Shown piece by piece: positions 1-64,000 of a stretch of 64,000 bases of DNA. The stretch comes from an uncultured Methylopila sp. (lineage in GTDB: Bacteria; Pseudomonadota; Alphaproteobacteria; Rhizobiales; Methylopilaceae): positions 1 through 64,000 of the forward strand of contig CABHPB010000027.1 in the NCBI GenBank assembly GCA_902168115.1, written 5' to 3'. Every line of letters begins with the position of its first letter. Positions within the stretch are counted from its first letter, which is position 1. The notes beneath the pieces were generated by a model. The model made no database searches and was not told the origin of the DNA. It saw nothing but the letters and a program-made list of their open reading frames with translations. The position numbers and the translations under genes were made by a program.

Positions 1-125
1 CTGTCGTAGAGCACCGCGGCCGCAAGAGCGATCAGCAGCAGCGCGACGACAGCCTCCACCGCGCGCTTCGACGGGCCCCGCGCGCCGGGATCGTCAGGCT
101 GGGCGATGTCGGTGTGTAGGGTCAT
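1..125 (-). CDS. TctB-like small permease of a TTT transporter (5' part only)
   Basis: Only the first 41 codons lie in the window; the gene runs off the left edge. The ATG is at 123-125 on the minus strand. The visible protein has a short polar N-terminus (MTLHTDIAQPDDPG) followed by the start of a hydrophobic segment (AVEAVVALLLIALAAAVLY), as expected for TctB, the small four-helix membrane subunit of tripartite tricarboxylate transporters. The call rests mainly on context: two TctC-type binding-protein genes lie immediately upstream on the same strand. It could be another small membrane protein. Confidence 0.5.
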   Translation of the reverse strand, partial: MTLHTDIAQPDDPGARGPSKRAVEAVVALLLIALAAAVLYD

Positions 126-179
126 GGGGGTCCCCCTGACGAGACAACAGGATTACGACCGGCGGGCGCCGCCGCCCAT

Positions 180-291
180 GTCCCGGCCAAAGAGCCGGGA
201 CCCAGAGACACAGCGGCTTGAGAACCGGACCCGCCCGTCGAGTTCGCATGTTCGATGACGGCGCGTCTGGGTCCCGGCTCAAGGCCGGGAC
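180..291. repeat. Pair of inverted palindromic (REP/BIME-like) elements
   Basis: Two hairpins with identical 8-bp arms GTCCCGGC/GCCGGGAC lie at 180-201 (6-nt loop) and 271-291 (5-nt loop). The flanks show that one is an inverted copy of the other: both read TCTGGGTCCCGGCTC when taken in the same sense. They lie in the gap between tctB and the proximal tctC gene, where such elements often stabilise upstream mRNA or limit read-through. Their genome-wide copy number cannot be judged from here. Confidence 0.6.
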
Positions 292-305
292 AAGAAAGGG
301 CGACG

Positions 306-1295
306 TCAGTTGGCCGGAAGAAATCCGGCCTTGCCCATCAGGTCCTTGTGCTTGGCCTCGTCGGCCGTCAGGAACTCCTCGAACGGCTTGCCGTCGCGGA
401 AGTCCGGCAGCAGGCCGCTACGCTCGAGATAGTCCTTCCACTCGGGCGTCTCGACCGCCTTCTTGAACAGGTCGACGTAGAAGGCCTGCTGGTCGGGCGT
501 CACGCGGCCCGGCATGAAGATGCCGCGCAGCATGTTGTAGGTGAACTTCACACCCTGCTCGCCGCAGGTCGGAACGTCCGCCCAGGCGATGTCCGAGGCG
601 ATCTTCGTCGTATAGCGCATGCGTTTTTCCGACAGCAGGCAGAGCGGCTTGGCCGTGCCGCCCTTGAAGCTGCCGATCTCCTCGGAGGGATTGCCGGTCG
701 ACGCCTGGATGTGGCCGCCGGCGAGCTGGGTCGAGGTCTCGCCGCCCGACTTGTACGGGATGTAGGCGAACTTCACGCCGGTCTCGGCGCCGAGCGCGAA
801 GGTGATCAGATCGTCCTCGCGCTTCGAACCGGCGCCTCCGATCTTGAGCGCCGGCGAGGCGGTCTTGGCGGCGGCCAGCAGGTCCGCGAGCGTCTTGTAC
901 GGCGCATCGCCCTTCGCCCAGATCAGGAACTCGTCCTGCGCCAGCATCGCGACCGGCGTGAAATCCCGCCAGTTGACGGGCATCTTCGTCGAGAGCGGGG
1001 TCATGTAGATGCCGCTCGAGGTCGTCAGAAGCTTGTGCGGATCGCGCGCGGACTTCTGGATGTCCATCATCGCCTCGCCGCCCGCCGCCGCGGGCTTGTT
1101 GATGACGATGACCGGCTGCGACGACAGGCTGTGCTTCTGGATGATGCCCTGCAGCGTGCGCGCCATCTGGTCGGAGGCGCCGCCGGGGCCGAACGGCACC
1201 ACGATCTCGATGGGCTTCGTCGGCTCCCAGGCGGCGGCGGCGGGAGCTGTTGCGGCGCAGGCGAGGGCGCACGCTGCGAGCAGTCGCTTGGTCAT
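306..1295 (-). CDS. TctC/Bug-family periplasmic solute-binding protein (copy 1)
   Basis: 329 residues, the normal length for the Bug/TctC family of periplasmic carboxylate-binding proteins that feed TTT transporters. The chosen ATG gives a signal peptide (MTKRLLAACALACAATAPAA, then AAA before WEP) and has GGGAG about 10 nt upstream; a longer reading would put extra charged residues before the signal. The mature start WEPTKPIEIVVPFGPGGASD carries the family's strand and Gly-rich loop, and later TGNPSEE and LRGIFMPG match family positions. It lies between tctB and a close paralogue on the same strand, so it is probably co-transcribed. The substrate cannot be read from sequence; a carboxylate or aromatic acid is likely from the family. 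Confidence 0.9.
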   Translation of the reverse strand: MTKRLLAACALACAATAPAAAAWEPTKPIEIVVPFGPGGASDQMARTLQGIIQKHSLSSQPVIVINKPAAAGGEAMMDIQKSARDPHKLLTTSSGIYMTPLSTKMPVNWRDFTPVAMLAQDEFLIWAKGDAPYKTLADLLAAAKTASPALKIGGAGSKREDDLITFALGAETGVKFAYIPYKSGGETSTQLAGGHIQASTGNPSEEIGSFKGGTAKPLCLLSEKRMRYTTKIASDIAWADVPTCGEQGVKFTYNMLRGIFMPGRVTPDQQAFYVDLFKKAVETPEWKDYLERSGLLPDFRDGKPFEEFLTADEAKHKDLMGKAGFLPAN

Positions 1296-1409
1296 CGGTT
1301 GGGGCTCCCTGAGTCCCGCGCTCTCTCGGCGCGTTTTCTGGCGAAGGATCGGCTGATCTGTCATGCGCATCCGTGGCCTGGCGCGGACGGGCGCGGACGG
1401 GCGCGGGCG

Positions 1410-2393
1410 TCAGTTGCCGGCGATGAAGCCGGCCTTGGTCAGCAGCTCGCGGTGCCGTTCCTCGTCGGTCTTGAGGAAGTCGACATAGGCCTGGCCCTCG
1501 CGGAAGTCGGGCACCAGGGCGTTGCGCGCGAGGTACTCCTTCCACTCGGCGGTTTCGGAGACCTTCTTGAACAGCCCGACGTAATAGGCCTGCTGCTCGG
1601 GCGTGACGCCGCCGGGCATGAACATGCCGCGCAGCATCTGGTAGGTGACGTTGAGGCCCTGGCTCGGGCAGGTCGGCACCTCCGACCAGCTCTTCCCGTC
1701 GGCGACCTTTTCCGTGTAGGGCAGCGGCTTCTCGGAGAACACGCAGAGCGGGCGGGTGGCGCCGCCCTTCCAGTTGGCGACGTCCTCGGCCGGGTTGTTG
1801 GTGTCGGCCTCCAGATGCCCGCCCGCGAGCTGGGTCGAGGCCGCGCCGCCGCCGGTGTGCGGGATGTAGGCGAACTTGGCGCCGGTCTCGCGCTCCATCC
1901 CGACGACCAGCAGCTGGTCCTCGCGCTTGGAGGAGGTGCCGCCGACCTTGAATGGGGGCTCTGCCTTCTTGGCGGCCTCGATGAACTCGTTCGAGGTCTT
2001 GTACGGGCTGTCGGCCTTCACCCAGAGCGCGAAGGCGTCCTGCGCCATCATGACGACCGGCGTGAAGTCGGTCCAGGAGACCGGCAGCTTGGTGGTCATC
2101 GGCGTCATGAAGATGCCGCTCGAGGTGGTCAGCAGCTGGTGAGCGTCGCCCTTTGACTTCTGCATGCCGACCATCGCCTCGCCGCCGCCGGCGGCGGGCT
2201 TGTTGACGACGACCACCGGCTGGCTGGCGAGCTGGTTCTTCTGGATCGCGCCCTGGATCACGCGCGCCATCTGGTCGGAGGCGCCGCCGGCCGAGAACGG
2301 CACGACGATCTCGATGGGCTTCGTCGGCTCCCAGGCGGCGGCGGGACCGGCGGCCGAGCAAACGGCCGCGCACGCAAGCAGAATGCGCCTCAT
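1410..2393 (-). CDS. TctC/Bug-family periplasmic solute-binding protein (copy 2)
   Basis: 327 residues with signal peptide MRRILLACAAVCSAAGPAAA and mature start WEPTKPIEIVVPFSAGGASD. GGGAG lies 7 nt before the ATG. It aligns along its whole length with the next gene downstream (shared LLTTSSGI, GGEAM, STQLAGGH, MLRG.FMPG and LFKK), so the two are tandem paralogues, perhaps binding related carboxylates. It is the first gene of the transport operon. A 14-bp palindrome lies 60 bp upstream of the start and is a likely site for the adjacent GntR regulator. Confidence 0.9.
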   Translation of the reverse strand: MRRILLACAAVCSAAGPAAAWEPTKPIEIVVPFSAGGASDQMARVIQGAIQKNQLASQPVVVVNKPAAGGGEAMVGMQKSKGDAHQLLTTSSGIFMTPMTTKLPVSWTDFTPVVMMAQDAFALWVKADSPYKTSNEFIEAAKKAEPPFKVGGTSSKREDQLLVVGMERETGAKFAYIPHTGGGAASTQLAGGHLEADTNNPAEDVANWKGGATRPLCVFSEKPLPYTEKVADGKSWSEVPTCPSQGLNVTYQMLRGMFMPGGVTPEQQAYYVGLFKKVSETAEWKEYLARNALVPDFREGQAYVDFLKTDEERHRELLTKAGFIAGN

Positions 2394-2452
2394 GACGTCT
2401 CTCCCACGACTGCGCTCTACCGGCGCGTTTGGGGAGACCATAAGCTCAAAAT

Positions 2453-2466
2453 ATTTGCATTCAAAT
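2453..2466. promoter_or_regulatory. Putative GntR operator upstream of tctC copy 2
   Basis: Inverted repeat ATTTGCATTCAAAT, 60 bp before the tctC copy 2 start, in the only AT-rich stretch of this region. Its core TTTGCATTCAAA differs by one base from the palindrome TTTGAATTCAAA upstream of the neighbouring GntR gene. GntR/FCD repressors usually bind such short palindromes and control both themselves and the adjacent transport genes. A further inverted repeat TTGCATTGCAA lies at 2488-2498. Confidence 0.6.
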
Positions 2467-2522
2467 CAGAAATCAGAAGAACTTGTTTTGCATTGCAATA
2501 ACGGCGACGCCGGAGGCGCGCC

Positions 2523-3284
2523 TCAGCCCGCCGCCGTCTCGGGCTCGGCGTCGTCCACAGCGTCGCTTTCGGCGAGGACGCGCTCGCTGAGATCGAGCGC
2601 CGCGATCTGCTTGTTGCGCAGGTGCCGGAACAGGATGTCGCCGAGCTCGGCCCCCGCCCGCCGCTGCAGGGCGTCGAGAATCTCCTCGTGCTCGCGCATC
2701 GCCTGGCTCCAGCGGTCGCGGTCCTGGTCGAGATTGGCCGCGTAGCGCTGGCGGCGCATGCGGGCCGAGACGCCCTCATAGGTCGACGACAGCATGACGT
2801 TGCGCGCCGCGGCGAGAATCCCGAGATGGATCGCCATGTTGCAGCGGAAATAGCCCTTGAGGTCCCGCTTCAGGTAATGGCCGTACATCTCGTAATGCAG
2901 ACGCTCGACCCCTGCGATCTCGGCCTCGGTCGCGCGCTCGCAGGCGAGCCGCCCGGCGAGCGCCTCGAGCCCGCCCATCACGTCGAACAGCTCGCGGATG
3001 TCGTGCGGGGTGAGCGGGCGGATGCGCGCGCCGCGGTTCGGCAGCAGGTCGATCAGGCCTTCGGAGGCGAGCACCTTGAGCGCCTCGCGCAGCGGGGTGC
3101 GCGACACGCCGAATTTCTCGCAGAGCGCCCGCTCGGGCACGCGGGCGCCGTCGGCGAGGTTGCCGTCGACGATGAAGTTGCGCAGCCCCGTCAGGAGCTC
3201 GCCGTGCAGCGAGGGCGCGGCCGGCTCGGCGGCCGCCAAAGGCCGGGACTTCACGTCCATATCCGTGTCGATCCGCGCGCTCAT
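2523..3284 (-). CDS. GntR-family (FadR/FCD subfamily) transcriptional regulator
   Basis: 253 residues. The N-terminal winged helix-turn-helix spans about residues 28-95 and has the GntR signature (VPERALCEKFGVSRTPLREA, then LASEGLI, then PNRGARIR). The C-terminal part is an all-helical FCD ligand-binding domain with the expected polar metal/ligand positions in NMAIHLGIL and REHEEILDAL. It probably represses the adjacent TTT transport genes until their carboxylate substrate binds. Matching palindromes sit 86 bp upstream of this gene and 60 bp upstream of the first tctC, supporting autoregulation and local control. The effector is unknown. Confidence 0.9.
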   Translation of the reverse strand: MSARIDTDMDVKSRPLAAAEPAAPSLHGELLTGLRNFIVDGNLADGARVPERALCEKFGVSRTPLREALKVLASEGLIDLLPNRGARIRPLTPHDIRELFDVMGGLEALAGRLACERATEAEIAGVERLHYEMYGHYLKRDLKGYFRCNMAIHLGILAAARNVMLSSTYEGVSARMRRQRYAANLDQDRDRWSQAMREHEEILDALQRRAGAELGDILFRHLRNKQIAALDLSERVLAESDAVDDAEPETAAG

Positions 3285-3369
3285 GTCCGAGCGTTAGCCG
3301 ACCGCCCGAACGCTGTCGAGCACGCCCATCGGCGCATTGTGCGCTCAAACGTCGTTGGACGACATCTAT

Positions 3370-3381
3370 TTTGAATTCAAA
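3370..3381. promoter_or_regulatory. Putative GntR operator upstream of the GntR gene
   Basis: Perfect 12-bp palindrome TTTGAATTCAAA, 86 bp upstream of the GntR start. It is identical except for one base to the core of the palindrome at 2454-2465. It suggests autoregulation; binding is inferred. Confidence 0.55.
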
Positions 3382-3535
3382 CGCGAGGCGCTGCGCCGCC
3401 GCCGACTGGCTCGGCGGATGCGGACCGGCGCCCGGTTCTTTCGGCTCGGAAGGATCGCCGTCGACGACGATCCGTGGGACGAACCCACTGTCCGTCTCGC
3501 CTTGAATCTAAGCGCTTGTCTTCTGATCGATTTTT

Positions 3536-3612
<77 letters not shown>

Positions 3613-3909
3613 TTGGCGAGCCGCGCGGAACCTAGCCGATGCGCCGCGGCGGGGCAATCGGGGCGATGGCGGCTTCGGCGCGCAGACTTCTCGCAAGCGG
3701 CCGCCATCCGGGGTCTCGTCCGGCGGAAACGCCCGCGTCGGAATTTCGGGACCGCGCGCCAAAAGTGTCGGCGGCGCGCGCCGGACGCCAGCGCGCGCTC
3801 CCGTAACGGATCTGTGAGCAGCCCACCCGGGTCGGGTGGCATGCCACTTGCTGGCCTCGACGGCGCAATCCTATCAGCGCCGCCGTCGAGGGCGGCCAAG
3901 CGAGGCAGC
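3613..3909. other. Intergenic stretch between tRNA-Arg and dctP
   Basis: About 300 bp with no credible gene. The long open frame that reads through from 3337 would overlap the tRNA and has no domain before the DctP signal peptide. The dctP promoter must lie here, but I see no clear -35/-10 pair. Confidence 0.5.
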
Positions 3910-4998
3910 ATGGATCGTCGTCAAATCTTGTCCGCGGGCGCGCTCGGCGCCGTCGCGTCCCTCGCAGCGCCCGCCGTGGCCCGCGCCCAGCAGTCCTTCT
4001 CCTGGAAGATGACCAACGCCTACGGCCCCGGCGCGCCGTTCTACGTCGCCGGCCCCGGCAGCCCGACATACTTCTGCGAGCTCGTGAAGCAGATGTCGGG
4101 CGGCCGTCTCACCATTCAGCACTTTGCCGCCGGCGAGCTCATCCCCGCGCTCGAGGGCTTCGACGCCTGCTCGGCGGGCACGGTCGAGATGAACGCCGCG
4201 AACTCCTATTTCTGGGCAGGAAAGGTTCCGGCCGCCCAGTTCTTCACCACCGTGCCCTTCGGGCTCAACTTCCAGGGGCAGAACGCGTGGATCTACCACG
4301 GCGGCGGGCTGCAGCTGTGGGAAGAACTCTACAAGCCGTTCAACCTCGTGCCCATGCCGATGGGCAACACCGGCGTGCAGATGACCGGCTGGTTCCGCAA
4401 GCCGATCGAGAAGCTCGAAGACTTCAAGGGCCTCAAGATGCGCATCCCGGGCCTCGCCGGAAAGGTCTATGCACAGCTCGGCGTCGACGTGAAGCTGCTG
4501 CCCGGCGGCGAGATCTTCCCGGCGCTGGAGCGCGGCGTCATCGACGCGGCCGAGTTCGTCGGCCCCTACCAAGACCGCCGCCTCGGCCTCCAGAAGGCGG
4601 CTAAGTACTACTACACGACCGGCTGGCACGAGCCGAACAACGTCACCGAGCTCGTCGTCAATCAGGCCGCCTGGGACTCGCTTCCCGACGACCTCAAGGC
4701 GATCGTCCGCGCGGCGGCGGCGGCGTGCAACACGATCAGCCACACCTGGTGCGAGGCGACCAACGCCGAGGCGCTCGACGACCTCGCTAGGAACCAGGGC
4801 GTGATCGCGGGACCGTTGCCGAAGGAGGTGGTCGAGGGCCTGAGGGCGACGACCAAGAAGACCCTCGACGGCCTCGCCGCCTCCGATCCGAAGATCAAGA
4901 AGGTCTACGACGCGTTCCTCGCCTTCAAGGACAAGCACGACAAGTGGGCCGGCGTCTCGGAGGCCGTGTTTCAGGACCAGATCCGCATCGGCGCCTGA
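3910..4998 (+). CDS. dctP: TRAP transporter solute-binding protein, DctP family (TakP-like)
   Basis: 362 residues. The ATG chosen starts a twin-arginine-like signal peptide ([20 protein letters not shown], cleavage after ARAQ). The mature protein ([69 protein letters not shown]) matches the DctP subfamily that includes the alpha-keto-acid binder TakP and the mannitol/chloroaromatic group; the conserved Arg of MRIPG normally salt-bridges the substrate carboxylate. It works in the periplasm, delivering a carboxylate to the DctQ-DctM permease encoded directly downstream. The exact substrate is not readable. Confidence 0.92.
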
Positions 4999-5004
4999 CC
5001 GGAC

Positions 5005-5547
5005 ATGCCCGAGCGCCTCGAAAAGACGGCACAGGCCCTCGACGCGATCGTCGAGGTTCTGGGCCGCGTCGCCGCATGGACGGGCCTTGCGCTCGTCCTC
5101 GTCATGGCGGGCAACGTCGTCGCCCGCTACCTCTTTCACGTCGGATCTGTCGCGACGCAGGAGCTCGAATGGCACCTGATGGCGCCGCTGACGCTCCTGT
5201 GCATCGCCTACGCCGTCAAGCATGACGGGCATGTCCGGGTGGACGTGTTCTATTCGCGCCTGCCGGTCGCGGCGCAGCGCGTCATCGACCTGTTCTCAGC
5301 GCTGGCGGCGCTCGCCCTGGCGATCCTGATCATCAAGATCTCGATCCCCTACGTGATGCAGTCCTACCGGATCGGCGAAGGCTCGCCCGATCCCGGCGGC
5401 CTGCCCTACCGCTTCGTCATCAAGGCCATGATCCCGGCGGGCTTCGCCCTGTTCGGGCTGCAGAGCCTCGCCTCGGTCCTGCGCGCGCTGAAGCCGTTCT
5501 TCGGCGGCCGCGACGGCCTCAAGACCGCGTCCATCAATGCCAGTTAA
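5005..5547 (+). CDS. dctQ: TRAP transporter small permease, DctQ
   Basis: 180 residues with four predicted membrane helices (about 23-45, 57-77, 92-114 and 136-158), the standard DctQ layout. The motif EWHLMAPLTLLCIAYAVKHD followed by GHVRVDVFYSRL is characteristic of the family. It starts 6 nt after the dctP stop and its last 11 nt overlap dctM, so the three genes form one operon with coupled translation. It partners DctM in the inner membrane and helps dock the binding protein. Confidence 0.93.
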   Translation: MPERLEKTAQALDAIVEVLGRVAAWTGLALVLVMAGNVVARYLFHVGSVATQELEWHLMAPLTLLCIAYAVKHDGHVRVDVFYSRLPVAAQRVIDLFSALAALALAILIIKISIPYVMQSYRIGEGSPDPGGLPYRFVIKAMIPAGFALFGLQSLASVLRALKPFFGGRDGLKTASINAS

Positions 5548-6862
5548 CGAAATCCTCGCGATCGCCTGCATCGCGTCCTTCTTCGTGCTCCTGTTCGTCG
5601 GCGTGCCCGTCGCGCTGACGCTCGCCATCTCCGGCTTCGTGTTCGGCTGGATCGGCTTCGGGACGGGCCTCTTCAACCTCCTGCCCGCGCGCATCTACGG
5701 CGTCACGGCGAACTACACGCTGATCGCCATCCCGCTGTTCGTCTTCATGGGTGTGATGCTCGAGAAATCGCGCATGGCCGACGAGCTGATGGAGGTGATC
5801 GGCTATCTGTCCGGCGGCCTGCGCGGCGGCATGGGGCTCGGCATCGTGCTGGTCGGCATGCTGATGGGCGCGACCACGGGCATCGTCGGCGCCACCATCG
5901 TCACGCTCGGCCTGCTGACCCTGCCGACGCTGCTGCGCCGCGGCTACGACAAGCAGCTGTCCTGCGGGGCGATCTGCGCGTCCGGGACGCTCGGCCAACT
6001 GATCCCACCGTCGACGATCCTGATCCTGCTCGCCGACATCATGGGCCAGTCAGTCGGCACGCTGTTCGCCGCGGCCGTTCTGCCCGGCCTGCTGCTGACC
6101 GGGATCCTCGGCGCCTACATCCTGATCGTCGGCGCGATCCGGCCTGAGATGGCCCCGCCGATCCCGCTCGCCGAGCGCCAGGCGCTCCCGAGGCGGGAGC
6201 TCATGATGAAGACGCTGAAGGTGGGCGTGCCGCCGATCGCGCTGGTGCTCGCCGTGCTGGGCTCGATCATCGGCGGCGTCGCCGCCCCGACCGAGGCCGC
6301 TTCGATGGGCGCGGTGGGCTCTATCGTCGTGGCCGCCATCGCGGGCCGCCTGACGTCGAAGACGCTGGTGGAGGTCGTCAACGCGACGGCCCGCATCACC
6401 GCCACGATGTTCTTCATCCTGATCTGCTCTCAGGTCTTCGCGCTCGCCTTCCGCGGGCTCGGCGGCGAGAAGCTCGTGCACGACGCCTTCGAACTTGTGC
6501 CGGGCGGGGCGACCGGCATGCTGATCTTCATGCTGGCCATCATTTTCGTGCTCGGCTTCTTCATCGAGTGGATCGAGATCAGCTACATCGTCGTGCCGAT
6601 GTTCCTGCCGCTGATGCTGGCCGACGGGGTCAACGTCGTCTGGGCGGCCTCTCTGATCGCGGTCGTCCTGCAGACCTCGTTCCTGACGCCGCCGTTCGGC
6701 TGGGCGCTGTTCTACCTGAGAGGCGTCGCGCCGCCGGAGGTCTCGACGCTCGACATCTACAAGGGCGTCGTCCCGTTCATCGCCCTGCAGCTGATCGCGC
6801 TGACGATCGTGTTCGCCTTCCCGGGGGTCGCCACCTGGCTCCCGACGGCGATCGGCTGGTGA
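5537..6862 (+). CDS. dctM: TRAP transporter large permease, DctM
   Basis: 441 residues, a polytopic inner-membrane protein with about 12 hydrophobic segments. Family landmarks include VGVPVALTLAISG near the N-terminus, GATTGIVGATIVTLG, GTLGQLIPPSTILILLAD and the C-terminal SFLTPPFGWALFYLRG. It uses a Na+ or proton gradient to import the substrate presented by DctP. The start overlaps the dctQ end by 11 nt. It converges with a small peptide gene on the other strand, with a hairpin between them. Confidence 0.95.
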   Translation: MPVNEILAIACIASFFVLLFVGVPVALTLAISGFVFGWIGFGTGLFNLLPARIYGVTANYTLIAIPLFVFMGVMLEKSRMADELMEVIGYLSGGLRGGMGLGIVLVGMLMGATTGIVGATIVTLGLLTLPTLLRRGYDKQLSCGAICASGTLGQLIPPSTILILLADIMGQSVGTLFAAAVLPGLLLTGILGAYILIVGAIRPEMAPPIPLAERQALPRRELMMKTLKVGVPPIALVLAVLGSIIGGVAAPTEAASMGAVGSIVVAAIAGRLTSKTLVEVVNATARITATMFFILICSQVFALAFRGLGGEKLVHDAFELVPGGATGMLIFMLAIIFVLGFFIEWIEISYIVVPMFLPLMLADGVNVVWAASLIAVVLQTSFLTPPFGWALFYLRGVAPPEVSTLDIYKGVVPFIALQLIALTIVFAFPGVATWLPTAIGW

Positions 6863-6893
6863 TGCGCGGCGCGTAGACCCGCGCCCAGCGAAT

Positions 6894-6918
6894 GCGGCGG
6901 GCGGAAACCGCCCGCCGC
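6894..6918. terminator. Hairpin between convergent dctM and the GG-peptide gene
   Basis: Perfect 11-bp stem GCGGCGGGCGG/CCGCCCGCCGC with a 3-nt loop, lying 31 bp after dctM and just downstream of the minus-strand peptide gene. There is no T-tract on either strand, so it may act as a bidirectional but weak or Rho-assisted terminator. Confidence 0.5.
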
Positions 6919-6931
6919 GAGCATGTCCGGC

Positions 6932-7141
6932 TTACGAAACGCCGCCCGAAACGTGCGGCAGAGCGCCCGTCACCGTGCCGAGCAGGCCGCCGACGAGACC
7001 GCCGACCTGGTCGACGACGCCGGACACCGCAGCGAGCTCGCTGCTGGCGTCGACTTCCAGACCGAGGCCGAGCGACAGGCCGCCGGCGACATCGTCAAGT
7101 TCAGCCGCGTTCAGCTCGCGGATCGTCTCAAATTTCGACAT
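6932..7141 (-). CDS. Double-glycine leader peptide, candidate bacteriocin/microcin precursor
   Basis: 69 residues. The first 21 form a classical double-glycine leader (MSKFETIRE then LNAAELDDVAGG, fitting the LxxxELxxVxGG consensus), which C39 peptidases cut after GG. The predicted 48-residue core starts LSLGLGLEVDASSEL and continues as a Gly/Val/Leu-rich, low-charge segment with GxxxG spacing (VVDQVGGLVGGLLGTVTGAL), like pore-forming class II bacteriocins. The start is fixed by the leader and by GGGAG upstream of ATG; a longer in-frame reading to 7252 adds no leader-like sequence. An HlyD adaptor and a C39-peptidase ABC exporter are divergently encoded 530 bp away and would cleave and export it. 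No immunity gene is evident. Target and activity are unknown. Confidence 0.8.
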   Translation of the reverse strand: MSKFETIRELNAAELDDVAGGLSLGLGLEVDASSELAAVSGVVDQVGGLVGGLLGTVTGALPHVSGGVS

Positions 7142-7674
7142 GTCGTCTTCTCCCTTGGGAAGGACGCGGCCATCGCGCCCAGCCAATGTTTGAAGAAGCG
7201 CCCGAACAGGCGCTCCGTTCTCGAAGGGAGCATCAAGGCCAGAACCTAGCAAGCCCGGAGCGAATTGTGGCAGAGCGTCCGATCATCTCCGTAAATGCTT
7301 CGATTCAGCCAAACATGGCGAGAATGTGATCTTCGGTTTTCGTTTACGTTTCAGACGGCTGGCGCGTTCGCCGATGCCGGTGATCGCATTTGCGGCGCCC
7401 AGGAACGCTCGCGAACCGGAACATCCCGCCAAAGCGCCGAGGCGCCGAAGCGCGGTTAGACATGGACGGCCCTTAGCCGCCTGTCTGCGACTCGCGGACG
7501 CAGCGGACCGCCCGGCGAATCACCAATCCACAGCCAGGGCGGGACGTTTCCTCCTAAACCTCTCGGATCAATGCGGAATTCGGAACGTCGTCCGAGGGCG
7601 CTCATTTTGGCCGCTTTCTCCGGGCTTGGAGAGCGCGCCAATCGGCCGGGCGAGGACGGCCGAAGGAACATTGC
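7142..7674. other. Divergent intergenic region of the GG-peptide export locus
   Basis: 533 bp between the minus-strand peptide gene and the plus-strand HlyD gene. It has a relatively AT-rich centre at about 7265-7350 (with CGTTTACGTTT-like runs) and probably holds both promoters. I find no convincing small gene; the open frames here have no leader, domain or Shine-Dalgarno support. An immunity peptide could be hidden here but I cannot support one. Confidence 0.5.
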
Positions 7675-9129
7675 ATGAGCGCTGAGGCGCAGCCCGCGGC
7701 CGCTTCCAGACCAGCAGCACCGACGCCGTCCGTCAGCGCAGGAGAGCAGACGGGAGAGAGGGCGGTCGCGCTCGCCGTGCGTCCGGCTCGACCGCCCTCC
7801 GCCCAGCTTCCCGCCCGCGCGCTCCCGCTGTTCCGGGCGGACGCGATCTCGGCCCGCGCCGACCAGTGGCTCGGCAAGACGCAGGCCGTGCAGCCCTGGC
7901 CGATGCGGGTCGTCGCCCCGGTCGGCGCGGCGCTCGCTCTCGCGCTGATCGCCTTCCTCGTCTTCGGCCAGTATACCCAGCGCGCCCGCGTGCAGGGGGT
8001 GCTCGCGCCGAGCGGCGGCCTGATCAAGCTCGCCGCCCCGCAGCAGGCGCGCATCCTCACCCTCAAGGTCGCCGACGGCGACCGCGTGACGAAGGGCCAG
8101 CCGCTCTACCTGCTCGACCTCGACCGCCAGACCGAGCTCGGCGGCGCCAGCGAGACGGTGCTGTCCGCGCTCAAGTCGCAGCGGGAGGAGCTTCAGAACG
8201 AGCTGCTGCGCCGCACCGTGGCGGACAAGGAGCGCCAGGAGGCGCTGAAGGTGAAGCTCTCCGACCTCGCGCGCGAGATCGCGCAGGTCGACCGGCAGGT
8301 CGCGGCCGGCGAGGACTATGTCCGGGTGCTGGAGGAGGAGCTCGACAGCTACAAGGACTATCTGAAGCGCGGCATCACCATCCAGCGCGACGTCGCCGAC
8401 CGCCGCGCCCGGATGATGACCGAGAAGACCCAGCTCGAGCAGCTGCGACGCGACCGCGTGCGGCTCGAAAGCGACGAGAACGCGTCCAAGGCCGAGATCA
8501 CCCAGATCGACCGCGAGAGCGGTTCGAAGCTCTCCGAGATCCGCCGGCAGATCGCCGAAGCCGACCGCACCATCGCCGAGACGGAGGCCCAGCGGCGGAT
8601 CGAGATCGTCACGCCGGAGTCCGGCCGCGTCACCGCGGTCGTCGCCCATGCCGGCCAGTCGGTGCCGAACGGCGCGCCGCTGCTGACCATCGTGCCTGAC
8701 AGCGGGACGCTCCAGGCGAACCTCTACGCGGAATCGAGCGCCATCGGCTTCGTGCGCGAGGGCGCGCAGGTCATGCTGCGCTACGCCGCCTTCCCTTACC
8801 AGAAGTTCGGGCAGCATCCCGGCGTCGTCACCGCGATCTCGCGCGCGGCGCTGAAGCAGGAGGAGGTCGACAACGGCGTGCCGATGCCGGCGGAGCTGCA
8901 GGGGCGCGGCGCGCTCTACCGCCTGACCGTGAAGCCGCAGGCCGCCGACATCACTGCCTATGGCAAGCGCGAGCAGCTGCAGCCCGGCATGCAGGTCGAG
9001 GCCGACATCTTCCTGGACTCCCGCCCGATCTGGCAGTGGATCCTCAACCCGCTCTACAGCCTCAAACCCCTCCATGGCGGGCCGAGGGACGACAGGGCCC
9101 CGAGCCCCGCGGCGGAGGGCAGCTGGTGA
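7675..9129 (+). CDS. HlyD-family periplasmic adaptor (CvaA-like) of the peptide exporter
   Basis: 484 residues. A Pro/Ala-rich cytoplasmic N-terminus is followed by one membrane helix at about 78-98 (VAPVGAALALALIAFLVFG), a first lipoyl half (VQGVLAPSGGLIKLAAPQQA), a long coiled coil (about 160-300, rich in Glu/Arg/Gln), the second lipoyl half (IVTPESGRVTAVVAHAGQSV) and a beta-barrel ending LQPGMQVEADIFLDSRP. This is the membrane-fusion protein of a type I secretion system in the CvaA/raxA style. The next gene, the C39 ABC exporter, begins inside its stop codon (GTGA), so the two are translationally coupled. No outer-membrane TolC gene lies nearby; a general TolC would be used. Confidence 0.9.
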   Translation: MSAEAQPAAASRPAAPTPSVSAGEQTGERAVALAVRPARPPSAQLPARALPLFRADAISARADQWLGKTQAVQPWPMRVVAPVGAALALALIAFLVFGQYTQRARVQGVLAPSGGLIKLAAPQQARILTLKVADGDRVTKGQPLYLLDLDRQTELGGASETVLSALKSQREELQNELLRRTVADKERQEALKVKLSDLAREIAQVDRQVAAGEDYVRVLEEELDSYKDYLKRGITIQRDVADRRARMMTEKTQLEQLRRDRVRLESDENASKAEITQIDRESGSKLSEIRRQIAEADRTIAETEAQRRIEIVTPESGRVTAVVAHAGQSVPNGAPLLTIVPDSGTLQANLYAESSAIGFVREGAQVMLRYAAFPYQKFGQHPGVVTAISRAALKQEEVDNGVPMPAELQGRGALYRLTVKPQAADITAYGKREQLQPGMQVEADIFLDSRPIWQWILNPLYSLKPLHGGPRDDRAPSPAAEGSW

Positions 9130-11276
9130 ACGCGACCATGTCAGCCGCGGCCCATGCCGCGCGCCCGCTCGTCGAGCGGCTGTCCTTCGGCTTTTCGCGC
9201 CCGAGGACGCCGACGATCCTTCAGACCGAGGCCGCCGAATGCGGGCTCGCCTGCCTCGCCATGGTGTCCGGCGCGCATGGCCGGCTGGTCGACCTCGCGA
9301 CCCTGCGGCGGCGCTTCTCGACCTCGCTCGGCGGGCTGACGCTCAAGCAGATGATCGGCATCGCCGGCCGGATGCAGCTCTCCGCGCGGGCGCTGCGGGT
9401 GGAGATGCCTTCGCTGCCCGAGCTCGCGACGCCTTGCGTGCTGCACTGGGGCTTCAACCATTTCGTCGTGCTGGAGAGCGTCGGCGCTCGCGCGGCGACG
9501 ATCCTCGATCCCGCGATCGGCCGGCGCACGCTGACGCTCGAGGAGATTTCCAGGACCTTCACCGGCGTCGCGCTGGAGCTGACCCCGACACGCGACTTCG
9601 CGCCGGCCGACGAACGCCAGACGATCCGCATCCTCGACCTGTTCCGCAACGTCGCGGGCCTGCCGCGGGCGATCGTGCAGCTGCTCGCGCTGTCGCTCGC
9701 CTTCGAGGTCTTCACGCTGGCGGTGCCGTTCGGCACGCAGATCATCATCGACCAGGCGATCGTGGCGGGCGACCACGACCTCGTGACGCTGGTCGCCCTC
9801 GGCCTCGGCCTGCTCGTCGTGCTGCAGACCGCGATGTGGGCGGCGCGCTCGTGGGGCATCATGGCGCTGTCGGCCGGGCTCAACGTGCAGTGGGCGAGCA
9901 GCCTGTTCTCGCACATGATCCGGCTGCCGCTCGACTATTTCGAGAAGCGCCACGTCGGCGACGTCACCTCGCGGTTCCGCTCGCTGGAGACCGTGCAGGA
10001 CACGCTGTCGACGACCTCCGTGCTGTCGGTGGTCGACGGGGTGATGGCGATCGGGCTCGTCGTGATGATGATCCTGTTCGGCGGCTGGCTCGCGCTCGTC
10101 GCGCTCGTCACCACGCTGATCTACGTCGCGATCCGGCTCGGCGCCTACGGGCCCTACCGTCAGGCGGCCGAGGAGACGATCGTCCAGTCGGCGCGCGAGA
10201 ACACGCATTTCCTCGAGACGCTGCGGGGCGCGACCACGGTGAAGCTGTTCGGCCTCGAGGAGCGGCGCACCTCGACCTGGCTGAATCTCCTGGTCGACCG
10301 CTTCAACGCCAAGCTCCACACCCAGAAGCTCGACGTGCTGTTCCAGTCGGCGACCAAGCTGCTGTTCGGGCTCGACCGGGTGCTGATCCTCTATCTCGGC
10401 GCGATCTCGGTGATCGACCGCTCGATCACGCTCGGCATGCTGATCGCCTTCCTCGCCTACAAGGACCAGTTCTCGACCCGCATCGAGAGCCTCGTCTCGG
10501 CCGGCTTCAAGATGCGCATGCTGAACCTGCAGGCCGAGCGTCTCGCCGACATCGCCCTGACCACCCGCGAGTTCGCCGCCGAACCGCTCGGCCCGTCCGC
10601 CGAGGCCGGCGCGACCGCGATCGCCATGAAGGACATCGGCTTCTCCTATGGCGACGGAGAGCAGTCGATCGTGCGCGACTTCAACCTCGACATCCGCCCC
10701 GGCGAGTGCGTCGCGCTGCTCGGCCCGTCCGGCTGCGGCAAGTCCACTCTGCTGAAGATGCTGTCCGGCCTGCTGCCGCCGACCTCGGGCTCGATCGAGA
10801 TCGACGGCGCGCCGCTCAACGAGCGTTCCATGGCGAGCTATCGCGAGCGCATCGGCTGCGTGCTGCAGGACGACCGGCTGTTCGCCGGCTCGATCGCCGA
10901 GAACATCGCCTGCTTCGATCCGGCCGTGGACCTCGCCTACGTCCGCCAGTGCGCGGCGGCGGCCGGCATCGACCAGGACGTGACGCGCATGGCGATGGGC
11001 TACGAGACGCTGGTCGGCGACATGGGCTCGACCCTGTCGGGCGGGCAGAAGCAGCGCATCTTCATCGCCCGCGCGCTCTACCGGCGACCGAAGCTGTTCC
11101 TGCTCGACGAGCCGACCAACCATCTCGACGAGCACGCGATCGACGTCGTGCTGTCAGTGCTGAAGCAGCTCCGGATGACCCGCGTCATCGTCACCCACAA
11201 CAGCCGGGTGGCGAGCGTCGCGGACCGGCAGATCCTGATGACGCTGCCCCAGCCGGGACGCCCGTCGACGGCATAA
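9126..11276 (+). CDS. Peptidase-C39 ABC exporter (bacteriocin processing and export)
   Basis: 716 residues from a GTG start that overlaps the HlyD stop by 4 nt and has GGAGG 7 nt upstream. The N-terminal C39 peptidase (about 25-150) has an intact active site: oxyanion Gln33 and Cys39 in QTEAAECGLACL, His112 in WGFNHFVVL and Asp128 in ILDPAIG. A six-helix ABC exporter domain follows (about 185-470), then a nucleotide-binding domain with Walker A GPSGCGKST (about 533), signature LSGGQKQR (about 636), Walker B LFLLDEP and H-loop VTHNSR. The protein should cut double-glycine leaders and pump the mature peptide out with its HlyD partner. The obvious substrate is the peptide encoded at 6932-7141. 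Confidence 0.94.
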   Translation: MNATMSAAAHAARPLVERLSFGFSRPRTPTILQTEAAECGLACLAMVSGAHGRLVDLATLRRRFSTSLGGLTLKQMIGIAGRMQLSARALRVEMPSLPELATPCVLHWGFNHFVVLESVGARAATILDPAIGRRTLTLEEISRTFTGVALELTPTRDFAPADERQTIRILDLFRNVAGLPRAIVQLLALSLAFEVFTLAVPFGTQIIIDQAIVAGDHDLVTLVALGLGLLVVLQTAMWAARSWGIMALSAGLNVQWASSLFSHMIRLPLDYFEKRHVGDVTSRFRSLETVQDTLSTTSVLSVVDGVMAIGLVVMMILFGGWLALVALVTTLIYVAIRLGAYGPYRQAAEETIVQSARENTHFLETLRGATTVKLFGLEERRTSTWLNLLVDRFNAKLHTQKLDVLFQSATKLLFGLDRVLILYLGAISVIDRSITLGMLIAFLAYKDQFSTRIESLVSAGFKMRMLNLQAERLADIALTTREFAAEPLGPSAEAGATAIAMKDIGFSYGDGEQSIVRDFNLDIRPGECVALLGPSGCGKSTLLKMLSGLLPPTSGSIEIDGAPLNERSMASYRERIGCVLQDDRLFAGSIAENIACFDPAVDLAYVRQCAAAAGIDQDVTRMAMGYETLVGDMGSTLSGGQKQRIFIARALYRRPKLFLLDEPTNHLDEHAIDVVLSVLKQLRMTRVIVTHNSRVASVADRQILMTLPQPGRPSTA

Positions 11277-11288
11277 GCGGATTCGCCC

Positions 11289-11342
11289 GGACCCGGCGCA
11301 TTGCGGCCGCGGGGACGGCGCGGTTATCTAACCGCCGGGTCC
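11289..11342. terminator. Long-range inverted repeat after the exporter gene
   Basis: Perfect 10-bp arms GGACCCGGCG and CGCCGGGTCC, 34 nt apart, between the exporter and the FkbM-like gene. There is no T-tract. It may separate the two transcription units or be an mRNA structure. Confidence 0.35.
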
Positions 11343-11385
11343 GTTCCTCCCCGCGGCCCGCACCTCCACGGGACCGCTGCACCGA

Positions 11386-12240
11386 ATGGCCACGATCAAG
11401 CTGATGCGACCGGACCGCCGCAAGGAGGCGAGCCTGTGGCTGAACACGTTCGCCCGCGAGGGCGCGTCTCAGTTCGGCGAGGCGGGCGTGATCGACGCGA
11501 TCTTCGAGCGCATCGGCGTGCGCAACAAATGGTGCGTCGAGTTCGGCGCCTGGGACGGCAAGACCTTCAGCAACACCTACGAGCTGATCACCCGCGACGG
11601 CTGGTCCTCGGTCCAGATCGAGGCCAACGTCGAGCGGTTCGCCGAGCTGAAGGCTCTGCACGCGTCCCGGCGCAACGTCGTCTGCCTGAACGAGTTCGTG
11701 GGCTTCGACCCGACCGTCGACTCGATCGAGTTCATGCTGCGCAAGGCGCGCTGCCCGCTCGATCTCGACTTCATCTCGATCGACATCGACGGCAACGACT
11801 ATCACATCTGGAATTCGATGCGGCGCTACCGGCCGCGGCTCGTCGTGATCGAGTTTAACAACGCGATCTCCGGCGACGTCCTCTACATCCAGGATCGCGA
11901 CCCGAACATCTTCCAGGGCTGCTCGCTGCGCGCCCTCGTGGAGCTTGGCAAGAGGCGCGGCTACGAGCTCGCGACCGTCATGCGCGGCAACGCCTTCTTC
12001 GTGCAGGCCGAGGACTTTCCGGCGCTCGGGATCGAGGACAACTCGGTCGACGCGATGTTCCTGTCGGCCCGCGACGCGCGCATGTTCCTGCTCTACGACG
12101 GCACGATCGCGAATGTCGGCCTGCCCGAGGTCTGGCTGCGCCAGGGGGACCCGAAGAAGCGCGCCATCGGGCCGCTCGACTTCCAGGTCTACTCCGAAGA
12201 GGAGCGCTTCTTCGGGGACATTCCTCCCAGGCCCGAGTGA
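11386..12240 (+). CDS. FkbM-like (Methyltransf_21-type) protein
   Basis: 284 residues. The motifs CVEFGAWDGKTFSNTY, then WSSVQIEA and LDFISIDIDGNDYHIWNSM, correspond to the SAM-binding glycine loop, the acidic ribose residue and a later conserved strand of FkbM-type methyltransferases, followed by RLVVIEFN. The subfamily is often found with surface polysaccharide or natural-product genes; the acceptor is unknown. It lies 110 bp after the C39 exporter and 143 bp before the repeat peptide, so it could belong to either cluster or stand alone. The glycine loop is degenerate compared with a canonical GxGxG, so activity needs testing. Confidence 0.6.
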   Translation: MATIKLMRPDRRKEASLWLNTFAREGASQFGEAGVIDAIFERIGVRNKWCVEFGAWDGKTFSNTYELITRDGWSSVQIEANVERFAELKALHASRRNVVCLNEFVGFDPTVDSIEFMLRKARCPLDLDFISIDIDGNDYHIWNSMRRYRPRLVVIEFNNAISGDVLYIQDRDPNIFQGCSLRALVELGKRRGYELATVMRGNAFFVQAEDFPALGIEDNSVDAMFLSARDARMFLLYDGTIANVGLPEVWLRQGDPKKRAIGPLDFQVYSEEERFFGDIPPRPE

Positions 12241-12296
12241 CCGGCCGGTCGAAAGACCATGCGCGGCCGAAGACGCCGCGGCCGCAACCTTCGTTG

Positions 12297-12316
12297 ATCG
12301 AAGGATAATCTTCGAT
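12297..12316. promoter_or_regulatory. Inverted repeat upstream of the repeat-peptide operon
   Basis: Arms ATCGAAG and CTTCGAT with a 6-nt AT-rich spacer, 67 bp before the peptide start codon. It fits a dimeric regulator site or the stem of a weak hairpin after the FkbM-like gene. No T-tract follows. Confidence 0.35.
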
Positions 12317-12382
12317 ACGACTTGTCGCCTCCGCGAGCCTATGCCACGCTACCCCCCAGCACCACGCGAACAGGGGCGCGAC

Positions 12383-12676
12383 ATGAACCGGCAGGACATC
12401 GATTTCTCCCGTCTCATCGGCTTCGAGCAGGCCGCCGACGCCATCGACGGCGCGGTCGACTTCCGCGGCGACGCGATCGGCGCGCGTCTCGGCGCCAAGC
12501 GCGGCAACGAGCCGATCGCCCCGGCGGGCGTGCTGGACCGCTCCCGCCTCGTGGGCTTCGAGCAGACCAAGGACGCTTCGGGCGAGATCGACTTCCGCGA
12601 CGAGGATCTCGGTTCGCGCCTCGGCGCCAAGCGCGGCAACGAGCCCGCAGGCGCGGCCGAAGACAAGGCGTCCTGA
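12383..12676 (+). CDS. Small peptide with two tandem motif repeats, candidate RiPP precursor
   Basis: 97 residues, starting at an ATG preceded by AGGGGCG. It contains two copies of a roughly 40-residue unit. Each unit has a first motif, IDFSRLIGFEQ (6-16) or LDRSRLVGFEQ (51-61), and a second motif, IGARLGAKRGNEP (32-44) or LGSRLGAKRGNEP (76-88). There is no signal peptide, no Cys and no double-glycine leader. The same two motifs occur once in the 39-residue peptide at 48787-48906, and both peptides sit directly upstream of an HExxH enzyme of the peptide-modifying type. I infer a precursor with a recognition motif (LxGF) and a modified core (GAKRGNEP). It could instead be a small protein partner of the enzyme. 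Confidence 0.7.
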   Translation: MNRQDIDFSRLIGFEQAADAIDGAVDFRGDAIGARLGAKRGNEPIAPAGVLDRSRLVGFEQTKDASGEIDFRDEDLGSRLGAKRGNEPAGAAEDKAS

Positions 12677-12694
12677 CGCGCCTCGGCCAGGCGC

Positions 12695-12720
12695 GGGCGC
12701 CGGCGCTTCGCCGGCGTCCC
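12695..12720 (+). terminator. GC-rich hairpin between peptide and hydroxylase genes
   Basis: Arms GGGCGCCGGCG and CGCCGGCGTCCC pair with one bulged T around a CTT loop, 19 bp after the peptide stop. There is no T-tract. By position it matches the terminator between peptide and enzyme at the 48.9-kb locus and could tune peptide-to-enzyme ratio. Confidence 0.4.
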
Positions 12721-12723
12721 CCG

Positions 12724-12765
12724 GCATGGCGCGGTCGGCATAGCGAAGTCCGCATGGCGAAGTCT
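12724..12765 (+). repeat. Three tandem 14-bp repeats abutting a start codon
   Basis: Units GCATGGCGCGGTCG, GCATAGCGAAGTCC and GCATGGCGAAGTCT follow head to tail, and a fourth partial unit (GCATGACAGC) supplies the ATG of the HExxH gene at 12768. The array therefore forms the translation initiation region of that gene and could vary by slippage. Confidence 0.75.
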
Positions 12766-12767
12766 GC

Positions 12768-13772
12768 ATGACAGCGCCCTCACCCATCTCGCTTCTTCCC
12801 GACGCGGCGCGCGCCGCATCCCGGGATGCGGCGTGGCGCGCGCGGCTGGTCGTATCGTTCGACTATCTCGCCGAAGTCCTCGCCGCGCGCGGGATCGCCG
12901 CCGATCGGCTCCTCGACGCCCGGTCGAAGGCCGCGGACGGCCCGGTCTCGCCGTGGGTCTCCTGTCTCTATTCGCTGCTCGTCGCCGAGATCAGCCGCGC
13001 CGAGGGCGCAAATCCCGGCGAGGCCGTCGCGGCGCTCGCCGAGGCGGCGGCGCGGCCGGCGCGCGAGACGGCGCCGGCGCCGCTCGACGACGCGGGCATT
13101 TCGCCGGTCTGGCGCGCCCAGTTTCTCCGCCTGATCGACACGGATCGGGAACTGCCGTTCCGCCCGGTCGCGCCCTCGCCCGCCGACGCGGAACGATGCG
13201 TCGGCGAGATCGCGGCCGCGCTCGACCTGCTCGACCGCGCTGATCCTCTCTTCCGGGCCGAGCTCGACGAACTGCTGCGCGTCGTCGTGCTCGGCGCGCC
13301 CGAGACGGCCGATTCGAGGGACGATTTCGGCGCCTGCTCGACCTTCTTCATGCGCGAACTGGTCCTCATCAACGCCGCGCGGCGGCGGAGCCCGGTTCGC
13401 ATGATCGACACGCTCGTCCACGAGGCGAGCCATGTCCTCCTGTTCGGCCTCGCGCTCGATCAGCCGCTGACGACCGACAAGGGCGAGGCGCGGATCAGGT
13501 CCGCGGCGCGCGACGATCCGAGGCCGCTCGAGGGCGTGTTTCACGCCGCCTTCGTGATGGCGCGCGTGCACCTCGCCATGACGCGCATGATCGCGAGCGG
13601 ACGCCTCACGCCGGCGGAGGCCGGGGAGGCCGCTGAGCGGCGCGACCGGAACGGTGAGGTCGCCCGGGACGCGCTCGCCGCCGTCGCCGGTCACGCTTCG
13701 CTCACGCCGCTCGGCGCGAAAATCGTCGAGGCGCTCGGCGACTACCTGGCGCCGCTGCCCGCCGCGGCATGA
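12768..13772 (+). CDS. alphaKG-HExxH-type peptide hydroxylase candidate (copy 1)
   Basis: 334 residues, no signal peptide, mostly helical. The key motif is LVHEASHVLLFGLALDQPL: HEASH at 218-222 (HExxH), followed about 35 residues on by DDPRPLEGVFHAAFVMAR with a likely third metal ligand, His259. This pair (HExxH then RPxxGxxHxxFV) is the signature of the family catalogued as 'HEXXH motif-containing putative peptide modification protein', members of which are described as alpha-ketoglutarate-dependent peptide beta-hydroxylases rather than proteases. It follows a candidate precursor by 91 bp and overlaps the ACP gene by 4 nt (ATGA). A second homologue is encoded at 48987-50027. The residue it hydroxylates is unknown. 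Confidence 0.78.
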   Translation: MTAPSPISLLPDAARAASRDAAWRARLVVSFDYLAEVLAARGIAADRLLDARSKAADGPVSPWVSCLYSLLVAEISRAEGANPGEAVAALAEAAARPARETAPAPLDDAGISPVWRAQFLRLIDTDRELPFRPVAPSPADAERCVGEIAAALDLLDRADPLFRAELDELLRVVVLGAPETADSRDDFGACSTFFMRELVLINAARRRSPVRMIDTLVHEASHVLLFGLALDQPLTTDKGEARIRSAARDDPRPLEGVFHAAFVMARVHLAMTRMIASGRLTPAEAGEAAERRDRNGEVARDALAAVAGHASLTPLGAKIVEALGDYLAPLPAAA

Positions 13773-14044
13773 GCGCGGCGATCCTCCAGACCCCGCGTGC
13801 CCTCGTCGCCGCCGCGGTCCGGGCGGGGCGGTTCGGCGCGCCGCTCGACCCGGCTCTCGCCCGCGACATCGACGAAGGCGCCGAGCTCGCGCTGGACTCC
13901 CTCGGCCTCGACAGTCTCGGCTGGATGGAGTTCTGCATCTCGATCGAGCTCGACAGCGGACTGGAGCTCGCCCCGAGCATGGTCGCGGAGATGACCACGC
14001 TCTCCGACGTCGAGCGCTGGATCGCGGCGCGCCTGACGGGATGA
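13769..14044 (+). CDS. Acyl carrier protein
   Basis: 91 residues, acidic and helical. LGLDSLGWMEFCISIELDSG carries the phosphopantetheine attachment motif DSL, with Ser49 the expected site; a preceding copy of the same letters (LALDSLGLDSL) makes Ser44 a less likely alternative. The C-terminus TTLSDVERWIAARL matches ACP helix IV. It overlaps both the HExxH gene (ATGA at 13769) and the next gene (ATGA at 14041). A stand-alone ACP between a peptide hydroxylase and an adenylating ligase suggests it carries an acyl group activated by that ligase. Confidence 0.88.
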   Translation: MSAAILQTPRALVAAAVRAGRFGAPLDPALARDIDEGAELALDSLGLDSLGWMEFCISIELDSGLELAPSMVAEMTTLSDVERWIAARLTG

Positions 14045-14856
14045 TCGACTATCTGGCCAAGGCGCGGCGGTGCCGGACGGAAAACCAGTTCAACCGGCTC
14101 CACATCGAACTCGACGCCACGCTGGCCCCGTCCGAGATCGCCGCGATCCGCGAGGTCTCGAAGGGGCAGGACTTTCCCGAGGCCGGCAGGGCGTGGCTCG
14201 GGGTTCTGGAGGCGCATTCCCCGGCCCTGTCCTCGGCGCCCGAGCCGTTCAGCCGGATCGAGCTCCACCCGAACGTCCTGCTCTATCGCGGCGCGTCACC
14301 CGAACGGCGCACGCGCCTGCTCCTCGCCTTCACCGGCGTCGCCCGGCGACTGATGATCCCGACATCGGCCTTCCTGCAGTCCCTCGACGCAGGGCTGTGG
14401 GACGTCTGTCTCGTGAGGCATCGCGGCTCGTTCCTCGACGGCGCCGAGGGCGTGGCGGAGGATCTCGACGGGCTGCTCGCCTTCCTCAAGCGGCGGATCG
14501 GGTTCCGGCGCTACCGCGCCGTCTCCGTATTCGGCGTCAGCAGCGGCGGCGGTCCGGCGGCGGTGGCGGCGCTGCGCATCGGCGCGCGGCGCGGGATGTC
14601 GATGTGCGGCGCGTCCGGCGAGCGGCTGCTGCAGGCGTCGGTGCGGCCCTACTTCTGGCCGGCCCTGCGACGGCGCAGGCCCGAGCTTCGCTTCGTCCAC
14701 GGCGCCGGCAACGTCATCGATCGCGACGCGGCGGCGGCGATGGCGGGCGCGTGGGGCGGGACGATGCTCGCGGTCGACGGCGTGAAGAGCCACAATGTCA
14801 TGGGCTCGCTGATGAAGCGCGGGCTCCTGAAGGATTTTCTCGCGGAGACGCTGTGA
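14041..14856 (+). CDS. Alpha/beta-hydrolase-like protein, possible acyltransferase or thioesterase
   Basis: 271 residues. The centre has a nucleophile elbow in AVSVFGVSSGGGPAAVAAL: G165-V-S167-S-G169 fits GxSxG with Ser167 as nucleophile. The C-terminal part offers an acid (GAGNVIDRD) and a His (GVKSHNVMG), completing a plausible triad. There is no signal peptide. It is coupled by 4-nt overlaps to the ACP gene before it and the ligase gene after it, so its substrate is probably the acyl-ACP. It may transfer that acyl group to the hydroxylated peptide or release it; the choice is inference. Similarity to any named family is weak by eye. Confidence 0.6.
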   Translation: MIDYLAKARRCRTENQFNRLHIELDATLAPSEIAAIREVSKGQDFPEAGRAWLGVLEAHSPALSSAPEPFSRIELHPNVLLYRGASPERRTRLLLAFTGVARRLMIPTSAFLQSLDAGLWDVCLVRHRGSFLDGAEGVAEDLDGLLAFLKRRIGFRRYRAVSVFGVSSGGGPAAVAALRIGARRGMSMCGASGERLLQASVRPYFWPALRRRRPELRFVHGAGNVIDRDAAAAMAGAWGGTMLAVDGVKSHNVMGSLMKRGLLKDFLAETL

Positions 14857-16292
14857 GCGCGCCGGATCCGATCGCGATCGCCGCCCGGCTCGCGGCGCAT
14901 GCGCGGGCCGGCGGAGACGCGCTGCGCGCCGAGGACCGCCGGACGAGCTTCGGCGAGCTCGCGGAACGGTCCGAGCGCATCGCGGGCGTCGTCCTGCAGG
15001 AGGGATGGGCGCCGGGCGATGTGGTGGGCGTCGCGATCGGCGACGAGGCGCTGCATTTCGCGGCCGCCGTCGCGCTGCTCGCCCTCGCCGCCCCGCAGGT
15101 CTGCCTGCCGGCGCACGAGACGGACGCGAGCAACAGCCGCACGACGACGCTGCTGGGCGTGGCGCTCGTCCTGACGGACAGGCCGCTCGGCTGGGCCGAG
15201 GGCGTCAGGACCATCGGACTGACGCCGGAGGCGCTCGCCGCGGCGCCGCTCGGCGGCTTCGCCCGCGCCGTCGAGCCCGGGCGGGACGCGCCGGCCGTCT
15301 ATGTGAAGACCTCCGGCTCGACCAGCGCGCCAAAACTGTTCGCGCTGTCCTTCGCGCGCCTTCTCGACGGCGCGGCGCGGTGCGCGACCGACCCCGCGGC
15401 CCACTGCGTCATGCGCATGGCGTCGATGGAGTTCGACTCGACGCGGCTGCAGCGCCTGTTCGCGGCGATCGCGGGACTGCCGACGGCCGTCGCGCCCCGG
15501 AACATGGCGGAGCTCGGCCGGGTCTGCGCGCGTCTCGACGTCACTCAGGTCCATATGGGCGCCTATCAGCTCGCCTCGCTGATGCGGGCCGACCGCGCGC
15601 CGGATCCGCTCCCGGACGGCACGAGCCTTCTCAGCGGCGGATCGCGTGTGCCGGGGCCGCTGCGGGCGGAGGTCGCGGCGCGGCTGACGCCGGCGCTGTT
15701 CGTCTCCTACGCCACAAGCGAGGTCGGCCCGATCTCGATGGCGACGCCCGACGAGCACGAGGCCTGGCCGGAAGGGGTGGGCCGGCCGCGGCCGGACGCC
15801 GTCGTCGAGGTCGTCGACGAGACCGGCGTAGCTGTGGATCGAGGCCAAGTCGGCGAGATTCGGGTGCGGCGGCCGGCCGCCCCGCGCGCCTATGTCGGCG
15901 AGCCGTCCGGCCAGTTCCGCGACGGGTGGTTCTATCCCCGCGACCTCGTCTCGTGGCCGGCGGACGGACCGCTCGTCCATCACGGCCGCGCCGACGACGT
16001 CATGCTGCTGAACGGCGTGAAGATTTCCGGAGACGCGATCGAGGACGCGCTGACGGCGCATCCCGCCGTCCGCGAGGCGGCGGCCTATCCCGTCCGCTCG
16101 CGCCTCCATGGCGAGATCCCGGCCGCGGCCGTCACGATCCGGGCGCAGGGCGAGACGCCCGACGCGGCCGCCCTGCTCGCCCATTGCCGCGCGATCCTCG
16201 GCCTGCGCGCGCCGCGGCGGATCGTGATCCTCGACGAGATCCCGCGCACGGCGACCGGCAAGCCGATCCGCAGGCAGCTCTCCGAGCTCTAG
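14853..16292 (+). CDS. Adenylate-forming acyl-CoA/acyl-ACP ligase
   Basis: 479 residues from a GTG that overlaps the previous stop (GTGA). ANL-superfamily core motifs are present in order: P-loop-like VKTSGSTSAPK (about 150), SYATSEVGPISM (the Y-x-T-E region, here YATSE), GWFYPRDLVSW (Asp for ribose binding), HHGRADDVMLLNGVKISGDA (hinge) and the C-terminal catalytic Lys in RTATGKPIRRQLSEL. It should activate a carboxylic acid as the acyl-adenylate and load it on a thiol. Being in one operon with an ACP, that ACP is the likely acceptor. The TSGSTSAPK loop lacks the usual Gly before the Pro-Lys pair, a mild divergence. The acid is unknown (aryl or fatty). Confidence 0.85.
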   Translation: MSAPDPIAIAARLAAHARAGGDALRAEDRRTSFGELAERSERIAGVVLQEGWAPGDVVGVAIGDEALHFAAAVALLALAAPQVCLPAHETDASNSRTTTLLGVALVLTDRPLGWAEGVRTIGLTPEALAAAPLGGFARAVEPGRDAPAVYVKTSGSTSAPKLFALSFARLLDGAARCATDPAAHCVMRMASMEFDSTRLQRLFAAIAGLPTAVAPRNMAELGRVCARLDVTQVHMGAYQLASLMRADRAPDPLPDGTSLLSGGSRVPGPLRAEVAARLTPALFVSYATSEVGPISMATPDEHEAWPEGVGRPRPDAVVEVVDETGVAVDRGQVGEIRVRRPAAPRAYVGEPSGQFRDGWFYPRDLVSWPADGPLVHHGRADDVMLLNGVKISGDAIEDALTAHPAVREAAAYPVRSRLHGEIPAAAVTIRAQGETPDAAALLAHCRAILGLRAPRRIVILDEIPRTATGKPIRRQLSEL

Positions 16293-16379
16293 CCGCATGG
16301 CCGGGAAGCGATGGCGCAAACGCCATTGACAGCGCCGATGCGGAAGCCTTCTTACGACTTCGTGAGCTATTTCAATTGT

Positions 16380-16394
16380 TTAGAGTTATTCTAA
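16380..16394 (+). promoter_or_regulatory. ICE/Irr-like inverted repeat at the start of the iron importer
   Basis: TTAGAGTTATTCTAA has perfect 5-bp arms TTAGA/TCTAA and lies in the only AT-rich stretch here. It resembles the iron control element bound by Irr in Rhizobiales (TTAGAA-N3-TTCTAA). Its last base is the A of the fbpA ATG, so a bound repressor would block initiation. No strong Shine-Dalgarno is seen, so the mRNA may be nearly leaderless. The assignment to Irr is inference. Confidence 0.5.
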
Positions 16395-17410
16395 TGAAAA
16401 CTTGCGACAGGCGGTCAGTCCTCGGCGCAATCGGCGCCGGGCTCGCGGCGCCCGCGCTCTGGCCGTCGCGCCCGCGCGCCGCCGGAACGCTCACGCTTTA
16501 CAACGGCCAGCACGCGGAGCCCGCGACCGCCGTCGTCCAGGCGTTCATGAACGCGACCGGAAACCGGGTCGCGATCCGGAAAGGCGGCAGCGCGCAGCTC
16601 GCCAACCAGATCATCGAGGAGGGCTCGGCCTCCCCGGCTGACGTGTTCTTTTCCGAAGAGACCGCGCCGGTCGTGACGCTCGCCAAGCGCAAGCTGCTGG
16701 CGCCGGTCGCGCCGGAGACGCGCGCGGCGATCCCCGCGGCCTATGCGGGCAAGGACGGCGCCTGGATCGGCGTGACCGCCCGGTGCCGTGTCATCGCCTA
16801 CGACGCCAGGCAGGTGAAGCCGGAGAGCCTGCCGAAGTCCGTGCTCGATTTCGCGACCGAGGCCTGGAAGGACAAGGTCGCCTACGTGCCGACCAGCGGC
16901 GAGTTCCAGAGCCAGTCGCTCGCCATCCTGAAGCTTCGGGGCCGCGACGCGGCGCTCGCCTGGCTGAAGGGGCTGAAGGATTTCGGGCGGGTCTACAACG
17001 GCAACGTCGCCGCGGTGCAGGCGGTGCAGCGCGGCGAGATCGCGACCGCGCTGGTCAACAGCTACTACTGGTACGCCGTCGCCGACGAGATCGGCACGGA
17101 GAACATGCGCTGCCAGCTGCATTATCTCGGCGCGAAGGACCCCGGCGCGCTGGTGACCCTGTCGGCCGCGGGGGCCCTCGCCTCCAGCCGCAACCCCGAG
17201 CTCGCGCAGCGGTTTTTGGCCTTCATGACCGGCGAGGCGGGCCAGAGGGCCATCGTCGAGGCGGTGGCGGAATATCCCGTGCGGCCCGGCGTCGCCTCGC
17301 CCTATCCGCTCAAGCCCCTCGCCGAGCTCGACCCGCCGGACGTGACGACAGACGACGTCAGCGACGCGACCGAGGCGCTCTCGCTCCAGCGCGAGGCCGG
17401 TCTGGCGTGA
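16394..17410 (+). CDS. Ferric-iron ABC transporter periplasmic binding protein, FbpA-like
   Basis: 338 residues with a Tat-like N-terminus (MKTCDRRSVLGAIGAGLAAP, cleavage after PRAA). The mature start GTLTLYNGQHAEPATAVVQA and the later ALVNSYYWYAV are typical of FbpA/FutA/AfuA iron-binding proteins; the paired Tyr of YYWY normally coordinate Fe3+. Its stop overlaps the permease start (GTGA). It probably captures Fe3+ in the periplasm and hands it to the next two gene products. An ICE-like box at the start codon suggests iron control. Confidence 0.88.
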   Translation: MKTCDRRSVLGAIGAGLAAPALWPSRPRAAGTLTLYNGQHAEPATAVVQAFMNATGNRVAIRKGGSAQLANQIIEEGSASPADVFFSEETAPVVTLAKRKLLAPVAPETRAAIPAAYAGKDGAWIGVTARCRVIAYDARQVKPESLPKSVLDFATEAWKDKVAYVPTSGEFQSQSLAILKLRGRDAALAWLKGLKDFGRVYNGNVAAVQAVQRGEIATALVNSYYWYAVADEIGTENMRCQLHYLGAKDPGALVTLSAAGALASSRNPELAQRFLAFMTGEAGQRAIVEAVAEYPVRPGVASPYPLKPLAELDPPDVTTDDVSDATEALSLQREAGLA

Positions 17411-18951
17411 CCATCGCCGCGCCTGTCCGGCGCGAGCCGGCGCCGCCATGGCTGGCGCTCGCGGCGACGGCCCCCGCGCTGCTGATCGTGCTTCCGCTGG
17501 CCTATGTACTCGTGCGCGCCTGGGGCGTCGGCGCGGGCGGCGTCGCGGACGAGCTGTTCCGCCCTCGGACCTTAGAGCTGCTCGCCAACACGCTGTTTCT
17601 CGGCGTGGCGGTCACGGCGATCTCGGCCGTGCTCGGCGTCGCGGCCGCCTGGTGCGTCGAGCGCACCGACCTCCCGGGACGCTCGATGTGGCGCATCCTG
17701 CTCGCCCTGCCGCTCGCCGTCCCGGCCTTCGTGGCGAGCTTCGCCTGGGCCTCGCTCGACGTCGCGTTCCAGGGGATGGCCGGCGCGGTGCTGATCCTGT
17801 CGCTGTCGCACTACCCGCTCGTGTATCTGCCCGTCGCCGCCGCGCTGCGCGGCATGGACCCGGCCTTCGAGGACGTGTCGCGCTCGCTCGGCCGCTCCGG
17901 CGTCGCGACCTTCTTCGGGGCCGTGCTGCCGCAGGCGTGGCCTGCGCTCGGCGCCGGCGCGCTGCTGGTGCTCGCGCACATCTTCGCCGAATTCGGCGCG
18001 CTCGCGCTGCTTCGGGTCCAGACCTTCACCACCGCAATCTTCTCGTCCTACGAGCTTCAGTTCGACAGCGCCTCGGCCGCGCTCCAGTCGGCGGTGCTGA
18101 TGGCGCTGACGCTGCCGGCGGCGCTCGGCGAGATGCGGCTTCGCCGGAACATGCGCTTCTCCCGCTCAGGCCGCGGCGGGCGGCGGACGCAACGCCTCCA
18201 GCCGCTCGGACGCTGGCGGCTTCCGACGCTCGCAGGCTTCTCGGCCCTGAGCGCGCTCGCGACCGGCGTGCCGGCCGGCATGCTGGTCTACTGGCTTGCG
18301 GTCGGTCGCTCGACAGCGCGGGGCCTGTCGGATCTCGGCGCGGCGATCGCCGGCTCGCTCAGTCTCGCGATTCCCGGCGCGATCGTGGTCACGGTTCTGG
18401 CTCTGCCGCTGGTGCTCGCCGCGAGCCGGCACGGCGGGGCGGCGGCGCGGCTCGCGGACCGGCTGCCTTACGTCGTCCATGGCCTTCCCGGCCTCGTGGT
18501 CGCGCTCGCGCTGACATGGTTCGCGATCCACGTCGTTCCCGGTCTCTACCAGACGACGGCGCTGCTGATCGCCGCCTACGCCGTGCTGTTCCTGCCGCTG
18601 GCGCAGTCGGCGTTGCGCGCCTCCGTCGAGCTCGCTCCGCCGAGGCTCGAGGAGGTCGCGCGCAGCCTCGGCCGCGGTCCGCTCGCGGCGTTCGCCACCG
18701 TCACCCTGCCGAATATCCTGCCCGGCGTCGGCGCCTCGCTCGCTTTGATGACGCTGGAGCTCGTGCGCGAGCTCACCGCGACGCTGCTGCTCGCCCCGAC
18801 CGGCGTGACGACGCTCGCGACAGAAGTCTGGTCGCGCGCCAATGACGGGCAATACGCGGCGGCCGCGCCATATGCGGCGCTGCTCGTGGCGCTGTCGGCG
18901 GCGCCCGTCTATGTGTTCACCCGCAAAAGCCTCGAACTCCACGATCTCTGA
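17407..18951 (+). CDS. Ferric-iron ABC transporter permease, FbpB-like (fused two-domain)
   Basis: 514 residues from a GTG overlapping the fbpA-like stop. About 12 membrane helices form two tandem BPD permease domains, each with an EAA loop: DPAFEDVSRSLGRSGVATF in the first half and PPRLEEVARSLGRGPLAAF in the second. A fused double permease is the standard FbpB arrangement. It forms the channel for iron released by the binding protein and is driven by the ATPase encoded 6 bp downstream. Confidence 0.92.
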   Translation: MTIAAPVRREPAPPWLALAATAPALLIVLPLAYVLVRAWGVGAGGVADELFRPRTLELLANTLFLGVAVTAISAVLGVAAAWCVERTDLPGRSMWRILLALPLAVPAFVASFAWASLDVAFQGMAGAVLILSLSHYPLVYLPVAAALRGMDPAFEDVSRSLGRSGVATFFGAVLPQAWPALGAGALLVLAHIFAEFGALALLRVQTFTTAIFSSYELQFDSASAALQSAVLMALTLPAALGEMRLRRNMRFSRSGRGGRRTQRLQPLGRWRLPTLAGFSALSALATGVPAGMLVYWLAVGRSTARGLSDLGAAIAGSLSLAIPGAIVVTVLALPLVLAASRHGGAAARLADRLPYVVHGLPGLVVALALTWFAIHVVPGLYQTTALLIAAYAVLFLPLAQSALRASVELAPPRLEEVARSLGRGPLAAFATVTLPNILPGVGASLALMTLELVRELTATLLLAPTGVTTLATEVWSRANDGQYAAAAPYAALLVALSAAPVYVFTRKSLELHDL

Positions 18952-18957
18952 GCATTG

Positions 18958-19989
18958 ATGGCGAGCGTTACGGTCGACAGCGTCTCGAAGTCCTATGGCG
19001 GCCAGCCCGTGCTGCGCGGCGTCGACCTCGCCGTGCGCGAGGGCGAGATCGCCGCGCTGCTTGGTCCTTCGGGCTGCGGAAAGACGACGCTGCTGCGCCT
19101 GATCGCGGGATTCGAGCGCGTCGACGCCGGGGAGATCGCGATCGGCGGCGAGGCGGCCTCGCGAGCGGGTGGGCACCTGCCTCCCGAGAAGCGCCGCATC
19201 GGCTATGTGCCGCAGGAAGGCGCGCTGTTTCCGCATCTCACCGTCGCCGGCAACGTCGCCTACGGCCTGCCGCGCAGCGAGCGCGGCTCGGGACGGGTCG
19301 CGGAGACTCTGGCGCTGGTCGGCTGCGAGGCGCTGGCGGACCGCTATCCCCACCAGCTCTCCGGCGGCCAGCAGCAGCGCGTCGCGCTCGCCCGCGCGCT
19401 CGCGCCGCGGCCGCGCCTGATCGCGCTGGACGAGCCGTTCAACGGCCTCGACCTCGAGCTTCGCCGCTCCGTCTGCGCCGAGGTCGTCGCCACGCTGCGC
19501 CGGACCGGCGCGACCGCGATCCTCGTCACGCACGATCCGGAAGAGGCCTTCGCCAGCGCCGACAGCCTTGCGGTCATGCATGCCGGCCGCATCGTGCAGC
19601 AGGGCGCCCCACGGTCGGTCTACCGCGCGCCGGAAAGCGTCGAGGCGGCGCGCATCACCGGCCCCGCCATCCTGCTCGACGGGACGATCAGCGACGGACG
19701 CGCCGAGACGGCGATCGGCGCGGCGGAGTTGATCGAGGCCTCGCGCGGAGCGTCGGGCGCCGCCGACATCTGCGTGCGGCCCGAGCAGATCGCCCTCGTC
19801 GCGCACGGTCTCGGCGCGCATGCGCCCATCCTCGAGCGCAGTTTTCGCGGCGACCACAGCCTGCTGACGGTGAAGGTCGGGAACCATCGCATCGCGGTGC
19901 GCGCGCCCGCCGATTTCGACGCCGGCGCGGACCATGTGCATCTCGCAGTCGAGGGCGCCTGCGCGGCCTTCGTCAGGCAGCGAGGCTGA
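18958..19989 (+). CDS. Ferric-iron ABC transporter ATPase, FbpC-like
   Basis: 343 residues. Walker [22 protein letters not shown]-loop [14 protein letters not shown], signature [15 protein letters not shown], Walker [14 protein letters not shown] and H-loop VTHDPEEA are all intact. After about residue 235 there is a C-terminal regulatory TOBE-type domain ([10 protein letters not shown]). Two start codons are adjacent; the ATG 6 bp after the permease stop is preferred. It energises iron import and completes the three-gene operon. Confidence 0.92.
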
Positions 19990-19992
19990 GGC

Positions 19993-20661
19993 TCAGCGCG
20001 CGCCGCAGGCCTTCACGGGAACGTCCTGCTGCGGCGCGGAGCCCTTGAAGCCGTAGTGCCACCACTCGGCGGCGTAGTTCGTGAAGCCCGCCTTCGCCAT
20101 CGCGCCGACGAGAACGTTGCGGTTCGCTCGGGCCTCGGCGGAAACCTTCGCGTTGGTGTGGCTGACATAGTCGAACAGGTCGAACAGCCCGCCGGTGTCG
20201 GCCGGCTCCCTGGCGCCCGCATCCCCGAAGGTGAGGTCTACGGCCAGACCGGTCGAATGCGCCGATCGCGCCGCGATGTAGCCCTGCTCGACGAGCTTCG
20301 ACCCGTCGACGCGCGGAAAATAGGCCGGGTCGCGCTTGTCGCCCTGCTTCCTGGCCCAGCTGAGGAAATGGCGGACGGCGCGGACGGGCCGGTAGCAGTC
20401 GTAGACGATCAGCGTCTTGCCCGCCTTCTCCATCTCCGCCTGCACCTTCGCCAGCGCCTCGGCGGCGGGCCGCGCCAGCCAGCATTCGGCGGCGTCGTAG
20501 CCGGGCACGGGATCGCCGGTGAAGTTGTTCGGACCGGCGTAGCGCATGTCCTGCACGACCGTCGGCGCGACGTCGCGCAGGCAGACGAGGAAGGACTGGG
20601 CGTGGACGGCGCCCGAGGTCGCCAGCAGCGCCATCATCGAGCCGATGCACCGCGCCTTCAT
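19993..20661 (-). CDS. D-alanyl-D-alanine dipeptidase, VanX/DdpX (M15D) type
   Basis: 222 residues with a signal peptide (MKARCIGSMMALLATSGAVH, cleavage at AQ). The zinc-site signature SAHSTGLAVDLTFG (SxHxxGxAxD) and the C-terminal EWWHYGF (ExxH) are intact, with YDCYRPVRAVRHF upstream, as in VanX and DdpX. It hydrolyses D-Ala-D-Ala in the periplasm, so peptidoglycan recycling or nutrient use is more likely than glycopeptide resistance, because no vanH/vanA or two-component genes are nearby. An in-frame GTG at 20673 overlaps the caspase gene stop; the ATG at 20661 has GAGGG 5 nt upstream and is preferred. Translation is probably coupled to that gene. Confidence 0.9.
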   Translation of the reverse strand: MKARCIGSMMALLATSGAVHAQSFLVCLRDVAPTVVQDMRYAGPNNFTGDPVPGYDAAECWLARPAAEALAKVQAEMEKAGKTLIVYDCYRPVRAVRHFLSWARKQGDKRDPAYFPRVDGSKLVEQGYIAARSAHSTGLAVDLTFGDAGAREPADTGGLFDLFDYVSHTNAKVSAEARANRNVLVGAMAKAGFTNYAAEWWHYGFKGSAPQQDVPVKACGAR

Positions 20662-20669
20662 CGAAACCC

Positions 20670-22646
20670 TCACTGGACCGCGAGCTCGCTGACAGCGGTA
20701 TCGGCATATTTGGAGCCCGGGTAAACCCCGGTTATCTCGAGCGAGATCCAGCTGAGCGGCGCGCCGGACGGCATGTTGAACGCCTGCCAGCCGCGTGTGT
20801 CGCTGGGCCGGATCTCGAACCGATCGCCGGCCGAGGTCGTGACCGTCATGGACCGGACCCTGCCGTTCTTGCGAAAGATGTCCTCGGTCTTGGCGTAGCC
20901 GTTGACGAGCGACAGCGACGCGACCGCCCGCGGTTCGGCGAACGACAGGACGATCGACTCGCCGAGACCCTGCCCCCTCGCGCCCTCGACCCAGGCGGTG
21001 GACTCGAGGCCGTCCGCGAGGCTCGACGGCGCATAGCTGTTGCCGAACTGCGGGGCGAGAACGGACGACACGCAGATCCGGCCGTCGCCCATCCCAAGCC
21101 GCGCCGCGGCGCAGGTTTCGCCGTAACGCGTCGGTCGTGGGAGAACTGTCGCCCGCGGCGTCTCCGGCGCGATCGCCGCCTGACGTTCGGGCGCCGGGGC
21201 CGGAGCGTCAGGCGCCGGCGTCGCGCCCGGCGCATGGAAATAGAACTCCCCCTTGATCGAGCTCATGTCCCAGGGCGTCTGCTTTCCCTCGGTCGCGTCC
21301 TCCACGCTGACGCGGGCGGACTTGAAGACGCTCTCGATGGACCTGCCCCGCTCCGCGATCGCGGCGGCGAGGGCCTTGGTGTAGGGGCTGTTGGCGCCGT
21401 CGCCGTCGAGCGCGACCGCGTCAGGCGAGGTGGCGTAGGCGATGAAGGCGCCCTTGGGTGCCCGGACGATCGCCAGTCCCCTCGAAGCGCTGCGCGAGGC
21501 GCTCCTGAACGGATTGTTGCGGCAGGCGTCGAGCACCACGATGTTCACCGAACTCTGCGACGAGTTCATCACGGAGAGGAAGTCGTTGACGTTGACGCCT
21601 TCGAGCTCGACCTCGTCCTCATCCTCGATCCTGGCGTCGACCGGGATCAGGTAGTTCTCCCCTCTCACCTGCACCCCGTGCCCGGCGTAGTAGAAGAGCC
21701 CGGCCTCGGTCTTCTTGAGCCGCAACTGCCGGCCGAAATCGAGCAGCGCGCGCTTCATCGACGCCTGGTCCGCGTCGATCAGCGTGACGACCTGGAAGCC
21801 GGCGTCCTTCAGGGTCTGCGAGATCAGGGCCGCATCGGAACTCGGATTGGCGAGCGGCGGCGCATGCTGGTAGGCCGCGTTGCCGACCACGAGCGCGATG
21901 CGCTCGCCGACCGAGTAGGTCCCGACGACCTGCACGAGCGCGGGCTCGGCTTTCGCGGGCGTCGGTTTGGAGGCCGAACGGATTTCGGCCAGTCGCGACA
22001 CTGTTTCCGGATCGGTCGGATCGATGCGCGCCGCCTGCGCGTAGTCCGCCTCCGCGCGCGGCCGATCGCCCTTCAGCGCGAAGGCGTCTCCCCGGTGCCG
22101 ATAGGCCGCCCCGGCATTCGGATCGAGGGCGATCGCCGAGTCGAAATCGCGAATGCTGCGCTCGACCTCGCCCTTCCTGAGCCATGCGAACCCGCGCCCG
22201 ACAAACGACAGGGACTGCGCCGGCTCGACCTTCAGCGCCGCGTCGTAGTCGGCGATCGCACGGTCGTACTCCTGCCGGATCGCATAGAGGCGCGCCCTGT
22301 TGCGGAGCGCGAGCGCCGATCGCGGATCCAGGCCGAGCGCCTGCTCGAAATCCCGCTCGGCTCCGACGGGATCGCCGCTCTTCATCCGGGCGGCGCCCCG
22401 GTTGACGAGCGCGATCACCTTGACCGAAGCGGGTTCGCCGCCCCTGTCGAGGATCAGCGTACAGGCGGCGATGCGCTCGCCGGCATCTCCCCACGCGCAT
22501 TTGCCGATGTCTTCGCGGCTGGCGGCCTGCGCGGCCGTCGCCGCCCACGCCACGACCATCAGGCCCAGCGCGAAGCCGACGCTCTTCCTGAAGACCGAAC
22601 CCAATCCACGGACCGAGAGAGCAATCGTCATGTGGATCGCCGACAT
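20670..22646 (-). CDS. TPR-orthocaspase (C14) with C-terminal NADase-type glycan-binding domain
   Basis: About 658 residues. A signal peptide or anchor (FALGLMVVAWAATAAQA) leads into about five TPR-like units (FEQALGLDPRSALALRNRAR, YDAALKVEP, FDSAIALDP, YAQAARIDP). The caspase-like domain follows, with both catalytic residues: His in FYYAGHGVQVRGENYLIP (about 322) and Cys in VVLDACRNNPFR (about 374). After a Pro/Ala linker comes a discoidin-like module (LADGLESTAWVEG, then WISLEITGVYPGSKY) of the type called NADase-type glycan-binding. It should be an exported Arg/Lys-specific orthocaspase. The start is uncertain: TTG 22664, ATG 22646 and ATG 22631 are all in frame. It overlaps the dipeptidase gene downstream. 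Confidence 0.85.
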   Translation of the reverse strand: MSAIHMTIALSVRGLGSVFRKSVGFALGLMVVAWAATAAQAASREDIGKCAWGDAGERIAACTLILDRGGEPASVKVIALVNRGAARMKSGDPVGAERDFEQALGLDPRSALALRNRARLYAIRQEYDRAIADYDAALKVEPAQSLSFVGRGFAWLRKGEVERSIRDFDSAIALDPNAGAAYRHRGDAFALKGDRPRAEADYAQAARIDPTDPETVSRLAEIRSASKPTPAKAEPALVQVVGTYSVGERIALVVGNAAYQHAPPLANPSSDAALISQTLKDAGFQVVTLIDADQASMKRALLDFGRQLRLKKTEAGLFYYAGHGVQVRGENYLIPVDARIEDEDEVELEGVNVNDFLSVMNSSQSSVNIVVLDACRNNPFRSASRSASRGLAIVRAPKGAFIAYATSPDAVALDGDGANSPYTKALAAAIAERGRSIESVFKSARVSVEDATEGKQTPWDMSSIKGEFYFHAPGATPAPDAPAPAPERQAAIAPETPRATVLPRPTRYGETCAAARLGMGDGRICVSSVLAPQFGNSYAPSSLADGLESTAWVEGARGQGLGESIVLSFAEPRAVASLSLVNGYAKTEDIFRKNGRVRSMTVTTSAGDRFEIRPSDTRGWQAFNMPSGAPLSWISLEITGVYPGSKYADTAVSELAVQ

Positions 22647-22743
22647 CGCTTGGGGGTCGCGCAACGCCTTCCGGCATGGCGCGACAACTTAGTCATGTCG
22701 AATGCCTTGAGTCTCGCGGGACCAGACGGCGTCCTCGCGATTT

Positions 22744-22777
22744 CCTGCCCCGGCGCCGGATGGGTCGCCGGGGCAGG
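22744..22777 (-). terminator. Hairpin after the VWA gene
   Basis: Perfect 12-bp stem (CCTGCCCCGGCG with its complement) and a 10-nt loop, starting 10 bp after the stop of the minus-strand VWA gene. There is no T-tract. By position it is a likely terminator of the sigma-VWA operon. Confidence 0.5.
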
Positions 22778-22786
22778 TGATGGACG

Positions 22787-24832
22787 TCACTTCGGGGCGA
22801 GGGCCCTGGCGAGGCCGACGAGGCGAACGAAGGCGGCGCGGTAGCCCCAGCGGTCCTCGCCTTTGGCGCCGTTCGCGAGCGCCGCGATCTCGTCGAAGCT
22901 CATGGTCGAGACGTATTTGCCGCCCTTGAGCTTCTGTCCGAAGGCGGCGACCGCGGCGGCGAAACGGGCGTCGTCCGGCGCGGCGGCGAGGGACGCCTCC
23001 TCCTGCGCCTTGCCGATCGGCTGCGCGATCTCGCGGCTGACGTCCTCGCTCGGCAGCTTGTAGCGCATCTTGAGGAAGGCGTACTCGTCGGCCTTGCCGG
23101 CGGTCGAGGCCGCAGGCGCCTGCGGCGCGCCGTAGCGCAGGTCCTCGGTCAGCCGCGCGGGGCTCCCCGCAGGCACGATCTCGTAGAGCGCGGTCACCGT
23201 CGCGCCCGAGCCGACCTCGCCGGCGTCGACCTTGTCGTTCCTGAAGTCCTCGCGGGCGAGCATGCGGGTCTCGTACCCGATCAGCCGGTACTCGGAGACC
23301 GCGGCCGGATTGAACTCGACCTGGATCTTCACGTCCTTGGCGATCGGGAACAGGGTCGAGGTCGCCTCCTCGGAGAGAACCTTCTGGGCCTCCTCGAGCT
23401 GGTCGATATAGGCGGCCGTCCCGTTGCCGTTCTGCGCGAGGCGCTGCATCAGCGCGTCGTTGTAGTTGCCCTGACCGAAGCCGAGCACCGAGAGGAAGAC
23501 GCCCGACTGGCGCTCCTTCTCGATCAGGCGCTGCAGGCCGTCGTCGTCGGAGGTCCCGACGTTGAAGTCGCCGTCAGTCGCGATCATCACGCGGTTGACG
23601 CCCTTCGGATCGAAGTTCTTCCGGGCGAGCCGGTAGGCCTCCTCGATGCCGGCCGCGCCGGCCGTGGAGCCGCCCGCGCCGAGCCTGTCGATCGCCGCCG
23701 AGATGGCCTCCCGGTCGGAAGCCTTGGTCGGCTGCAGGGCGACGCCGCTCTCGCCGGCGTAGGTGACCAGCGAGACGCTGTCATCGGGACTGAGCCTGTC
23801 GAGCAGCAGCTTCAGGCTCGACTTCACGAGCGGCAGCTTGTCCTGGGCCGACATCGAGCCCGAGACGTCGACGAGGAAGACGAGGTTCGCCTTCGGCCGC
23901 GCGGCCGGCGCCGCCTCGAAGCCGCGGATGCCGATCCGCAGCAGCTTGGTGTCCCGGTTCCACGGCGTCGGCATGACGGTCGCGGTCGGGCGGAACGGCG
24001 TCTCGGCGCTTTCGGGCTTGGCGTAGTCGTACGGAAAATAGTTGATCAGCTCCTCGATCCGCACCGCGTCCGGGCTCGGCAGGCGACCCTGCATCAGCGA
24101 GCGACGCGTCCAGGAGTAGGAGGCGGTGTCGGCGTCGATCGAGAAGGTCGAGACCGGATCGGTCGCCGCGAGCTTCACCCCGTTCTGGTCCTTCGCGACG
24201 AAGCGGTCGCGATCGGTTTCGCGCAGCTGGATGTCCGCCGGCGGCGGGGGCGGCAGGAAGCTTGGCGCCGCTACGCCGCCGACCCGGCCGCGCGCGACCG
24301 GCGACGCCTCGCGAGTAAGCGGCTGCGCGGCGAGCGACTCGGCCGGAGACGGCGCGGCGGGCGGCGCCAGCTTCTGTTCCGCGACGCCGGCGTCCGCCTT
24401 CGCCTTGTCCTCGAGTTTCGGCTTGGGCGCGACCGCGTCTTGCTCGACGCGCTTTTCTGCGTCGAGCTGCGCGACGGTGCGGTTCCCGACCGGCGCGTCG
24501 ACGCGGCCGCCCATGCCAACGCCCGGCGCGCCGTACTGGGAATAGAGCGCCGCCGTCAGCGGCACGGCGATGAGACAGGCGGCGGCGCCGCCGATGGCGA
24601 TACGGTTCTGCATGATGGCCCTCCACGGTCCGAGCCCCCCGATGGGGCCTGTGGAGGTGAGACGGCCGGTCTCGGCCGATCCTTTGAGGCGGCGTCCGGC
24701 CTCGGCCGATTTTTTCTCCGACTGCGCCTGGTCGAAGGCGTCCATGGCGGCCGACAGCGCGCGCGCCTTCGCGTCGTCCGACGGCGCCGGGACGGGCGTT
24801 CGCCTCAGTCTTTCGAGATCGGCTTCCGTCAT
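22787..24832 (-). CDS. VWA-domain membrane protein (YfbK-like) paired with an ECF sigma factor
   Basis: 681 residues. The N-terminal 75 residues are cytoplasmic and polar, then one membrane helix (IAIGGAAACLIAVPLTAALY). An Ala/Lys-rich linker and a von Willebrand-associated N-terminal region (DADTASYSWTRRSLMQG, INYFPYDY) precede the VWA domain with an intact MIDAS, FLVDVSGSM. A C-terminal DUF3520-type region follows (RYGAPQAPA, then FAAAVAAFGQKLKGGKY). This is the YfbK/BatA-like layout. It overlaps the ECF sigma factor gene by 4 nt (ATGA), and its N-terminal cytoplasmic region resembles an anti-sigma arrangement, so it may regulate that sigma factor. That role is inferred. Confidence 0.88.
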   Translation of the reverse strand: MTEADLERLRRTPVPAPSDDAKARALSAAMDAFDQAQSEKKSAEAGRRLKGSAETGRLTSTGPIGGLGPWRAIMQNRIAIGGAAACLIAVPLTAALYSQYGAPGVGMGGRVDAPVGNRTVAQLDAEKRVEQDAVAPKPKLEDKAKADAGVAEQKLAPPAAPSPAESLAAQPLTREASPVARGRVGGVAAPSFLPPPPPADIQLRETDRDRFVAKDQNGVKLAATDPVSTFSIDADTASYSWTRRSLMQGRLPSPDAVRIEELINYFPYDYAKPESAETPFRPTATVMPTPWNRDTKLLRIGIRGFEAAPAARPKANLVFLVDVSGSMSAQDKLPLVKSSLKLLLDRLSPDDSVSLVTYAGESGVALQPTKASDREAISAAIDRLGAGGSTAGAAGIEEAYRLARKNFDPKGVNRVMIATDGDFNVGTSDDDGLQRLIEKERQSGVFLSVLGFGQGNYNDALMQRLAQNGNGTAAYIDQLEEAQKVLSEEATSTLFPIAKDVKIQVEFNPAAVSEYRLIGYETRMLAREDFRNDKVDAGEVGSGATVTALYEIVPAGSPARLTEDLRYGAPQAPAASTAGKADEYAFLKMRYKLPSEDVSREIAQPIGKAQEEASLAAAPDDARFAAAVAAFGQKLKGGKYVSTMSFDEIAALANGAKGEDRWGYRAAFVRLVGLARALAPK

Positions 24833-25368
24833 GCGCTCGCCCTCGACAGGTGTGACTTGAGGCGCCGGCGCGCCGCGAACAGGCGCCAGGAGACGGTGGC
24901 CTCGGCGCAGCCCAGCGCGCGCGCCGCCTCGCCGTGGCTGAGGCCCTCGACATGCACCAGCATGACGGCCTCGCGCTGGCCGTCGGGAAGCTCGCGGACC
25001 GCGTCCCAGAGCCCGGCCTCGGCGTCCTCGTCCCCGGCGGCGCAGGCCGGCTCGACCAGCGCCGCCGCCGCGACGGCCTCGAGCGTCCGCGCCCGGCGCC
25101 TGCGCGCGCGGATCGCGTCCCTCGCGCAGTTCGCCGCGACGCCGAAGGCCCAGCTCCGGAACGCAGACCGTCCCTCGAAGCCGGAGATCGCGCGTGCGAC
25201 GCGGATCAGCGTCTCCTGCGCGACGTCCTCGGCCTCGGCTGCGTCGCCGCAGAGCCGCCAGGCGAAACGGTGGATCGCCGCATAGTGCCGCGACGCGAGC
25301 GCCTCGAACGCCCGCCGGTCGCCGGCTTTCGCCAGCGCGACCAGCGCCTCGTCGCTCTCTCCGCTCAT
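24829..25368 (-). CDS. ECF RNA polymerase sigma factor
   Basis: 179 residues. Region 2 contains RHYAAIHRFAWRLCGDAAEAEDVAQETLIR (written here only as landmarks AEDVAQETLIRVARA), and region 4 contains LPDGQREAVMLVHVEGLSHG and EAARALGCAEATVSWRLFAA, the sigma-4 helix-turn-helix. There is no C-terminal extension. It is translationally coupled to the VWA membrane protein. Target promoters are unknown; the first to check is its own upstream region. Confidence 0.93.
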   Translation of the reverse strand: MSGESDEALVALAKAGDRRAFEALASRHYAAIHRFAWRLCGDAAEAEDVAQETLIRVARAISGFEGRSAFRSWAFGVAANCARDAIRARRRRARTLEAVAAAALVEPACAAGDEDAEAGLWDAVRELPDGQREAVMLVHVEGLSHGEAARALGCAEATVSWRLFAARRRLKSHLSRASA

Positions 25369-25475
25369 GCGGTCATGGATCCGCTCTCCGCTTACCTTGA
25401 CGGAAGTCGGCCGACGATCCTTTGAGGTTCAAAAGAAGAATTTTTCGGGACGGCGCCGGCACGGCCGACGCGCGC

Positions 25476-25503
25476 GGGCCGGCGGAATGCGTTCCGCCGG
25501 CCC
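25476..25503 (-). terminator. Hairpin after the VOC gene
   Basis: Perfect 12-bp stem (GGGCCGGCGGAA with TTCCGCCGGCCC) and loop TGCG, 28 bp past the VOC stop on the minus strand. No T-tract follows, so it is probably Rho-aided or stabilises the 3' end. Confidence 0.5.
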
Positions 25504-25531
25504 GAGTTGCAGCGTGCTTGGGACGGCGGAC

Positions 25532-25966
25532 TTACGCCGCCGCGCGGGCCTGCCCTTCGGCCTCCGTGACGATCGACCAGGCGACGCCGAACTTGTCGGT
25601 CACCATGCCGAAGGCCGGCGAGAAGAAGGTCGGGCCGAGCGGCATCATCACCTGCCCGCCGTCGGAGAGCGCAGCGAAGCGCGCGGCCGCCTCCTCGGCG
25701 TCCTTGACGGACAGCGCGAGCGCGAAGCCGCTCCGCTCGCCCGCGGCGCTGCAGCCGTCGGAGGCGAGGATGTCGGTGTCGCCCACCTTGAAGGAACAGT
25801 GCATGACCTTGTCCGCCCAGCCGGCCGGGATCATGCCCTCCGGATGCGGCTCCGGGCTGTCGCTGAAGCGCATGAGCATGCCGCGCTCGGCGCCGAGCGC
25901 GGTTTCGTAGAAGGCGAGCGCTTCTTCGGTGCGGCCGGAGAAGTAGAGGTAGGGCTGGACGTGCAT
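25532..25966 (-). CDS. VOC-superfamily (PhnB/glyoxalase-like) protein
   Basis: 144 residues forming the two beta-alpha-beta-beta-beta halves of a vicinal oxygen chelate protein. Landmarks are VQPYLYFSGRTEEALAFYET, DKVMHCSFKVGDTDILASDG and the C-terminal GPTFFSPAFGMVTDKFGVAW, typical of the PhnB/3-demethylubiquinone-methyltransferase-like branch. That branch usually lacks proven enzymatic activity. It stands alone, between the sigma factor and the ABC exporter. Confidence 0.88.
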   Translation of the reverse strand: MHVQPYLYFSGRTEEALAFYETALGAERGMLMRFSDSPEPHPEGMIPAGWADKVMHCSFKVGDTDILASDGCSAAGERSGFALALSVKDAEEAAARFAALSDGGQVMMPLGPTFFSPAFGMVTDKFGVAWSIVTEAEGQARAAA

Positions 25967-26155
25967 GGTCGCGTCTCCTCTCTAAGGGTGTTTCCTGCCT
26001 AAGGACGATCGCCGACCGGCGGTTCCGACATCTGTGGCCGGAAAATTTCGTCGGCCGGCCGTTTAAGTTGATATCAACTCACTCCGACGAGGTCAAAGCG
26101 GACGCACCCCTCCGGCCTTTTCCTCGCCGCTTAGCGGCGCCACATCAGTCAGCGC

Positions 26156-28006
26156 ATGTTCCGCCTGTTCGAATCCCTCATCGACCCGACCGCCACGCCC
26201 GAACGGCCGGAGCCGCCGGCGCGACTGCTCGGCTTCTACTGGCACTTCCTGCGGCAGGCGAAGGGCCTGTTCCTCGGGCTGCTCGGGGTCGGCCTCGTGC
26301 TCGCGCTCGGCGACGCCTCGGTGCCGTTCTTCGTCGGCCGCATCGTCACGCTCGTGACCTCGACCCCGCCGGACCGGCTTCTGGCGGAAGGCTGGCCGCT
26401 GATCGCGGCGCTCGTCGGCGTGCTGCTCGTGATCCGGCCGGCGACGCTGTTCATGCGTGGCCTCATCGCCAACCAGGCGATCGGACCGGGCTTCTCGAAC
26501 CTCGTCCGCTGGCAGTCGCACTATCACATCATCCGGCAGTCCTGGGGCTTCTTCCAGAACGACTTCGCCGGCCGCATCGCCAACAAGGTGATGCAGACGG
26601 GCCCGGCGCTGCGCGAAAGCCTCGTCCAAACCGCCGAGGCGATCTGGTACATCGCGGTCTACGGCGCGACGGCGCTGATCCTGCTCGCCTCGGCCGATCC
26701 GCTCCTGGCGATTCCCCTCGCCGTCTGGTTCGTCGGCTATGCGAGCCTGCTGCGCTGGTTCGTGCCGCGCATGCGCGACCGCTCGCGGGCGGCCTCCGAA
26801 GCGCGCAGCCAGGTCACCGGCCGCATCGTCGACAGCTACACCAATATCCTGACGGTAAAACTGTTCGCCCGGGCGCGCGACGAGGACTCCTACGCACGGG
26901 ACTCGATGGACCGCCTGACCGGGCTGTTCCAGAAGCAGATGCGGCTGGTGACGATGTTCGCCGTGTCGCTGCAGCTGCTGAACGCCCTGCTGGTCGCGAC
27001 GGTCACGCTTTCCGCGGTCTGGCTCGCCGCCCGCGGATCGATCGGCGTCGGGGCCGTCGCGATGGCCGTTCCGCTGTCCTGGCAGATCGTCTCCATGTCG
27101 GGCTGGGTCGCCTTCCAGGTGTCGGCGATCTTCGAGAACGTCGGCGTCGTGCAGGAAGGGCTCGGCACGATCGCCCGCCCGCTCCAGCTCGCCGACCGCT
27201 CGGAAGCCGAACCGCTGTCGGTCACGCGCGGCGCCATCGCCTTCGAGCGCGTCGACTTCGGCTATGGCGGGCCGCGCAAGATCATCGACGACTTCTCGCT
27301 CGACATCCGTCCCGGCGAGAAGATCGGCCTCGTCGGACGTTCCGGCGCGGGCAAGTCGACGCTGGTCAACCTGCTGCTGAGGTTCTTCGACCCGGCCTCG
27401 GGCAGCATCCTGATCGACGGCCAGGACGTCGCCGGCGCGACGCAGGAGTCCCTGCGCGCCGCGATCTCCGTGGTGACGCAGGACACCTCGCTGCTGCACC
27501 GCTCGATCAGTGAGAACATCGCCTATGGCCGCCCCGGCGCGAGCGCCGCGGACATCGAGGCGGCGGCGCGCCGCGCGGAGGCGCACGACTTCGTCCTCGG
27601 CCTCGCCGACCTCAACGGCCGCACCGGCTACGACGCCCATGTCGGCGAGCGGGGCGTGAAGCTGTCCGGCGGCCAGCGCCAGCGCGTCGCGATCGCCCGC
27701 GTGATCCTCAAGGACGCGCCCATCCTCGTGCTCGACGAGGCGACCTCGGCGCTCGATTCCGAGGTCGAGGCCGCGATCCAGGCTAGCCTCGACGGGCTGA
27801 TGGCGGGCAAGACCGTGATCGCGGTCGCGCACCGGCTGTCGACCATCGCCCGCATGGACAGGCTCGTGGTGATGGACCGCGGCCGCATCGTCGAGCAGGG
27901 CTCGCATGCCGAACTGATCGGCCGCGACGGCCTCTACGCCTCGCTCTGGCGGCGCCAGTCCGGCGGCTTCCTCGACGACGGCGACGCGCGCGAGGCTGCC
28001 GAGTGA
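26156..28006 (+). CDS. ABC exporter, fused membrane and ATPase domains
   Basis: 616 residues. Six membrane helices span about 20-320; the nucleotide-binding domain has Walker A GRSGAGKSTLVNLLLRFFDP, Q-loop VVTQDTSLLHRSISENIAYG, signature LSGGQRQRVAIARVI, Walker B PILVLDEATSALD and H-loop AHRLSTI. This is the MsbA/multidrug half-transporter layout, acting as a homodimer in the inner membrane. There is no substrate-specific domain and no obvious partner gene, so lipid or drug export are both possible. Confidence 0.9.
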   Translation: MFRLFESLIDPTATPERPEPPARLLGFYWHFLRQAKGLFLGLLGVGLVLALGDASVPFFVGRIVTLVTSTPPDRLLAEGWPLIAALVGVLLVIRPATLFMRGLIANQAIGPGFSNLVRWQSHYHIIRQSWGFFQNDFAGRIANKVMQTGPALRESLVQTAEAIWYIAVYGATALILLASADPLLAIPLAVWFVGYASLLRWFVPRMRDRSRAASEARSQVTGRIVDSYTNILTVKLFARARDEDSYARDSMDRLTGLFQKQMRLVTMFAVSLQLLNALLVATVTLSAVWLAARGSIGVGAVAMAVPLSWQIVSMSGWVAFQVSAIFENVGVVQEGLGTIARPLQLADRSEAEPLSVTRGAIAFERVDFGYGGPRKIIDDFSLDIRPGEKIGLVGRSGAGKSTLVNLLLRFFDPASGSILIDGQDVAGATQESLRAAISVVTQDTSLLHRSISENIAYGRPGASAADIEAAARRAEAHDFVLGLADLNGRTGYDAHVGERGVKLSGGQRQRVAIARVILKDAPILVLDEATSALDSEVEAAIQASLDGLMAGKTVIAVAHRLSTIARMDRLVVMDRGRIVEQGSHAELIGRDGLYASLWRRQSGGFLDDGDAREAAE

Positions 28007-28340
28007 GGCGGCAGAGTGAGGCTTCGGATCGTCGGGTGATTCGCCGCGCGGGTTCGCGCGACGGCCGGCTTCACGTGTTCGGCAAGCCGTCATTGCGGTG
28101 ACGCACAACTGAGTGACCGTCACCCGGTGCGGCGGCCTGCCGGCGCGGCCGCCCGAGCCCGCTTTTCGCTGACGCGACGGCGATTTCGCGGCGATGGACG
28201 GGCGTCCGCGAGGCGGCGATCCGGCGCAACTGTGGAATGCGCCACGCAGGCCGGCTTCCGGGCGCCTGAAATTAACGCTCGCCAAGATTCGGAACTTTGG
28301 TACGGTCCGCGCGTTTCACGCGTCAGCAGGGAGGATGCCC
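28007..28340. other. Intergenic stretch after the ABC exporter
   Basis: 334 bp with no supportable gene. It contains an inverted repeat at 28097-28124 (GGTGACG / CGTCACC, 14-nt interval) and presumably the promoter of the following small gene, near the AT-richer segment at 28268-28305. Confidence 0.5.
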
Positions 28341-28595
28341 ATGGGATCGTTCGCGGACCGGGAAGCCATCGATACGCTTGCGGCAACGTTGTTCAGCCGC
28401 GACCATCCAGATCGTTCCTGGGACCCGCTGACAGACCCATCCAGGCTCGGCGTCGCGACCGCGACGGAGAAGGCGGTTTACCGTGGCTTCGCCACGGCGC
28501 GCATCTCCGCCGAGGAGCGTGAAGTCACTGAGCGGGCCGCAGTCGCGGCCGCGGCACTCGCCGCGGATGCGAAGGGCTTCAAGCCCAGGGTCTGA
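28341..28595 (+). CDS. Small hypothetical protein
   Basis: 84 residues, soluble, Ala- and charge-rich, with no signal peptide or recognised motif. AGGGAGG sits 6 nt before the chosen ATG, a near-ideal Shine-Dalgarno; another in-frame ATG lies at 28335. The C-terminal half (ISAEEREVTERAAVAAAALA) is predicted helical. A strong terminator follows 33 bp after the stop, so it is a monocistronic unit. The site and terminator make it a convincing gene, but I do not recognise it. Confidence 0.65.
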   Translation: MGSFADREAIDTLAATLFSRDHPDRSWDPLTDPSRLGVATATEKAVYRGFATARISAEEREVTERAAVAAAALAADAKGFKPRV

Positions 28596-28627
28596 CCGCA
28601 GGTCCGAGAGTCCGATCGTCAAACCGA

Positions 28628-28654
28628 GGCGGCGCTTACGAGCGTCGCCTTTTT
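28628..28654 (+). terminator. Rho-independent terminator of the small hypothetical gene
   Basis: Stem GGCGGCGCT/AGCGTCGCC (9 bp including one G-T pair), loop TACG, followed by five T. Confidence 0.85.
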
Positions 28655-28660
28655 CGTGTC

Positions 28661-28699
28661 TGCATCCTCGCCTGTGCGGCACGCACAGGGGAGGATGCA
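28661..28699 (-). terminator. Very strong hairpin just after glyS
   Basis: A 17-bp stem broken by a single G/G mismatch (TGCATCCTC-G-CCTGTGCG paired with its complement) and a 3-nt GCA loop, ending 6 bp before the glyS stop on the minus strand. No T-tract follows on that strand. It probably ends or protects the glyQS transcript. Confidence 0.55.
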
Positions 28700-28704
28700 G
28701 GCGC

Positions 28705-30867
28705 TCAGCCCGCGATGCGGTCGAAGTCGGCGACGGCGCGGGTCGCGCGGCGCAGGCGCGCGAGCAGCTTCAGCCGGTTGGCGCGGAGCTCGGGCTCAGG
28801 CGCATTGACCATCACCTGATCGAAGAAGGCGTCGACCGGCGCGCGCAGCTTCGCCAGCGCCGAGGTCGCGGCGACGAAGTCCTCGCGTCCGAGCGCGGCT
28901 TCAGCTTCCGGCTCTGCGGCGTCGAGCGCGGCGGTGAGCGACGCCTCGGCCGGGTCGGTCGGAAGCGAAGCGTCAGTCGCGCCCTCGAAGGCGCCCGTCC
29001 CGTCCTTCTTCTCCTCGGCCTTGAGGATGTTCGCCGCGCGGCGATAGCCCGCGAGCAGGTTTTTGCCGTCCTCGGTCTCGAGCAGCTTTCCGAGCGCCTC
29101 GACGCGCCGGACGATCAGGACGAGGTCGTCGCTGGAGGCGCCGCCGCCCGCGAACACCGCGTCGGCCAGATCATGCCGCGCGCCCTGTTCGCGCAGCTGG
29201 ACTTTCAGGCGGTCGGCGAGGAAGGCGAGAAGATCCCCGCCGACGCCAAGCGTGTGGACGAGTTGCAGCCGCAGCCCGTTTTCCAGCACGATCCGCACGA
29301 CGCCGAGCGCCGCCCGCCGAAGCGCATAAGGGTCCTTCGAGCCCGTCGGCTTCTCGTCGATGGCCCAGAAGCCGACCAGCGTGTCGAGCTTGTCGGCGAG
29401 CGCGACGGCGATCGAGACCGGGGCGGTCGGGACCCGGTCGGAGGGCCCCTGCGGCTTGTAGTGGTCCTCAAGCGCCGCGGCGACGTCCGGATCGAGCCCC
29501 TCGCCTTCGGCGTAGTAGCGGCCCATCAGGCCCTGGAGCTCCGGAAACTCGCCGACCATCTCGGTGACGAGGTCGGCCTTGGCGAGCCTCGCCGCCTGCT
29601 CCGCCTTGTCCGGATCGGCGCCGACCAGCGGCGCGAGTTCGCGGGCGAGCCGGGAAATGCGCTCGACGCGCTCGTACTGCGTGCCGAGCTTTTCGTGGAA
29701 CGTGATGCTCTTCAGCTTTTCCAGCCGGTCCGCGAGCTTCGTCTTCCGGTCGGTCTCCCAGAAGAAGCGGGCGTCGGCCAGGCGGGCGCGCACCACGCGC
29801 TCGTTGCCGGCGACGATCGCGGCGCCGCCGTCGGCGGCTTCGAGGTTCGCGACGAGGATGAAGCGATTGGCGAGGCGCCCCGCCTTCGGGGTCGCGGCCG
29901 GGCCCGCGGCCTGATCGGGCGCCGCGGCGCGCTGCTTGGTCAGGGAGCCGAAACCGACGCCCACGCGCCCGCCGCCTGCGGCCGGCTTGCCGGCGTCCTC
30001 CGGGCGGCGAAGGACAAAGCACTTCTGGTTGGCGCGGATGGTCGCGCGGATCACCTCATCGGGGACCTCCAGAAACTCCTCGTCGAAGGCGCCCATCAGC
30101 ACGACCGGCCATTCGACGAGGCCCGACACCTCCTCGACCAGCGCCTCGTCCTCGACGAGCTCGAGGTTCTGGGCCTCGGCCAGCGTGCGGGCGTCAGCGC
30201 GGATGACGTCGCGCCGACGCTCGGGATCGAGCACGACCTTCGCCTTCAGAAGGCCCGCCTCGTAGTCGTCGAAGCGCCGCACGCGGAACGCCTCGGGCGC
30301 ATGGACGCGGTGGCCGCGCGTCTCGTCGCCGGAGGCGATCCCGTCGATGTCGAAGCGGACGATCTCGGGGTCTTCCTGCGGCGTTCCGAAGGTCGCGACG
30401 ATCGAATGCAGCGGGCGCACCCAGCGCAGCGTCCCGGAACCCCAGCGCATCGACTTCGGCCAGGGAAAGCCGCGCACGACCTCCGGCACGATCTCGGCGA
30501 TCACCTCGGGCGCGGCGCGGCCGGGCTTGTCGATGCGCGCGACGTAAAAATCGCCTTTCGGGTCGGACTGGACGACCGCCTGGTCGATCGAGGAGAGGCC
30601 TGCGGCCTTCAAAAATCCTTCGAGCGCCTTTTCGGGCGCGCCGACGCGCGGGCCCTTGCGCTCCTCCGACCGGTCCGGCTGGCGCGCCGGCAGCCCGCCC
30701 ACGACGAGCGTGAGCCGGCGCGGCGTCACGAAGGCTTTGGCGCCCTCGTAAGCGAGGCCGCGCTCGACCAGCGCGTCGGTGACGAGCTTCTTCAGGTCGT
30801 CCGCCGCCCGCCCCTGCATGCGCGCGGGAATTTCCTCGGAGAACAGTTCGAGCAGGAGATCGGGCAT
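28705..30867 (-). CDS. glyS: Glycyl-tRNA synthetase beta subunit
   Basis: 720 residues. The N-terminal [21 protein letters not shown] and [17 protein letters not shown] are diagnostic of bacterial GlyS; the HD-like region [20 protein letters not shown] and the C-terminal anticodon-binding part ([20 protein letters not shown]) follow. With GlyQ it forms the alpha2-beta2 enzyme charging tRNA-Gly. The start overlaps the glyQ stop (ATGA). A Gly/Ala/Pro-rich insertion lies at about 290-325 ([16 protein letters not shown] and [17 protein letters not shown]), making it slightly longer than typical. Confidence 0.98.
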
Positions 30868-31784
30868 CAGGCAGCGGCTCCGCCGGCTTCGGTCTTCAGC
30901 CAGGCCTGGCCGCAGGCCTTGGCGAGCTCGCGGACGCGCAGGATGTAGCTCTGGCGCTCGGTGACCGAGATCACGCCGCGGGCGTCAAGCAGGTTGAAGG
31001 CGTGGCTCGCCTTGATCGCCTGGTCGTAAGCCGGCATCGCCATCTGGCGGCCGTCGGCGTCGCCCGCCTCGATCAGCGCGCGGCACTCCTTCTCGGCGTC
31101 CTGGAAGTGGCGCTTCAGCAGCTCGACGTCGGCGTTCTCGAAGTTGAAGCGGGAATATTCCTGCTCGGCCTGCCGGAAGACGTCGCCGTAGGTGACCTTC
31201 TCGTCGCCCTCGCCGCCGTTAAAGTTGAGGTCGAAGCCGCGGTCGACGCCCTGGATGTACATGGCGAGGCGCTCGAGGCCGTAGGTCAGCTCGCCCGAGA
31301 CCGGCGCGCAGTCGACGCCCGCGACCTGCTGGAAATAAGTGAACTGGCTGACCTCCATGCCGTCGCACCAGCACTCCCAGCCGAGCCCCCAGGCGCCGAG
31401 CGTCGGGCTCTCCCAGTCGTCCTCGACGAAGCGGACGTCATGCACCGAGGCGTCGAGCTCGATCGCCTCGAGGCTCTTCAGATAGAGTTCCTGCAGGTTT
31501 TCAGGCGAAGGCTTCAGGATGACCTGGAACTGGTAGTAGTGCTGGAACCGGTTCGGGTTCTCGCCGTAGCGCCCGTCCTTCGGCCGCCGGGAGGGCTGCA
31601 CATAGGCGGCCTTCCAGGGCTTGGGACCGAGCGAGCGCAGCGTGGTCGCCGGATGGAACGTGCCGGCGCCGACCTCCATGTCGTAGGGCTGCAGGATCAC
31701 GCAGCCTTCCGCCGCCCAAAAGCGCTGAAGCGCGAGAATGAGCCCCTGGAACGAGCGTTTCGGGCTCAAAGGATCGTCGGTCAT
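30867..31784 (-). CDS. glyQ: Glycyl-tRNA synthetase alpha subunit
   Basis: 305 residues, typical length. [40 protein letters not shown] and [20 protein letters not shown] are invariant GlyQ blocks containing class II synthetase motifs. It binds glycine and ATP and makes glycyl-adenylate. It is followed directly by glyS with a 4-nt overlap. Confidence 0.98.
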
Positions 31785-31863
31785 CGAAGGTTTTTTACGC
31801 CGCGTGGAAAAGCGCGCGGACGCTAGTTGCGCCGCCGGAGGGGGTCAAGGCGCGGAAACGGTC

Positions 31864-32097
31864 TCAGCCCGGCCGCCATTCGCCTGTCGCGGGATCCTTC
31901 TTCAGCGTCGGGCGGCTCGCCCTGTTCTGCTCGGCCTCGACGCGCTCGGCCTCGTCGAGCCGCGAGTTCACCCGCGCCCATTCGCGCTTGAGCGCCTTGA
32001 ATCCGAAGGCGGCGCCTGCGGCTGCGGCCGCGATCACGATGAGCGGTGCGGGCATCTTGCTGTCCGAGAGCGCCTTGAGAACATCCTTTGCGGCCAT
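31864..32097 (-). CDS. Small membrane-anchored hypothetical protein
   Basis: 77 residues with one hydrophobic segment (APLIVIAAAAAGAAFGFKAL) and a charged C-terminal tail with Glu/Arg-rich helix (REWARVNSRLDEAERVEAEQ). GGAGCC precedes the ATG. It lies between the S49 peptidase and glyQ on the same strand, a common place for such a gene in Rhizobiales. Function unknown. Confidence 0.7.
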   Translation of the reverse strand: MAAKDVLKALSDSKMPAPLIVIAAAAAGAAFGFKALKREWARVNSRLDEAERVEAEQNRASRPTLKKDPATGEWRPG

Positions 32098-32142
32098 CGA
32101 TGAACAGTCCGGCTCCAGTGCGGCGGCGTCAAGGCGAACAAA

Positions 32143-33033
32143 TCACAAGCCGAAACGCGCCCACAGCGCACGCCGTTCCAGCACGTCGATCGCCTCCTCG
32201 GCGAGCCCGGACGCCGGACCGAAAGCCACGCCTACGCCGTCCGAACCGCCGCGGCCCGTCAGACGCTTCAGCAGCGAGGTCTTTGGCGTGGTGAGGCGCA
32301 GCTCGACCTTGTCGCCCCAGCGCTCGCGCATGGTGGAGCGGATGTCGCCGAGCCGGTCGACGAGCCCGAGTCCGAGCCCGGACTGGCCGGTCCAGAAGGC
32401 GCCGGTGAAGAGCTCTGGATCGTCGCCGAGCGCCTTGCCGCGGCGCTCCTTCACCAGCGCGATGAACAGCTCGTGGATCTCCCGCTGGATCTCCTTGAGC
32501 CGCTCGACGTCCTCGGCCTTTTCCGGGCTGAACGGATCGAGGATCGCCTTGTTCTCGCCCGACGTGTAGAGCCGGCGATCGATCGACAGCCGCTCGATCG
32601 CCCGGTCGAAGCCGAAACCGGAGGAGACGACGCCGATCGATCCGACGATCGAGGCGGGATCGGCGACGATCTCGTCGGCGGCGCAGGCGATCATGTAGCC
32701 GCCTGAAGCCGCGGCGTCCTCGACGAACGCCGCGACGCCGAGGTCGTGCTGCTTCGCGAGTTGGCGGATGCGCTGATAGATCAAATGCGCCTGGGCGGCC
32801 GAGCCGCCCGGGGAGTTGATGACGAGGGCGACTTCCTTCGCCCCCTTGGTCGAGAAGGCCTTCTCGAGCGGGCCCGCCACGGAGGCGAGCGTCAGGGCCG
32901 GCCGCAGCGGCCCGCCGATCCCGATCGCGCCGGCCAGGCGCACAACCGGAACGATTGGCGCTCCGTCCTTTAACCTTGCCGGTAAAATCGGATTGAGGGC
33001 GCGGCGCAGGGTGGTGGAGATTGTTGCGTTCAT
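32143..33033 (-). CDS. S49-family (SppA/SohB-like) peptidase
   Basis: 296 residues from the preferred ATG (MNATISTTLRRALNPILPAR); a TTG at 33069 would add 12 residues. VALVINSPGGSAAQAHLIYQ and EDAAASGGYMIACAADEIVA are the S49 core, with the Ser of ASGGY as nucleophile; ASIVGSIGVVSSGFGF and LYTSGENKAILDPFSPEK (with the likely general-base Lys) follow. There is no strong signal peptide, so it is more like the small SohB/SppA36 type. It probably degrades signal peptides or membrane fragments. Confidence 0.92.
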   Translation of the reverse strand: MNATISTTLRRALNPILPARLKDGAPIVPVVRLAGAIGIGGPLRPALTLASVAGPLEKAFSTKGAKEVALVINSPGGSAAQAHLIYQRIRQLAKQHDLGVAAFVEDAAASGGYMIACAADEIVADPASIVGSIGVVSSGFGFDRAIERLSIDRRLYTSGENKAILDPFSPEKAEDVERLKEIQREIHELFIALVKERRGKALGDDPELFTGAFWTGQSGLGLGLVDRLGDIRSTMRERWGDKVELRLTTPKTSLLKRLTGRGGSDGVGVAFGPASGLAEEAIDVLERRALWARFGL

Positions 33034-33244
33034 GGGGAAAGGAGATAGCGTCGCTGCCGACCGGCACAACGGGACGCCGGGGGAATGAACGCCGAATGAA
33101 TGGCGATCTCAGTCCCGGTTCAGCAGTGGTTCGCTATCTTCAAGACCAAATGGGGCCCGGTTCGACTCCGCGCGGTGCGGGGTGGGGGATGCGGAGACGG
33201 ACGCGCTTCCGTCGCGATCCCTCCGGGCCTTCGAGGAGGAGAGT

Positions 33245-33547
33245 ATGGTTCGCAACTACGTTCTCGCCGCCGCTGTCGCCGCTGGCGGTCTCGCCATCGC
33301 CGCTTCGGCGCCGGCCTCCGCCGCCGAGGGCTCCGCTGCCGGCGTCGGCAAGCTGAGCGTCGCCAAGTCCGACATCATGAACGTCGGCTGGCGCGGTCGC
33401 GGCTGGGGCTATCGCGGTCGCGGATACGGCTATCGCGGCTATCGTCGTGGCTGGGGCGGCCCGCGCTTCGGCATCTATGTGGCCCCGCGCCGCGCCTACT
33501 ATCGCCGGTGCTGGATCAACCGCTGGGGCTATCGCGTCTGCCGTTGA
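33245..33547 (+). CDS. Small secreted Arg/Gly/Tyr-rich protein
   Basis: 100 residues. Signal peptide MVRNYVLAAAVAAGGLAIAA ends near APASAA. The mature part has repeated R-G-x-G-Y units (GWRGRGWGYRGRGYGYRGYR) and ends with two Cys (RCWINRWGYRVCR). GAGGAGGA lies 5 nt before the ATG. Similar short basic Gly/Tyr proteins are common in Rhizobiales and of unknown function; cell-surface or nucleic-acid/polysaccharide binding is possible. A terminator follows. Confidence 0.82.
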   Translation: MVRNYVLAAAVAAGGLAIAASAPASAAEGSAAGVGKLSVAKSDIMNVGWRGRGWGYRGRGYGYRGYRRGWGGPRFGIYVAPRRAYYRRCWINRWGYRVCR

Positions 33548-33589
33548 TCTGACGAATCCGGCCGGCGCCTGAGCCGGCCATTCGTCCGG

Positions 33590-33627
33590 AAGGGCCGGGA
33601 GCCATCGTGCTTCCGGCCCTTTTCTTT
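33590..33627. terminator. Rho-independent terminator after the RGY-rich gene
   Basis: Stem AAGGGCCGG/CCGGCCCTT (9 bp, 14-nt loop) followed by TTTTCTTT. An upstream GGCCGGC/GCCGGCC hairpin at about 33559-33578 may add to it. The next gene is convergent. Confidence 0.75.
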
Positions 33628-33631
33628 GCGC

Positions 33632-34393
33632 TTACGACAGATCGAGCAGGCCGCCGCGCTGCGCGGCGTCGGCCTCCGGCGTGAAGCCGCCGTCGGCGGC
33701 GTGCATGACGAGCCGGGGCAGAATTCGCAGCGGACCGCGTCCGCCGATCCGCGCGGACACGACGATCCGGCCTGCCGCCGCCTCGGCGCGCGGATGGACC
33801 GGCAGCAGCCGCAGATCGCCGAACCCGTCTCCAAGCGCGGCTAAAAGCGCGCCGTGCGCCTCGGGGCGGTGGATCAGCACGAGCGCTCCGCCGGGTTTCA
33901 GCAGCCGCCGCGCAGCGTCGATCCACACGGGGACGACGGCGCCGTCGTCGATATGCGCCCGCGCCCTGGCGGCGTCCGGCGAGGCGCGGTGGCGTCCGGC
34001 ATCGTCGAACGGAGGGTTCGTCGCGACGACGTCGAAGGCGCCGGCCAAGCCGTCGCCGTCCCGGGCGACCGCCGCGACGTCGGACGCGACCGCCTGCACG
34101 CGGTCCGACAGGCCGTTGCGATGGGCGTTCTCGGCGGAAAGCGCGCTCAGCCCTGAGTCGATCTCGACCAGCAGCGCCCGCCCCGCCCCCTTCGCCGCGA
34201 GCGCGAGCCCGACCGCGCCGACCCCCGCGCCGAGATCGGCGACGGCGGCGCCCGGCGCCGTCAGCGAGCGCGCGGCGGCGGCGAGCAGCGCCGCGTCGCC
34301 GCCGAAGCGGTGCCCTCGCCTGGGCTGCAGCAGCCTGACAGCGGCTCCGAAGAACAGGTCGTCGGTGTGCTGGTCCGCGACGCCCGGCGTCAC
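33632..34393 (-). CDS. TrmN6-like tRNA1(Val) N6-adenine methyltransferase
   Basis: 253 residues. RLLQPRRGHRFGGDAALLAA at the start, the SAM loop VADLGAGVGAVGLALA, acidic VEIDSGL and the catalytic NPPF in DVVATNPPFDDAG place it in the YfiC/TrmN6 family, which methylates A37 of a tRNA. The C-terminal half completes the Rossmann fold (LLKPGGALVLIHRPEA). It overlaps the DUF2007 gene by 4 nt. Confidence 0.88.
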   Translation of the reverse strand: MTPGVADQHTDDLFFGAAVRLLQPRRGHRFGGDAALLAAAARSLTAPGAAVADLGAGVGAVGLALAAKGAGRALLVEIDSGLSALSAENAHRNGLSDRVQAVASDVAAVARDGDGLAGAFDVVATNPPFDDAGRHRASPDAARARAHIDDGAVVPVWIDAARRLLKPGGALVLIHRPEAHGALLAALGDGFGDLRLLPVHPRAEAAAGRIVVSARIGGRGPLRILPRLVMHAADGGFTPEADAAQRGGLLDLS

Positions 34394-34620
34394 TGCGGCC
34401 CGGGTCTCAGCTCATGGGCGAGGCCGTTCTCGGCAAGGAGCCGGCGCGCGCGCCCGGCCTCGTCGTCCGGCACAAGCATGCGGCTCGCCAATATGCCGAG
34501 CGAGCCCTCGAGCACGCTCATGTTGCCGTCGACCACGAGACAGTCGATCCCCTCGCCCTCCAGGGTCGCCCGGGCGAAGGAGAGCAGCACGGGATCGTTG
34601 GTTCTCAGGATTTCATGCAT
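34390..34620 (-). CDS. DUF2007 (putative signal-transducing) protein
   Basis: 76 residues: MHEILRTNDPVLLSFARATL, then EGIDCLVVDGNMSVLEGSLG and RMLVPDDEAGRARRLL. This is the short DUF2007 ferredoxin-like fold found next to trmN6 in many Rhizobiales. Its role is not established. It overlaps the downstream trmN6-like gene by 4 nt (ATGA), so the pair is co-translated. Confidence 0.88.
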   Translation of the reverse strand: MHEILRTNDPVLLSFARATLEGEGIDCLVVDGNMSVLEGSLGILASRMLVPDDEAGRARRLLAENGLAHELRPGPQ

Positions 34621-34805
34621 GCGAACGCCAGCCTTTCGCCGTCACATTGCCGGCAGGCGCGCCGGGCCGCAATCCGGAACCCGGCACGATATGGTTAGCC
34701 GGCCGTTCACCCATTGGGCGAAAAACGCCCCGATCGCGCCCAACTTCGGCCCACCGCCACGGCGATACATCCGGCCGTCAGCAGTCGCGTCCGGGAAATG
34801 AAGCC

Positions 34806-34904
34806 ATGCGGTCGGAACTCCTCGCTCTCGCCGTCTCCGCTGCGCTTCTGCTTCTGGCCTCCGAGAAGCTGATGGCCGCCAAGGCGCTGCTCGCCGGCGG
34901 CTGA
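34806..34904 (+). CDS. Possible 32-residue single-helix membrane peptide
   Basis: Short open frame, mostly hydrophobic (LLALAVSAALLLLASEKLMA), preceded by a purine run GGGAAATGAAG. It lies in the gap between the DUF2007 gene and the polyprenyl synthase. Support is limited to hydrophobicity and a fair ribosome site; it may be chance. Confidence 0.3.
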   Translation: MRSELLALAVSAALLLLASEKLMAAKALLAGG

Positions 34905-34995
34905 CCGCAGAACCGGTCCCACCCATTTCCGCCTTGCCCGGCCGGGGCGCGGTGGCTACGGTCCCGCGCGATTGAGCCAGCCGGAGCAAGCCATC

Positions 34996-36018
34996 TTGGG
35001 CGTCGTCGCGCCATTCCAGGGACGTCAGCAGGCCGCGGAGGCCGACGCGCTCGCGCCGCTGCTTGAGCTCGTGACGCCGGGCATGGAGCGCGTCAACGCC
35101 TTCATTCTGTCGCGCACCGGCTCCGAGGTCACGATGATCCCGGAGGTCGCGAACCACCTGATCTCCTCCGGCGGCAAGCGGCTTCGGCCGATGCTGACCC
35201 TCGCGACCGCGGCGCTCTGCGGCTATTCCGGGGACGGCGACGTCAAGCTCGCCGCGGCCGTCGAGTTCATGCACACGGCGACGCTGCTGCATGACGACGT
35301 GGTCGACGGCTCCGAGATGCGGCGCGGCAAGCTGGCCGCGCGGATGCTGTGGGGCAACGAGGCGAGCGTGCTGGTCGGCGACTTCCTGCTCGGCCAGGCC
35401 TTCAAGATGATGGTCGAGGTCGGATCGCTCGAGGCGCTCCGCATCCTGGCGGAAGCCGCCTCCGTGATCGCGGAGGGCGAGGTGATGCAGCTCGCCGCCG
35501 CCAAGAACACCGCGACCACCGAGGACGAGTATCTCGCCGTGATCCGGGGCAAGACCGCCGCGCTGTTTGCAGCCGCCTGCGAGGTCGGGCCGGTGATCGC
35601 CAACCGTCCCCGAGAGGAGCAGGCGGCCGCGCGGTCCTACGGCATGAATCTCGGCGTCGCCTTCCAGCTCGTCGACGACGCGCTGGACTATGGCGGCCGC
35701 GAGGCCAAGCTCGGCAAAAAGGTCGGCGACGACTTCCGCGAAGGCAAGATCACGCTGCCGGTCGTGCTGGCCTATCGCCGCGGCTCCGACGAGGAGCGCG
35801 CCTTCTGGAAGCGCACGCTCGAGAACGGCGAGTCCGAGGACGCCGATCTCGCCGAGGCGCTGCGCCTGCTGCTCAAGCACGGCGCGATCGACGACACCAT
35901 CGCCCGCGCCCGCCACTACGGCGCCATCGCCCGGGACGCGCTCGCGCTGTTCCAGGACAAGCCCGCCGCGAAGGCGCTGCTCGACGTGGTGGAGTTCGTC
36001 ACCGCCCGGGCGCACTGA
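34996..36018 (+). CDS. ispB: Polyprenyl (octaprenyl/decaprenyl) diphosphate synthase
   Basis: About 340 residues. The two Asp-rich motifs are intact: LLHDDVVDGSEMRRG (FARM, DDxxD) and FQLVDDALDYGG (SARM). ISSGGKRLRPML and GKTAALFAAACEVG are also typical. It makes the long side chain of ubiquinone. The start is a TTG at 34996 with GGAG 9 nt upstream, giving LGVVAPF; another TTG at 34972 would add 8 residues. Confidence 0.93.
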   Translation: MGVVAPFQGRQQAAEADALAPLLELVTPGMERVNAFILSRTGSEVTMIPEVANHLISSGGKRLRPMLTLATAALCGYSGDGDVKLAAAVEFMHTATLLHDDVVDGSEMRRGKLAARMLWGNEASVLVGDFLLGQAFKMMVEVGSLEALRILAEAASVIAEGEVMQLAAAKNTATTEDEYLAVIRGKTAALFAAACEVGPVIANRPREEQAAARSYGMNLGVAFQLVDDALDYGGREAKLGKKVGDDFREGKITLPVVLAYRRGSDEERAFWKRTLENGESEDADLAEALRLLLKHGAIDDTIARARHYGAIARDALALFQDKPAAKALLDVVEFVTARAH

Positions 36019-36178
36019 CGGGCCGGGACGCGCGCAGGCCTGCCCCTCGCGGGAAGCGCTGGCTTTCCGGTCGCATTCGCTATATTGCAGCGCAGTATTC
36101 CAACCCGGCGACATATGCGCCGCGCCTCGACGCGCGGGTGACGTCGCGCCGCCGGGTTCTACGCCCGAGACACAGATC

Positions 36179-38047
36179 GTGACCACAGGTTCCCACGCCT
36201 CGCCCCTGATGCGCGCGCTCGCCGAGCGCGGCTACGCCGAGCTGACGCCCGTCCAGAGCGAGGTCTCATCCGCCATGGCCGCGGGACGCGACCTGCTGGT
36301 CTCGGCCCAGACCGGCTCCGGAAAAACCGTCGCCTACGGGCTCGCCCTCGGCGAGACGCTGCTCGGCGGCGACGAGCGCCTGTCGGCCGCGGGCGCCCCG
36401 TTCGCCCTCGTGGTCGCGCCGACCCGCGAACTCGCCCTGCAGGTCGAGCGTGAGCTCGGCTGGCTGTTCGCCGGGGCCGGCGGACGCATCGTCGCCTGCG
36501 TCGGCGGGATGGACCCGCGGGCCGAACGCCGCCGCCTCGAAGGCGGCGCGCATATCGTCGTCGGCACGCCCGGACGCCTGCGCGACCACATCGACCGCCG
36601 GGCTCTCGACCTCTCGGCGCTGCAGTCCGTCGTGCTCGACGAGGCCGACGAGATGCTCGACCTCGGCTTCCGCGAGGACCTCGAATTCATCCTGGAGGCG
36701 ACGCCTCCCGAGCGCCGGACGCTGCTGTTCTCCGCGACGCTGCCGGACGCCATCGTGTCGATCGCGCGACGCTTCCAGCGCGACGCCCTGCGAATCGAGA
36801 CCGCCGGCGAGACCGAGGCCCATGCGGACATCGAGCATCGCGCCATCCGCGTCTCGCCGCGCCAGACCGACGGCGTCGTCGTCAACCTGCTGCGCCAGCA
36901 CGACGCGGCCGCGGCCATCGTGTTCTGCTCCACGCGCGAGGGGGTCCGGCGACTGCACGAGACGCTGTCGAGGCGCGGCTTCTCGGCGGTTCTGCTCTCG
37001 GGCGAGCTCGGCCAGGCCGAGCGCAATCGCGCGCTCGACGAGATCCGCGACGGACGCGCCCGGGTGTGCGTGGCGACCGACGTCGCCGCGCGCGGCATCG
37101 ACCTCGCGAACGTCGAGCTCGTCATCCACGCCGACCTGCCGCATGACGCCGAAGTGTTCCGGCATCGCAGCGGCCGCACCGGCCGCGCCGGGCGCAAGGG
37201 GGTGAGCGTGCTGCTCGCGCCGGCCTCGCGGCGGCGCAAGGCCGAGCTCCTGCTGGGCGACGCCGGCGTGGACCCCGTCTGGAGCTCCCCGCCTTCGGCC
37301 GACGAGATCCGTTCGCTCGACCGTGAGCGGCTTTCGGTCGACCCCGCCATCGCGGCCCCGGCCTCGCCGGAAGAGCTCGACCGCGCCCGCGAGCTGATCG
37401 GGCGGATCGGCGCGGAACAGGCCGCGGTCGCGCTGATGCGGCTCCATCTCGCGCGGCTTCCGCAACCGATCTCGGTCGACGATCCCGGCGAATGGACGCC
37501 CGCCCGCAGCCGCGTCGCCGCTCGCGAGGACGCTCCTTACGAGCCGCGCTCGCCGCGCGCCCGCGAGGCGTTCGACGGCGTGTGGTTCCGCCTCGCGGTC
37601 GGCCGCAAGCAGAACGCCGATCCGAAGTGGATCCTGCCGCTGCTCTGCCGCCGCGGCGGCGTGACCCGCAACGAGATCGGCGCGATCCGCATCTTCGACC
37701 GCGAGACCAAGGTGTCGATCGCTGCCTCGGCGGCGGAAGCCTTCGCGGTCCATGCGCTCGGCGCCGAGAAGGGCGACGTCGCGATCACGCGCGCGGACGC
37801 TCCGACGGAGCGGCACGAGCCGCCGCGCGCGCGACCGGAATCGCGGCCATCGAAGCCGCCATACAGGCCCGATCACGCCAAGGTCGGCGCAGAGGGCGAC
37901 CCCTCTCGTCGAAAGGTCCGGCCTGCCGGCAAGCCCTACGCTGCGCGCGAGAAGGACGGCGCGGCCGCGCGCGGCGTCAGGCACGGCAAGCTGGAAAACC
38001 GGGGAAGCGGCGCCAAAGCCGCGCGGCGGCGCGCGAAGGGCGACTGA
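36179..38047 (+). CDS. DEAD-box RNA helicase with DbpA-type RNA-binding domain
   Basis: 622 residues from a GTG. Motifs in order: Q motif (ERGYAELTPVQSEVSSAM), I SAQTGSGKT, Ia PTRELALQ, II VLDEADEML, III FSATLP, V ATDVAARGIDLA, VI HRSGRTGRAGRKG. The C-terminal domain RRGGVTRNEIGAIRIFDRET is the DbpA RNA-binding fold that targets 23S rRNA, followed by a basic disordered tail of about 90 residues (RPSKPPYRPDHAK, RKVRPAGK). It likely acts in large-subunit assembly. It starts 160 bp after ispB. Confidence 0.93.
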   Translation: MTTGSHASPLMRALAERGYAELTPVQSEVSSAMAAGRDLLVSAQTGSGKTVAYGLALGETLLGGDERLSAAGAPFALVVAPTRELALQVERELGWLFAGAGGRIVACVGGMDPRAERRRLEGGAHIVVGTPGRLRDHIDRRALDLSALQSVVLDEADEMLDLGFREDLEFILEATPPERRTLLFSATLPDAIVSIARRFQRDALRIETAGETEAHADIEHRAIRVSPRQTDGVVVNLLRQHDAAAAIVFCSTREGVRRLHETLSRRGFSAVLLSGELGQAERNRALDEIRDGRARVCVATDVAARGIDLANVELVIHADLPHDAEVFRHRSGRTGRAGRKGVSVLLAPASRRRKAELLLGDAGVDPVWSSPPSADEIRSLDRERLSVDPAIAAPASPEELDRARELIGRIGAEQAAVALMRLHLARLPQPISVDDPGEWTPARSRVAAREDAPYEPRSPRAREAFDGVWFRLAVGRKQNADPKWILPLLCRRGGVTRNEIGAIRIFDRETKVSIAASAAEAFAVHALGAEKGDVAITRADAPTERHEPPRARPESRPSKPPYRPDHAKVGAEGDPSRRKVRPAGKPYAAREKDGAAARGVRHGKLENRGSGAKAARRRAKGD

Positions 38048-38188
38048 ACGGGCGCTGTCGCATAGATGCGCGCACGCGCTGCATCACGAACGCGGTATCG
38101 GCGGCAGGTCCGATAATTTCCCGTTGACCGCGGTAAAATCGTGCCCTCCATCTGCGGCGCCCGATCTTGGGCGCCATGGGGGAATTCC

Positions 38189-38566
38189 GTGATCTTCAGA
38201 TCCATCTTGCTCGTCGCGGCCTCGGCCGCGGCGGTGGTCGCGTCGTCGGACGCCTTCGCCCAAAGCAAGGGCGACTGGGTGCTCGGCCGCTGGAAAGGAG
38301 GGGCCTACTGGTATCCCGCCGTCATCCAGCGCGTCGACGGCGACCAGCTGACGCTCCAGTACGATGACGGCGACCGGGAGACGACCGCTCTCGCAAAGGT
38401 CCGGCCCTACGACTGGGCGATCGGCAAGAAGGTCGAGTGCAACTTCCAGGGCAAGGGCGACTGGTATCCCGGAACGATCTCGTCGCTGGGCGGCGAGGCG
38501 ATCGGCATCGCCTACGACGATGGCGACAAGGAACGTACGAAGACGGGTCGCTGCCGCTCCAGATGA
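38189..38566 (+). CDS. Exported protein with two Tudor/Agenet-like repeats
   Basis: 125 residues from a GTG with GGGGGA upstream. Signal peptide MIFRSILLVAASAAAVVASS ends at AFAQ. The mature protein is two copies of a small SH3-like barrel: WVLGRWKGGAYWYPAVIQRV then YDDGDRE, and VECNFQGKGDWYPGTISSLG then YDDGDKE. The W-YPA/GxI and YDDGD signatures are those of Tudor/Agenet modules. In eukaryotes these bind methylated residues; an exported bacterial form has no known ligand. It ends in a basic tail. Confidence 0.8.
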   Translation: MIFRSILLVAASAAAVVASSDAFAQSKGDWVLGRWKGGAYWYPAVIQRVDGDQLTLQYDDGDRETTALAKVRPYDWAIGKKVECNFQGKGDWYPGTISSLGGEAIGIAYDDGDKERTKTGRCRSR

Positions 38567-38580
38567 TTGCGTCGTCCGGT

Positions 38581-38602
38581 CGGCGGGTTTCGACGCCCGC
38601 CG
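38581..38602. terminator. Hairpin between convergent Tudor-like and prolyl-tRNA editing genes
   Basis: Arms CGGCGGG/CCCGCCG with an 8-nt loop between two convergent stops. No T-tract; possibly bidirectional. Confidence 0.4.
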
Positions 38603-38617
38603 GCCGTCCGCGCCGGA

Positions 38618-39109
38618 TCAGAGATCCAGAATGATCGGCTCGTGCCCGGTCTCCTTCAGGAACCGGATCAGGTCCTCGGCCTGCACCGCCGTGGTCGCGG
38701 TGTTCTCGAGCGGGTGGAAGTTGACCCGCCCCTTGGCCAGCAGCCCCGCGTCGAGCGCGACGGTGACGCGACCCTCCGTGTCGTTGATCGCGCCGAACGG
38801 GCTCACCGAGCCCGGCGTCACGCCCCAGACCTCGTAGAGCAGTTCGGCCGAGCCGAACGACACGCGCCCCTGCCCGCCGAGCTTCTCGTGGATGCGCTTG
38901 AGGTCGACGACGGCCTCGTCCTCGGCGACGACGAGGAACAGCCGGCCCTTCTTGTCCTTCAGGAACAGGTTCTTCGACTTGCCGCCCTCGATACGCGCCC
39001 TGAGATGCGCCGACTCGGCGACGGTGAACACCGCCTCGTGCTCGATCGTCTCGTGGGCGATCCCGAGCCTGTCGAGAAAGGCGAAAAGGTCGGCGCGCGT
39101 CGCGGGCAT
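38618..39109 (-). CDS. Prolyl-tRNA editing protein (YbaK/ProX family)
   Basis: 163 residues. KSKNLFLKDKKGRLFLVVAE carries the conserved Lys of the YbaK/ProX editing domain; GVTPGSVSPFGAINDTEGRV and NFHPLENTATTAV are the other conserved blocks. Stand-alone ProXp-ala-type deacylases hydrolyse Ala-tRNA(Pro) made by prolyl-tRNA synthetase. It sits next to tRNA-Gly, on the opposite strand. Confidence 0.92.
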   Translation of the reverse strand: MPATRADLFAFLDRLGIAHETIEHEAVFTVAESAHLRARIEGGKSKNLFLKDKKGRLFLVVAEDEAVVDLKRIHEKLGGQGRVSFGSAELLYEVWGVTPGSVSPFGAINDTEGRVTVALDAGLLAKGRVNFHPLENTATTAVQAEDLIRFLKETGHEPIILDL

Positions 39110-39252
39110 CTGCTGTCCATCGGGGAAAACAACTGCGCCCCCTTAGCCTGTTCGCGCCGATCGCGACAGATCGCAACGAGCGGCTTGCATTCCCGGAGCC
39201 GATGCGGCATGAAGCGCGTCTCGCGGGGCCACCCACCCTGCGCCGGACTGAT

Positions 39253-39327
39253 GCGGGTGTAGCTCAGGGGTAGAGCACAACCTTGCCAAGGTTGGGGTCG
39301 AGGGTTCGAATCCCTTCGCCCGCTCCA
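39253..39327 (+). tRNA. tRNA-Gly (anticodon GCC)
   Basis: Cloverleaf with acceptor GCGGGTG/CGCCCGC, anticodon stem CAACC/GGTTG around TTGCCAA (anticodon GCC), T-loop GGTTCGAATCC, discriminator T and encoded CCA. Confidence 0.97.
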
Positions 39328-39343
39328 GTCTCCAGACTGCCGA

Positions 39344-39369
39344 AAAGCCGCGGATCGCTCCGCGGCTTT
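39344..39369. terminator. Terminator between tRNA-Gly and tadG-like gene
   Basis: Perfect 11-bp stem AAAGCCGCGGA/TCCGCGGCTTT, loop TCGC, usable on both strands because the flanking genes converge. The core is the same 18 bases as in the terminator at 51337. Confidence 0.75.
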
Positions 39370-39398
39370 CGTCGTTTTCAGCGACCGAGCGGCGGTCC

Positions 39399-40814
39399 CT
39401 ACCGGCTGACGCGCAGCTGCGACAGGGAGCTGCCGATCGTCTGGAAGGCGGACTTGAGCGCGACGCTGTCGCCGGCGTCGAAGTAGTAGGTCAGCCCGGT
39501 CGCGCAGTTCTGCAGAAGCTGCTTGGTCGCCGCGCTCGGATTGTTGAAGGCGACCGCGTACACGAAAATGCCCTTGGCCTTCATGCTTGTGCACACCGAG
39601 GTCAGCCTCGCGTCCAGAACGCCTTCGGCGGTCGGCTGGTCGGTGGAGCCTAGCCGGTTGTCGGACAGATAGCCGTAGGCGGTGTAGTTGTTCGGCGAGA
39701 AGCTGTTCTCGCCGTCCGTCATCAGCACGACGGCCTTGCTCATGTTCTTGGCGCCGTATTTGAGCGGGAGCTTCAGCGTGTCCATGTCGCCGCCCCAGAG
39801 GCCCCGCCAGCTCGGCGACAGCATGCGCCATCCCCAGACGGCGCCGACGTTGATCAGCGTCGAGCCCGCCGCCTTCATGTTGTTGATGCCGGAGATGACG
39901 GTCGCCTTCGTGGCCGTGAGCGGCGTCACGGTCGACGGGCAATAGGCCCCGGGGCCCCGCTGCGTGATGTAGTCGACATAGGCGATGTCGAGGTAGGAGA
40001 AGCCCCAGAAGCTCTTGATCCAGTCGTTCCAGCCGGAGTCGGGGCTGTAATAGGCCTTGAAGAGCGTGTTGCCGCTGGTCGCCGAGGGCGGATCGTCGTT
40101 CTGGTCGAGGCTCGCGGCGCGTTCCTCCACGCAGCCTGTCCACTGGACCGGATAGTAGGGGTTCGTCGTGGCGAGCAGGCTCGACGGCGTGACCCAGGTC
40201 GTGCGGAGAGTCCCGACATTGACCGCCTGCGAGAACGGCACGAGACCGACATAGAGGTTCTTGCCCGTCGCGTTGTCCCCGAACAGGATGTCCACGAGAC
40301 TGGTCGCCGCGGCCTTGAGGCCCGGCATGCTCGAGCTGATCTCCATCGATCCGGTGTTGTCGAGGACCATCACCAGTTCGAGCCCCGTCGAGGCTCGCGT
40401 GACCTCGGACACGGCCTTGACCGTCACCAGCGGCGTTCCGAACAGCTTCATGAAGGCGGTCGGCATCGTCGCCGTCGCGTTGAGGCTGATCACCGTCTTG
40501 TCGCTGTTCGCGGTCGCCGTGACTTCGGTGACGGTCGCCCCTGCGTAGTTCGCCTTGAAGTTGGCGGCCACGAATTTCCTGGCGTCCGCCTGGAAGTCGG
40601 ACGTCGCGACGCGGGCGCCGACGGCGAGCCCGGCCGCGTCGAGCGCGTTGGTGAGGCGCGCCTTCACGACCATCGACCGGCCGGTGTCGATCGCGATGCC
40701 GATGCAGCCGATGAGGATCAGGAAGATGAGGCCCAGCAGCGGCGCTGCCGCCGCCCGCTCGGATTTTTGGAACCGCGCCGATACCGCCCAAAAGCGCCGT
40801 GCGTTCACGAACAT
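39399..40814 (-). CDS. TadG-like protein with VWA domain
   Basis: 471 residues. An N-terminal TadE/G-type hydrophobic segment (AAAPLLGLIFLILIGCIGIA) is followed by DTGRSMVVKARLTNALDAAG, as in Tad pseudopilins. A VWA domain begins at LELVMVLDNTGSM, with intact MIDAS DxTGS and later SKAVVLMTDGENS; a Trp/Tyr-rich insertion lies within it. It would be exported and anchored, contributing to Tad/Flp pilus assembly. Its start overlaps the upstream TadE-like gene by 10 nt. No tadABC secretion ATPase genes are in the window. Confidence 0.88.
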   Translation of the reverse strand: MFVNARRFWAVSARFQKSERAAAAPLLGLIFLILIGCIGIAIDTGRSMVVKARLTNALDAAGLAVGARVATSDFQADARKFVAANFKANYAGATVTEVTATANSDKTVISLNATATMPTAFMKLFGTPLVTVKAVSEVTRASTGLELVMVLDNTGSMEISSSMPGLKAAATSLVDILFGDNATGKNLYVGLVPFSQAVNVGTLRTTWVTPSSLLATTNPYYPVQWTGCVEERAASLDQNDDPPSATSGNTLFKAYYSPDSGWNDWIKSFWGFSYLDIAYVDYITQRGPGAYCPSTVTPLTATKATVISGINNMKAAGSTLINVGAVWGWRMLSPSWRGLWGGDMDTLKLPLKYGAKNMSKAVVLMTDGENSFSPNNYTAYGYLSDNRLGSTDQPTAEGVLDARLTSVCTSMKAKGIFVYAVAFNNPSAATKQLLQNCATGLTYYFDAGDSVALKSAFQTIGSSLSQLRVSR

Positions 40815-41377
40815 GGTTTTGTCGTCAGCGAGTTGAGCCGAGGTCTATAGATCGACGCGGTGTAGAGCATCACGTTGCTCTTGAAGAACCGCGAGAAGAT
40901 CGGCGCGAAGTTGAAATAGACTTCCGACGTCATGACGTTGTCGTTTGCGTCGGCGAGCAGATCTGCATTGACGGAGGCCGTGCCGCCCTCCACGCCGATC
41001 ACGCTTTTCCATGTCGCGCCGGCGGTGCTGTAGCACTGCCACCGCACGCGCGGAGCGCCGGTGGCGTCTAGGTAGACGGAGGTCAGGATCGTGACGCCGT
41101 TCGTCCCGGACACGTAGGTCGGCAGGCTGGAGCCGGTGATCCTGAAGATCTGGTCGAGCGCGGTGGCGTTGAGCTGGTCGTACTGGGACGTGACGTCCGC
41201 GACGGAGAACCCGACCTTGTCGACATTGGCGCGGGCGATGATGAAGCGCGACAGGTCATAGCCGCCGAGCAGCAGCAGCGCGAGCACCGGCGCGAACATG
41301 GCGAACTCGATGGCCGCCAACCCGTCGGTCGAGCCGCTGAGGCGCCGGATCAGCCGAGCGAGCGCGGGCGCCTTCAT
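40805..41377 (-). CDS. TadE-like pseudopilin
   Basis: 190 residues. GLAAIEFAMFAPVLALLLLG is the TadE signature, with the Glu preceding the membrane helix needed for prepilin-type handling. The remainder is an extracytoplasmic domain ending NSLTTKPCS. It overlaps the genes on both sides (1 nt with the TadE-like gene upstream, 10 nt with tadG), so the three form one operon. Confidence 0.85.
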   Translation of the reverse strand: MKAPALARLIRRLSGSTDGLAAIEFAMFAPVLALLLLGGYDLSRFIIARANVDKVGFSVADVTSQYDQLNATALDQIFRITGSSLPTYVSGTNGVTILTSVYLDATGAPRVRWQCYSTAGATWKSVIGVEGGTASVNADLLADANDNVMTSEVYFNFAPIFSRFFKSNVMLYTASIYRPRLNSLTTKPCS

Positions 41378-41931
41378 CAGTACGGCTCGTTCTTGACGAC
41401 GATACGCGAGGTGACCCGGACCACCCCGTTCGTGCCGACGAACCGCTTCACATAAGGGGTGACGAGGCTCCAGTCGTAGTTCGCCTCGTAGACGACGATC
41501 TGGCCCGACGAGCCATAGCCGGAGGCGCCCTGGTCCTTGTCGTAGGTCCCGTTGCCGTTGACGTCGGTGAAGGCCTCGCCGGCGTCCCTGACGCCGTTGT
41601 TGTTGCTGTCGGTGAAGGGCTCCGGCTTGCCGATGCTGCCGTAGTCCGAATAGGCCTTGCTGTTGAGGGTGATCTTCGACGGGTCAAGGTAGTCGGCCGT
41701 CGCCTTGCGCACCGCGGCGAGGATCAACTGGCTCTGCGTGCTGGACGAGGTCGAATAGCCGGTCTTGCCGGCGCGGGAGGCGGCGAAGGCGGCGTTGTCG
41801 AGAATGGTCTGGGCGGTCAGAAGAAGGCCGAGTTCGATGATCCCGACGATCATGAACATCAGGACCGGCGCGATCAGGGCGAATTCAACGATGGTTGTGC
41901 CGCCGCAACCCGATCTGAAACGTCGAAACAC
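41377..41931 (-). CDS. TadE-like pseudopilin with EF-hand calcium loops
   Basis: 184 residues from a GTG. GTTIVEFALIAPVLMFMIVG is the TadE-type N-terminus. The exposed domain contains two calcium-binding loops: DSNNNGVRDAGE (108-119, a full EF-hand loop with D1, N3, N5, G6, D9, E12) and DVNGNGTYDKDQ (123-134). EF-hand loops are unusual in pseudopilins and suggest calcium-dependent folding or adhesion. It is the first gene of the three-gene tad-like operon; the AT-rich stretch upstream should hold the promoter. Confidence 0.85.
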   Translation of the reverse strand: MFRRFRSGCGGTTIVEFALIAPVLMFMIVGIIELGLLLTAQTILDNAAFAASRAGKTGYSTSSSTQSQLILAAVRKATADYLDPSKITLNSKAYSDYGSIGKPEPFTDSNNNGVRDAGEAFTDVNGNGTYDKDQGASGYGSSGQIVVYEANYDWSLVTPYVKRFVGTNGVVRVTSRIVVKNEPY

Positions 41932-42218
41932 GATGAAGCTCGGATTTTCTTCCCCCTTTCCGTCTTTAAAGTAACTTCATTAGCGCTTAATGAATCCATG
42001 TTGCTGCTTTCGACTGCCAGCTAGATATTCGACCATCAAAATGCGCTGACGTATTTTAATACCGTCACGAAGACAGGACACTTGCCTGACCGGAGCGCCC
42101 CGATAACGCTATACGTGCAACGAAATCGGCACGCACCAAAGAATAGGCGCGAGCCGGCTGCGGCCTATGCGCTTCTTTCGTCAGGGAGTTTTGGCGTTTC
42201 GAGCGTCCAGGCGGCCGG
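41932..42218. other. AT-richer intergenic region upstream of the tad-like operon
   Basis: 287 bp with no supportable gene. It holds the promoter of the minus-strand tad-like operon and the 3' flank of the RND permease gene. No clear hairpin terminator was found for the latter. Confidence 0.45.
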
Positions 42219-45200
42219 TCACGCGGCGCTGGACGCCCCAGCTTTCGGCTCCTTCAGCCGGAACCACGCGACGTAGAGCGCCGGCAGGAACAGCAGCGTC
42301 AGCACGGTGCCGGCGATGATGCCGCCCATCATCGCGAACGCCATCGGTCCCCAGAAGATCTCCCGCGCGATCGGGATGAGCGCAAGGCTCGCCGCCGCGG
42401 CCGTCAGCAGGATCGGCCGCATTCTGTGCTCCGAGGCCTCCACCACCGCCGTCCAGCCGTCGAGGCCCTCGGCGCGCAACTCCTCGATCTGCATCACCAG
42501 GATGACGGAGTTGCGGATCAGGATGCCGATCAGCGCAAGGACGCCGAGGATCGCGACGAAGCCGAGCGGTGCGCCGCTTGGCAGGAGGGCGGCCACCACG
42601 CCGATCAGCCCGAGCGGCGCGACGACCACCACGAGGAACAGCCTCGCGAAACTTTGCAGCTGGAACATCAGGATCGTCGCCATGGTCAGCAGCATGACCG
42701 GCACGACGGCGATGATCGGCCCTTGCCCCTTGGCGCTTTCCTCGACCGCGCCGCCGGTCTCGAAGCGATAGTCGGAGGAGAGCTTGCCGGTCAGCTCGTT
42801 CAGCTTCGGCGCGAGCTGGGCGACGATCGTGGCGGGCTGGACGTCGCCCACGACGCTCGCCTTCAGCGTGATGGTCGGCATGCGATGGCGACGCCAGACG
42901 ATGGGCTGCTCCGACTGGTAGCCGAGGTTCGCGATCGCGGCGAGCGGCACCGTCTTGCCGTCGCCGGTGCGAATCTGCAGGTTCTGCATCGCCTCGATCG
43001 ACGAGCGGTCGACGTCGCGGGCGCGCGCGACGACGTCGATCAGGTAGATCGAGTCGCGCACCTGCGTGATCGTGGTCCCGCCGACGATGCTGTTGAGCGC
43101 CGTCGCGATCGATTCCGACGTCACGCCGAGCTGGGCCGCCTTGTCCTGCAGTACGTCGACCTTCACGACCCGGCCCGGCTCGTTCCAGTCGAAGACCACC
43201 TGGCCGAGATTGGGATGCTCGCCGAGGACGGCGGCGATCTTCTGCGCCGCGACGCGCGTGCTTTCGAGGTCGGGGCCGCCGATCCGGTACTGGACCGCGC
43301 GACCGACCGGCGGGCCGATGTCGAGCAGGTGCACGAAGACGTCCGTGCCGACGAACTCCTCCCTGCCGATCTTCTCGAGCTTGGCGCGCAGACGGTCGCG
43401 CGCCTCGATGCCCTTGGTGACGATCACGACCTGACCGTAGTTCGGGCTCGCCGGCTGGACGTCGAAGGACAGCAGGAAGCGCAGCGCGCCCTGCCCGACA
43501 TAGGAGGTCCAGTGGTCGATGTCCGGATCGCCATCGAGATGCCTCTCGAAGCGATCCATCTCGGCGCGGGTCTCGGTGATCGAGGCGTTTTGGGGCGCCG
43601 TCCAGTCGACGATCACCTCGACGCGCTCGGAGGACGGGAAGAACTGCTGCTGCACGAAGCGCATGCCGAAGACCGCGAGGGCGAAGACGCACAGCGTCGC
43701 CGCGATCGTCACCCACTTCCAGCGCACGGCCGCCACCAGAACGCGCTCGAACCCACGCGCGAAAAGGCCTTTCTTCCCGGCGTGCTTCTTCAACGTCCGC
43801 GGAAGCATGGTGACGCCGAGCAGCGGCACGAACAGCACCGCGACGACCCATGAGACGCCGAGCGCGACCGCGATCACCACGAACAGCGTGAAGGTGAACT
43901 CGCCGGCGCCGCCATTGTTGAAGGCGACGGGGAAGAAGCTGACGATCGTCACGGCCGTGCCCGTCAGCATGGCGAAGGCGGTGTGGGTGTAGACGTAGGT
44001 CGCCGCCTTCTCGAGCCTGTCGCCGAGCTCCAGCCTCGCGATCATCATCTCGACCGCGATCATGGCGTCGTCGACCAGCAGGCCGAGCGCGATGATCAGC
44101 GCGCCGAGCGAGATGCGCTGGAGCGAGACGCCATAGAGCTTCATCGCGAGGAAGGTGATCGCGAGCACCAGCGGGATGGTCACGGCCACGACCAGTCCGG
44201 CCCGCACGCCGAGGCTGATGAAGCTCACCACGAGCACGATGACCACCGCCTCGATCAGCGCCTTCACGAAGCCCCAGACCGCGTCGGCGACGAGCTCCGG
44301 CTGGTCCGAGACCTTGTGGACGCCGACGCCGATCGGCAGGTCGCCCTCGATCGTCCGCATCTTCTCGGTCAGCTGTTCGCCGAAGATGGTGAGGTTGGCG
44401 CCCGGCTTCATGCCGATGGCGAGGCCGATCGCCTGCTCGCCCCTGTAGCGGAACAGCGAGGTCGGCGGGTCCTGGTAGCCGCGCGTGATGGTCGCGACGT
44501 CGCCGAGCCGGAAGAAGCGGTCGTTGATCCTGAGGTTGATCGCCTTGAGGCTCTCCTCCGACGTGAAGGAGCCGCTGACGCGCACGCTCACCCGCTCGCC
44601 CTTCGCCTCGATCACGCCCGAGGGGGTGATCGCGTTCTGGCCCTGCAGGGCGCTGACGACCATCTGCTGCGTGATGCCGAGCGCCGCCACCTGGCGGGTC
44701 GAGAATTCGAGGTAGATCACCTCGTCCTGCGCGCCGATCAGCTCGACCTTGCCGGCGTCCTTCAGCGTCAGGATCTTGGAGCGGACGCCCTCGACGTAGT
44801 CCCGCAGCTGGCGCTGGGAGAGCCCGTCCGAGGTGAAGGCGTAGATGTTGCCGTAGACGTCGCCGAAATCGTCGTTGAAGAACGGCCCCTGCACGCCGGA
44901 CGGCAGGTCGGGCTTGATGTCCGAGATCAGGTTCCGGATCCGGAGCCAATAATTGGGGACCGCTTTCCCCGAGGTGGTGTCCTTCAGGAAGACGTAGAGG
45001 GTCGTGCGGCCGGGCGCGTTGATGCTCTTGACGTAGTCGAGCGCGTCGATCTCCTCGAGCTTCTTCTCGATACGCTCGGAGACCTGGCTCATGGTGTCTT
45101 CGATCGTGGCCCCCGGCCAGGTCGCCTGGATCACCATGGTCTTGATCGTGAAGTCGGGGTCCTCGGCGCGGCCGAGGCCCTGATAGGCGATCAGGCCCGC

Positions 45201-45362
45201 GACCGCGAAGACCAGCATGAAGTACCAGACCAGCGAGCGGTGCTCGAGCGCCCAGACCGAGAGGTTGAAGGGCTCGCGGCCACTCGTTGCGCCTTCGGTA
45301 GCCTCGGCGGAGGGCGCCGCGGGCTGGTCTTCGGCGTCGGGCGGCCTGCGCTCTTCGCTCAT
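42219..45362 (-). CDS. RND efflux transporter, inner-membrane pump (AcrB/HAE-like)
   Basis: 1047 residues with the RND layout: helix 1 at about 45-63, a large periplasmic loop, six helices in mid-protein, a second loop, and a final helix group. RNF-like landmarks are QATWPGATIEDTMSQVSERI, GLLVDDAMIAVEMM (with the proton-relay Asp pair in helix 4), and GILIRNSVILVMQIEELRAE near the end. It pumps drugs or metals across the envelope with the two adaptors encoded upstream. It overlaps the nearer adaptor by 4 nt (ATGA). The outer-membrane channel is not encoded here. Confidence 0.93.
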   Translation of the reverse strand: MSEERRPPDAEDQPAAPSAEATEGATSGREPFNLSVWALEHRSLVWYFMLVFAVAGLIAYQGLGRAEDPDFTIKTMVIQATWPGATIEDTMSQVSERIEKKLEEIDALDYVKSINAPGRTTLYVFLKDTTSGKAVPNYWLRIRNLISDIKPDLPSGVQGPFFNDDFGDVYGNIYAFTSDGLSQRQLRDYVEGVRSKILTLKDAGKVELIGAQDEVIYLEFSTRQVAALGITQQMVVSALQGQNAITPSGVIEAKGERVSVRVSGSFTSEESLKAINLRINDRFFRLGDVATITRGYQDPPTSLFRYRGEQAIGLAIGMKPGANLTIFGEQLTEKMRTIEGDLPIGVGVHKVSDQPELVADAVWGFVKALIEAVVIVLVVSFISLGVRAGLVVAVTIPLVLAITFLAMKLYGVSLQRISLGALIIALGLLVDDAMIAVEMMIARLELGDRLEKAATYVYTHTAFAMLTGTAVTIVSFFPVAFNNGGAGEFTFTLFVVIAVALGVSWVVAVLFVPLLGVTMLPRTLKKHAGKKGLFARGFERVLVAAVRWKWVTIAATLCVFALAVFGMRFVQQQFFPSSERVEVIVDWTAPQNASITETRAEMDRFERHLDGDPDIDHWTSYVGQGALRFLLSFDVQPASPNYGQVVIVTKGIEARDRLRAKLEKIGREEFVGTDVFVHLLDIGPPVGRAVQYRIGGPDLESTRVAAQKIAAVLGEHPNLGQVVFDWNEPGRVVKVDVLQDKAAQLGVTSESIATALNSIVGGTTITQVRDSIYLIDVVARARDVDRSSIEAMQNLQIRTGDGKTVPLAAIANLGYQSEQPIVWRRHRMPTITLKASVVGDVQPATIVAQLAPKLNELTGKLSSDYRFETGGAVEESAKGQGPIIAVVPVMLLTMATILMFQLQSFARLFLVVVVAPLGLIGVVAALLPSGAPLGFVAILGVLALIGILIRNSVILVMQIEELRAEGLDGWTAVVEASEHRMRPILLTAAAASLALIPIAREIFWGPMAFAMMGGIIAGTVLTLLFLPALYVAWFRLKEPKAGASSAA

Positions 45363-46435
45363 TCGCCGACCTCTCCGCTCAGCCTGACCGCCTGCCCCTC
45401 CGCGAGGCTGTTCGCGCCCGCGACGACGACGCGCGCGCCGGAGGCCACGCCGCCCGAAAGCCGCGCGACGCGCCCGTCGCGCGCCGCGACCTCGACCGGC
45501 GCGCTGCGCACCGTCTTCGCGGCATCGTCGACGACCCAGACGCGCGTCGCGCCGTCGCGCTCGAACAGCGCCGTGGCGGGCACGTCGATCGTCGAGGCGC
45601 CGGTCGCGACGTCAGGCGTGGCGGTGACGGTGGCGCCGAGGCGAAACGGATCGTCCGACCGGTCGAGAGTGATCTTCACGCGCGTCTGGCGCGTCGCCGC
45701 GTCGGCCTCCGGCGCGATCTCACGCACCTTGCCCGTCGACACGATCGCCGGATCGGCCTGAAGGCTGATGGTGAAACCGGTTCCCGGAGACAGCGTCCGG
45801 ACGACGTCCTCCGGCACGTCCACCACCGCCTCGCGCACGTCGGTGCGGGCGAGCGTCATGACTTTCATGCCGGGCGAGGCCATCTGCCCCACGTCAGCGT
45901 CGACGGAGGTCACGACGCCGTCGATGTCGGCGGTCAGCGTCGTGTAGCCGAGCTGCTCCTTGGCCTTGCTGAGGCGCGCCTCGGCCTGCTGCACGGAGGC
46001 GGAGGCGGCGTCCATCGCCTGCTGGGCCGTGTCGAGGTTCGCCTTGGTGTAGACGCCCTGCTCCACGAGCGTCTGCGTGCGGTCCTGCTGCGCGGTCGCC
46101 TTCTCCAGCTGCGATCTGGCCGTGAGGAGCTCGGATTCGGCGGAGCGCATGGCGAGCTGGTAGGCGAGCGGATCGTTCTTCGCGATCGCCTGACCCTTGC
46201 GGACCATGTCGCCGACGTCGACGTCCCGCTCGATGATGCGGCCGAGGACCTGGAAGGCCCGGTCGGTCTGGTAGCGCGGCTCGACGACGCCCGCGAAGCC
46301 GATCCGCTGCTGGTTCGCGGGCTTCGCCACGATCGACAGCACCGGCCGCACGATCGGCGGCGGCGCGTCGTCATGGCCGTCGCAGGCCGGGAGCGGCGCG
46401 GCGAGCAGCAGCGCCGCGACAAGAGCGCCCCTCAT
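45359..46435 (-). CDS. RND periplasmic adaptor (membrane-fusion) protein, copy 1
   Basis: 358 residues with signal MRGALVAALLLAAPLPACDG; LPAC is a lipobox, so it is likely a lipoprotein. RAFQVLGRIIERDVDVGDMV and YTTLTADIDGVVTSVDADVG are the lipoyl halves, separated by a coiled-coil hairpin (TARSQLEKATAQQDRTQTLV), then a beta-barrel. It is co-transcribed with the RND pump and a second adaptor 7 bp upstream. Confidence 0.92.
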   Translation of the reverse strand: MRGALVAALLLAAPLPACDGHDDAPPPIVRPVLSIVAKPANQQRIGFAGVVEPRYQTDRAFQVLGRIIERDVDVGDMVRKGQAIAKNDPLAYQLAMRSAESELLTARSQLEKATAQQDRTQTLVEQGVYTKANLDTAQQAMDAASASVQQAEARLSKAKEQLGYTTLTADIDGVVTSVDADVGQMASPGMKVMTLARTDVREAVVDVPEDVVRTLSPGTGFTISLQADPAIVSTGKVREIAPEADAATRQTRVKITLDRSDDPFRLGATVTATPDVATGASTIDVPATALFERDGATRVWVVDDAAKTVRSAPVEVAARDGRVARLSGGVASGARVVVAGANSLAEGQAVRLSGEVGE

Positions 46436-46442
46436 GACTGCC

Positions 46443-47585
46443 TCATGATTTCTTCGACCCCGCCGGGTCCGCGGCTTCGGGGCGTGGATCGACGACCTCG
46501 CCCGGCCGCAGCAGCTGACCGCCGCGGGTGACCACCAGTTCGCCCGCCTTCAGCCCGTCATGCAGCACGAGCTCGCCGGTCCGGTAGCCCATGACGTCGA
46601 CCGGCCGTAGCGAGACCTGCTTGCTGGACGGATCGACGATCCAGACCGCGGGCTTGCCCTTCTGGGCGAAGAAGGCCGTCCACGGCAGCACCACCGTGTC
46701 GGTCGGCTTGAACCGGCCGGCCCCCTGCACCGCCGAGCCGAGGCCCATCGCCGGCGGCGGCGCGTCGATGCCGATCTTCACGCGGACGGTGCCGCGCGTC
46801 GCGTCGACCGTGGGCGCGACCTCGCGCACGGTCCCGATCGTCTTGATCGCGGGATTCGAGATCAGGGTGATCTCGACGCGCTTGTCGCCGGGAGGGTTGG
46901 CCGGAAGCGCCTCGAACACGTCGAACACCGCGTCGCGCGGTCCGTCGCGGGCGACCGTGTAGACGGCCTGCGCCACCCCGACGACCTGCCCGACCTCGGC
47001 GCTGCGCGCCGTCACCACGCCGTCGCCGTCCGCACGCAGCTCGGTGTTGGCGAGGGAGTCCTCGGCGGTCCCGAGCGCGGCCTTCGCTCCCTCGAGCCCG
47101 GCCTTCGCCCCGTCGAGCGCCTGCTTGGCGGCGTCGAAGTTCGGCCGCGTCGTAAAGCCCTGCCTGAGCAGCGAGTTCTGGCGGTCGAACGTCGCTTCCG
47201 CCTCCTTGAGCGTCGCCTCGGCGGACGCCACCCCGGCTTTGGCCGCGCTGACGTCCGCGTCCTGCTGGGTAGTCTCGAGCTTGGCGAGCAGCTGGCCCTT
47301 CGACACGTGATCGCCGACCTCGACGTCGCGTGAGGCGATCCGTCCCTCGATCCGGAAGGCGAGCTCGCTCTGGACGCGGGCGGCGATCTGCCCGGTGAGC
47401 GTGATCTCGGACGCGAACTGGGTCAGGGCGACGGGCTGGACGTTGACGATCGTCGGGGATTTGGCCGGCGGCTTTTCCGCCTCCCCGCAGCCGCCCAGCA
47501 GCAGCGAGACGCCCAGCAGCGCGAGACGGACGCCAGGCGATCGCGCCCCGGCAACGCCGAGGCATCTGCGCGCCGCTCGTTTCAT
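46443..47585 (-). CDS. RND periplasmic adaptor (membrane-fusion) protein, copy 2
   Basis: 380 residues from MKRAARRCLGVAG; the lipobox LGGC is in LALLGVSLLLGGCGEAEKPP. FRIEGRIASRDVEVGDHVSK and LRADGDGVVTARSAEVGQVV are lipoyl halves, with a helical hairpin between. It heads a three-gene operon (adaptor-adaptor-pump). Paired adaptors are known for some RND systems in which the two subunits form a mixed ring. The two copies are only distantly similar. Confidence 0.92.
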   Translation of the reverse strand: MKRAARRCLGVAGARSPGVRLALLGVSLLLGGCGEAEKPPAKSPTIVNVQPVALTQFASEITLTGQIAARVQSELAFRIEGRIASRDVEVGDHVSKGQLLAKLETTQQDADVSAAKAGVASAEATLKEAEATFDRQNSLLRQGFTTRPNFDAAKQALDGAKAGLEGAKAALGTAEDSLANTELRADGDGVVTARSAEVGQVVGVAQAVYTVARDGPRDAVFDVFEALPANPPGDKRVEITLISNPAIKTIGTVREVAPTVDATRGTVRVKIGIDAPPPAMGLGSAVQGAGRFKPTDTVVLPWTAFFAQKGKPAVWIVDPSSKQVSLRPVDVMGYRTGELVLHDGLKAGELVVTRGGQLLRPGEVVDPRPEAADPAGSKKS

Positions 47586-47702
47586 CCGACGCCCCCGTGG
47601 TGAAACATGGCCCGCCGATGGGCCAGCACAGGAAAATCGAGCGACCTTGCGCTGCAGCAAGGGGGCGCCGAAAAAATCCCGATCGGGACCGCGTCAACGC
47701 CT

Positions 47703-48665
47703 TTACGCGCTCCAGCGGCTGCGCACCCCTTCCCCGTCGTTCCGGTGCTGCCGGATGAGGACGGGATCGGAGATCTCGATGGCCCGCCTGCCCTCTGGCG
47801 TGTCAATGGCGTTCAGCGCCGCGACGTATCGGCCCAGGAACAGGTTGAAGGACTCCAGCCGTCGCGGAAAATCGTGCTGCACGATCATGCCGACAGTCGG
47901 GTTCGTGTTGATCTCGTAGATCTCGACCTTGCCCCGGACGATGCCGAAGTCGGCTCGGCCATAGTGGATGCGGGCGATCTCGAACGCGCGCGAGAGCACG
48001 GCCTGATGGGGGTTCGAGGAGATCAGGGCGTATTCGTCGTCGTAAACCTGCGCGCCGGCGGCGCCGAGCGTTCCGCTCTTCGCGGCCCAGCCGTTCTCGT
48101 GGACCGAAACGGTCGGAACGATCTGGCCCCCGATATTGAAGGCCGCAAGCTTCCGGTAGAGGTTCGGCGCGAGCTCCTCGGCCGCATACTGTACGATCAT
48201 GATCTCGTGGATCGGGACGCCCGACCGGTTGAGGGCTCGCACGCCCTCGGTCACGGCGGTCTGGTCATGGAGGAGATCGCTGGCGACGCCGCGATGCATC
48301 GAGGCGGTCCTGAGGAAGACCGGGAAGGAGGTCTCCGGGACGCGCTGGGCGCCCCGCCAGACCTGGAAGCTGTTCAGGCCGTGGTGATGCAGCGCCCTCA
48401 GCATGTCGAACCGCTGCTTGACGCTGGCGCCGTCGTTGAGCACGCGCGCGCCGCCTTTTTTCAGCGCGCGGTAGAGACGGGCCGACAGCTCGCAGTCCCA
48501 CGGGCTCAGCCGGTCGAAATCGCCGAAGACGTACGTCGCGCGCGGAAACGACTTTTCGGAGAACGCCCGGTCATACGACCACAGCTCGATCTTCGGCGCG
48601 CCCTCGAGCGCGGGAACGCCGCCGTGCGTCTTGAGCTTGCTGGGATGCAGAAAGAATATGATCAT
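47703..48665 (-). CDS. ATP-grasp-like protein next to a peptide-modification locus
   Basis: 320 residues. The C-terminal half has features of an ATP-grasp fold: HEIMIVQYAAEEL, YGRADFGIVRGKVEIYEINT and NPTVGM, where Glu and Asn of EINTNPT would bind Mg-ATP. The N-terminal part (ELWSYDRAF, ATYVFGDFDRLSPWDCELS) resembles a pre-ATP-grasp domain. It is divergent from the small peptide gene at 48787, with 121 bp between. ATP-grasp ligases make peptide or ester bonds in several RiPP systems, so a role on that peptide is plausible but unproven. A glutathione-synthetase-like activity is the alternative. Confidence 0.6.
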   Translation of the reverse strand: MIIFFLHPSKLKTHGGVPALEGAPKIELWSYDRAFSEKSFPRATYVFGDFDRLSPWDCELSARLYRALKKGGARVLNDGASVKQRFDMLRALHHHGLNSFQVWRGAQRVPETSFPVFLRTASMHRGVASDLLHDQTAVTEGVRALNRSGVPIHEIMIVQYAAEELAPNLYRKLAAFNIGGQIVPTVSVHENGWAAKSGTLGAAGAQVYDDEYALISSNPHQAVLSRAFEIARIHYGRADFGIVRGKVEIYEINTNPTVGMIVQHDFPRRLESFNLFLGRYVAALNAIDTPEGRRAIEISDPVLIRQHRNDGEGVRSRWSA

Positions 48666-48786
48666 CGCTAAGTAATTGATGCGGCAAAGCGTCTTGCGAT
48701 GCCGCGCCCCGATTCAGCGCCGCCCGCATGGTTGACCGATGGCGTCTCTACAGCAAGGATGCCGGGGTTATCGCAAGGGGTTTCGC
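48666..48786. promoter_or_regulatory. Divergent promoter region of the second peptide locus
   Basis: 121 bp between the minus-strand ATP-grasp-like gene and the plus-strand peptide. AAGGGG lies 6 nt before the peptide ATG. A TTGACC hexamer near 48732 could be a -35, but no good -10 is spaced from it. Confidence 0.35.
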
Positions 48787-48906
48787 ATGCAAGCAGTTGA
48801 ACTCGACGTCCGGAAGTTGCTCGGATTCAAGCTGGTCGAGACGGCGGGGTCCGTCGCGATCGGCGCCAAGGTCGGCGTGAAGCCGCCGGCGCCTGCCGTC
48901 CGCTGA
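48787..48906 (+). CDS. 39-residue peptide, candidate RiPP precursor (single motif pair)
   Basis: Start ATG with AAGGGG 6 nt upstream. The sequence contains LDVRKLLGFKL (6-16) and AIGAKVGVKPPAP (24-36). These match, in order and spacing type, the two motifs repeated in the 97-residue peptide at 12383 (LDxxRLxGF and IGARLGAK). No Cys, no signal peptide, no double-glycine. A Rho-independent terminator follows within 40 bp, then the HExxH enzyme gene. The arrangement (precursor, partial terminator, modifying enzyme) is common in RiPP clusters, where it gives excess precursor. Its conserved motif pair makes it a convincing gene despite the small size. Confidence 0.72.
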   Translation: MQAVELDVRKLLGFKLVETAGSVAIGAKVGVKPPAPAVR

Positions 48907-48942
48907 GCGTTTCCGACGGGTCGGCCTGAAACCGGTCTGGCT

Positions 48943-48970
48943 ATGGCCGCGCGCGAGCGCGGCCATTTTT
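48943..48970 (+). terminator. Terminator/attenuator between peptide and HExxH genes
   Basis: Perfect 10-bp stem ATGGCCGCGC/GCGCGGCCAT, loop GCGA, followed directly by a five-T run. It lies 36 bp after the peptide stop and 16 bp before the next start, so most transcripts would end here and only read-through would express the enzyme. Confidence 0.82.
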
Positions 48971-48986
48971 CGTTTTCGGAGAGACC

Positions 48987-50027
48987 ATGTCGGAACGCCT
49001 CGAGGCGGCTGCCGTCGACGACTCAGGCTGCCTGCCCGACCCCGCGCGCGCCCGGCGCCTGAACCGCCTGATGCGGTCGGCGCTCGGCGACAGCATCGGA
49101 TATGTCTGCGGCGAGATCGCCGGCCGCCTCGCTTTCGACGCCGCCGGCGTCGGCGCGGTGGCGGACGGGCTGAGGGCGGGCCGCAGCTTCGGCTTTCCGG
49201 CGTTCCTGCACTACTACGACCTCGTTCCGGCGCTGACCGAGAGCCGGTCGGAGGCCGCGCGCGACGCGCTCGCCGCCATCGCGGCGCTCGAGCCGCGCGA
49301 GGCCGGCCTCGAGGTCGCATCGATCGGCGGCGGCGCCCTGGCCCCGCTCGCCGCCCGCATTCGCGGGGCGCTCGACACCGACCCGGAGGTCAGCTTCGGC
49401 TTCCGCGACGTCGGCGACGACGTCGTCGAGCAGTTCCGCGACCGCCTCGCGCAGGCGATGTCGCTGCTCCGGCGGGCGACGCCGGCGCTCGCCGAAGAAC
49501 TCGACGAACTGGTGGAGACCCTGATCCTCGCACGCGGCGAGCCGGGCGCTCCGCTGCAGTTCGACGGCGCGTCGGCCTATCGGCTCTGGGGCGTGCTGGT
49601 GCTGAACGCGGACTTCCACCAGACGCCGGTCCAGCTGGCCGAGGCGATCGCGCATGAGAGCGGGCACCTCATCCTGTTCGGGCTGACGACGGAACAGCCG
49701 CTGACCTTCAACGACCCGGCCGAGACCTTCGCCTCGCCGTTGCGACAGGACGCCCGGCCGATGGACGGCATCGTCCATGCGACCTTCGTGTCGGCGAGGA
49801 TGCACTGGGCGATGACCGAGCTCGCCGCCTCCGGCGCTTTGGACGCGCAGGAGAGCGCGGCCGCGGAGGCCGCGGCCCGCGAGGACGCGGCGAACTTCCG
49901 CCGGGGATACGAGATCATCACGCGCCACGCCAAGCTCAGCCCTGTCGGGCGAGCCGCGATGGAGGCCTGCACGGCCTACATGGCCAGGGCCCGCGTCGAA
50001 GAGGGTGTGCAGTTCGACGGCGGCTGA
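48987..50027 (+). CDS. alphaKG-HExxH-type peptide hydroxylase candidate (copy 2)
   Basis: 346 residues, mostly helical, no signal peptide. HESGH at 223-227 (in AIAHESGHLILFGLTTEQPL) is the HExxH motif; LRQDARPMDGIVHATFVSAR follows, with His264 the likely third metal ligand. It shares the HExxH-LLFGL-xxQPLT and RPxxGxxHxxFV blocks with the enzyme at 12768, so they are paralogues of the same peptide-modifying family. GGAGAG precedes the ATG. Its partner peptide is encoded just upstream. Unlike copy 1, no ACP or ligase is next to it. Confidence 0.78.
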   Translation: MSERLEAAAVDDSGCLPDPARARRLNRLMRSALGDSIGYVCGEIAGRLAFDAAGVGAVADGLRAGRSFGFPAFLHYYDLVPALTESRSEAARDALAAIAALEPREAGLEVASIGGGALAPLAARIRGALDTDPEVSFGFRDVGDDVVEQFRDRLAQAMSLLRRATPALAEELDELVETLILARGEPGAPLQFDGASAYRLWGVLVLNADFHQTPVQLAEAIAHESGHLILFGLTTEQPLTFNDPAETFASPLRQDARPMDGIVHATFVSARMHWAMTELAASGALDAQESAAAEAAAREDAANFRRGYEIITRHAKLSPVGRAAMEACTAYMARARVEEGVQFDGG

Positions 50028-50265
50028 CGCGAGCGCGCTGGAACGCCGGCTCGCGGCGCGCCGCCAGCGAGGGACTGCTACCTGCGTCGATGTCGACTGG
50101 CGCCCCAAGCTTCAGGTATTACGGCCTCCGCCGCATCAGGCGCGACCCGCGGACGATCGGGCGCGCGCGAGAGGATGACAAAGGGGATGACCATCCGATC
50201 GCGACGTTCGACGGTCTGCGGCAGGCGGCGGACAAGTCCTCTCCCTTAAAAGGCGGAAAAGAACA

Positions 50266-51315
50266 ATGGCGCGCAATATCCTCATTCTCGGAGCGTCCTA
50301 CGGCTCTCTGCTGGCGACGAAGCTGCTGATGGCCGGCCACAACGCGACGCTGGTCTGCCGGCAGAAGACCGCCGACCTGATCAATGGCGAAGGCACCGAG
50401 GTCCGCATCAAGCTGCGCGACGAGGCGGAGCATCGCTCGATCTTCTCGCGCGACCTGCCCGGCAAGCTGGACGCGACGCCGCCGCAGGACGTCGACGTGT
50501 CCCGCTACGACCTCGTCATCCTGGCGATGCAGGAGCCGCAATACGCCAATCACACGATCCGGGTCCTGATGATCAAGATCGCCGAGGCGAAGCTGCCCTG
50601 CCTGTCGCTCATGAACATGCCGCCGCTGCCCTACCTGAAGCGGATCGGCACGCTCGAGGGCATGAACCTCGAGGAGGCCTACACCAACGCGCAGGTCTGG
50701 GAGCGCTTCGAGCCGGGGCTGGTTTCGCTCTGCTCGCCGGACCCGCAGGCGTTCCGGCCTCCGGAGGACGGCGCGAACGTGCTGCATGTCGGCCTGCCGA
50801 CCAACTTCAAGGCGGCGGCGTTCGAGAGCGAGACGCACAACGCGCTGCTGCGCGAGCTCGAGGCGGACATCGACGCGGTGAAGCTCGACGGCAAGGACGT
50901 GCCGGTGAAGCTCAAGGTGTTCGACTCGCTGTTCGTGCCGCTCGCCAAATGGTCGATGCTGATGACCGGCAACTACCGCAGCATCACGCCGACCGAGCCG
51001 CAGTCCATCCGAGACGCGGTGCATGGTGACCTCGCGCTGTCGCAGTCGATCTACGAGCATGTCGACGCGCTCGCCCGCAAGCTCGGCGCCGACCCGGCGG
51101 ACCAGGTGCCGTTCGAGAAGTACTCCAAGGCGGCGGAAAGCCTGCTCAAGCCGTCCTCGGCCGCCCGGGCGGTCGCGGCCGGCGCGCCGTTCATCGAGCG
51201 GGTCGACCTGCTGGTGAAGCTGATCTCCCACCAGCTTGGCATGCCGAGCCCCGAGATCGACCGCACCGTCCAGACCGTCGACGTCAAGCTGGGCGAGAGC
51301 ATCGTCCAGGGCTGA
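50266..51315 (+). CDS. ApbA/ketopantoate-reductase-like dehydrogenase
   Basis: 349 residues. The N-terminal Rossmann domain begins NILILGASYGSLLATKLLMA GHNATLVCR (read as two blocks), with GxSxGSxxA replacing the usual GxGxxG, then YDLVILAMQEPQY. The C-terminal helical region (FDSLFVPLAKWSMLMTGNYR) is like that of 2-dehydropantoate 2-reductases. It is longer than PanE and may act on another 2-oxo acid. It stands alone and ends in a strong terminator. Confidence 0.72.
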   Translation: MARNILILGASYGSLLATKLLMAGHNATLVCRQKTADLINGEGTEVRIKLRDEAEHRSIFSRDLPGKLDATPPQDVDVSRYDLVILAMQEPQYANHTIRVLMIKIAEAKLPCLSLMNMPPLPYLKRIGTLEGMNLEEAYTNAQVWERFEPGLVSLCSPDPQAFRPPEDGANVLHVGLPTNFKAAAFESETHNALLRELEADIDAVKLDGKDVPVKLKVFDSLFVPLAKWSMLMTGNYRSITPTEPQSIRDAVHGDLALSQSIYEHVDALARKLGADPADQVPFEKYSKAAESLLKPSSAARAVAAGAPFIERVDLLVKLISHQLGMPSPEIDRTVQTVDVKLGESIVQG

Positions 51316-51336
51316 TCCTTCGCGCCGAGACGAAGA

Positions 51337-51363
51337 GGCCGCGGATCGCTCCGCGGCCTTTTT
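51337..51363 (+). terminator. Rho-independent terminator after the ApbA-like gene
   Basis: Stem GGCCGCGGA/TCCGCGGCC, loop TCGC, then five T. The core is identical to the hairpin at 39344. Confidence 0.88.
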
Positions 51364-51511
51364 CGTTTCCGCGCAAAAAGGCCGGTGAGGAACCGGCTCC
51401 TGCGGCCTGCGGCGGCTGACCGCGCGCAGCCGAGGCGCTATACAGCCTGAGCGAGCGTCAGGTCCCTGCGGGGCCTGGCCTTTCCTCCATCCGCCCGCCG
51501 CAGCCCAAGTC

Positions 51512-53983
51512 ATGTCCGTCGCCGTCGTCGTCCTGGTCATCGCGCTGCTGCTGACCGTGGTCAGCTTCGCCGAGCCCGTGGCGGCGCGCCTGCGACTGCC
51601 GGCGAGCGTCTTCCTCGCCGTTCTGGGCGTGGGCGTCGGGGCCGCTGCGCTGTTCCTGCGCTCGGGCGTCTTCGGCGAGGGCGCGCGCGCCGCGGCCGAG
51701 GCGATCACGGACCTGCCGCTCGGGGCCGACGGCTTCCTGTTCCTGTTCCTGCCGGTGCTGCTGTTTCAGTCGGCGATGAACACCGAGGCGCGCCAGTTGC
51801 TGGAGGACGCGAGCTCGATCTTCACGCTCGCGATCGTCGCCGTCGTCGTCTCGACCTTCGTGATCGGCCTCTCGCTCGCGCCCTTCGCCGAAGCGCCGCT
51901 GCTCGCCTGCCTGCTGCTCGGTGCAATCGTTGCGACCACCGACCCGATCGCGGTGATCGGCATCTTCCGGGAGGCCGGGGCGCCCTCCCGTCTCGTCCGG
52001 CTGGTCGAGGGCGAGAGCCTGCTGAACGACGCCGCCGCGATCACCCTGTTCGCGCTGATCCTCGACATGCTCGTCTCCGGCCGGGCCTTCGACCCGGCGG
52101 CGACGGCGCGCGACGCGATTGTCCTGCCGCTCGGCGGCGCTGCGGCGGGCGCCATCATGGGACGGCTCGCCGGCGCGCTGATCGGGCGGCTGAGAGAGAA
52201 CGCGCTGGCGCCGACCTCGGTCAGCGTCGGCCTGCCCTATCTCGCCTTTACCGTCGCCGAACATGTCCTGCACGTCTCCGGAGTGATGGCGGTGGTGGCC
52301 GCCGGCATCGCCTTCGCCGCCGTCGGCCCGGCAAAGGCGCCGCCGGAGATCTGGCGGCATCTGCGCGCCGTCTGGGACCAGATCGACTGGTGGGCCGCCT
52401 CGCTGATCTTCGTGCTGGCCTCGATCGTCGCGCCCCGGCTCATGGCCGACGCAACCCTGAAGGACGCGCTGCTGCTGGTCGTCGCGGTCCTCGCCTCGCT
52501 GGTCGCGCGGGCGCTGATCGTGTTCGGCCTGATCCCGATGCTCGGCCGCATCGGCGTCGGCCCGAAGCTCGGGCGCGGCTTCCAGTGGATCGTGCTCTGG
52601 GGCGGCCTGCGCGGCGCGACGACGCTCGTGCTCGCCCTCGCCGTCACGGAGAAGGACGCGCTGCCGCCGGAAATCCGCAGCTTCGTCGCGGTGCTGTCGA
52701 CCGGCTTCGTGTTCTTCACGCTGCTGGTCCAGGGCACGACGCTCAGGGCGCTGGTGCGACGCACCGGGCTCGACCAGCTCACGCCGGTCGATCGCGCGCT
52801 GCGGCGCGAAGTGCTGGCGAGCGCCCGCCAGCGCGTCTCCGGCATGCTGGCGGAGACGGCGCTCGCCCACGGGCTCTCGGCGCCGCCCGCGTCGGTCGCC
52901 GTCCCGCAGGAGACCGGCGCGATCGAGGCCGGGTCTCCTCATGAGCGCCTGTCGCTCGCGCTCGCCACGCTCGCCCGCGTCGAACGCGAGATCGTCATGG
53001 AGCGCATTCGCGAGCGCAGCGTTTCGCTCCGGCTCGTCGACCGCCTGCTCGGCGACGTCCGGCGGCTGAGCGACCAGAGCCGCGGCGCCGGCGCCGAAGG
53101 CTATGCGTTGGCCTATCGGCGATCGCTGGAGTTCTCCGCGCGGGAGCGCGCGGCGCAATGGGCGGCGCGCAAGACCGGCTGGAGCGGATGGCTCGCCCGC
53201 GCGCTCGCCGACCGCTTCGAGACGCTGCTCGTCGTGTCGGCGGCGCTGACGCGCATCCAGCCTTACGTCGGTGAGACGATCGCGCCTGTGCTGGGCGCGG
53301 AAACCGCCGCGGAGGCCGCGCGCGCTCTCGCGGCGCGGCGGGAGGAGACGAGCCGCGCGCTGGCGGCGCTCCGGCTGCAGTATCCGGGTTACGCCGAGGC
53401 GCTCGAACGTCGGCTGCTCGCCAACGCCGCGCTCCAGCTCGAGGAGAGCGAGTACGACCGGCTGTACGAGGACGGGCTGATCGGACCGGAGCTGCACCGC
53501 GACCTCAGGATCGGCGTCAGCGACCGTCGCCACGCCGCCAATATCCGCCCCGCGCTCGACCTGAAGCTGGACGCCGGGACGCTGGTCGCCTCCCTGCCGC
53601 TCTTCGCAGGCCTGCCGGCCGAGGCGGTCGGCCGGATCGCGGCGCTGGCGGAGCCGGTCTTCGCGCGACCGGACGAGAGGCTGATCCGGCGCGGCGACGC
53701 CGGTGACGCCGCCTATTTCATCGCGTCGGGCGCCGTCGAGGCGACCGCCGAAAGCGGGGCGACGTTCCGGCTCGGCCGCGGCGAGATTTTTGGCGAGATC
53801 GCGCTGCTGACCGACAGCCGGCGGACCGCGGACGTCGACGCCATCGCCTATTGCTCGCTGCTCAGGCTGCGCCGTCGGGCCTTTCAGGCGTTTCTGGACG
53901 AAAACCCCGAGGTCGCCGCGCGCATCGCCACGACGGCGGAAGAACGGCTCAGGCAGAACGACGCTGGCGGCGGACATGCCTGA
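51512..53983 (+). CDS. CPA1-family Na+/H+ antiporter with C-terminal cNMP-binding domain
   Basis: 823 residues. About 12 helices cover residues 1-410, with antiporter motifs ATTDPIAVIGIFREAG and LVEGESLLNDAAAITLF (ion-binding Asp). A soluble linker follows, and the C-terminal part (about 690-810) is a cyclic-nucleotide-binding fold: LPLFAGLPAEAVGRIAAL, RLIRRGDAGDAAYFIASGAV and GEIFGEIALLTDSRRTADVD, with the phosphate-cassette GEIALL-x(4)-R. It probably exchanges Na+ or K+ for H+ under control of cAMP/cGMP. A class III nucleotide cyclase gene lies immediately downstream on the other strand, with the stops 7 bp apart. Confidence 0.9.
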   Translation: MSVAVVVLVIALLLTVVSFAEPVAARLRLPASVFLAVLGVGVGAAALFLRSGVFGEGARAAAEAITDLPLGADGFLFLFLPVLLFQSAMNTEARQLLEDASSIFTLAIVAVVVSTFVIGLSLAPFAEAPLLACLLLGAIVATTDPIAVIGIFREAGAPSRLVRLVEGESLLNDAAAITLFALILDMLVSGRAFDPAATARDAIVLPLGGAAAGAIMGRLAGALIGRLRENALAPTSVSVGLPYLAFTVAEHVLHVSGVMAVVAAGIAFAAVGPAKAPPEIWRHLRAVWDQIDWWAASLIFVLASIVAPRLMADATLKDALLLVVAVLASLVARALIVFGLIPMLGRIGVGPKLGRGFQWIVLWGGLRGATTLVLALAVTEKDALPPEIRSFVAVLSTGFVFFTLLVQGTTLRALVRRTGLDQLTPVDRALRREVLASARQRVSGMLAETALAHGLSAPPASVAVPQETGAIEAGSPHERLSLALATLARVEREIVMERIRERSVSLRLVDRLLGDVRRLSDQSRGAGAEGYALAYRRSLEFSARERAAQWAARKTGWSGWLARALADRFETLLVVSAALTRIQPYVGETIAPVLGAETAAEAARALAARREETSRALAALRLQYPGYAEALERRLLANAALQLEESEYDRLYEDGLIGPELHRDLRIGVSDRRHAANIRPALDLKLDAGTLVASLPLFAGLPAEAVGRIAALAEPVFARPDERLIRRGDAGDAAYFIASGAVEATAESGATFRLGRGEIFGEIALLTDSRRTADVDAIAYCSLLRLRRRAFQAFLDENPEVAARIATTAEERLRQNDAGGGHA

Positions 53984-53989
53984 CCGCGA

Positions 53990-55915
53990 TCACTTGTCCA
54001 GCGCCGTGTGGACGCCACGCCAATCCGGCGACGGCGGCGTTCCCCGAAACCGTCGAACGCGCTCCGCCATGCGGTCGGCGTAGGCGGACAGCCTCGGCTC
54101 CCCGGCGCGCAGGCGATCGAGCGCCGCCTCCGCCGCGTCCCATTCGCCGGCCCGGTAGGCGTCCAGAAAGTCCTGCCGCGGGGCTGGTCCGTCTGCGTCG
54201 AGGACGGTGAAGACGGCGACGCCGTCGGCCTTCCCCTTCACAGCGATGCGGTCGAGCTCGACGACAGGGCCCGGGAGCGCGCGCGCGGTCGCCTCGCCGA
54301 TCAGCATCGGGACGCCATAAAACCGCGAGGCGCTTTCGAGCCGCGAGGCGAGATTCACCGCGTCGCCGACCGCCGTGTAGTCGAACCGCTTTTCGGAGCC
54401 GAGATTGCCGACCACACAGTCGCCGGTGTTGATCCCGACGCCGATCGCGAGTTTCAGCGCGTTCTCGCCGCCCGCTTCGGCCGAAAGCTCGTCGTTCAGC
54501 CGGTCCACCGCGCGCAGCATCCGGAGCCCGGCGGCGACCGCACGCCCGGCGTGGTCGGGCGCGTCGAGCGGCGCGTTCCAGAACGCCATGACGCAGTCGC
54601 CGATATATTTGTCGATCGTGCCCCGCTCGGCGAGCACCGCCTCCGAGAGCGGCCCGAGCAGCCGGTTGACGAGGCTCGTCAGCCGCTCCGGGTCGTCCTT
54701 CATGCGCTCGGCGAGCGTGGTGAAGCCGCGCACGTCGGCGAACAGGATGGTGAGCGTCCGCCGTTCGCCGCCGAGCCTGAGGGCGGACGGATCGCGCGCC
54801 AGCCGCTCGACCACCTCTGGCGCGAGATATTGCCCGAACGCCTTTTCGATTTCGCGCCGCGCCCGCCGCTCGCGCGCATAGTCGAGCGCGGCGCCCACGC
54901 CGACCACGGCGAGCAGCGCGAGCGCCGCAGGGACCGGCGTCAGCCAGACGTCGGCGACTTCGAGCGCGAGCAGGCTCGCCCCCACAAAGGCGAGCGCGAG
55001 GCCGACGGAGGCGGCGACGACCTTCCACGACACCCGGCCGCGCGACAGCCCTGCGCCGGCCGCCGCGGCGAACACGAGCATGGCGAGTTCGACGAGGGCG
55101 GGCGCGGGACGCGCGAGGTCGCCCGATCGCAGCGCGTCGAAGACGGTGGCCTGCGCCTCGACGCCCGATGTCAGGCGTCCGGTGGTCGCGGTGAACGGGG
55201 TGGCGAAGGCGTCCGCCTGCGAGACGGTGGCGCTCGCCGCGGTCTGGAGGCTGAGGCCGACGAAGACGGTCTTGCCCTTGAAGACGTCGGGGGGAAGAAA
55301 GTCCGCGGGCTTCAGCGCCTGATAGTATGAAACCGTCCGGTAGGCGCGCGGGCCGCCCCGGAAGCGGATCAGCGCGCCGGGCGGCGGCCCGGGGGTCGAC
55401 GCCGCCTCGGCCGCGAAGCTGCGGCCGGACGCCGGCGCGCGCCGCAGGACCCCGTCCGCATCGAGCGCCACGGAGACAATCCCGCTTTTCGCCCCCGTGG
55501 CCAGAAGCTCCGGCAGCGGCTCGACGCGGATGCGCTGGTCGGCCTGCGGCGTCTCGATCACCGTCTCGTCGGCGGCCAGCAGCACGTCCGGGCCGAGCGC
55601 TGCGGCGAGCGCGGCGTCAGCGTCCGGCGTCGAAGGTTCGGCGAACACCATGTCGAGCGCGATCAGCCGCGCGCCGGCAGCCCGCAGCGCCCTGACCAGC
55701 TCCGCATGCAGCGAGCGCGGCCACGGCCACTGCCGGCCGATCTCGGCGAAGGACGGCTCGTCGATCGCGACGATCACGACGTCCCCGGCGGGCTTCGGCG
55801 CGAGGACGGCGGAGGCGAAGTCGAAGGCCGGCGCGTCGAGGTGGCGGCGCAGCGGGCTCGCGAGCAGCGCCGCGACGACCGCGACGACCACGAGCGGCGC
55901 AACCAGGGCGCCCAT
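53990..55915 (-). CDS. CHASE2-domain class III adenylate/guanylate cyclase
   Basis: 641 residues. An N-terminal membrane helix (ALVAPLVVVAVVAALLASPL) leads to an extracytoplasmic CHASE2 sensor (DFASAVLAPKPAGDVVIVAI through SQADAFATPF), then three helices (about 295-375) and a cyclase homology domain. The cyclase has metal-binding Asp in ILFADVRGFTTLAERM, GTIDKYIGDCVMAFWNAP and the transition-state region FDYTAVGDAVNLASRLES. The start is uncertain because the reading frame runs on upstream; the ATG at 55915 is the first good one, 42 bp after the FecR gene stop. It should sense an envelope signal and make cAMP or cGMP. Confidence 0.9.
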   Translation of the reverse strand: MGALVAPLVVVAVVAALLASPLRRHLDAPAFDFASAVLAPKPAGDVVIVAIDEPSFAEIGRQWPWPRSLHAELVRALRAAGARLIALDMVFAEPSTPDADAALAAALGPDVLLAADETVIETPQADQRIRVEPLPELLATGAKSGIVSVALDADGVLRRAPASGRSFAAEAASTPGPPPGALIRFRGGPRAYRTVSYYQALKPADFLPPDVFKGKTVFVGLSLQTAASATVSQADAFATPFTATTGRLTSGVEAQATVFDALRSGDLARPAPALVELAMLVFAAAAGAGLSRGRVSWKVVAASVGLALAFVGASLLALEVADVWLTPVPAALALLAVVGVGAALDYARERRARREIEKAFGQYLAPEVVERLARDPSALRLGGERRTLTILFADVRGFTTLAERMKDDPERLTSLVNRLLGPLSEAVLAERGTIDKYIGDCVMAFWNAPLDAPDHAGRAVAAGLRMLRAVDRLNDELSAEAGGENALKLAIGVGINTGDCVVGNLGSEKRFDYTAVGDAVNLASRLESASRFYGVPMLIGEATARALPGPVVELDRIAVKGKADGVAVFTVLDADGPAPRQDFLDAYRAGEWDAAEAALDRLRAGEPRLSAYADRMAERVRRFRGTPPSPDWRGVHTALDK

Positions 55916-55956
55916 CCAGCCGCGGCCGCGTGCGTCCGATGCGGCGGTCGGGGCCG

Positions 55957-58900
55957 TCAGAACCGGACCCGCGCGCTGGCGGTGATGGTGCGGCCAGCGC
56001 CGAGCATCTGCCCGCCATTGATCGCCGGAAGCGCGCCGATCGGCGCCGGCAGCGCGATCGGGGCGCGGCGGTTGCGCCCGAACACCTCGACCTTCGTGTC
56101 GAAGATGTTGAGCGCCTGAAGGCCGAGCACGAGCCGCTTGTCGGCGAGCTCCCAGGTCGCGGTGGCGTCGGTCGTCGAGAAATAGTCGAGCTTCTGGCCG
56201 AGCGAATCCGTCCGCGCGCCGACGAAGTTCTGGGCGACGGTGACCTTCACCATGGACGGATGGGCGAAGGCGAGCCCGACGCGGCCGTAGTGCTTGGGCA
56301 GGAACGGCACCGGATCGCCCGCGGCGACCCGGTAGAAGTAGTCGCCGTTGTCCTCCTTCGTGGCCGACCAGCTGCGGGTGTAGCTCGCGAAGGCGCCGAA
56401 GCCGTGCGTCAGCCAGATGTTCGTCGAGGCGACGAGCTGGTCGACGTCGGCGTGGGCGATGTCGGCGGAGCGAACCGACTCCGGGACGTTGATCGAGAGC
56501 CCCTTGACCTTCTGCCGCTGGTATTCGAGCGCCGTGAACAGGTGCCTGCTCCACTCCGCGTCCCAGCGAGCGGCCAGCGTCTCGGTGCGCCCGCCGAAGC
56601 CGACCGGCGTCTGGACCGGCGTGATGCCGACGGTCGTGATCGGCGACAGCGTCACGACGCTCGAATAGAGCGAGTCCTGCCTGTAGGCCGCGCGCAGCCA
56701 CTGGCCGTCGAAGGGCTGGAACGCGACGCCGATGCGCGGGTCGAACCGCTCCTCGCCGCCCTGCGGGCCGATCTTGACCGAGGAGGCGAACAGGCCGCCC
56801 TCGATCTTGAGGTTGCGGGTCACGTCCCAGACCGCGTCGGCGTAGACGCGCCAGGCTTCTCCGTCCGGGCGGGTCCGGGCCTCGACGACGGCGCCGCCGA
56901 GCGTCATCGTCGACTGGTCGAGCTTGAAGCTCGAGCCGCCGCCTTCCGCCCCGTAGCGCAGCGTGACGTCGCCGACGCCGAGCAGGTGGCTGACGCCGCC
57001 GAAGATCTCGCGCTGCTTCAGCTTCTGCGTCCGGTCGAGGCCGATGATGGAGTCGACGACGAGATCGCCGTTCGAGTCGAAGGTGAAGGGATCGGTGTTG
57101 ACGCTCTTCTGGTCGACCGTCGTGCCGGCGATCATCGCCTGCACCACGTTGCGATCGGCGAACTCATGGCTCCAGGCCGCGCCCGAGACGGTGACGAACG
57201 AGCGCTCGCGGTCCTGAGCGAACAGGGTCGGAACGAATTCGAACGCGCGGTCGAACAGCCTCGCGCCTTCGCGGCTGTTCACGGTGACGTTGAACAGCGC
57301 GAGCTTGTCGTAAGGTGTCGGCCGCGCGCCGAGGATGAAGGCGCCGGTGGCGTTGTCGTCGCGGTCGTTCGGATAGCGGCTGTCCGGCCGGTCGAAGGTC
57401 GCGTTGGCGTAGATCGCTATCGGAAACGGCTCCATGACGGCCGCGTTGATCGAGGTGTCGGAGACCCAGCCGGTCTTGCCGTCGCGCGTCACGAACCCGC
57501 CGCCTGCCGCGACCTCCGCGAAGGGATGGAAGACGAGCGCAGTGTTGCGCTCGGGGCTCGCGATCGCGAGCGGCTCGATCATCAGGCCCTGGATGAGCGA
57601 GGAGAACGACGTCACGCCGCCCTGGATCGCGTCCGGCGGCGCCTGCGTCGTCGCGGCCGAAAAGGGATCGGCGCGGTTGACGATCGCCTGGTCGAAATAG
57701 GCGCTCGAGGTGAAGGCGTCGGCGACGCGGTCGCCGTAGTAGCGGGCCCATTCGTCCAGCTGCAGGAACCTCAGCGCCGAAGCGACGAAGGATCCGTTCT
57801 GGCGGTTGGCGTCGATGGTGGCGAAGGCCCCGCCGCGCGCCTCGCGGCGGCGCAGCGACTCACGGGCGTTCTCGATCGCCTCGTCGGCGCGGTAGCGGTC
57901 GACGGCGATGACGGAGCGGATCAGCGGCGTGATCGGGTCGTCATCGTCGAACTGGTCGGCGTTGTCGAGCGCCTGATCGGCCTCGACCGTGTTGCCGGTC
58001 TGGTAGTTCGCGATGGCGATGGCGATCTGCACGCTCGAGGCCTGCGGCGCGATCGCCGAGGCGGCGAGCAGTTTTTCGATCGCGGCTTCGTTCTGGCCGC
58101 GGCTGAGCTCGAGGAAGCCGCGCGTGTAGAGGTTGAAGAACCCGCCCGGATCGATCGCCTCGGCCGCCGCGAGCTCGCGCTCGGCGGCACCGAGGCGGCC
58201 CCGCTCCATCAGGAAGACAGCGTAGTTCGAGCGGTTGATCGGATCGTCCGGATCGAGCTCGATCGCCTTCCGGTGCGCGGCCTCGGCCTCATGGGTGGCG
58301 TCGCGCTCGTCCTCGACGAGGCTGGTCTCCAGCCAGACGAAGTCGGCGCCGGGCGCGACCTGCTGCGCGCGCTTCAGCTGCTTCAGCGCGCCCTCGAGGT
58401 CGCTCTCCACGGTCAGCTTGTAGCGCGCGCTCGCGACCAGCGCGTAAGGGTCGTCCGGATCGACCGCCAGCGCCTCGTCGATCGCCTTCTTCGCCGCCTC
58501 CTTGTCCGACGTCATGATGTGGAGGAGGCCCTTGCCCGCCCGCATCATGACGTCGTTCGGAAAGCGCCTCACCCCCTCGTCGACGATCTCGACGCCGCGT
58601 TTGGCGCTGAACACGAAGCTTTCCACGCTCGCGCGCGCCAGCACGCCCTGCGGCGTGTCGGCGTAGCGGGCGGCGTCCGGCAGGGGCGGGCGCTTGGTCG
58701 GATCGGCCATGGCGCGGGCGGCCCAGCCGAGATAGGCGGCCGTGCCGGCCCGCGAGCGGTCCAGCCGGCCGACCGCGCCTTCGCAGAACGCCGCCGCGGC
58801 CGCCCAGCGGCGCCTGCGCGCCTCGATGAAGCAGTGGACCAGATCCGCCCGCGCCTTCTGCGCCGGCGAGAGCGCGCGCCGCTCGGCCTCGGCCAGCGCC

Positions 58901-59688
58901 GCGGCCGCCGCCTTCGGCCCGTCATAGGTGAGCCCGGTCTCGGCGAGGGTCAGCCACTCCTCGGCGGCGCGCGCCGCCTCGGGCCTGGCGAGCGCCCTGC
59001 CGCGCGCGGCGCGCTCGTCGGCGCGCGTCACAGCCGTCGGGGTGAGCTCCGAAAAGCTGTCGGCGAGGTCGCGATAGATCTGGATCTGCTCGCGGCGGTC
59101 GAAGTTGACCAGCGTGACCTTGCGGGGCGCCTGGCCGACGATCGCTTCCGCCGCCTCGCCGCGCTTCACTGTGACCGATCCCTGCGGGTTCGTCAGCGCC
59201 ACCTCGCCGTCGAGCACGATGAGTCCGGTCTTCTTGCCCTCGACGCTCAGCGACCAGTCCGTGCCGCGGATCGCCGCCGCCGCCGCAGGCGTCTCGACGG
59301 TCACGCCCGATCCTCCGCGCGCGGCGCGCGCCCACATCGAGCCATGCGGCAGCGAGAGCTGCGTGTCGCCGTTCGGCCCCCGGGCGATGTCCTTGACGAT
59401 GAGCTCGGAGTTGCGGCCGAGGCGGATCTGCGTGCGGTCCTCAAACAGGATCGCGAGATTGCCGAAGGCGTTGGTGCGAAGGCTGTCGCCGCCGATCAGC
59501 CGCTGGTCGATGACGACGGAGCGCCAGTCCGGCTCGGCGCGAAGCTGGAGCTGCTCGCCGCCTTTCGTCGCGATGACGTTGGCGGCGTAGGGCTGCGGAC
59601 GCGCGTACGGCGCCTGCGCGTGCGCCGTCGACAAGGTCAACGCCATCGCCGCCGCGGCCGCCCCCAGCCGCAGTACCGCAACCGCCAT
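55957..59688 (-). CDS. FecR-domain protein with TPRs and C-terminal outer-membrane beta-barrel
   Basis: 1243 residues. Signal peptide MAVAVLRLGAAAAAMALTLS ends near AHAQ. Residues 35-190 form a FecR domain (AANVIATKGGEQL, FEDRTQIRLGRNSELIVKDI, TVETPAAAAAIRGTDWSLSV). Residues about 240-640 are TPR-like (IDEALAVDPDDPYALVASAR, HRKAIELDPDDPINRSNYAV). From about 700 to the end is a beta-barrel of TonB-receptor/porin type, ending in RTITASARVRF with the C-terminal aromatic residue typical for barrel assembly. The same protein thus spans the periplasm and the outer membrane. It is followed by the CHASE2 cyclase gene on the same strand, a pairing seen in other Rhizobiales. Confidence 0.85.
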   Translation of the reverse strand: MAVAVLRLGAAAAAMALTLSTAHAQAPYARPQPYAANVIATKGGEQLQLRAEPDWRSVVIDQRLIGGDSLRTNAFGNLAILFEDRTQIRLGRNSELIVKDIARGPNGDTQLSLPHGSMWARAARGGSGVTVETPAAAAAIRGTDWSLSVEGKKTGLIVLDGEVALTNPQGSVTVKRGEAAEAIVGQAPRKVTLVNFDRREQIQIYRDLADSFSELTPTAVTRADERAARGRALARPEAARAAEEWLTLAETGLTYDGPKAAAAALAEAERRALSPAQKARADLVHCFIEARRRRWAAAAAFCEGAVGRLDRSRAGTAAYLGWAARAMADPTKRPPLPDAARYADTPQGVLARASVESFVFSAKRGVEIVDEGVRRFPNDVMMRAGKGLLHIMTSDKEAAKKAIDEALAVDPDDPYALVASARYKLTVESDLEGALKQLKRAQQVAPGADFVWLETSLVEDERDATHEAEAAHRKAIELDPDDPINRSNYAVFLMERGRLGAAERELAAAEAIDPGGFFNLYTRGFLELSRGQNEAAIEKLLAASAIAPQASSVQIAIAIANYQTGNTVEADQALDNADQFDDDDPITPLIRSVIAVDRYRADEAIENARESLRRREARGGAFATIDANRQNGSFVASALRFLQLDEWARYYGDRVADAFTSSAYFDQAIVNRADPFSAATTQAPPDAIQGGVTSFSSLIQGLMIEPLAIASPERNTALVFHPFAEVAAGGGFVTRDGKTGWVSDTSINAAVMEPFPIAIYANATFDRPDSRYPNDRDDNATGAFILGARPTPYDKLALFNVTVNSREGARLFDRAFEFVPTLFAQDRERSFVTVSGAAWSHEFADRNVVQAMIAGTTVDQKSVNTDPFTFDSNGDLVVDSIIGLDRTQKLKQREIFGGVSHLLGVGDVTLRYGAEGGGSSFKLDQSTMTLGGAVVEARTRPDGEAWRVYADAVWDVTRNLKIEGGLFASSVKIGPQGGEERFDPRIGVAFQPFDGQWLRAAYRQDSLYSSVVTLSPITTVGITPVQTPVGFGGRTETLAARWDAEWSRHLFTALEYQRQKVKGLSINVPESVRSADIAHADVDQLVASTNIWLTHGFGAFASYTRSWSATKEDNGDYFYRVAAGDPVPFLPKHYGRVGLAFAHPSMVKVTVAQNFVGARTDSLGQKLDYFSTTDATATWELADKRLVLGLQALNIFDTKVEVFGRNRRAPIALPAPIGALPAINGGQMLGAGRTITASARVRF

Positions 59689-59786
59689 TTCAATTTCGCG
59701 GCGACGCCGCCCCCCAATGACGCGGCGGCAAACTACTCAGTCTTGAGGGGGCAGTCGATAGATCGGGCGGCCGCGCGCGATGATTG

Positions 59787-60269
59787 TCATCGGATCGTGA
59801 CGAAAACGCCGTGGGCGACGAGCGCCGCGATCAGCGCCCAGACGGCGATCGACACGAACATGTACTTGCGCCGGCAGATCGCGGCGAGGTTCGCGGCGTT
59901 CTCCGCGTAGTTGCGCATCAGCTTCTCCCGGTCGCCCTCCAGCGCGAGCGCGAGCGCGGCCTCGGAGGCCTCCGGCCAGCCGCCCCAGAACATCGGGGAG
60001 CGCGACTTGCGCCGCCGGGGGGCGACGACGCACAGGGCGCTGACGAGAGCGACGACGAGCGCCACGGTGACGACCGCGGCCGGCAGCCATCCCTTGGCGT
60101 CGAGGCCGAAGGGCTGCAGGTAGATCTGCCGGACGTCAGGCGACCACACGATCATCAGCACGATCAGCGAGATCATCAGCGTCGCCTTCTGGTCGGCGAC
60201 CTTGATCTGGTCGTAGAAGCAGTCGTTCAGCGACTTCATATACGTGAGCCCGGGATTGCCGTCCGACAT
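59787..60269 (-). CDS. PycTM-like (DUF5706-type) membrane protein
   Basis: 160 residues. Two membrane helix groups (ATLMISLIVLMIVWS, then LPAAVVTVALVVALVSALCV) are followed by a basic loop and a third hydrophobic C-terminal helix (VSIAVWALIAALVAHGVFV). FYDQIKVADQKATLMISLIV at the start and CVVAPRR, then YAENAANLAAICRRKY, fit the Pycsar effector (PycTM) membrane family. In Pycsar these respond to cCMP/cUMP by damaging the membrane. No pyrimidine cyclase is adjacent; the nearest cyclase is the CHASE2 one two genes on. The match is by eye only, so the role is open. Confidence 0.6.
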   Translation of the reverse strand: MSDGNPGLTYMKSLNDCFYDQIKVADQKATLMISLIVLMIVWSPDVRQIYLQPFGLDAKGWLPAAVVTVALVVALVSALCVVAPRRRKSRSPMFWGGWPEASEAALALALEGDREKLMRNYAENAANLAAICRRKYMFVSIAVWALIAALVAHGVFVTIR

Positions 60270-60328
60270 GCGTCCCTCTTTTCCCGATGGCGGTGCGGCG
60301 CCAGCGCAGATCTGAATTCCATACGACG

Positions 60329-61261
60329 TCAGCGCTCGGCGCGCGGCGCGCTCCGCTTTAGCTCCTCCACGAAGGCGTCGACATGGGGCGCATCGCCCTT
60401 GACGCTGCGGGTCGCGATGAAGTGTTGGGATTCGAAGCCGTAACTCTCGGCGCGAACCGCCTTCATCAGCCCCTGCCCCGCCCAGTGCTCGCCGATATGG
60501 CGCGGCAGGTAGCCGACGAAACGTCCTGACAGGATCAGCATGGTCTGCGCCTCCATGTGAAGGATGGAGGCGCTCGCCCGCGGATGGTTCACCCGGTAGA
60601 GATCGTCGAGATGGCGGTAGCGGCGCACTGAGAACAGGGCCTCCTCGATGTCCGCGTGGCGCGGCTGCGGCTTGTCGAACAGCGGGTGGCCCTTGCCGCA
60701 ATAGAGCGCGTGCGGCTCGCGGCAGAGCGGCGTGTAGAACACGCCCGGCGCCTTCTGCGAGAACGGGCCGACGATGACGTCGCGGCGTCCGTCCATCAGC
60801 GCCTGCTCGAGCTCCAGCGGCGTGCCGAGTTCGAGGTCGACGAAAACTTCCGCCGCATAGGCCATGTAGCGGCCGAACGCGTTCTGCAGGCCGAGATCGG
60901 GGTTGGTCACCACGCCGTCGATGATCCCGACGCGAAGCCGCCCGACCAGCCTCTGCCGGTCGCTGCCGATCCGCGACTGGAAGGCGTCGACGTCGTCGAA
61001 CAAGCGCCTGGCGGCCGCATACACGGACTCGCCGAACGGCGTCGTCCGGAAGCCGCCCCGCCCGCGCTCGCAGAGCTGTCCGCCGAGCTTGCGCTCCAGC
61101 GCCGCGAGATGGGTCGAGAGCGTCGACTGCGAGAGGTTGAGCGCGATCTGCGCGTCCGGAAAGCCGCCTGCGTCCACGAGCGCCGCGAACACGCGCAGCA
61201 GCCGCAGGTCGATGTTGTCGAGGCGCCGCATCCGGGAGCGGGCGCCGCCCGCGGCGGCCAT
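60329..61261 (-). CDS. LysR-family transcriptional regulator
   Basis: 310 residues. The N-terminal helix-turn-helix is DLRLLRVFAALVDAGGFPDA then ALNLSQSTLSTHLAALERKL, typical LysR. The effector domain (VGRLRVGIIDGVVTNPDLGL, LYCGKGHPLFDK, ILHMEAQTMLILSGRFVGYL) is a periplasmic-binding-like fold. It is divergent from an aliphatic-sulfonate/nitrate-type ABC importer, which it probably controls. Repeats of TCGATGC in the shared intergenic region are candidate sites. An internal Met at residue 11 is an alternative start. Confidence 0.93.
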   Translation of the reverse strand: MAAAGGARSRMRRLDNIDLRLLRVFAALVDAGGFPDAQIALNLSQSTLSTHLAALERKLGGQLCERGRGGFRTTPFGESVYAAARRLFDDVDAFQSRIGSDRQRLVGRLRVGIIDGVVTNPDLGLQNAFGRYMAYAAEVFVDLELGTPLELEQALMDGRRDVIVGPFSQKAPGVFYTPLCREPHALYCGKGHPLFDKPQPRHADIEEALFSVRRYRHLDDLYRVNHPRASASILHMEAQTMLILSGRFVGYLPRHIGEHWAGQGLMKAVRAESYGFESQHFIATRSVKGDAPHVDAFVEELKRSAPRAER

Positions 61262-61385
61262 AGCATCAGCTCACATTGATGATCTTCGATGCAACATTCC
61301 AACAAAACTAATTCTTGTCGATGCGAAACCGTCTCACGATGGGCTCCTCGCTGTTCGGCCCTCCCGTGAAAGATCTGGTCCCGTC
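61262..61385. promoter_or_regulatory. Divergent LysR / ABC-importer control region
   Basis: 124 bp, AT-richer than its surroundings. TCGATGC occurs at 61286-61292 and at 61318-61324, 32 bp apart (about three helical turns), consistent with two LysR sites on one face of the DNA. The exact LysR recognition and activation sites cannot be separated by eye. Confidence 0.4.
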
Positions 61386-62375
61386 ATGAGACATGTCGTG
61401 ATCGCCGCCGCCTTTTCGCTGCTTCTCGCCTCGGGCGCGGCCCGCGCCGAGGACAGCAGGATTCGCGTCCTCGCGCCGACGTGGACCGGCTACGCGCCGG
61501 TCTTCGTCGCGATGGACAAGGGTTACTTCAAGGAGCTCGGCGTCGAGGTCGAGATGCGGTTCGAGGACGACCGCTCCAACGTGCTCGCCGCGATGACGCG
61601 CGGCGACATCGAGGTCGACATGCGCACCGTCGGCGAGCATCAGGGCCGGCCGCGCGACGCCTCGACGCCCGGCGTCATCATCGCGACGATCGACAAGTCG
61701 GTCGGCGGCGACGGAGTGATCTCCGCCGCCTCGATCGGTTCGGCGGCCGACCTCAAGGGCAAGACCGTCGCGGTCGAGCCGAACATCCCGGCGCGCCTGC
61801 TGCTGCAGCTGGAGCTCAAGAAGGTCGGGATGACGCTGGACGACCTGAAGATCAAGGAGATCATGACCCAGGACACCGTCGCGGTCTTCGCGGACCCGTC
61901 GATCGACGCGATCGGGACCTACGAGCCGGTGATGTCCCAGGCGCTGTCCTCGCAGACCCAGCGCAAGGGCAAGCTGCTGATCTCCTCCAAGGACAGCGAA
62001 ATCATCATCGACATCATCGACGTCCGGCAGGACGACCTGAAGAAAAACCCGGTCAAGTACCAGAAATTCCTGACCGGTATTTTCAAAGCGATCGAGCTCT
62101 ACAAGTCCGACCCCGCCGAGTTCATCAAGCTCGCCGCGCCTCATTACAATCTGAGCGAAAAGGAGGTGAAGGAAATCTTCGACACGAGCCTCCAGTTCAC
62201 CGGCAAGGCCGAGAACGTCGAGATGATCGGCACGAAGGACAAGCCGGGCAAACTCTACGAGATCTTCGACACGGTGATGCAGCTCAACCTCGACTACAAG
62301 GCGGCTGACGCCAAGCTCGAGGCCAGGCAGCAGATCGATCCGTCGGTCGTCACGGCGATCGCAGGCGCGAAGTGA
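61386..62375 (+). CDS. ABC-type substrate-binding protein (NMT1/SsuA-TauA-like)
   Basis: 329 residues with signal peptide MRHVVIAAAFSLLLASGAAR. The mature start IRVLAPTWTGYAPVFVAMDK, followed by GYFKELGVEVEMRFEDD, is the NMT1/sulfonate-type fold; later SAADLKGKTVAVEPNIPARL and AIGTYEPVMSQAL. Family members bind taurine, alkanesulfonates, nitrate or thiamine precursors. Its stop overlaps the permease start (GTGA). Confidence 0.9.
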   Translation: MRHVVIAAAFSLLLASGAARAEDSRIRVLAPTWTGYAPVFVAMDKGYFKELGVEVEMRFEDDRSNVLAAMTRGDIEVDMRTVGEHQGRPRDASTPGVIIATIDKSVGGDGVISAASIGSAADLKGKTVAVEPNIPARLLLQLELKKVGMTLDDLKIKEIMTQDTVAVFADPSIDAIGTYEPVMSQALSSQTQRKGKLLISSKDSEIIIDIIDVRQDDLKKNPVKYQKFLTGIFKAIELYKSDPAEFIKLAAPHYNLSEKEVKEIFDTSLQFTGKAENVEMIGTKDKPGKLYEIFDTVMQLNLDYKAADAKLEARQQIDPSVVTAIAGAK

Positions 62376-63253
62376 GCCTCGTGGCGGAGGCCGAAGGCGG
62401 AACGTCGGACGTCGCCGGATCGTCGGTCCAAACGACGGCTCCGTCAGCGAGACGCCCGACGGCCCGCCGCGGGCCGTTCCGCCTCCGCGCGCCGCTGCCG
62501 CGCGGCTGGGACGCGGCCGTCGCCGTCGGCGCGAGCCTCGCCATCCTCGCCGTCTGGGAGATCGTCGCCCGCCTCGGCCTGACCACGCCGCTGTTCTTCC
62601 CGGCGCCGTCGACGATCCTCTCGACCATGGCGCGGATGATCTCCGACCAGAATTTGCTGTGGCACGCCTGGGTGTCGACGCTGCGGGTGTGGGGCGCCTT
62701 CCTGCTCGCCGCCGTGATGGCCATTCCGATCGGCGTCGCCATGAGCGGCTATCGCGTGGTGGGCGCGGCGCTCGAACCGGCGGTCGACTTCATCCGGTAC
62801 CTGCCGGTTCCGGCGCTCGTCCCGCTCGCCATCATCTGGTTCGGCGTCGGCGAGGAGACCAAGATCTTCCTGCTGTGGCTCGGCACCTTCTTCCAGCTGG
62901 TGCTGCTCGTCGCCGACGACATGCGGCGCGTTCCGAACGAGTATTTCGAGATCGCCTACACCGTCGGCGCGAACGAGCGCCAGGCGCTGAAGGACGTCGC
63001 TTTCCGGGCCATGCTGCCGAGCCTCGTCGACAATCTGCGGATCTCGCTCGGCTGGTGCTGGACCTACCTCATCATCGCCGAGATCGTCGCGGCGGACTCA
63101 GGCCTCGGCTTCGTCATCTGGGCCGCGCGCCGCTACATGAAGACGCCCGAGGTCATGGCCGGCGTCGTGCTGATCGGCGTCATCGGGCTTGCGACCGACC
63201 AGCTGCTGCGCCTCTTACACCGGCGCGCCTTCCGCTACCTCAGGGGGGCGTGA
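62372..63253 (+). CDS. ABC transporter permease (SsuC/TauC-like)
   Basis: 293 residues from a GTG overlapping the previous stop. About six helices; the EAA-like loop is YFEIAYTVGANERQALKDVA. LPVPALVPLAIIWFGVGEETK is characteristic of the sulfonate/nitrate importer permeases. The N-terminal 45 residues are polar and cytoplasmic. Works with the ATPase encoded next. Confidence 0.92.
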   Translation: MSLVAEAEGGTSDVAGSSVQTTAPSARRPTARRGPFRLRAPLPRGWDAAVAVGASLAILAVWEIVARLGLTTPLFFPAPSTILSTMARMISDQNLLWHAWVSTLRVWGAFLLAAVMAIPIGVAMSGYRVVGAALEPAVDFIRYLPVPALVPLAIIWFGVGEETKIFLLWLGTFFQLVLLVADDMRRVPNEYFEIAYTVGANERQALKDVAFRAMLPSLVDNLRISLGWCWTYLIIAEIVAADSGLGFVIWAARRYMKTPEVMAGVVLIGVIGLATDQLLRLLHRRAFRYLRGA

Positions 63254-63255
63254 AG

Positions 63256-64000
63256 ATGGTCCATCTTCAGTTCGACCGCGTCACCAAGCGCTTCGGCGAC
63301 GTGCCCGTCGTCGAGACGCCGTTCGACCTGTCGGTGCGGCGGCACGAGTTCGTCGTCTTCCTCGGACCGTCCGGCTGCGGGAAGACCACGCTGATGCGCA
63401 TGGTCGGCGGACTCGACGCGCCGACGACCGGCGAGATCCGCCTCGAGGGAGAACCCGTCGGCCCGCCCGACCGGCGGCGGGGCATGGTGTTCCAGTCCTA
63501 CTCGTCCTTCCCCTGGCTGACGGTCGCAGAGAACGTCGCCTTCGGGATGAAGTACCGCACTGACCTCACCGAGACCGAGAAGGCCGTGCGCGCGGAACAG
63601 TATCTCGACCTCGTCGGCCTCTACGAGTTTTCCGACCACTACCCGAACCAGGTGTCGGGCGGCATGCGCCAGCGTATCGCGATCGCCCGGACGCTCGCGG
63701 CGGGCGCCGACGTGCTGCTGATGGACGAGCCGTTCGGAGCGCTCGACGCGCTGAGGCGCGAGCAGCTTCAGACGGAGCTGCGCGCGATCCAGCGACGCGA
63801 CGCCAAGACCGTCGTCTTCGTCACCCACGACGTCGAGGAGGCGCTGTTCGTCGCGGACCGGGTGGTGGTGTTCTCCAAGCGTCCGGCGCGGATCGTGACC
63901 CAGATCGACGTGCGCTCGCGCCTCGGAGACGAGCGCACGATCGAGATGCGCGACGGCGACGACTTCTTCGCCTTGCGCCGCGAGACGATCGGCGCCGTGC
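63256..64000 (+). CDS. ABC transporter ATPase (SsuB/TauB-like), 3' end cut by the window
   Basis: Over 248 residues are visible. Walker [22 protein letters not shown]-loop MVFQSYSSFPWLTV, signature QVSGGMRQRIAIARTL, Walker B VLLMDEPFGALDA and H-loop VTHDVEEA are all intact. GGGGGG lies 8 nt before the ATG; a GTG two codons upstream is in frame. The gene runs off the right edge. It energises the importer encoded just upstream. Confidence 0.93.
   Translation, partial: MVHLQFDRVTKRFGDVPVVETPFDLSVRRHEFVVFLGPSGCGKTTLMRMVGGLDAPTTGEIRLEGEPVGPPDRRRGMVFQSYSSFPWLTVAENVAFGMKYRTDLTETEKAVRAEQYLDLVGLYEFSDHYPNQVSGGMRQRIAIARTLAAGADVLLMDEPFGALDALRREQLQTELRAIQRRDAKTVVFVTHDVEEALFVADRVVVFSKRPARIVTQIDVRSRLGDERTIEMRDGDDFFALRRETIGAV

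Follow-up and report, generated by a model that had tools for sequence, protein, structure and literature searches.

A possible RiPP-like pathway pairing an HExxH hydroxylase homologue with an adenylate ligase, carrier protein, and hydrolase-fold protein in an uncultured Methylopila species

Five adjacent genes in an uncultured Methylopila sp. encode a repeat peptide, an HExxH protein, a carrier protein (ACP), an alpha/beta-hydrolase-fold protein, and an adenylate-forming ligase. We put at roughly 50% the probability that they constitute a RiPP-like pathway, in which the HExxH enzyme hydroxylates the core of the peptide and the ligase, ACP, and hydrolase conjugate an acyl or aminoacyl group to it. 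The genes lie in the 64,000-nucleotide stretch analyzed here (the window), at the positions, on the strands, and with the overlaps that the original prediction had given: a 91-bp gap separates the peptide gene from the HExxH gene, and 4-nt overlaps (ATGA, ATGA, and GTGA) join the HExxH, ACP, hydrolase, and ligase genes. The features of this first cluster are:

12383..12676, + strand: precursor peptide, 97 aa, two leader-core units (residues 6-44 and 51-88)
12398..12430, + strand: leader motif of unit 1, IDFSRLIGFEQ
12482..12514, + strand: core motif of unit 1, ARLGAKRGNEP, with lysine K39
12533..12565, + strand: leader-like motif of unit 2, LDRSRLVGFEQ
12614..12646, + strand: core motif of unit 2, SRLGAKRGNEP, with lysine K83
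12768..13772, + strand: HExxH protein, homologue of alphaKG-HExxH-type peptide beta-hydroxylases, 334 aa (TIGR04267 E 1.8e-25)
13419..13433, + strand: HEASH metal-binding motif of the HExxH protein, residues 218-222
13521..13544, + strand: RPLEGVFH motif of the HExxH protein, residues 252-259
13769..14044, + strand: acyl/peptidyl carrier protein (ACP), 91 aa, DSLG serine motif (PF00550 E 1.1e-6)
14041..14856, + strand: alpha/beta-hydrolase-fold protein, putative acyltransferase or thioesterase, 271 aa, S167-D227-H251 triad
14853..16292, + strand: stand-alone adenylate-forming ligase, 479 aa, GTG start (PF00501 E 6.7e-28; PF13193 E 9.6e-15)

In the proposed pathway, the leader IDFSRLIGFEQ (consensus LDxSKLLGF) would recruit the alphaKG/Fe HExxH enzyme, which would beta-hydroxylate at least one core residue, with the conserved KxG lysine or one of its neighbors as the likeliest target. 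A carboxylic acid, perhaps an amino acid, would be activated by the adenylate ligase and loaded onto the phosphopantetheine arm of the ACP. The Ser-Asp-His hydrolase-fold protein would then move the acyl group from the ACP to the peptide, where either the amine of the KxG lysine or the newly made hydroxyl would accept it. In sister clusters, one of them in the window, an ATP-grasp-like or cyanophycin-synthetase-like (CphA-like) ligase would carry out this conjugation with no need of a carrier. We infer the substrates, the order of steps, the site, and the role of the hydrolase-fold protein as a transferase.

The HExxH protein scores 89.9 bits against TIGR04267 (curated cut-off, 40), and H218, E219, and H222 of HEASH as well as R252, P253, G256, and H259 of RPLEGVFH are invariant in all 27 aligned proteins, which upholds the family assignment first made from these two motifs. 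Its AlphaFold2 model (pLDDT 93.2) matches the HExxH domain of ChlB (PDB 8s5f) at TM 0.61 to 0.70 over four chains, so that the enzyme carries both the ChlB-HExxH fold and the motif pair of HExxH and downstream RPxxGxxH. Although it shares fold, motif, and a TIGR04267 score above cut-off with ChlB, the first-cluster protein stands alone, is 17 to 18% identical in the structural alignment, has no radical SAM match in Pfam or NCBIfam, and is accompanied by a precursor of another family. These features support the prediction of a peptide-modifying enzyme of the alphaKG-HExxH type to which a precursor is dedicated. The genome contains two TIGR04267 matches, one being the HExxH enzyme of a second cluster, and plasmid searches with the HExxH protein and with the hydrolase gave no match.

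The two halves of the precursor align with each other at a score of 127 (maximum of 1000 shuffles, 50), and the whole peptide is homologous to the precursor of a same-genus genome, G235 (score 120; maximum of 2000 shuffles, 54), and it follows the LDxSKLLGF/KxG pattern. Comparison with the second peptide of the window is weak taken singly, because its score of 52 barely tops the shuffle maximum of 48. A precursor peptide was recognized at 48 of the 82 HExxH loci, and inspection by eye showed one at each of six further loci, so the peptide-enzyme link stood up when checked beside homologues of the enzyme. A leader HMM gave 35 matches (E < 0.2) among the 14,470 small ORFs of the 82 loci, and 33 of them share the strand of the HExxH match and sit no more than about 1 kb upstream of it, compared with 589 of the 14,470 small ORFs overall. 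KxG is present in 35 of the 35 matches, 19 of which contain one of the seeds of the HMM, versus 751 of 6033 other ORFs of 45 to 120 aa; the 16 matches without a seed have KxG in 16 and the upstream position in 15. The first-cluster peptide and these peptides belong to one family, marked by LDxSKLLGF-like leaders and K-x-G core motifs, whose genes adjoin those of alphaKG-HExxH enzymes related to ChlB-HExxH; a conserved-leader precursor gene next to a modifying enzyme, as expected of a RiPP pathway, is thus present. The Bauldia precursor carries a fused Hint domain, which may free the core through self-processing.

Exactly one of three ligase types was found near 65 of the 82 HExxH loci, two types near 2, and none near 15; the single-type loci comprise 31 with an ATP-grasp-like protein, 22 with an adenylate ligase (with or without a carrier protein), and 12 with a CphA-like protein. 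Of the 82 loci, 24 have an adenylate ligase no farther than 6.5 kb from HExxH, and on the HExxH tree this label requires at least four gains or losses on starred branches, which makes the link of HExxH to adenylate ligase and carrier protein a recurrent one, as the original prediction needed it to be. Among loci with a peptide, the K-x-G..E/D..P core occurs in 12 of 14 of the adenylate-ligase type versus 4 of 26 of the ATP-grasp-like or CphA-like types (Fisher p 2e-5), for a pattern defined post hoc from the same data, in loci related to one another, and with part of the adenylate-ligase peptides coming from an additional search confined to adenylate-ligase loci. Core motif and ligase type covary among HExxH loci, and this covariation is established along with the genes, families, folds, and recurrent pairings.

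The hydrolase-like protein is recognizable by fold only: its sequence gave no match at E up to 1 to Pfam and NCBIfam models or to the PDB, whereas its AlphaFold2 model (pLDDT 88.6) matches alpha/beta-hydrolase esterases in the PDB by Foldseek (best E 6.4e-8), with TM to query of 0.40 to 0.56 among the 50 matches listed. S167, D227, and H251 are invariant in 10 aligned sequences. Outside the window, the hydrolase was located at 18 loci and has an ACP as its neighbor at 14 of them, and a thioester substrate is therefore indicated. At other adenylate-ligase loci, a thioesterase-like domain or protein takes the place of the window-type hydrolase. The 230-aa Rhodobacteraceae thioesterase-like protein of locus L095 has no Pfam or NCBIfam match, and an HMM of these 230-aa proteins matches fused proteins, two of which (L041 and L060) contain PF00975. 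Profile comparison gave no support to a distant kinship between the window's hydrolase and the Rhodobacteraceae protein (hhalign probability, 2%).

ACP-hydrolase pairs are also found in the company of P450-like proteins or ligases where HExxH is missing, and for this reason the main rival reading is that HExxH acts on an amino acid placed on the ACP by the ligase, hydroxylating it before its release by the hydrolase, with the peptide separate or a later acceptor. We consider this unlikely. Among the 18 hydrolase loci, a P450-like protein is found together with ACP and hydrolase in 7, an adenylate ligase in 4, and an HExxH gene in none of the stretches; in Stella, an ACP-hydrolase pair adjoins a 38% identical ligase, in a stretch without HExxH and with no peptide seen. 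Five P450-like proteins of these loci share an invariant F-G-x-G-x3-C-L-G, the heme-ligand pattern. The L033 protein matches PF00067, four others have no Pfam match, and a full P450 label was lowered to P450-like; the L019 protein aligns with the L033 protein at E 2e-8. NikP1/NikQ/NikP2-type A-PCP/P450/thioesterase sets make beta-hydroxy amino acids and resemble the first cluster in combining adenylation, carrier, oxygenase, and hydrolase, but they act on a carrier-bound amino acid without a precursor peptide, whereas the first cluster has all four protein kinds plus a conserved precursor.

Loading of an amino acid would agree with the Asp at the ligase A4 position, a residue that binds the alpha-amine in amino-acid adenylation domains and that is found in the window (FDST), in the G235 orthologue (FDSS, sharing the FDS motif), and in Planktomarina L027 (HDNH). 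However, only 4 of 24 aligned ligases have it (window, G235a, L027, and L033, the last reading HHD), and an amino acid as substrate is a guess because so few loci share the residue. A peptide was not found at 8 of the 22 adenylate-ligase loci (L046, L064, L068, L075, L076, L088, L094, and L095), which also suits oxidation on the carrier; the broader statement that Rhodobacteraceae adenylate-ligase loci lack a peptide was partly withdrawn, with downstream peptides in L071, L089, L091, L092, L096, and L097. Against carrier-bound oxidation, HExxH has its own leader-bearing peptide in ATP-grasp-like or CphA-like loci, just two of which (L028 and L033) have a carrier-protein match within 6.5 kb, and the core motif changes along with ligase type.

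Less likely again is a reading in which HExxH hydroxylates or oxidatively cleaves the peptide, the hydrolase is an editing thioesterase or a core-freeing peptidase, and the acyl product of ligase and ACP has nothing to do with the peptide. Oxidative backbone cleavage is open to HExxH enzymes, since PflC and PosC couple it to hydroxylation (PMC12636437), and the Foldseek matches of the hydrolase model include acylaminoacyl peptidases as well as esterases. The indicated thioester substrate argues against this alternative, as does the distribution of the window's hydrolase, found at E <= 1e-5 in 4 of 49 HExxH genomes searched and without a match in 45, in a search that overlooked a more distant hydrolase in L033. 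This distribution also weighs against conjugation by the hydrolase, as do the adenylate-ligase loci in which no peptide was found.

Conjugation to the peptide, the reading we prefer, involves all five parts, and these are held by the window, G235, and L027 genomes, whose HExxH enzymes form one starred clade. The predicted gene set is therefore found elsewhere, but the five-gene order is not general: L027 unites the parts in a different order, and in G235 the operon is split, with peptide-HExxH-ligase about 1.7 Mb from an ACP-hydrolase pair that stands alone beside the same downstream substrate-binding-protein gene. Hydrolase and first-cluster HExxH type are both present in the same 2 of 13 same-genus genomes and both missing in 11, with a looser profile giving weak HExxH matches in two other same-genus genomes without the hydrolase. 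The lone G235 pair and the Stella trio would fit a peptide-HExxH pair and an ACP-hydrolase-ligase trio sharing one transcript by chance, the least probable alternative, since the G235 ligase stays beside HExxH and away from the ACP, the two halves (with hydrolase and HExxH as their markers) persist in the same genomes, L027 joins all five parts, and adenylate ligases recur next to HExxH in several lineages.

A second HExxH/peptide cluster, absent from the original prediction, lies at 47703-50027 of the window:

47703..48665, - strand: ATP-grasp-like protein, 320 aa
48787..48906, + strand: precursor peptide MQAVELDVRKLLGFKLVETAGSVAIGAKVGVKPPAPAVR (leader HMM E 2.3e-6, the peptide itself being among the 20 seeds of the HMM)
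48987..50027, + strand: HExxH enzyme (TIGR04267 E 9.8e-27)

The 320-aa protein has no profile match of its own, and its PDB profile search was empty to E 10. Across 16 aligned members of its family, E251-I-N and N255-P of EINTNP, presumably an ATP-grasp motif, are invariant; weak D-Ala-D-Ala-ligase matches were given by 4 of the 16 (best E 0.005) and, against Pfam, by 3 (best E 0.038), and comparison with a CphA-like protein reached an hhalign probability of 0.7%. The label is kept as ATP-grasp-like because it rests mainly on this motif. In graspetides, an ATP-grasp ligase acts on a ribosomal peptide, a likeness confined to the sister clusters, whose ligase is just ATP-grasp-like; the first cluster differs in having no ATP-grasp-like match within 6.5 kb of its HExxH gene. 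The sister loci differ too: among 28 peptides of ATP-grasp-like or CphA-like loci (L040, with a core lacking KxG, was left out), 13 have no acidic side chain from 3 residues before the first KxG onward, and therefore an outside acid or the C terminus is likelier to be the activated carboxylate there.

Lipolanthines, goadvionins, selidamides, and nostolysamides carry an acyl group on a ribosomal peptide, as proposed for the first cluster, but they resemble lanthipeptides or proteusins, and their acylation is GNAT- or PKS/FAS-linked; no acyl-conjugated RiPP known to us combines HExxH with an ACP, an alpha/beta hydrolase, and an adenylate ligase that stands apart. For nostolysamides, the abstract of PMC13060382 mentions acyl groups on Lys side chains. 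HExxH enzymes with dedicated precursors, for which beta-hydroxylation has been shown, are described for pfl/pos (PflC/PosC; PMC12636437) and pes (PesO, nitrilobacillin; PMC13060819). They differ in that the pfl cluster combines an NHLP-like precursor with a GNAT and an MNIO-nitroreductase fusion (PMC12636437), that the pes cluster combines R(V/T)DN precursors with an MNIO and an Asn-synthetase-like enzyme (PMC13060819), and that the cluster descriptions consulted name no carrier protein, adenylate ligase, or ATP-grasp. The portion of the open-licence PMC literature covered yielded no description of the first-cluster system, which apparently belongs to a widespread, undescribed family of modified peptides.

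More tentatively, these loci could represent a widespread new RiPP class with LDxSKLLGF-like leaders and KxG cores, in which HExxH hydroxylation is followed by acid conjugation through any one of three interchangeable ATP-dependent systems: ATP-grasp-like, CphA-like, or an NRPS-like ligase-carrier-hydrolase set passing a thioester-bound acyl or aminoacyl group to the ribosomal peptide. If so, NRPS-style activation and thioester carriage would serve to decorate a ribosomal peptide, three activation systems would have been exchanged on one hydroxylase-precursor pair, and the loci would offer a natural test bed for combining RiPP and thiotemplate enzymes. Expression and assay of the short lysine-repeat peptides should be straightforward.

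A C39 ABC exporter at 9036-11276 of the window, considered as a candidate for removal of the precursor's leader, was dropped as a pathway component, the G235 peptide locus having given no match to it. A GG-leader peptide at 6932-7144 (- strand), separate from the precursor, may be a substrate of this exporter.

Sequence inspection bore out the five-gene operon of the original prediction, with all five genes present as described and the 4-nt overlaps exact. Family searches placed the HExxH protein in its proposed family (TIGR04267; E = 1.8e-25), and both its sequence and its computed fold agree with the ChlB-HExxH family. The carrier protein (PF00550) and the ligase (PF00501/PF13193) likewise matched as claimed. 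The fourth protein had no Pfam or NCBIfam match; its predicted model is an alpha/beta hydrolase fold, and its Ser-Asp-His triad is invariant in 10 aligned sequences. The operon and other features of the window are as follows:

6932-7144 (-), peptide with a double-glycine leader, resembling a bacteriocin (Bacteriocin_IIc, E = 3.4e-4, below cut-off)
7675-11276 (+), HlyD protein and C39 peptidase ABC exporter, adjoining the double-glycine-leader peptide
11386-12240, weak match to an FkbM-like methyltransferase (PF05050, E = 0.013, not reaching the cut-off), lying after the exporter and ahead of the operon peptide
12383-16292 (+), operon of peptide, HExxH protein, ACP, hydrolase-fold protein, and adenylate ligase
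47703-50027, second HExxH cluster, in which a divergent ATP-grasp-like gene accompanies a K-x-G peptide of 39 aa and an HExxH enzyme

One check suggested with the original prediction was to look for the gene set in other Hyphomicrobiales genomes. A single scan of 84,980 species genomes, using an alignment of three HExxH proteins as the query, gave 79 loci; adding both loci of the window and G235, a locus from the same genus, brings the total to 82. The peptide recurs (48/82 loci, counting motif or by-eye additions and weak HMM matches no farther than 4.5 kb away with E of at most 8, and leaving out Bauldia locus L024 with two Hint-fused precursors). The adenylate ligase is the sole ligase type within 6.5 kb of HExxH in 22/82. 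Small ORFs adjoining HExxH genes share the leader LDxSKLLGF(K/D/R/E) and have cores with K-x-G motifs (GAKIG, GSKVG, and GVKPG among them). With a threshold of E < 0.2, a profile built from 20 leader stretches picked out 35 ORFs from the 14,470 small ORFs. Of these, 33 are encoded on the same strand as HExxH, no more than about 1 kb upstream of its match (versus 589/14,470 of all small ORFs), and all 35 contain K-x-G (versus 751/6033 other ORFs of 45-120 aa); both figures are circular for the 19 matches that contain a seed, and the 16 seed-free matches gave 15/16 and 16/16, respectively. Short upstream peptides of the same kind were recognized by eye in all six later loci (L157 and L161-L165), although the leader HMM retrieved none of these peptides at E < 2; an ATP-grasp-like gene is close by in three.

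Because the K-x-G lysine is the core feature common to nearly all peptides of the surveyed loci (127/221 core lysines have G at +2), a modification centered on this lysine seems likeliest. Beta-hydroxylation of His, Asp, Phe, Gln, and Pro by RiPP-pathway HExxH enzymes is described (PMC13060819, PMC12636437), as is backbone cleavage by PflC/PosC (PMC12636437).

The sole ligase type is an ATP-grasp-like protein, usually of some 320 aa and weakly labeled as such, in 31/82 loci and a cyanophycin-synthetase-like protein in 12/82; two loci (L033 and L047) have two types, and 15, some on short contigs, have none of the three within 6.5 kb. Two members, L025 and L052, were tested for the cyanophycin-synthetase-like assignment, and in both it is clear (PRK14016 of NCBIfam, E = 4.5e-75 and 6.1e-74, with scores under the cut-off that marks true cyanophycin synthetases). 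Among adenylate-ligase loci, those of the window and of Rhodobacteraceae have a separate carrier; in L041, L050, L060, and L083 it is fused to the ligase, with an additional thioesterase domain in L041 and L060. The adenylate-ligase label requires five changes on the HExxH tree (80 proteins), at least four of them forced by starred branches; the pairing has therefore been gained or lost repeatedly. The peptide core tracks ligase type: K-x-G..E/D..P occurs in 12/14 adenylate-ligase loci with a peptide versus 4/26 others (P = 2e-5, to be read in light of a pattern picked post hoc, related loci, and several of the 14 peptides having turned up when those loci were searched a second time). Replacement of one another by three different carboxylate-activating systems argues that the second step would be conjugation of an acid. 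In ATP-grasp-like and cyanophycin-synthetase-like loci, 13/28 peptides have no acidic side chain from near the first K-x-G onward.

Among 18 hydrolase loci outside the window, ACP adjoins the hydrolase in 14 (L129 being ambiguous), a P450-like protein is additionally present in 7 and an adenylate ligase in 4; none of the 18 stretches contains an HExxH gene. Pair and trio thus count as self-standing modules, and they are the main support for a rival, carrier-bound route, in which the ligase would load an amino acid on ACP, HExxH would hydroxylate it there, and the hydrolase would release it. P450-like/ACP/hydrolase trios (L019-L023, L110, and L126) are possibly an oxygenase-carrier module without HExxH. 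The L033 oxygenase is a P450 by Pfam; four other P450-like proteins tested had no Pfam match yet share F-G-x-G-x3-C-L-G. Stella has an ACP-hydrolase locus with a ligase 38% identical to that of the window and no peptide seen there, and HExxH with a K-x-G peptide elsewhere (L032). In Bauldia litoralis (L033, 3709-10318), hydrolase, adenylate ligase, P450, ATP-grasp-like gene, K-x-G peptide, HExxH, and ACP lie in one stretch, which may merge the two modules. In the favored reading, conjugation to the peptide, the acid would pass in the window from ligase to ACP to a hydrolase-fold transferase and then to the peptide. The set as a whole fits none of the families compared, and the literature searched, of limited coverage, apparently contains no account of the precursor family or of HExxH paired with ligases of these kinds.

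On the HExxH tree, the window groups with G235 and L027 (a Planktomarina MAG, on a long branch) in one starred clade, neighbored by Bauldia L024 and L026. The G235 peptide has one leader and three LGAK(V/I)G repeats and lies with HExxH (52%) and ligase (56%); ACP and hydrolase (67%) are at another site, adjoining the substrate-binding-protein gene that is also found after the operon in the window. In L027, a single stretch carries ACP, a convergent hydrolase gene, peptide, HExxH, and ligase. Hydrolase and P0002-type (window-type) HExxH are both present in 2/13 same-genus genomes and both absent from 11/13 at E = 1e-6, with weak HExxH matches in 2 of these 11 under a looser profile. None of the three ligase types lies within 6.5 kb in the sequence available for Bauldia L024 and L026. 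Leader-bearing precursors there are fused to a Hint_2 domain (L024 10130-10840 and 10837-11616 [-]; L026 9443-10297 [-]; Pfam E = 4.1e-38, 9e-39, and 3.6e-38), those of L024 carrying GAKVG, and the fusion suggests self-processing release of a core.
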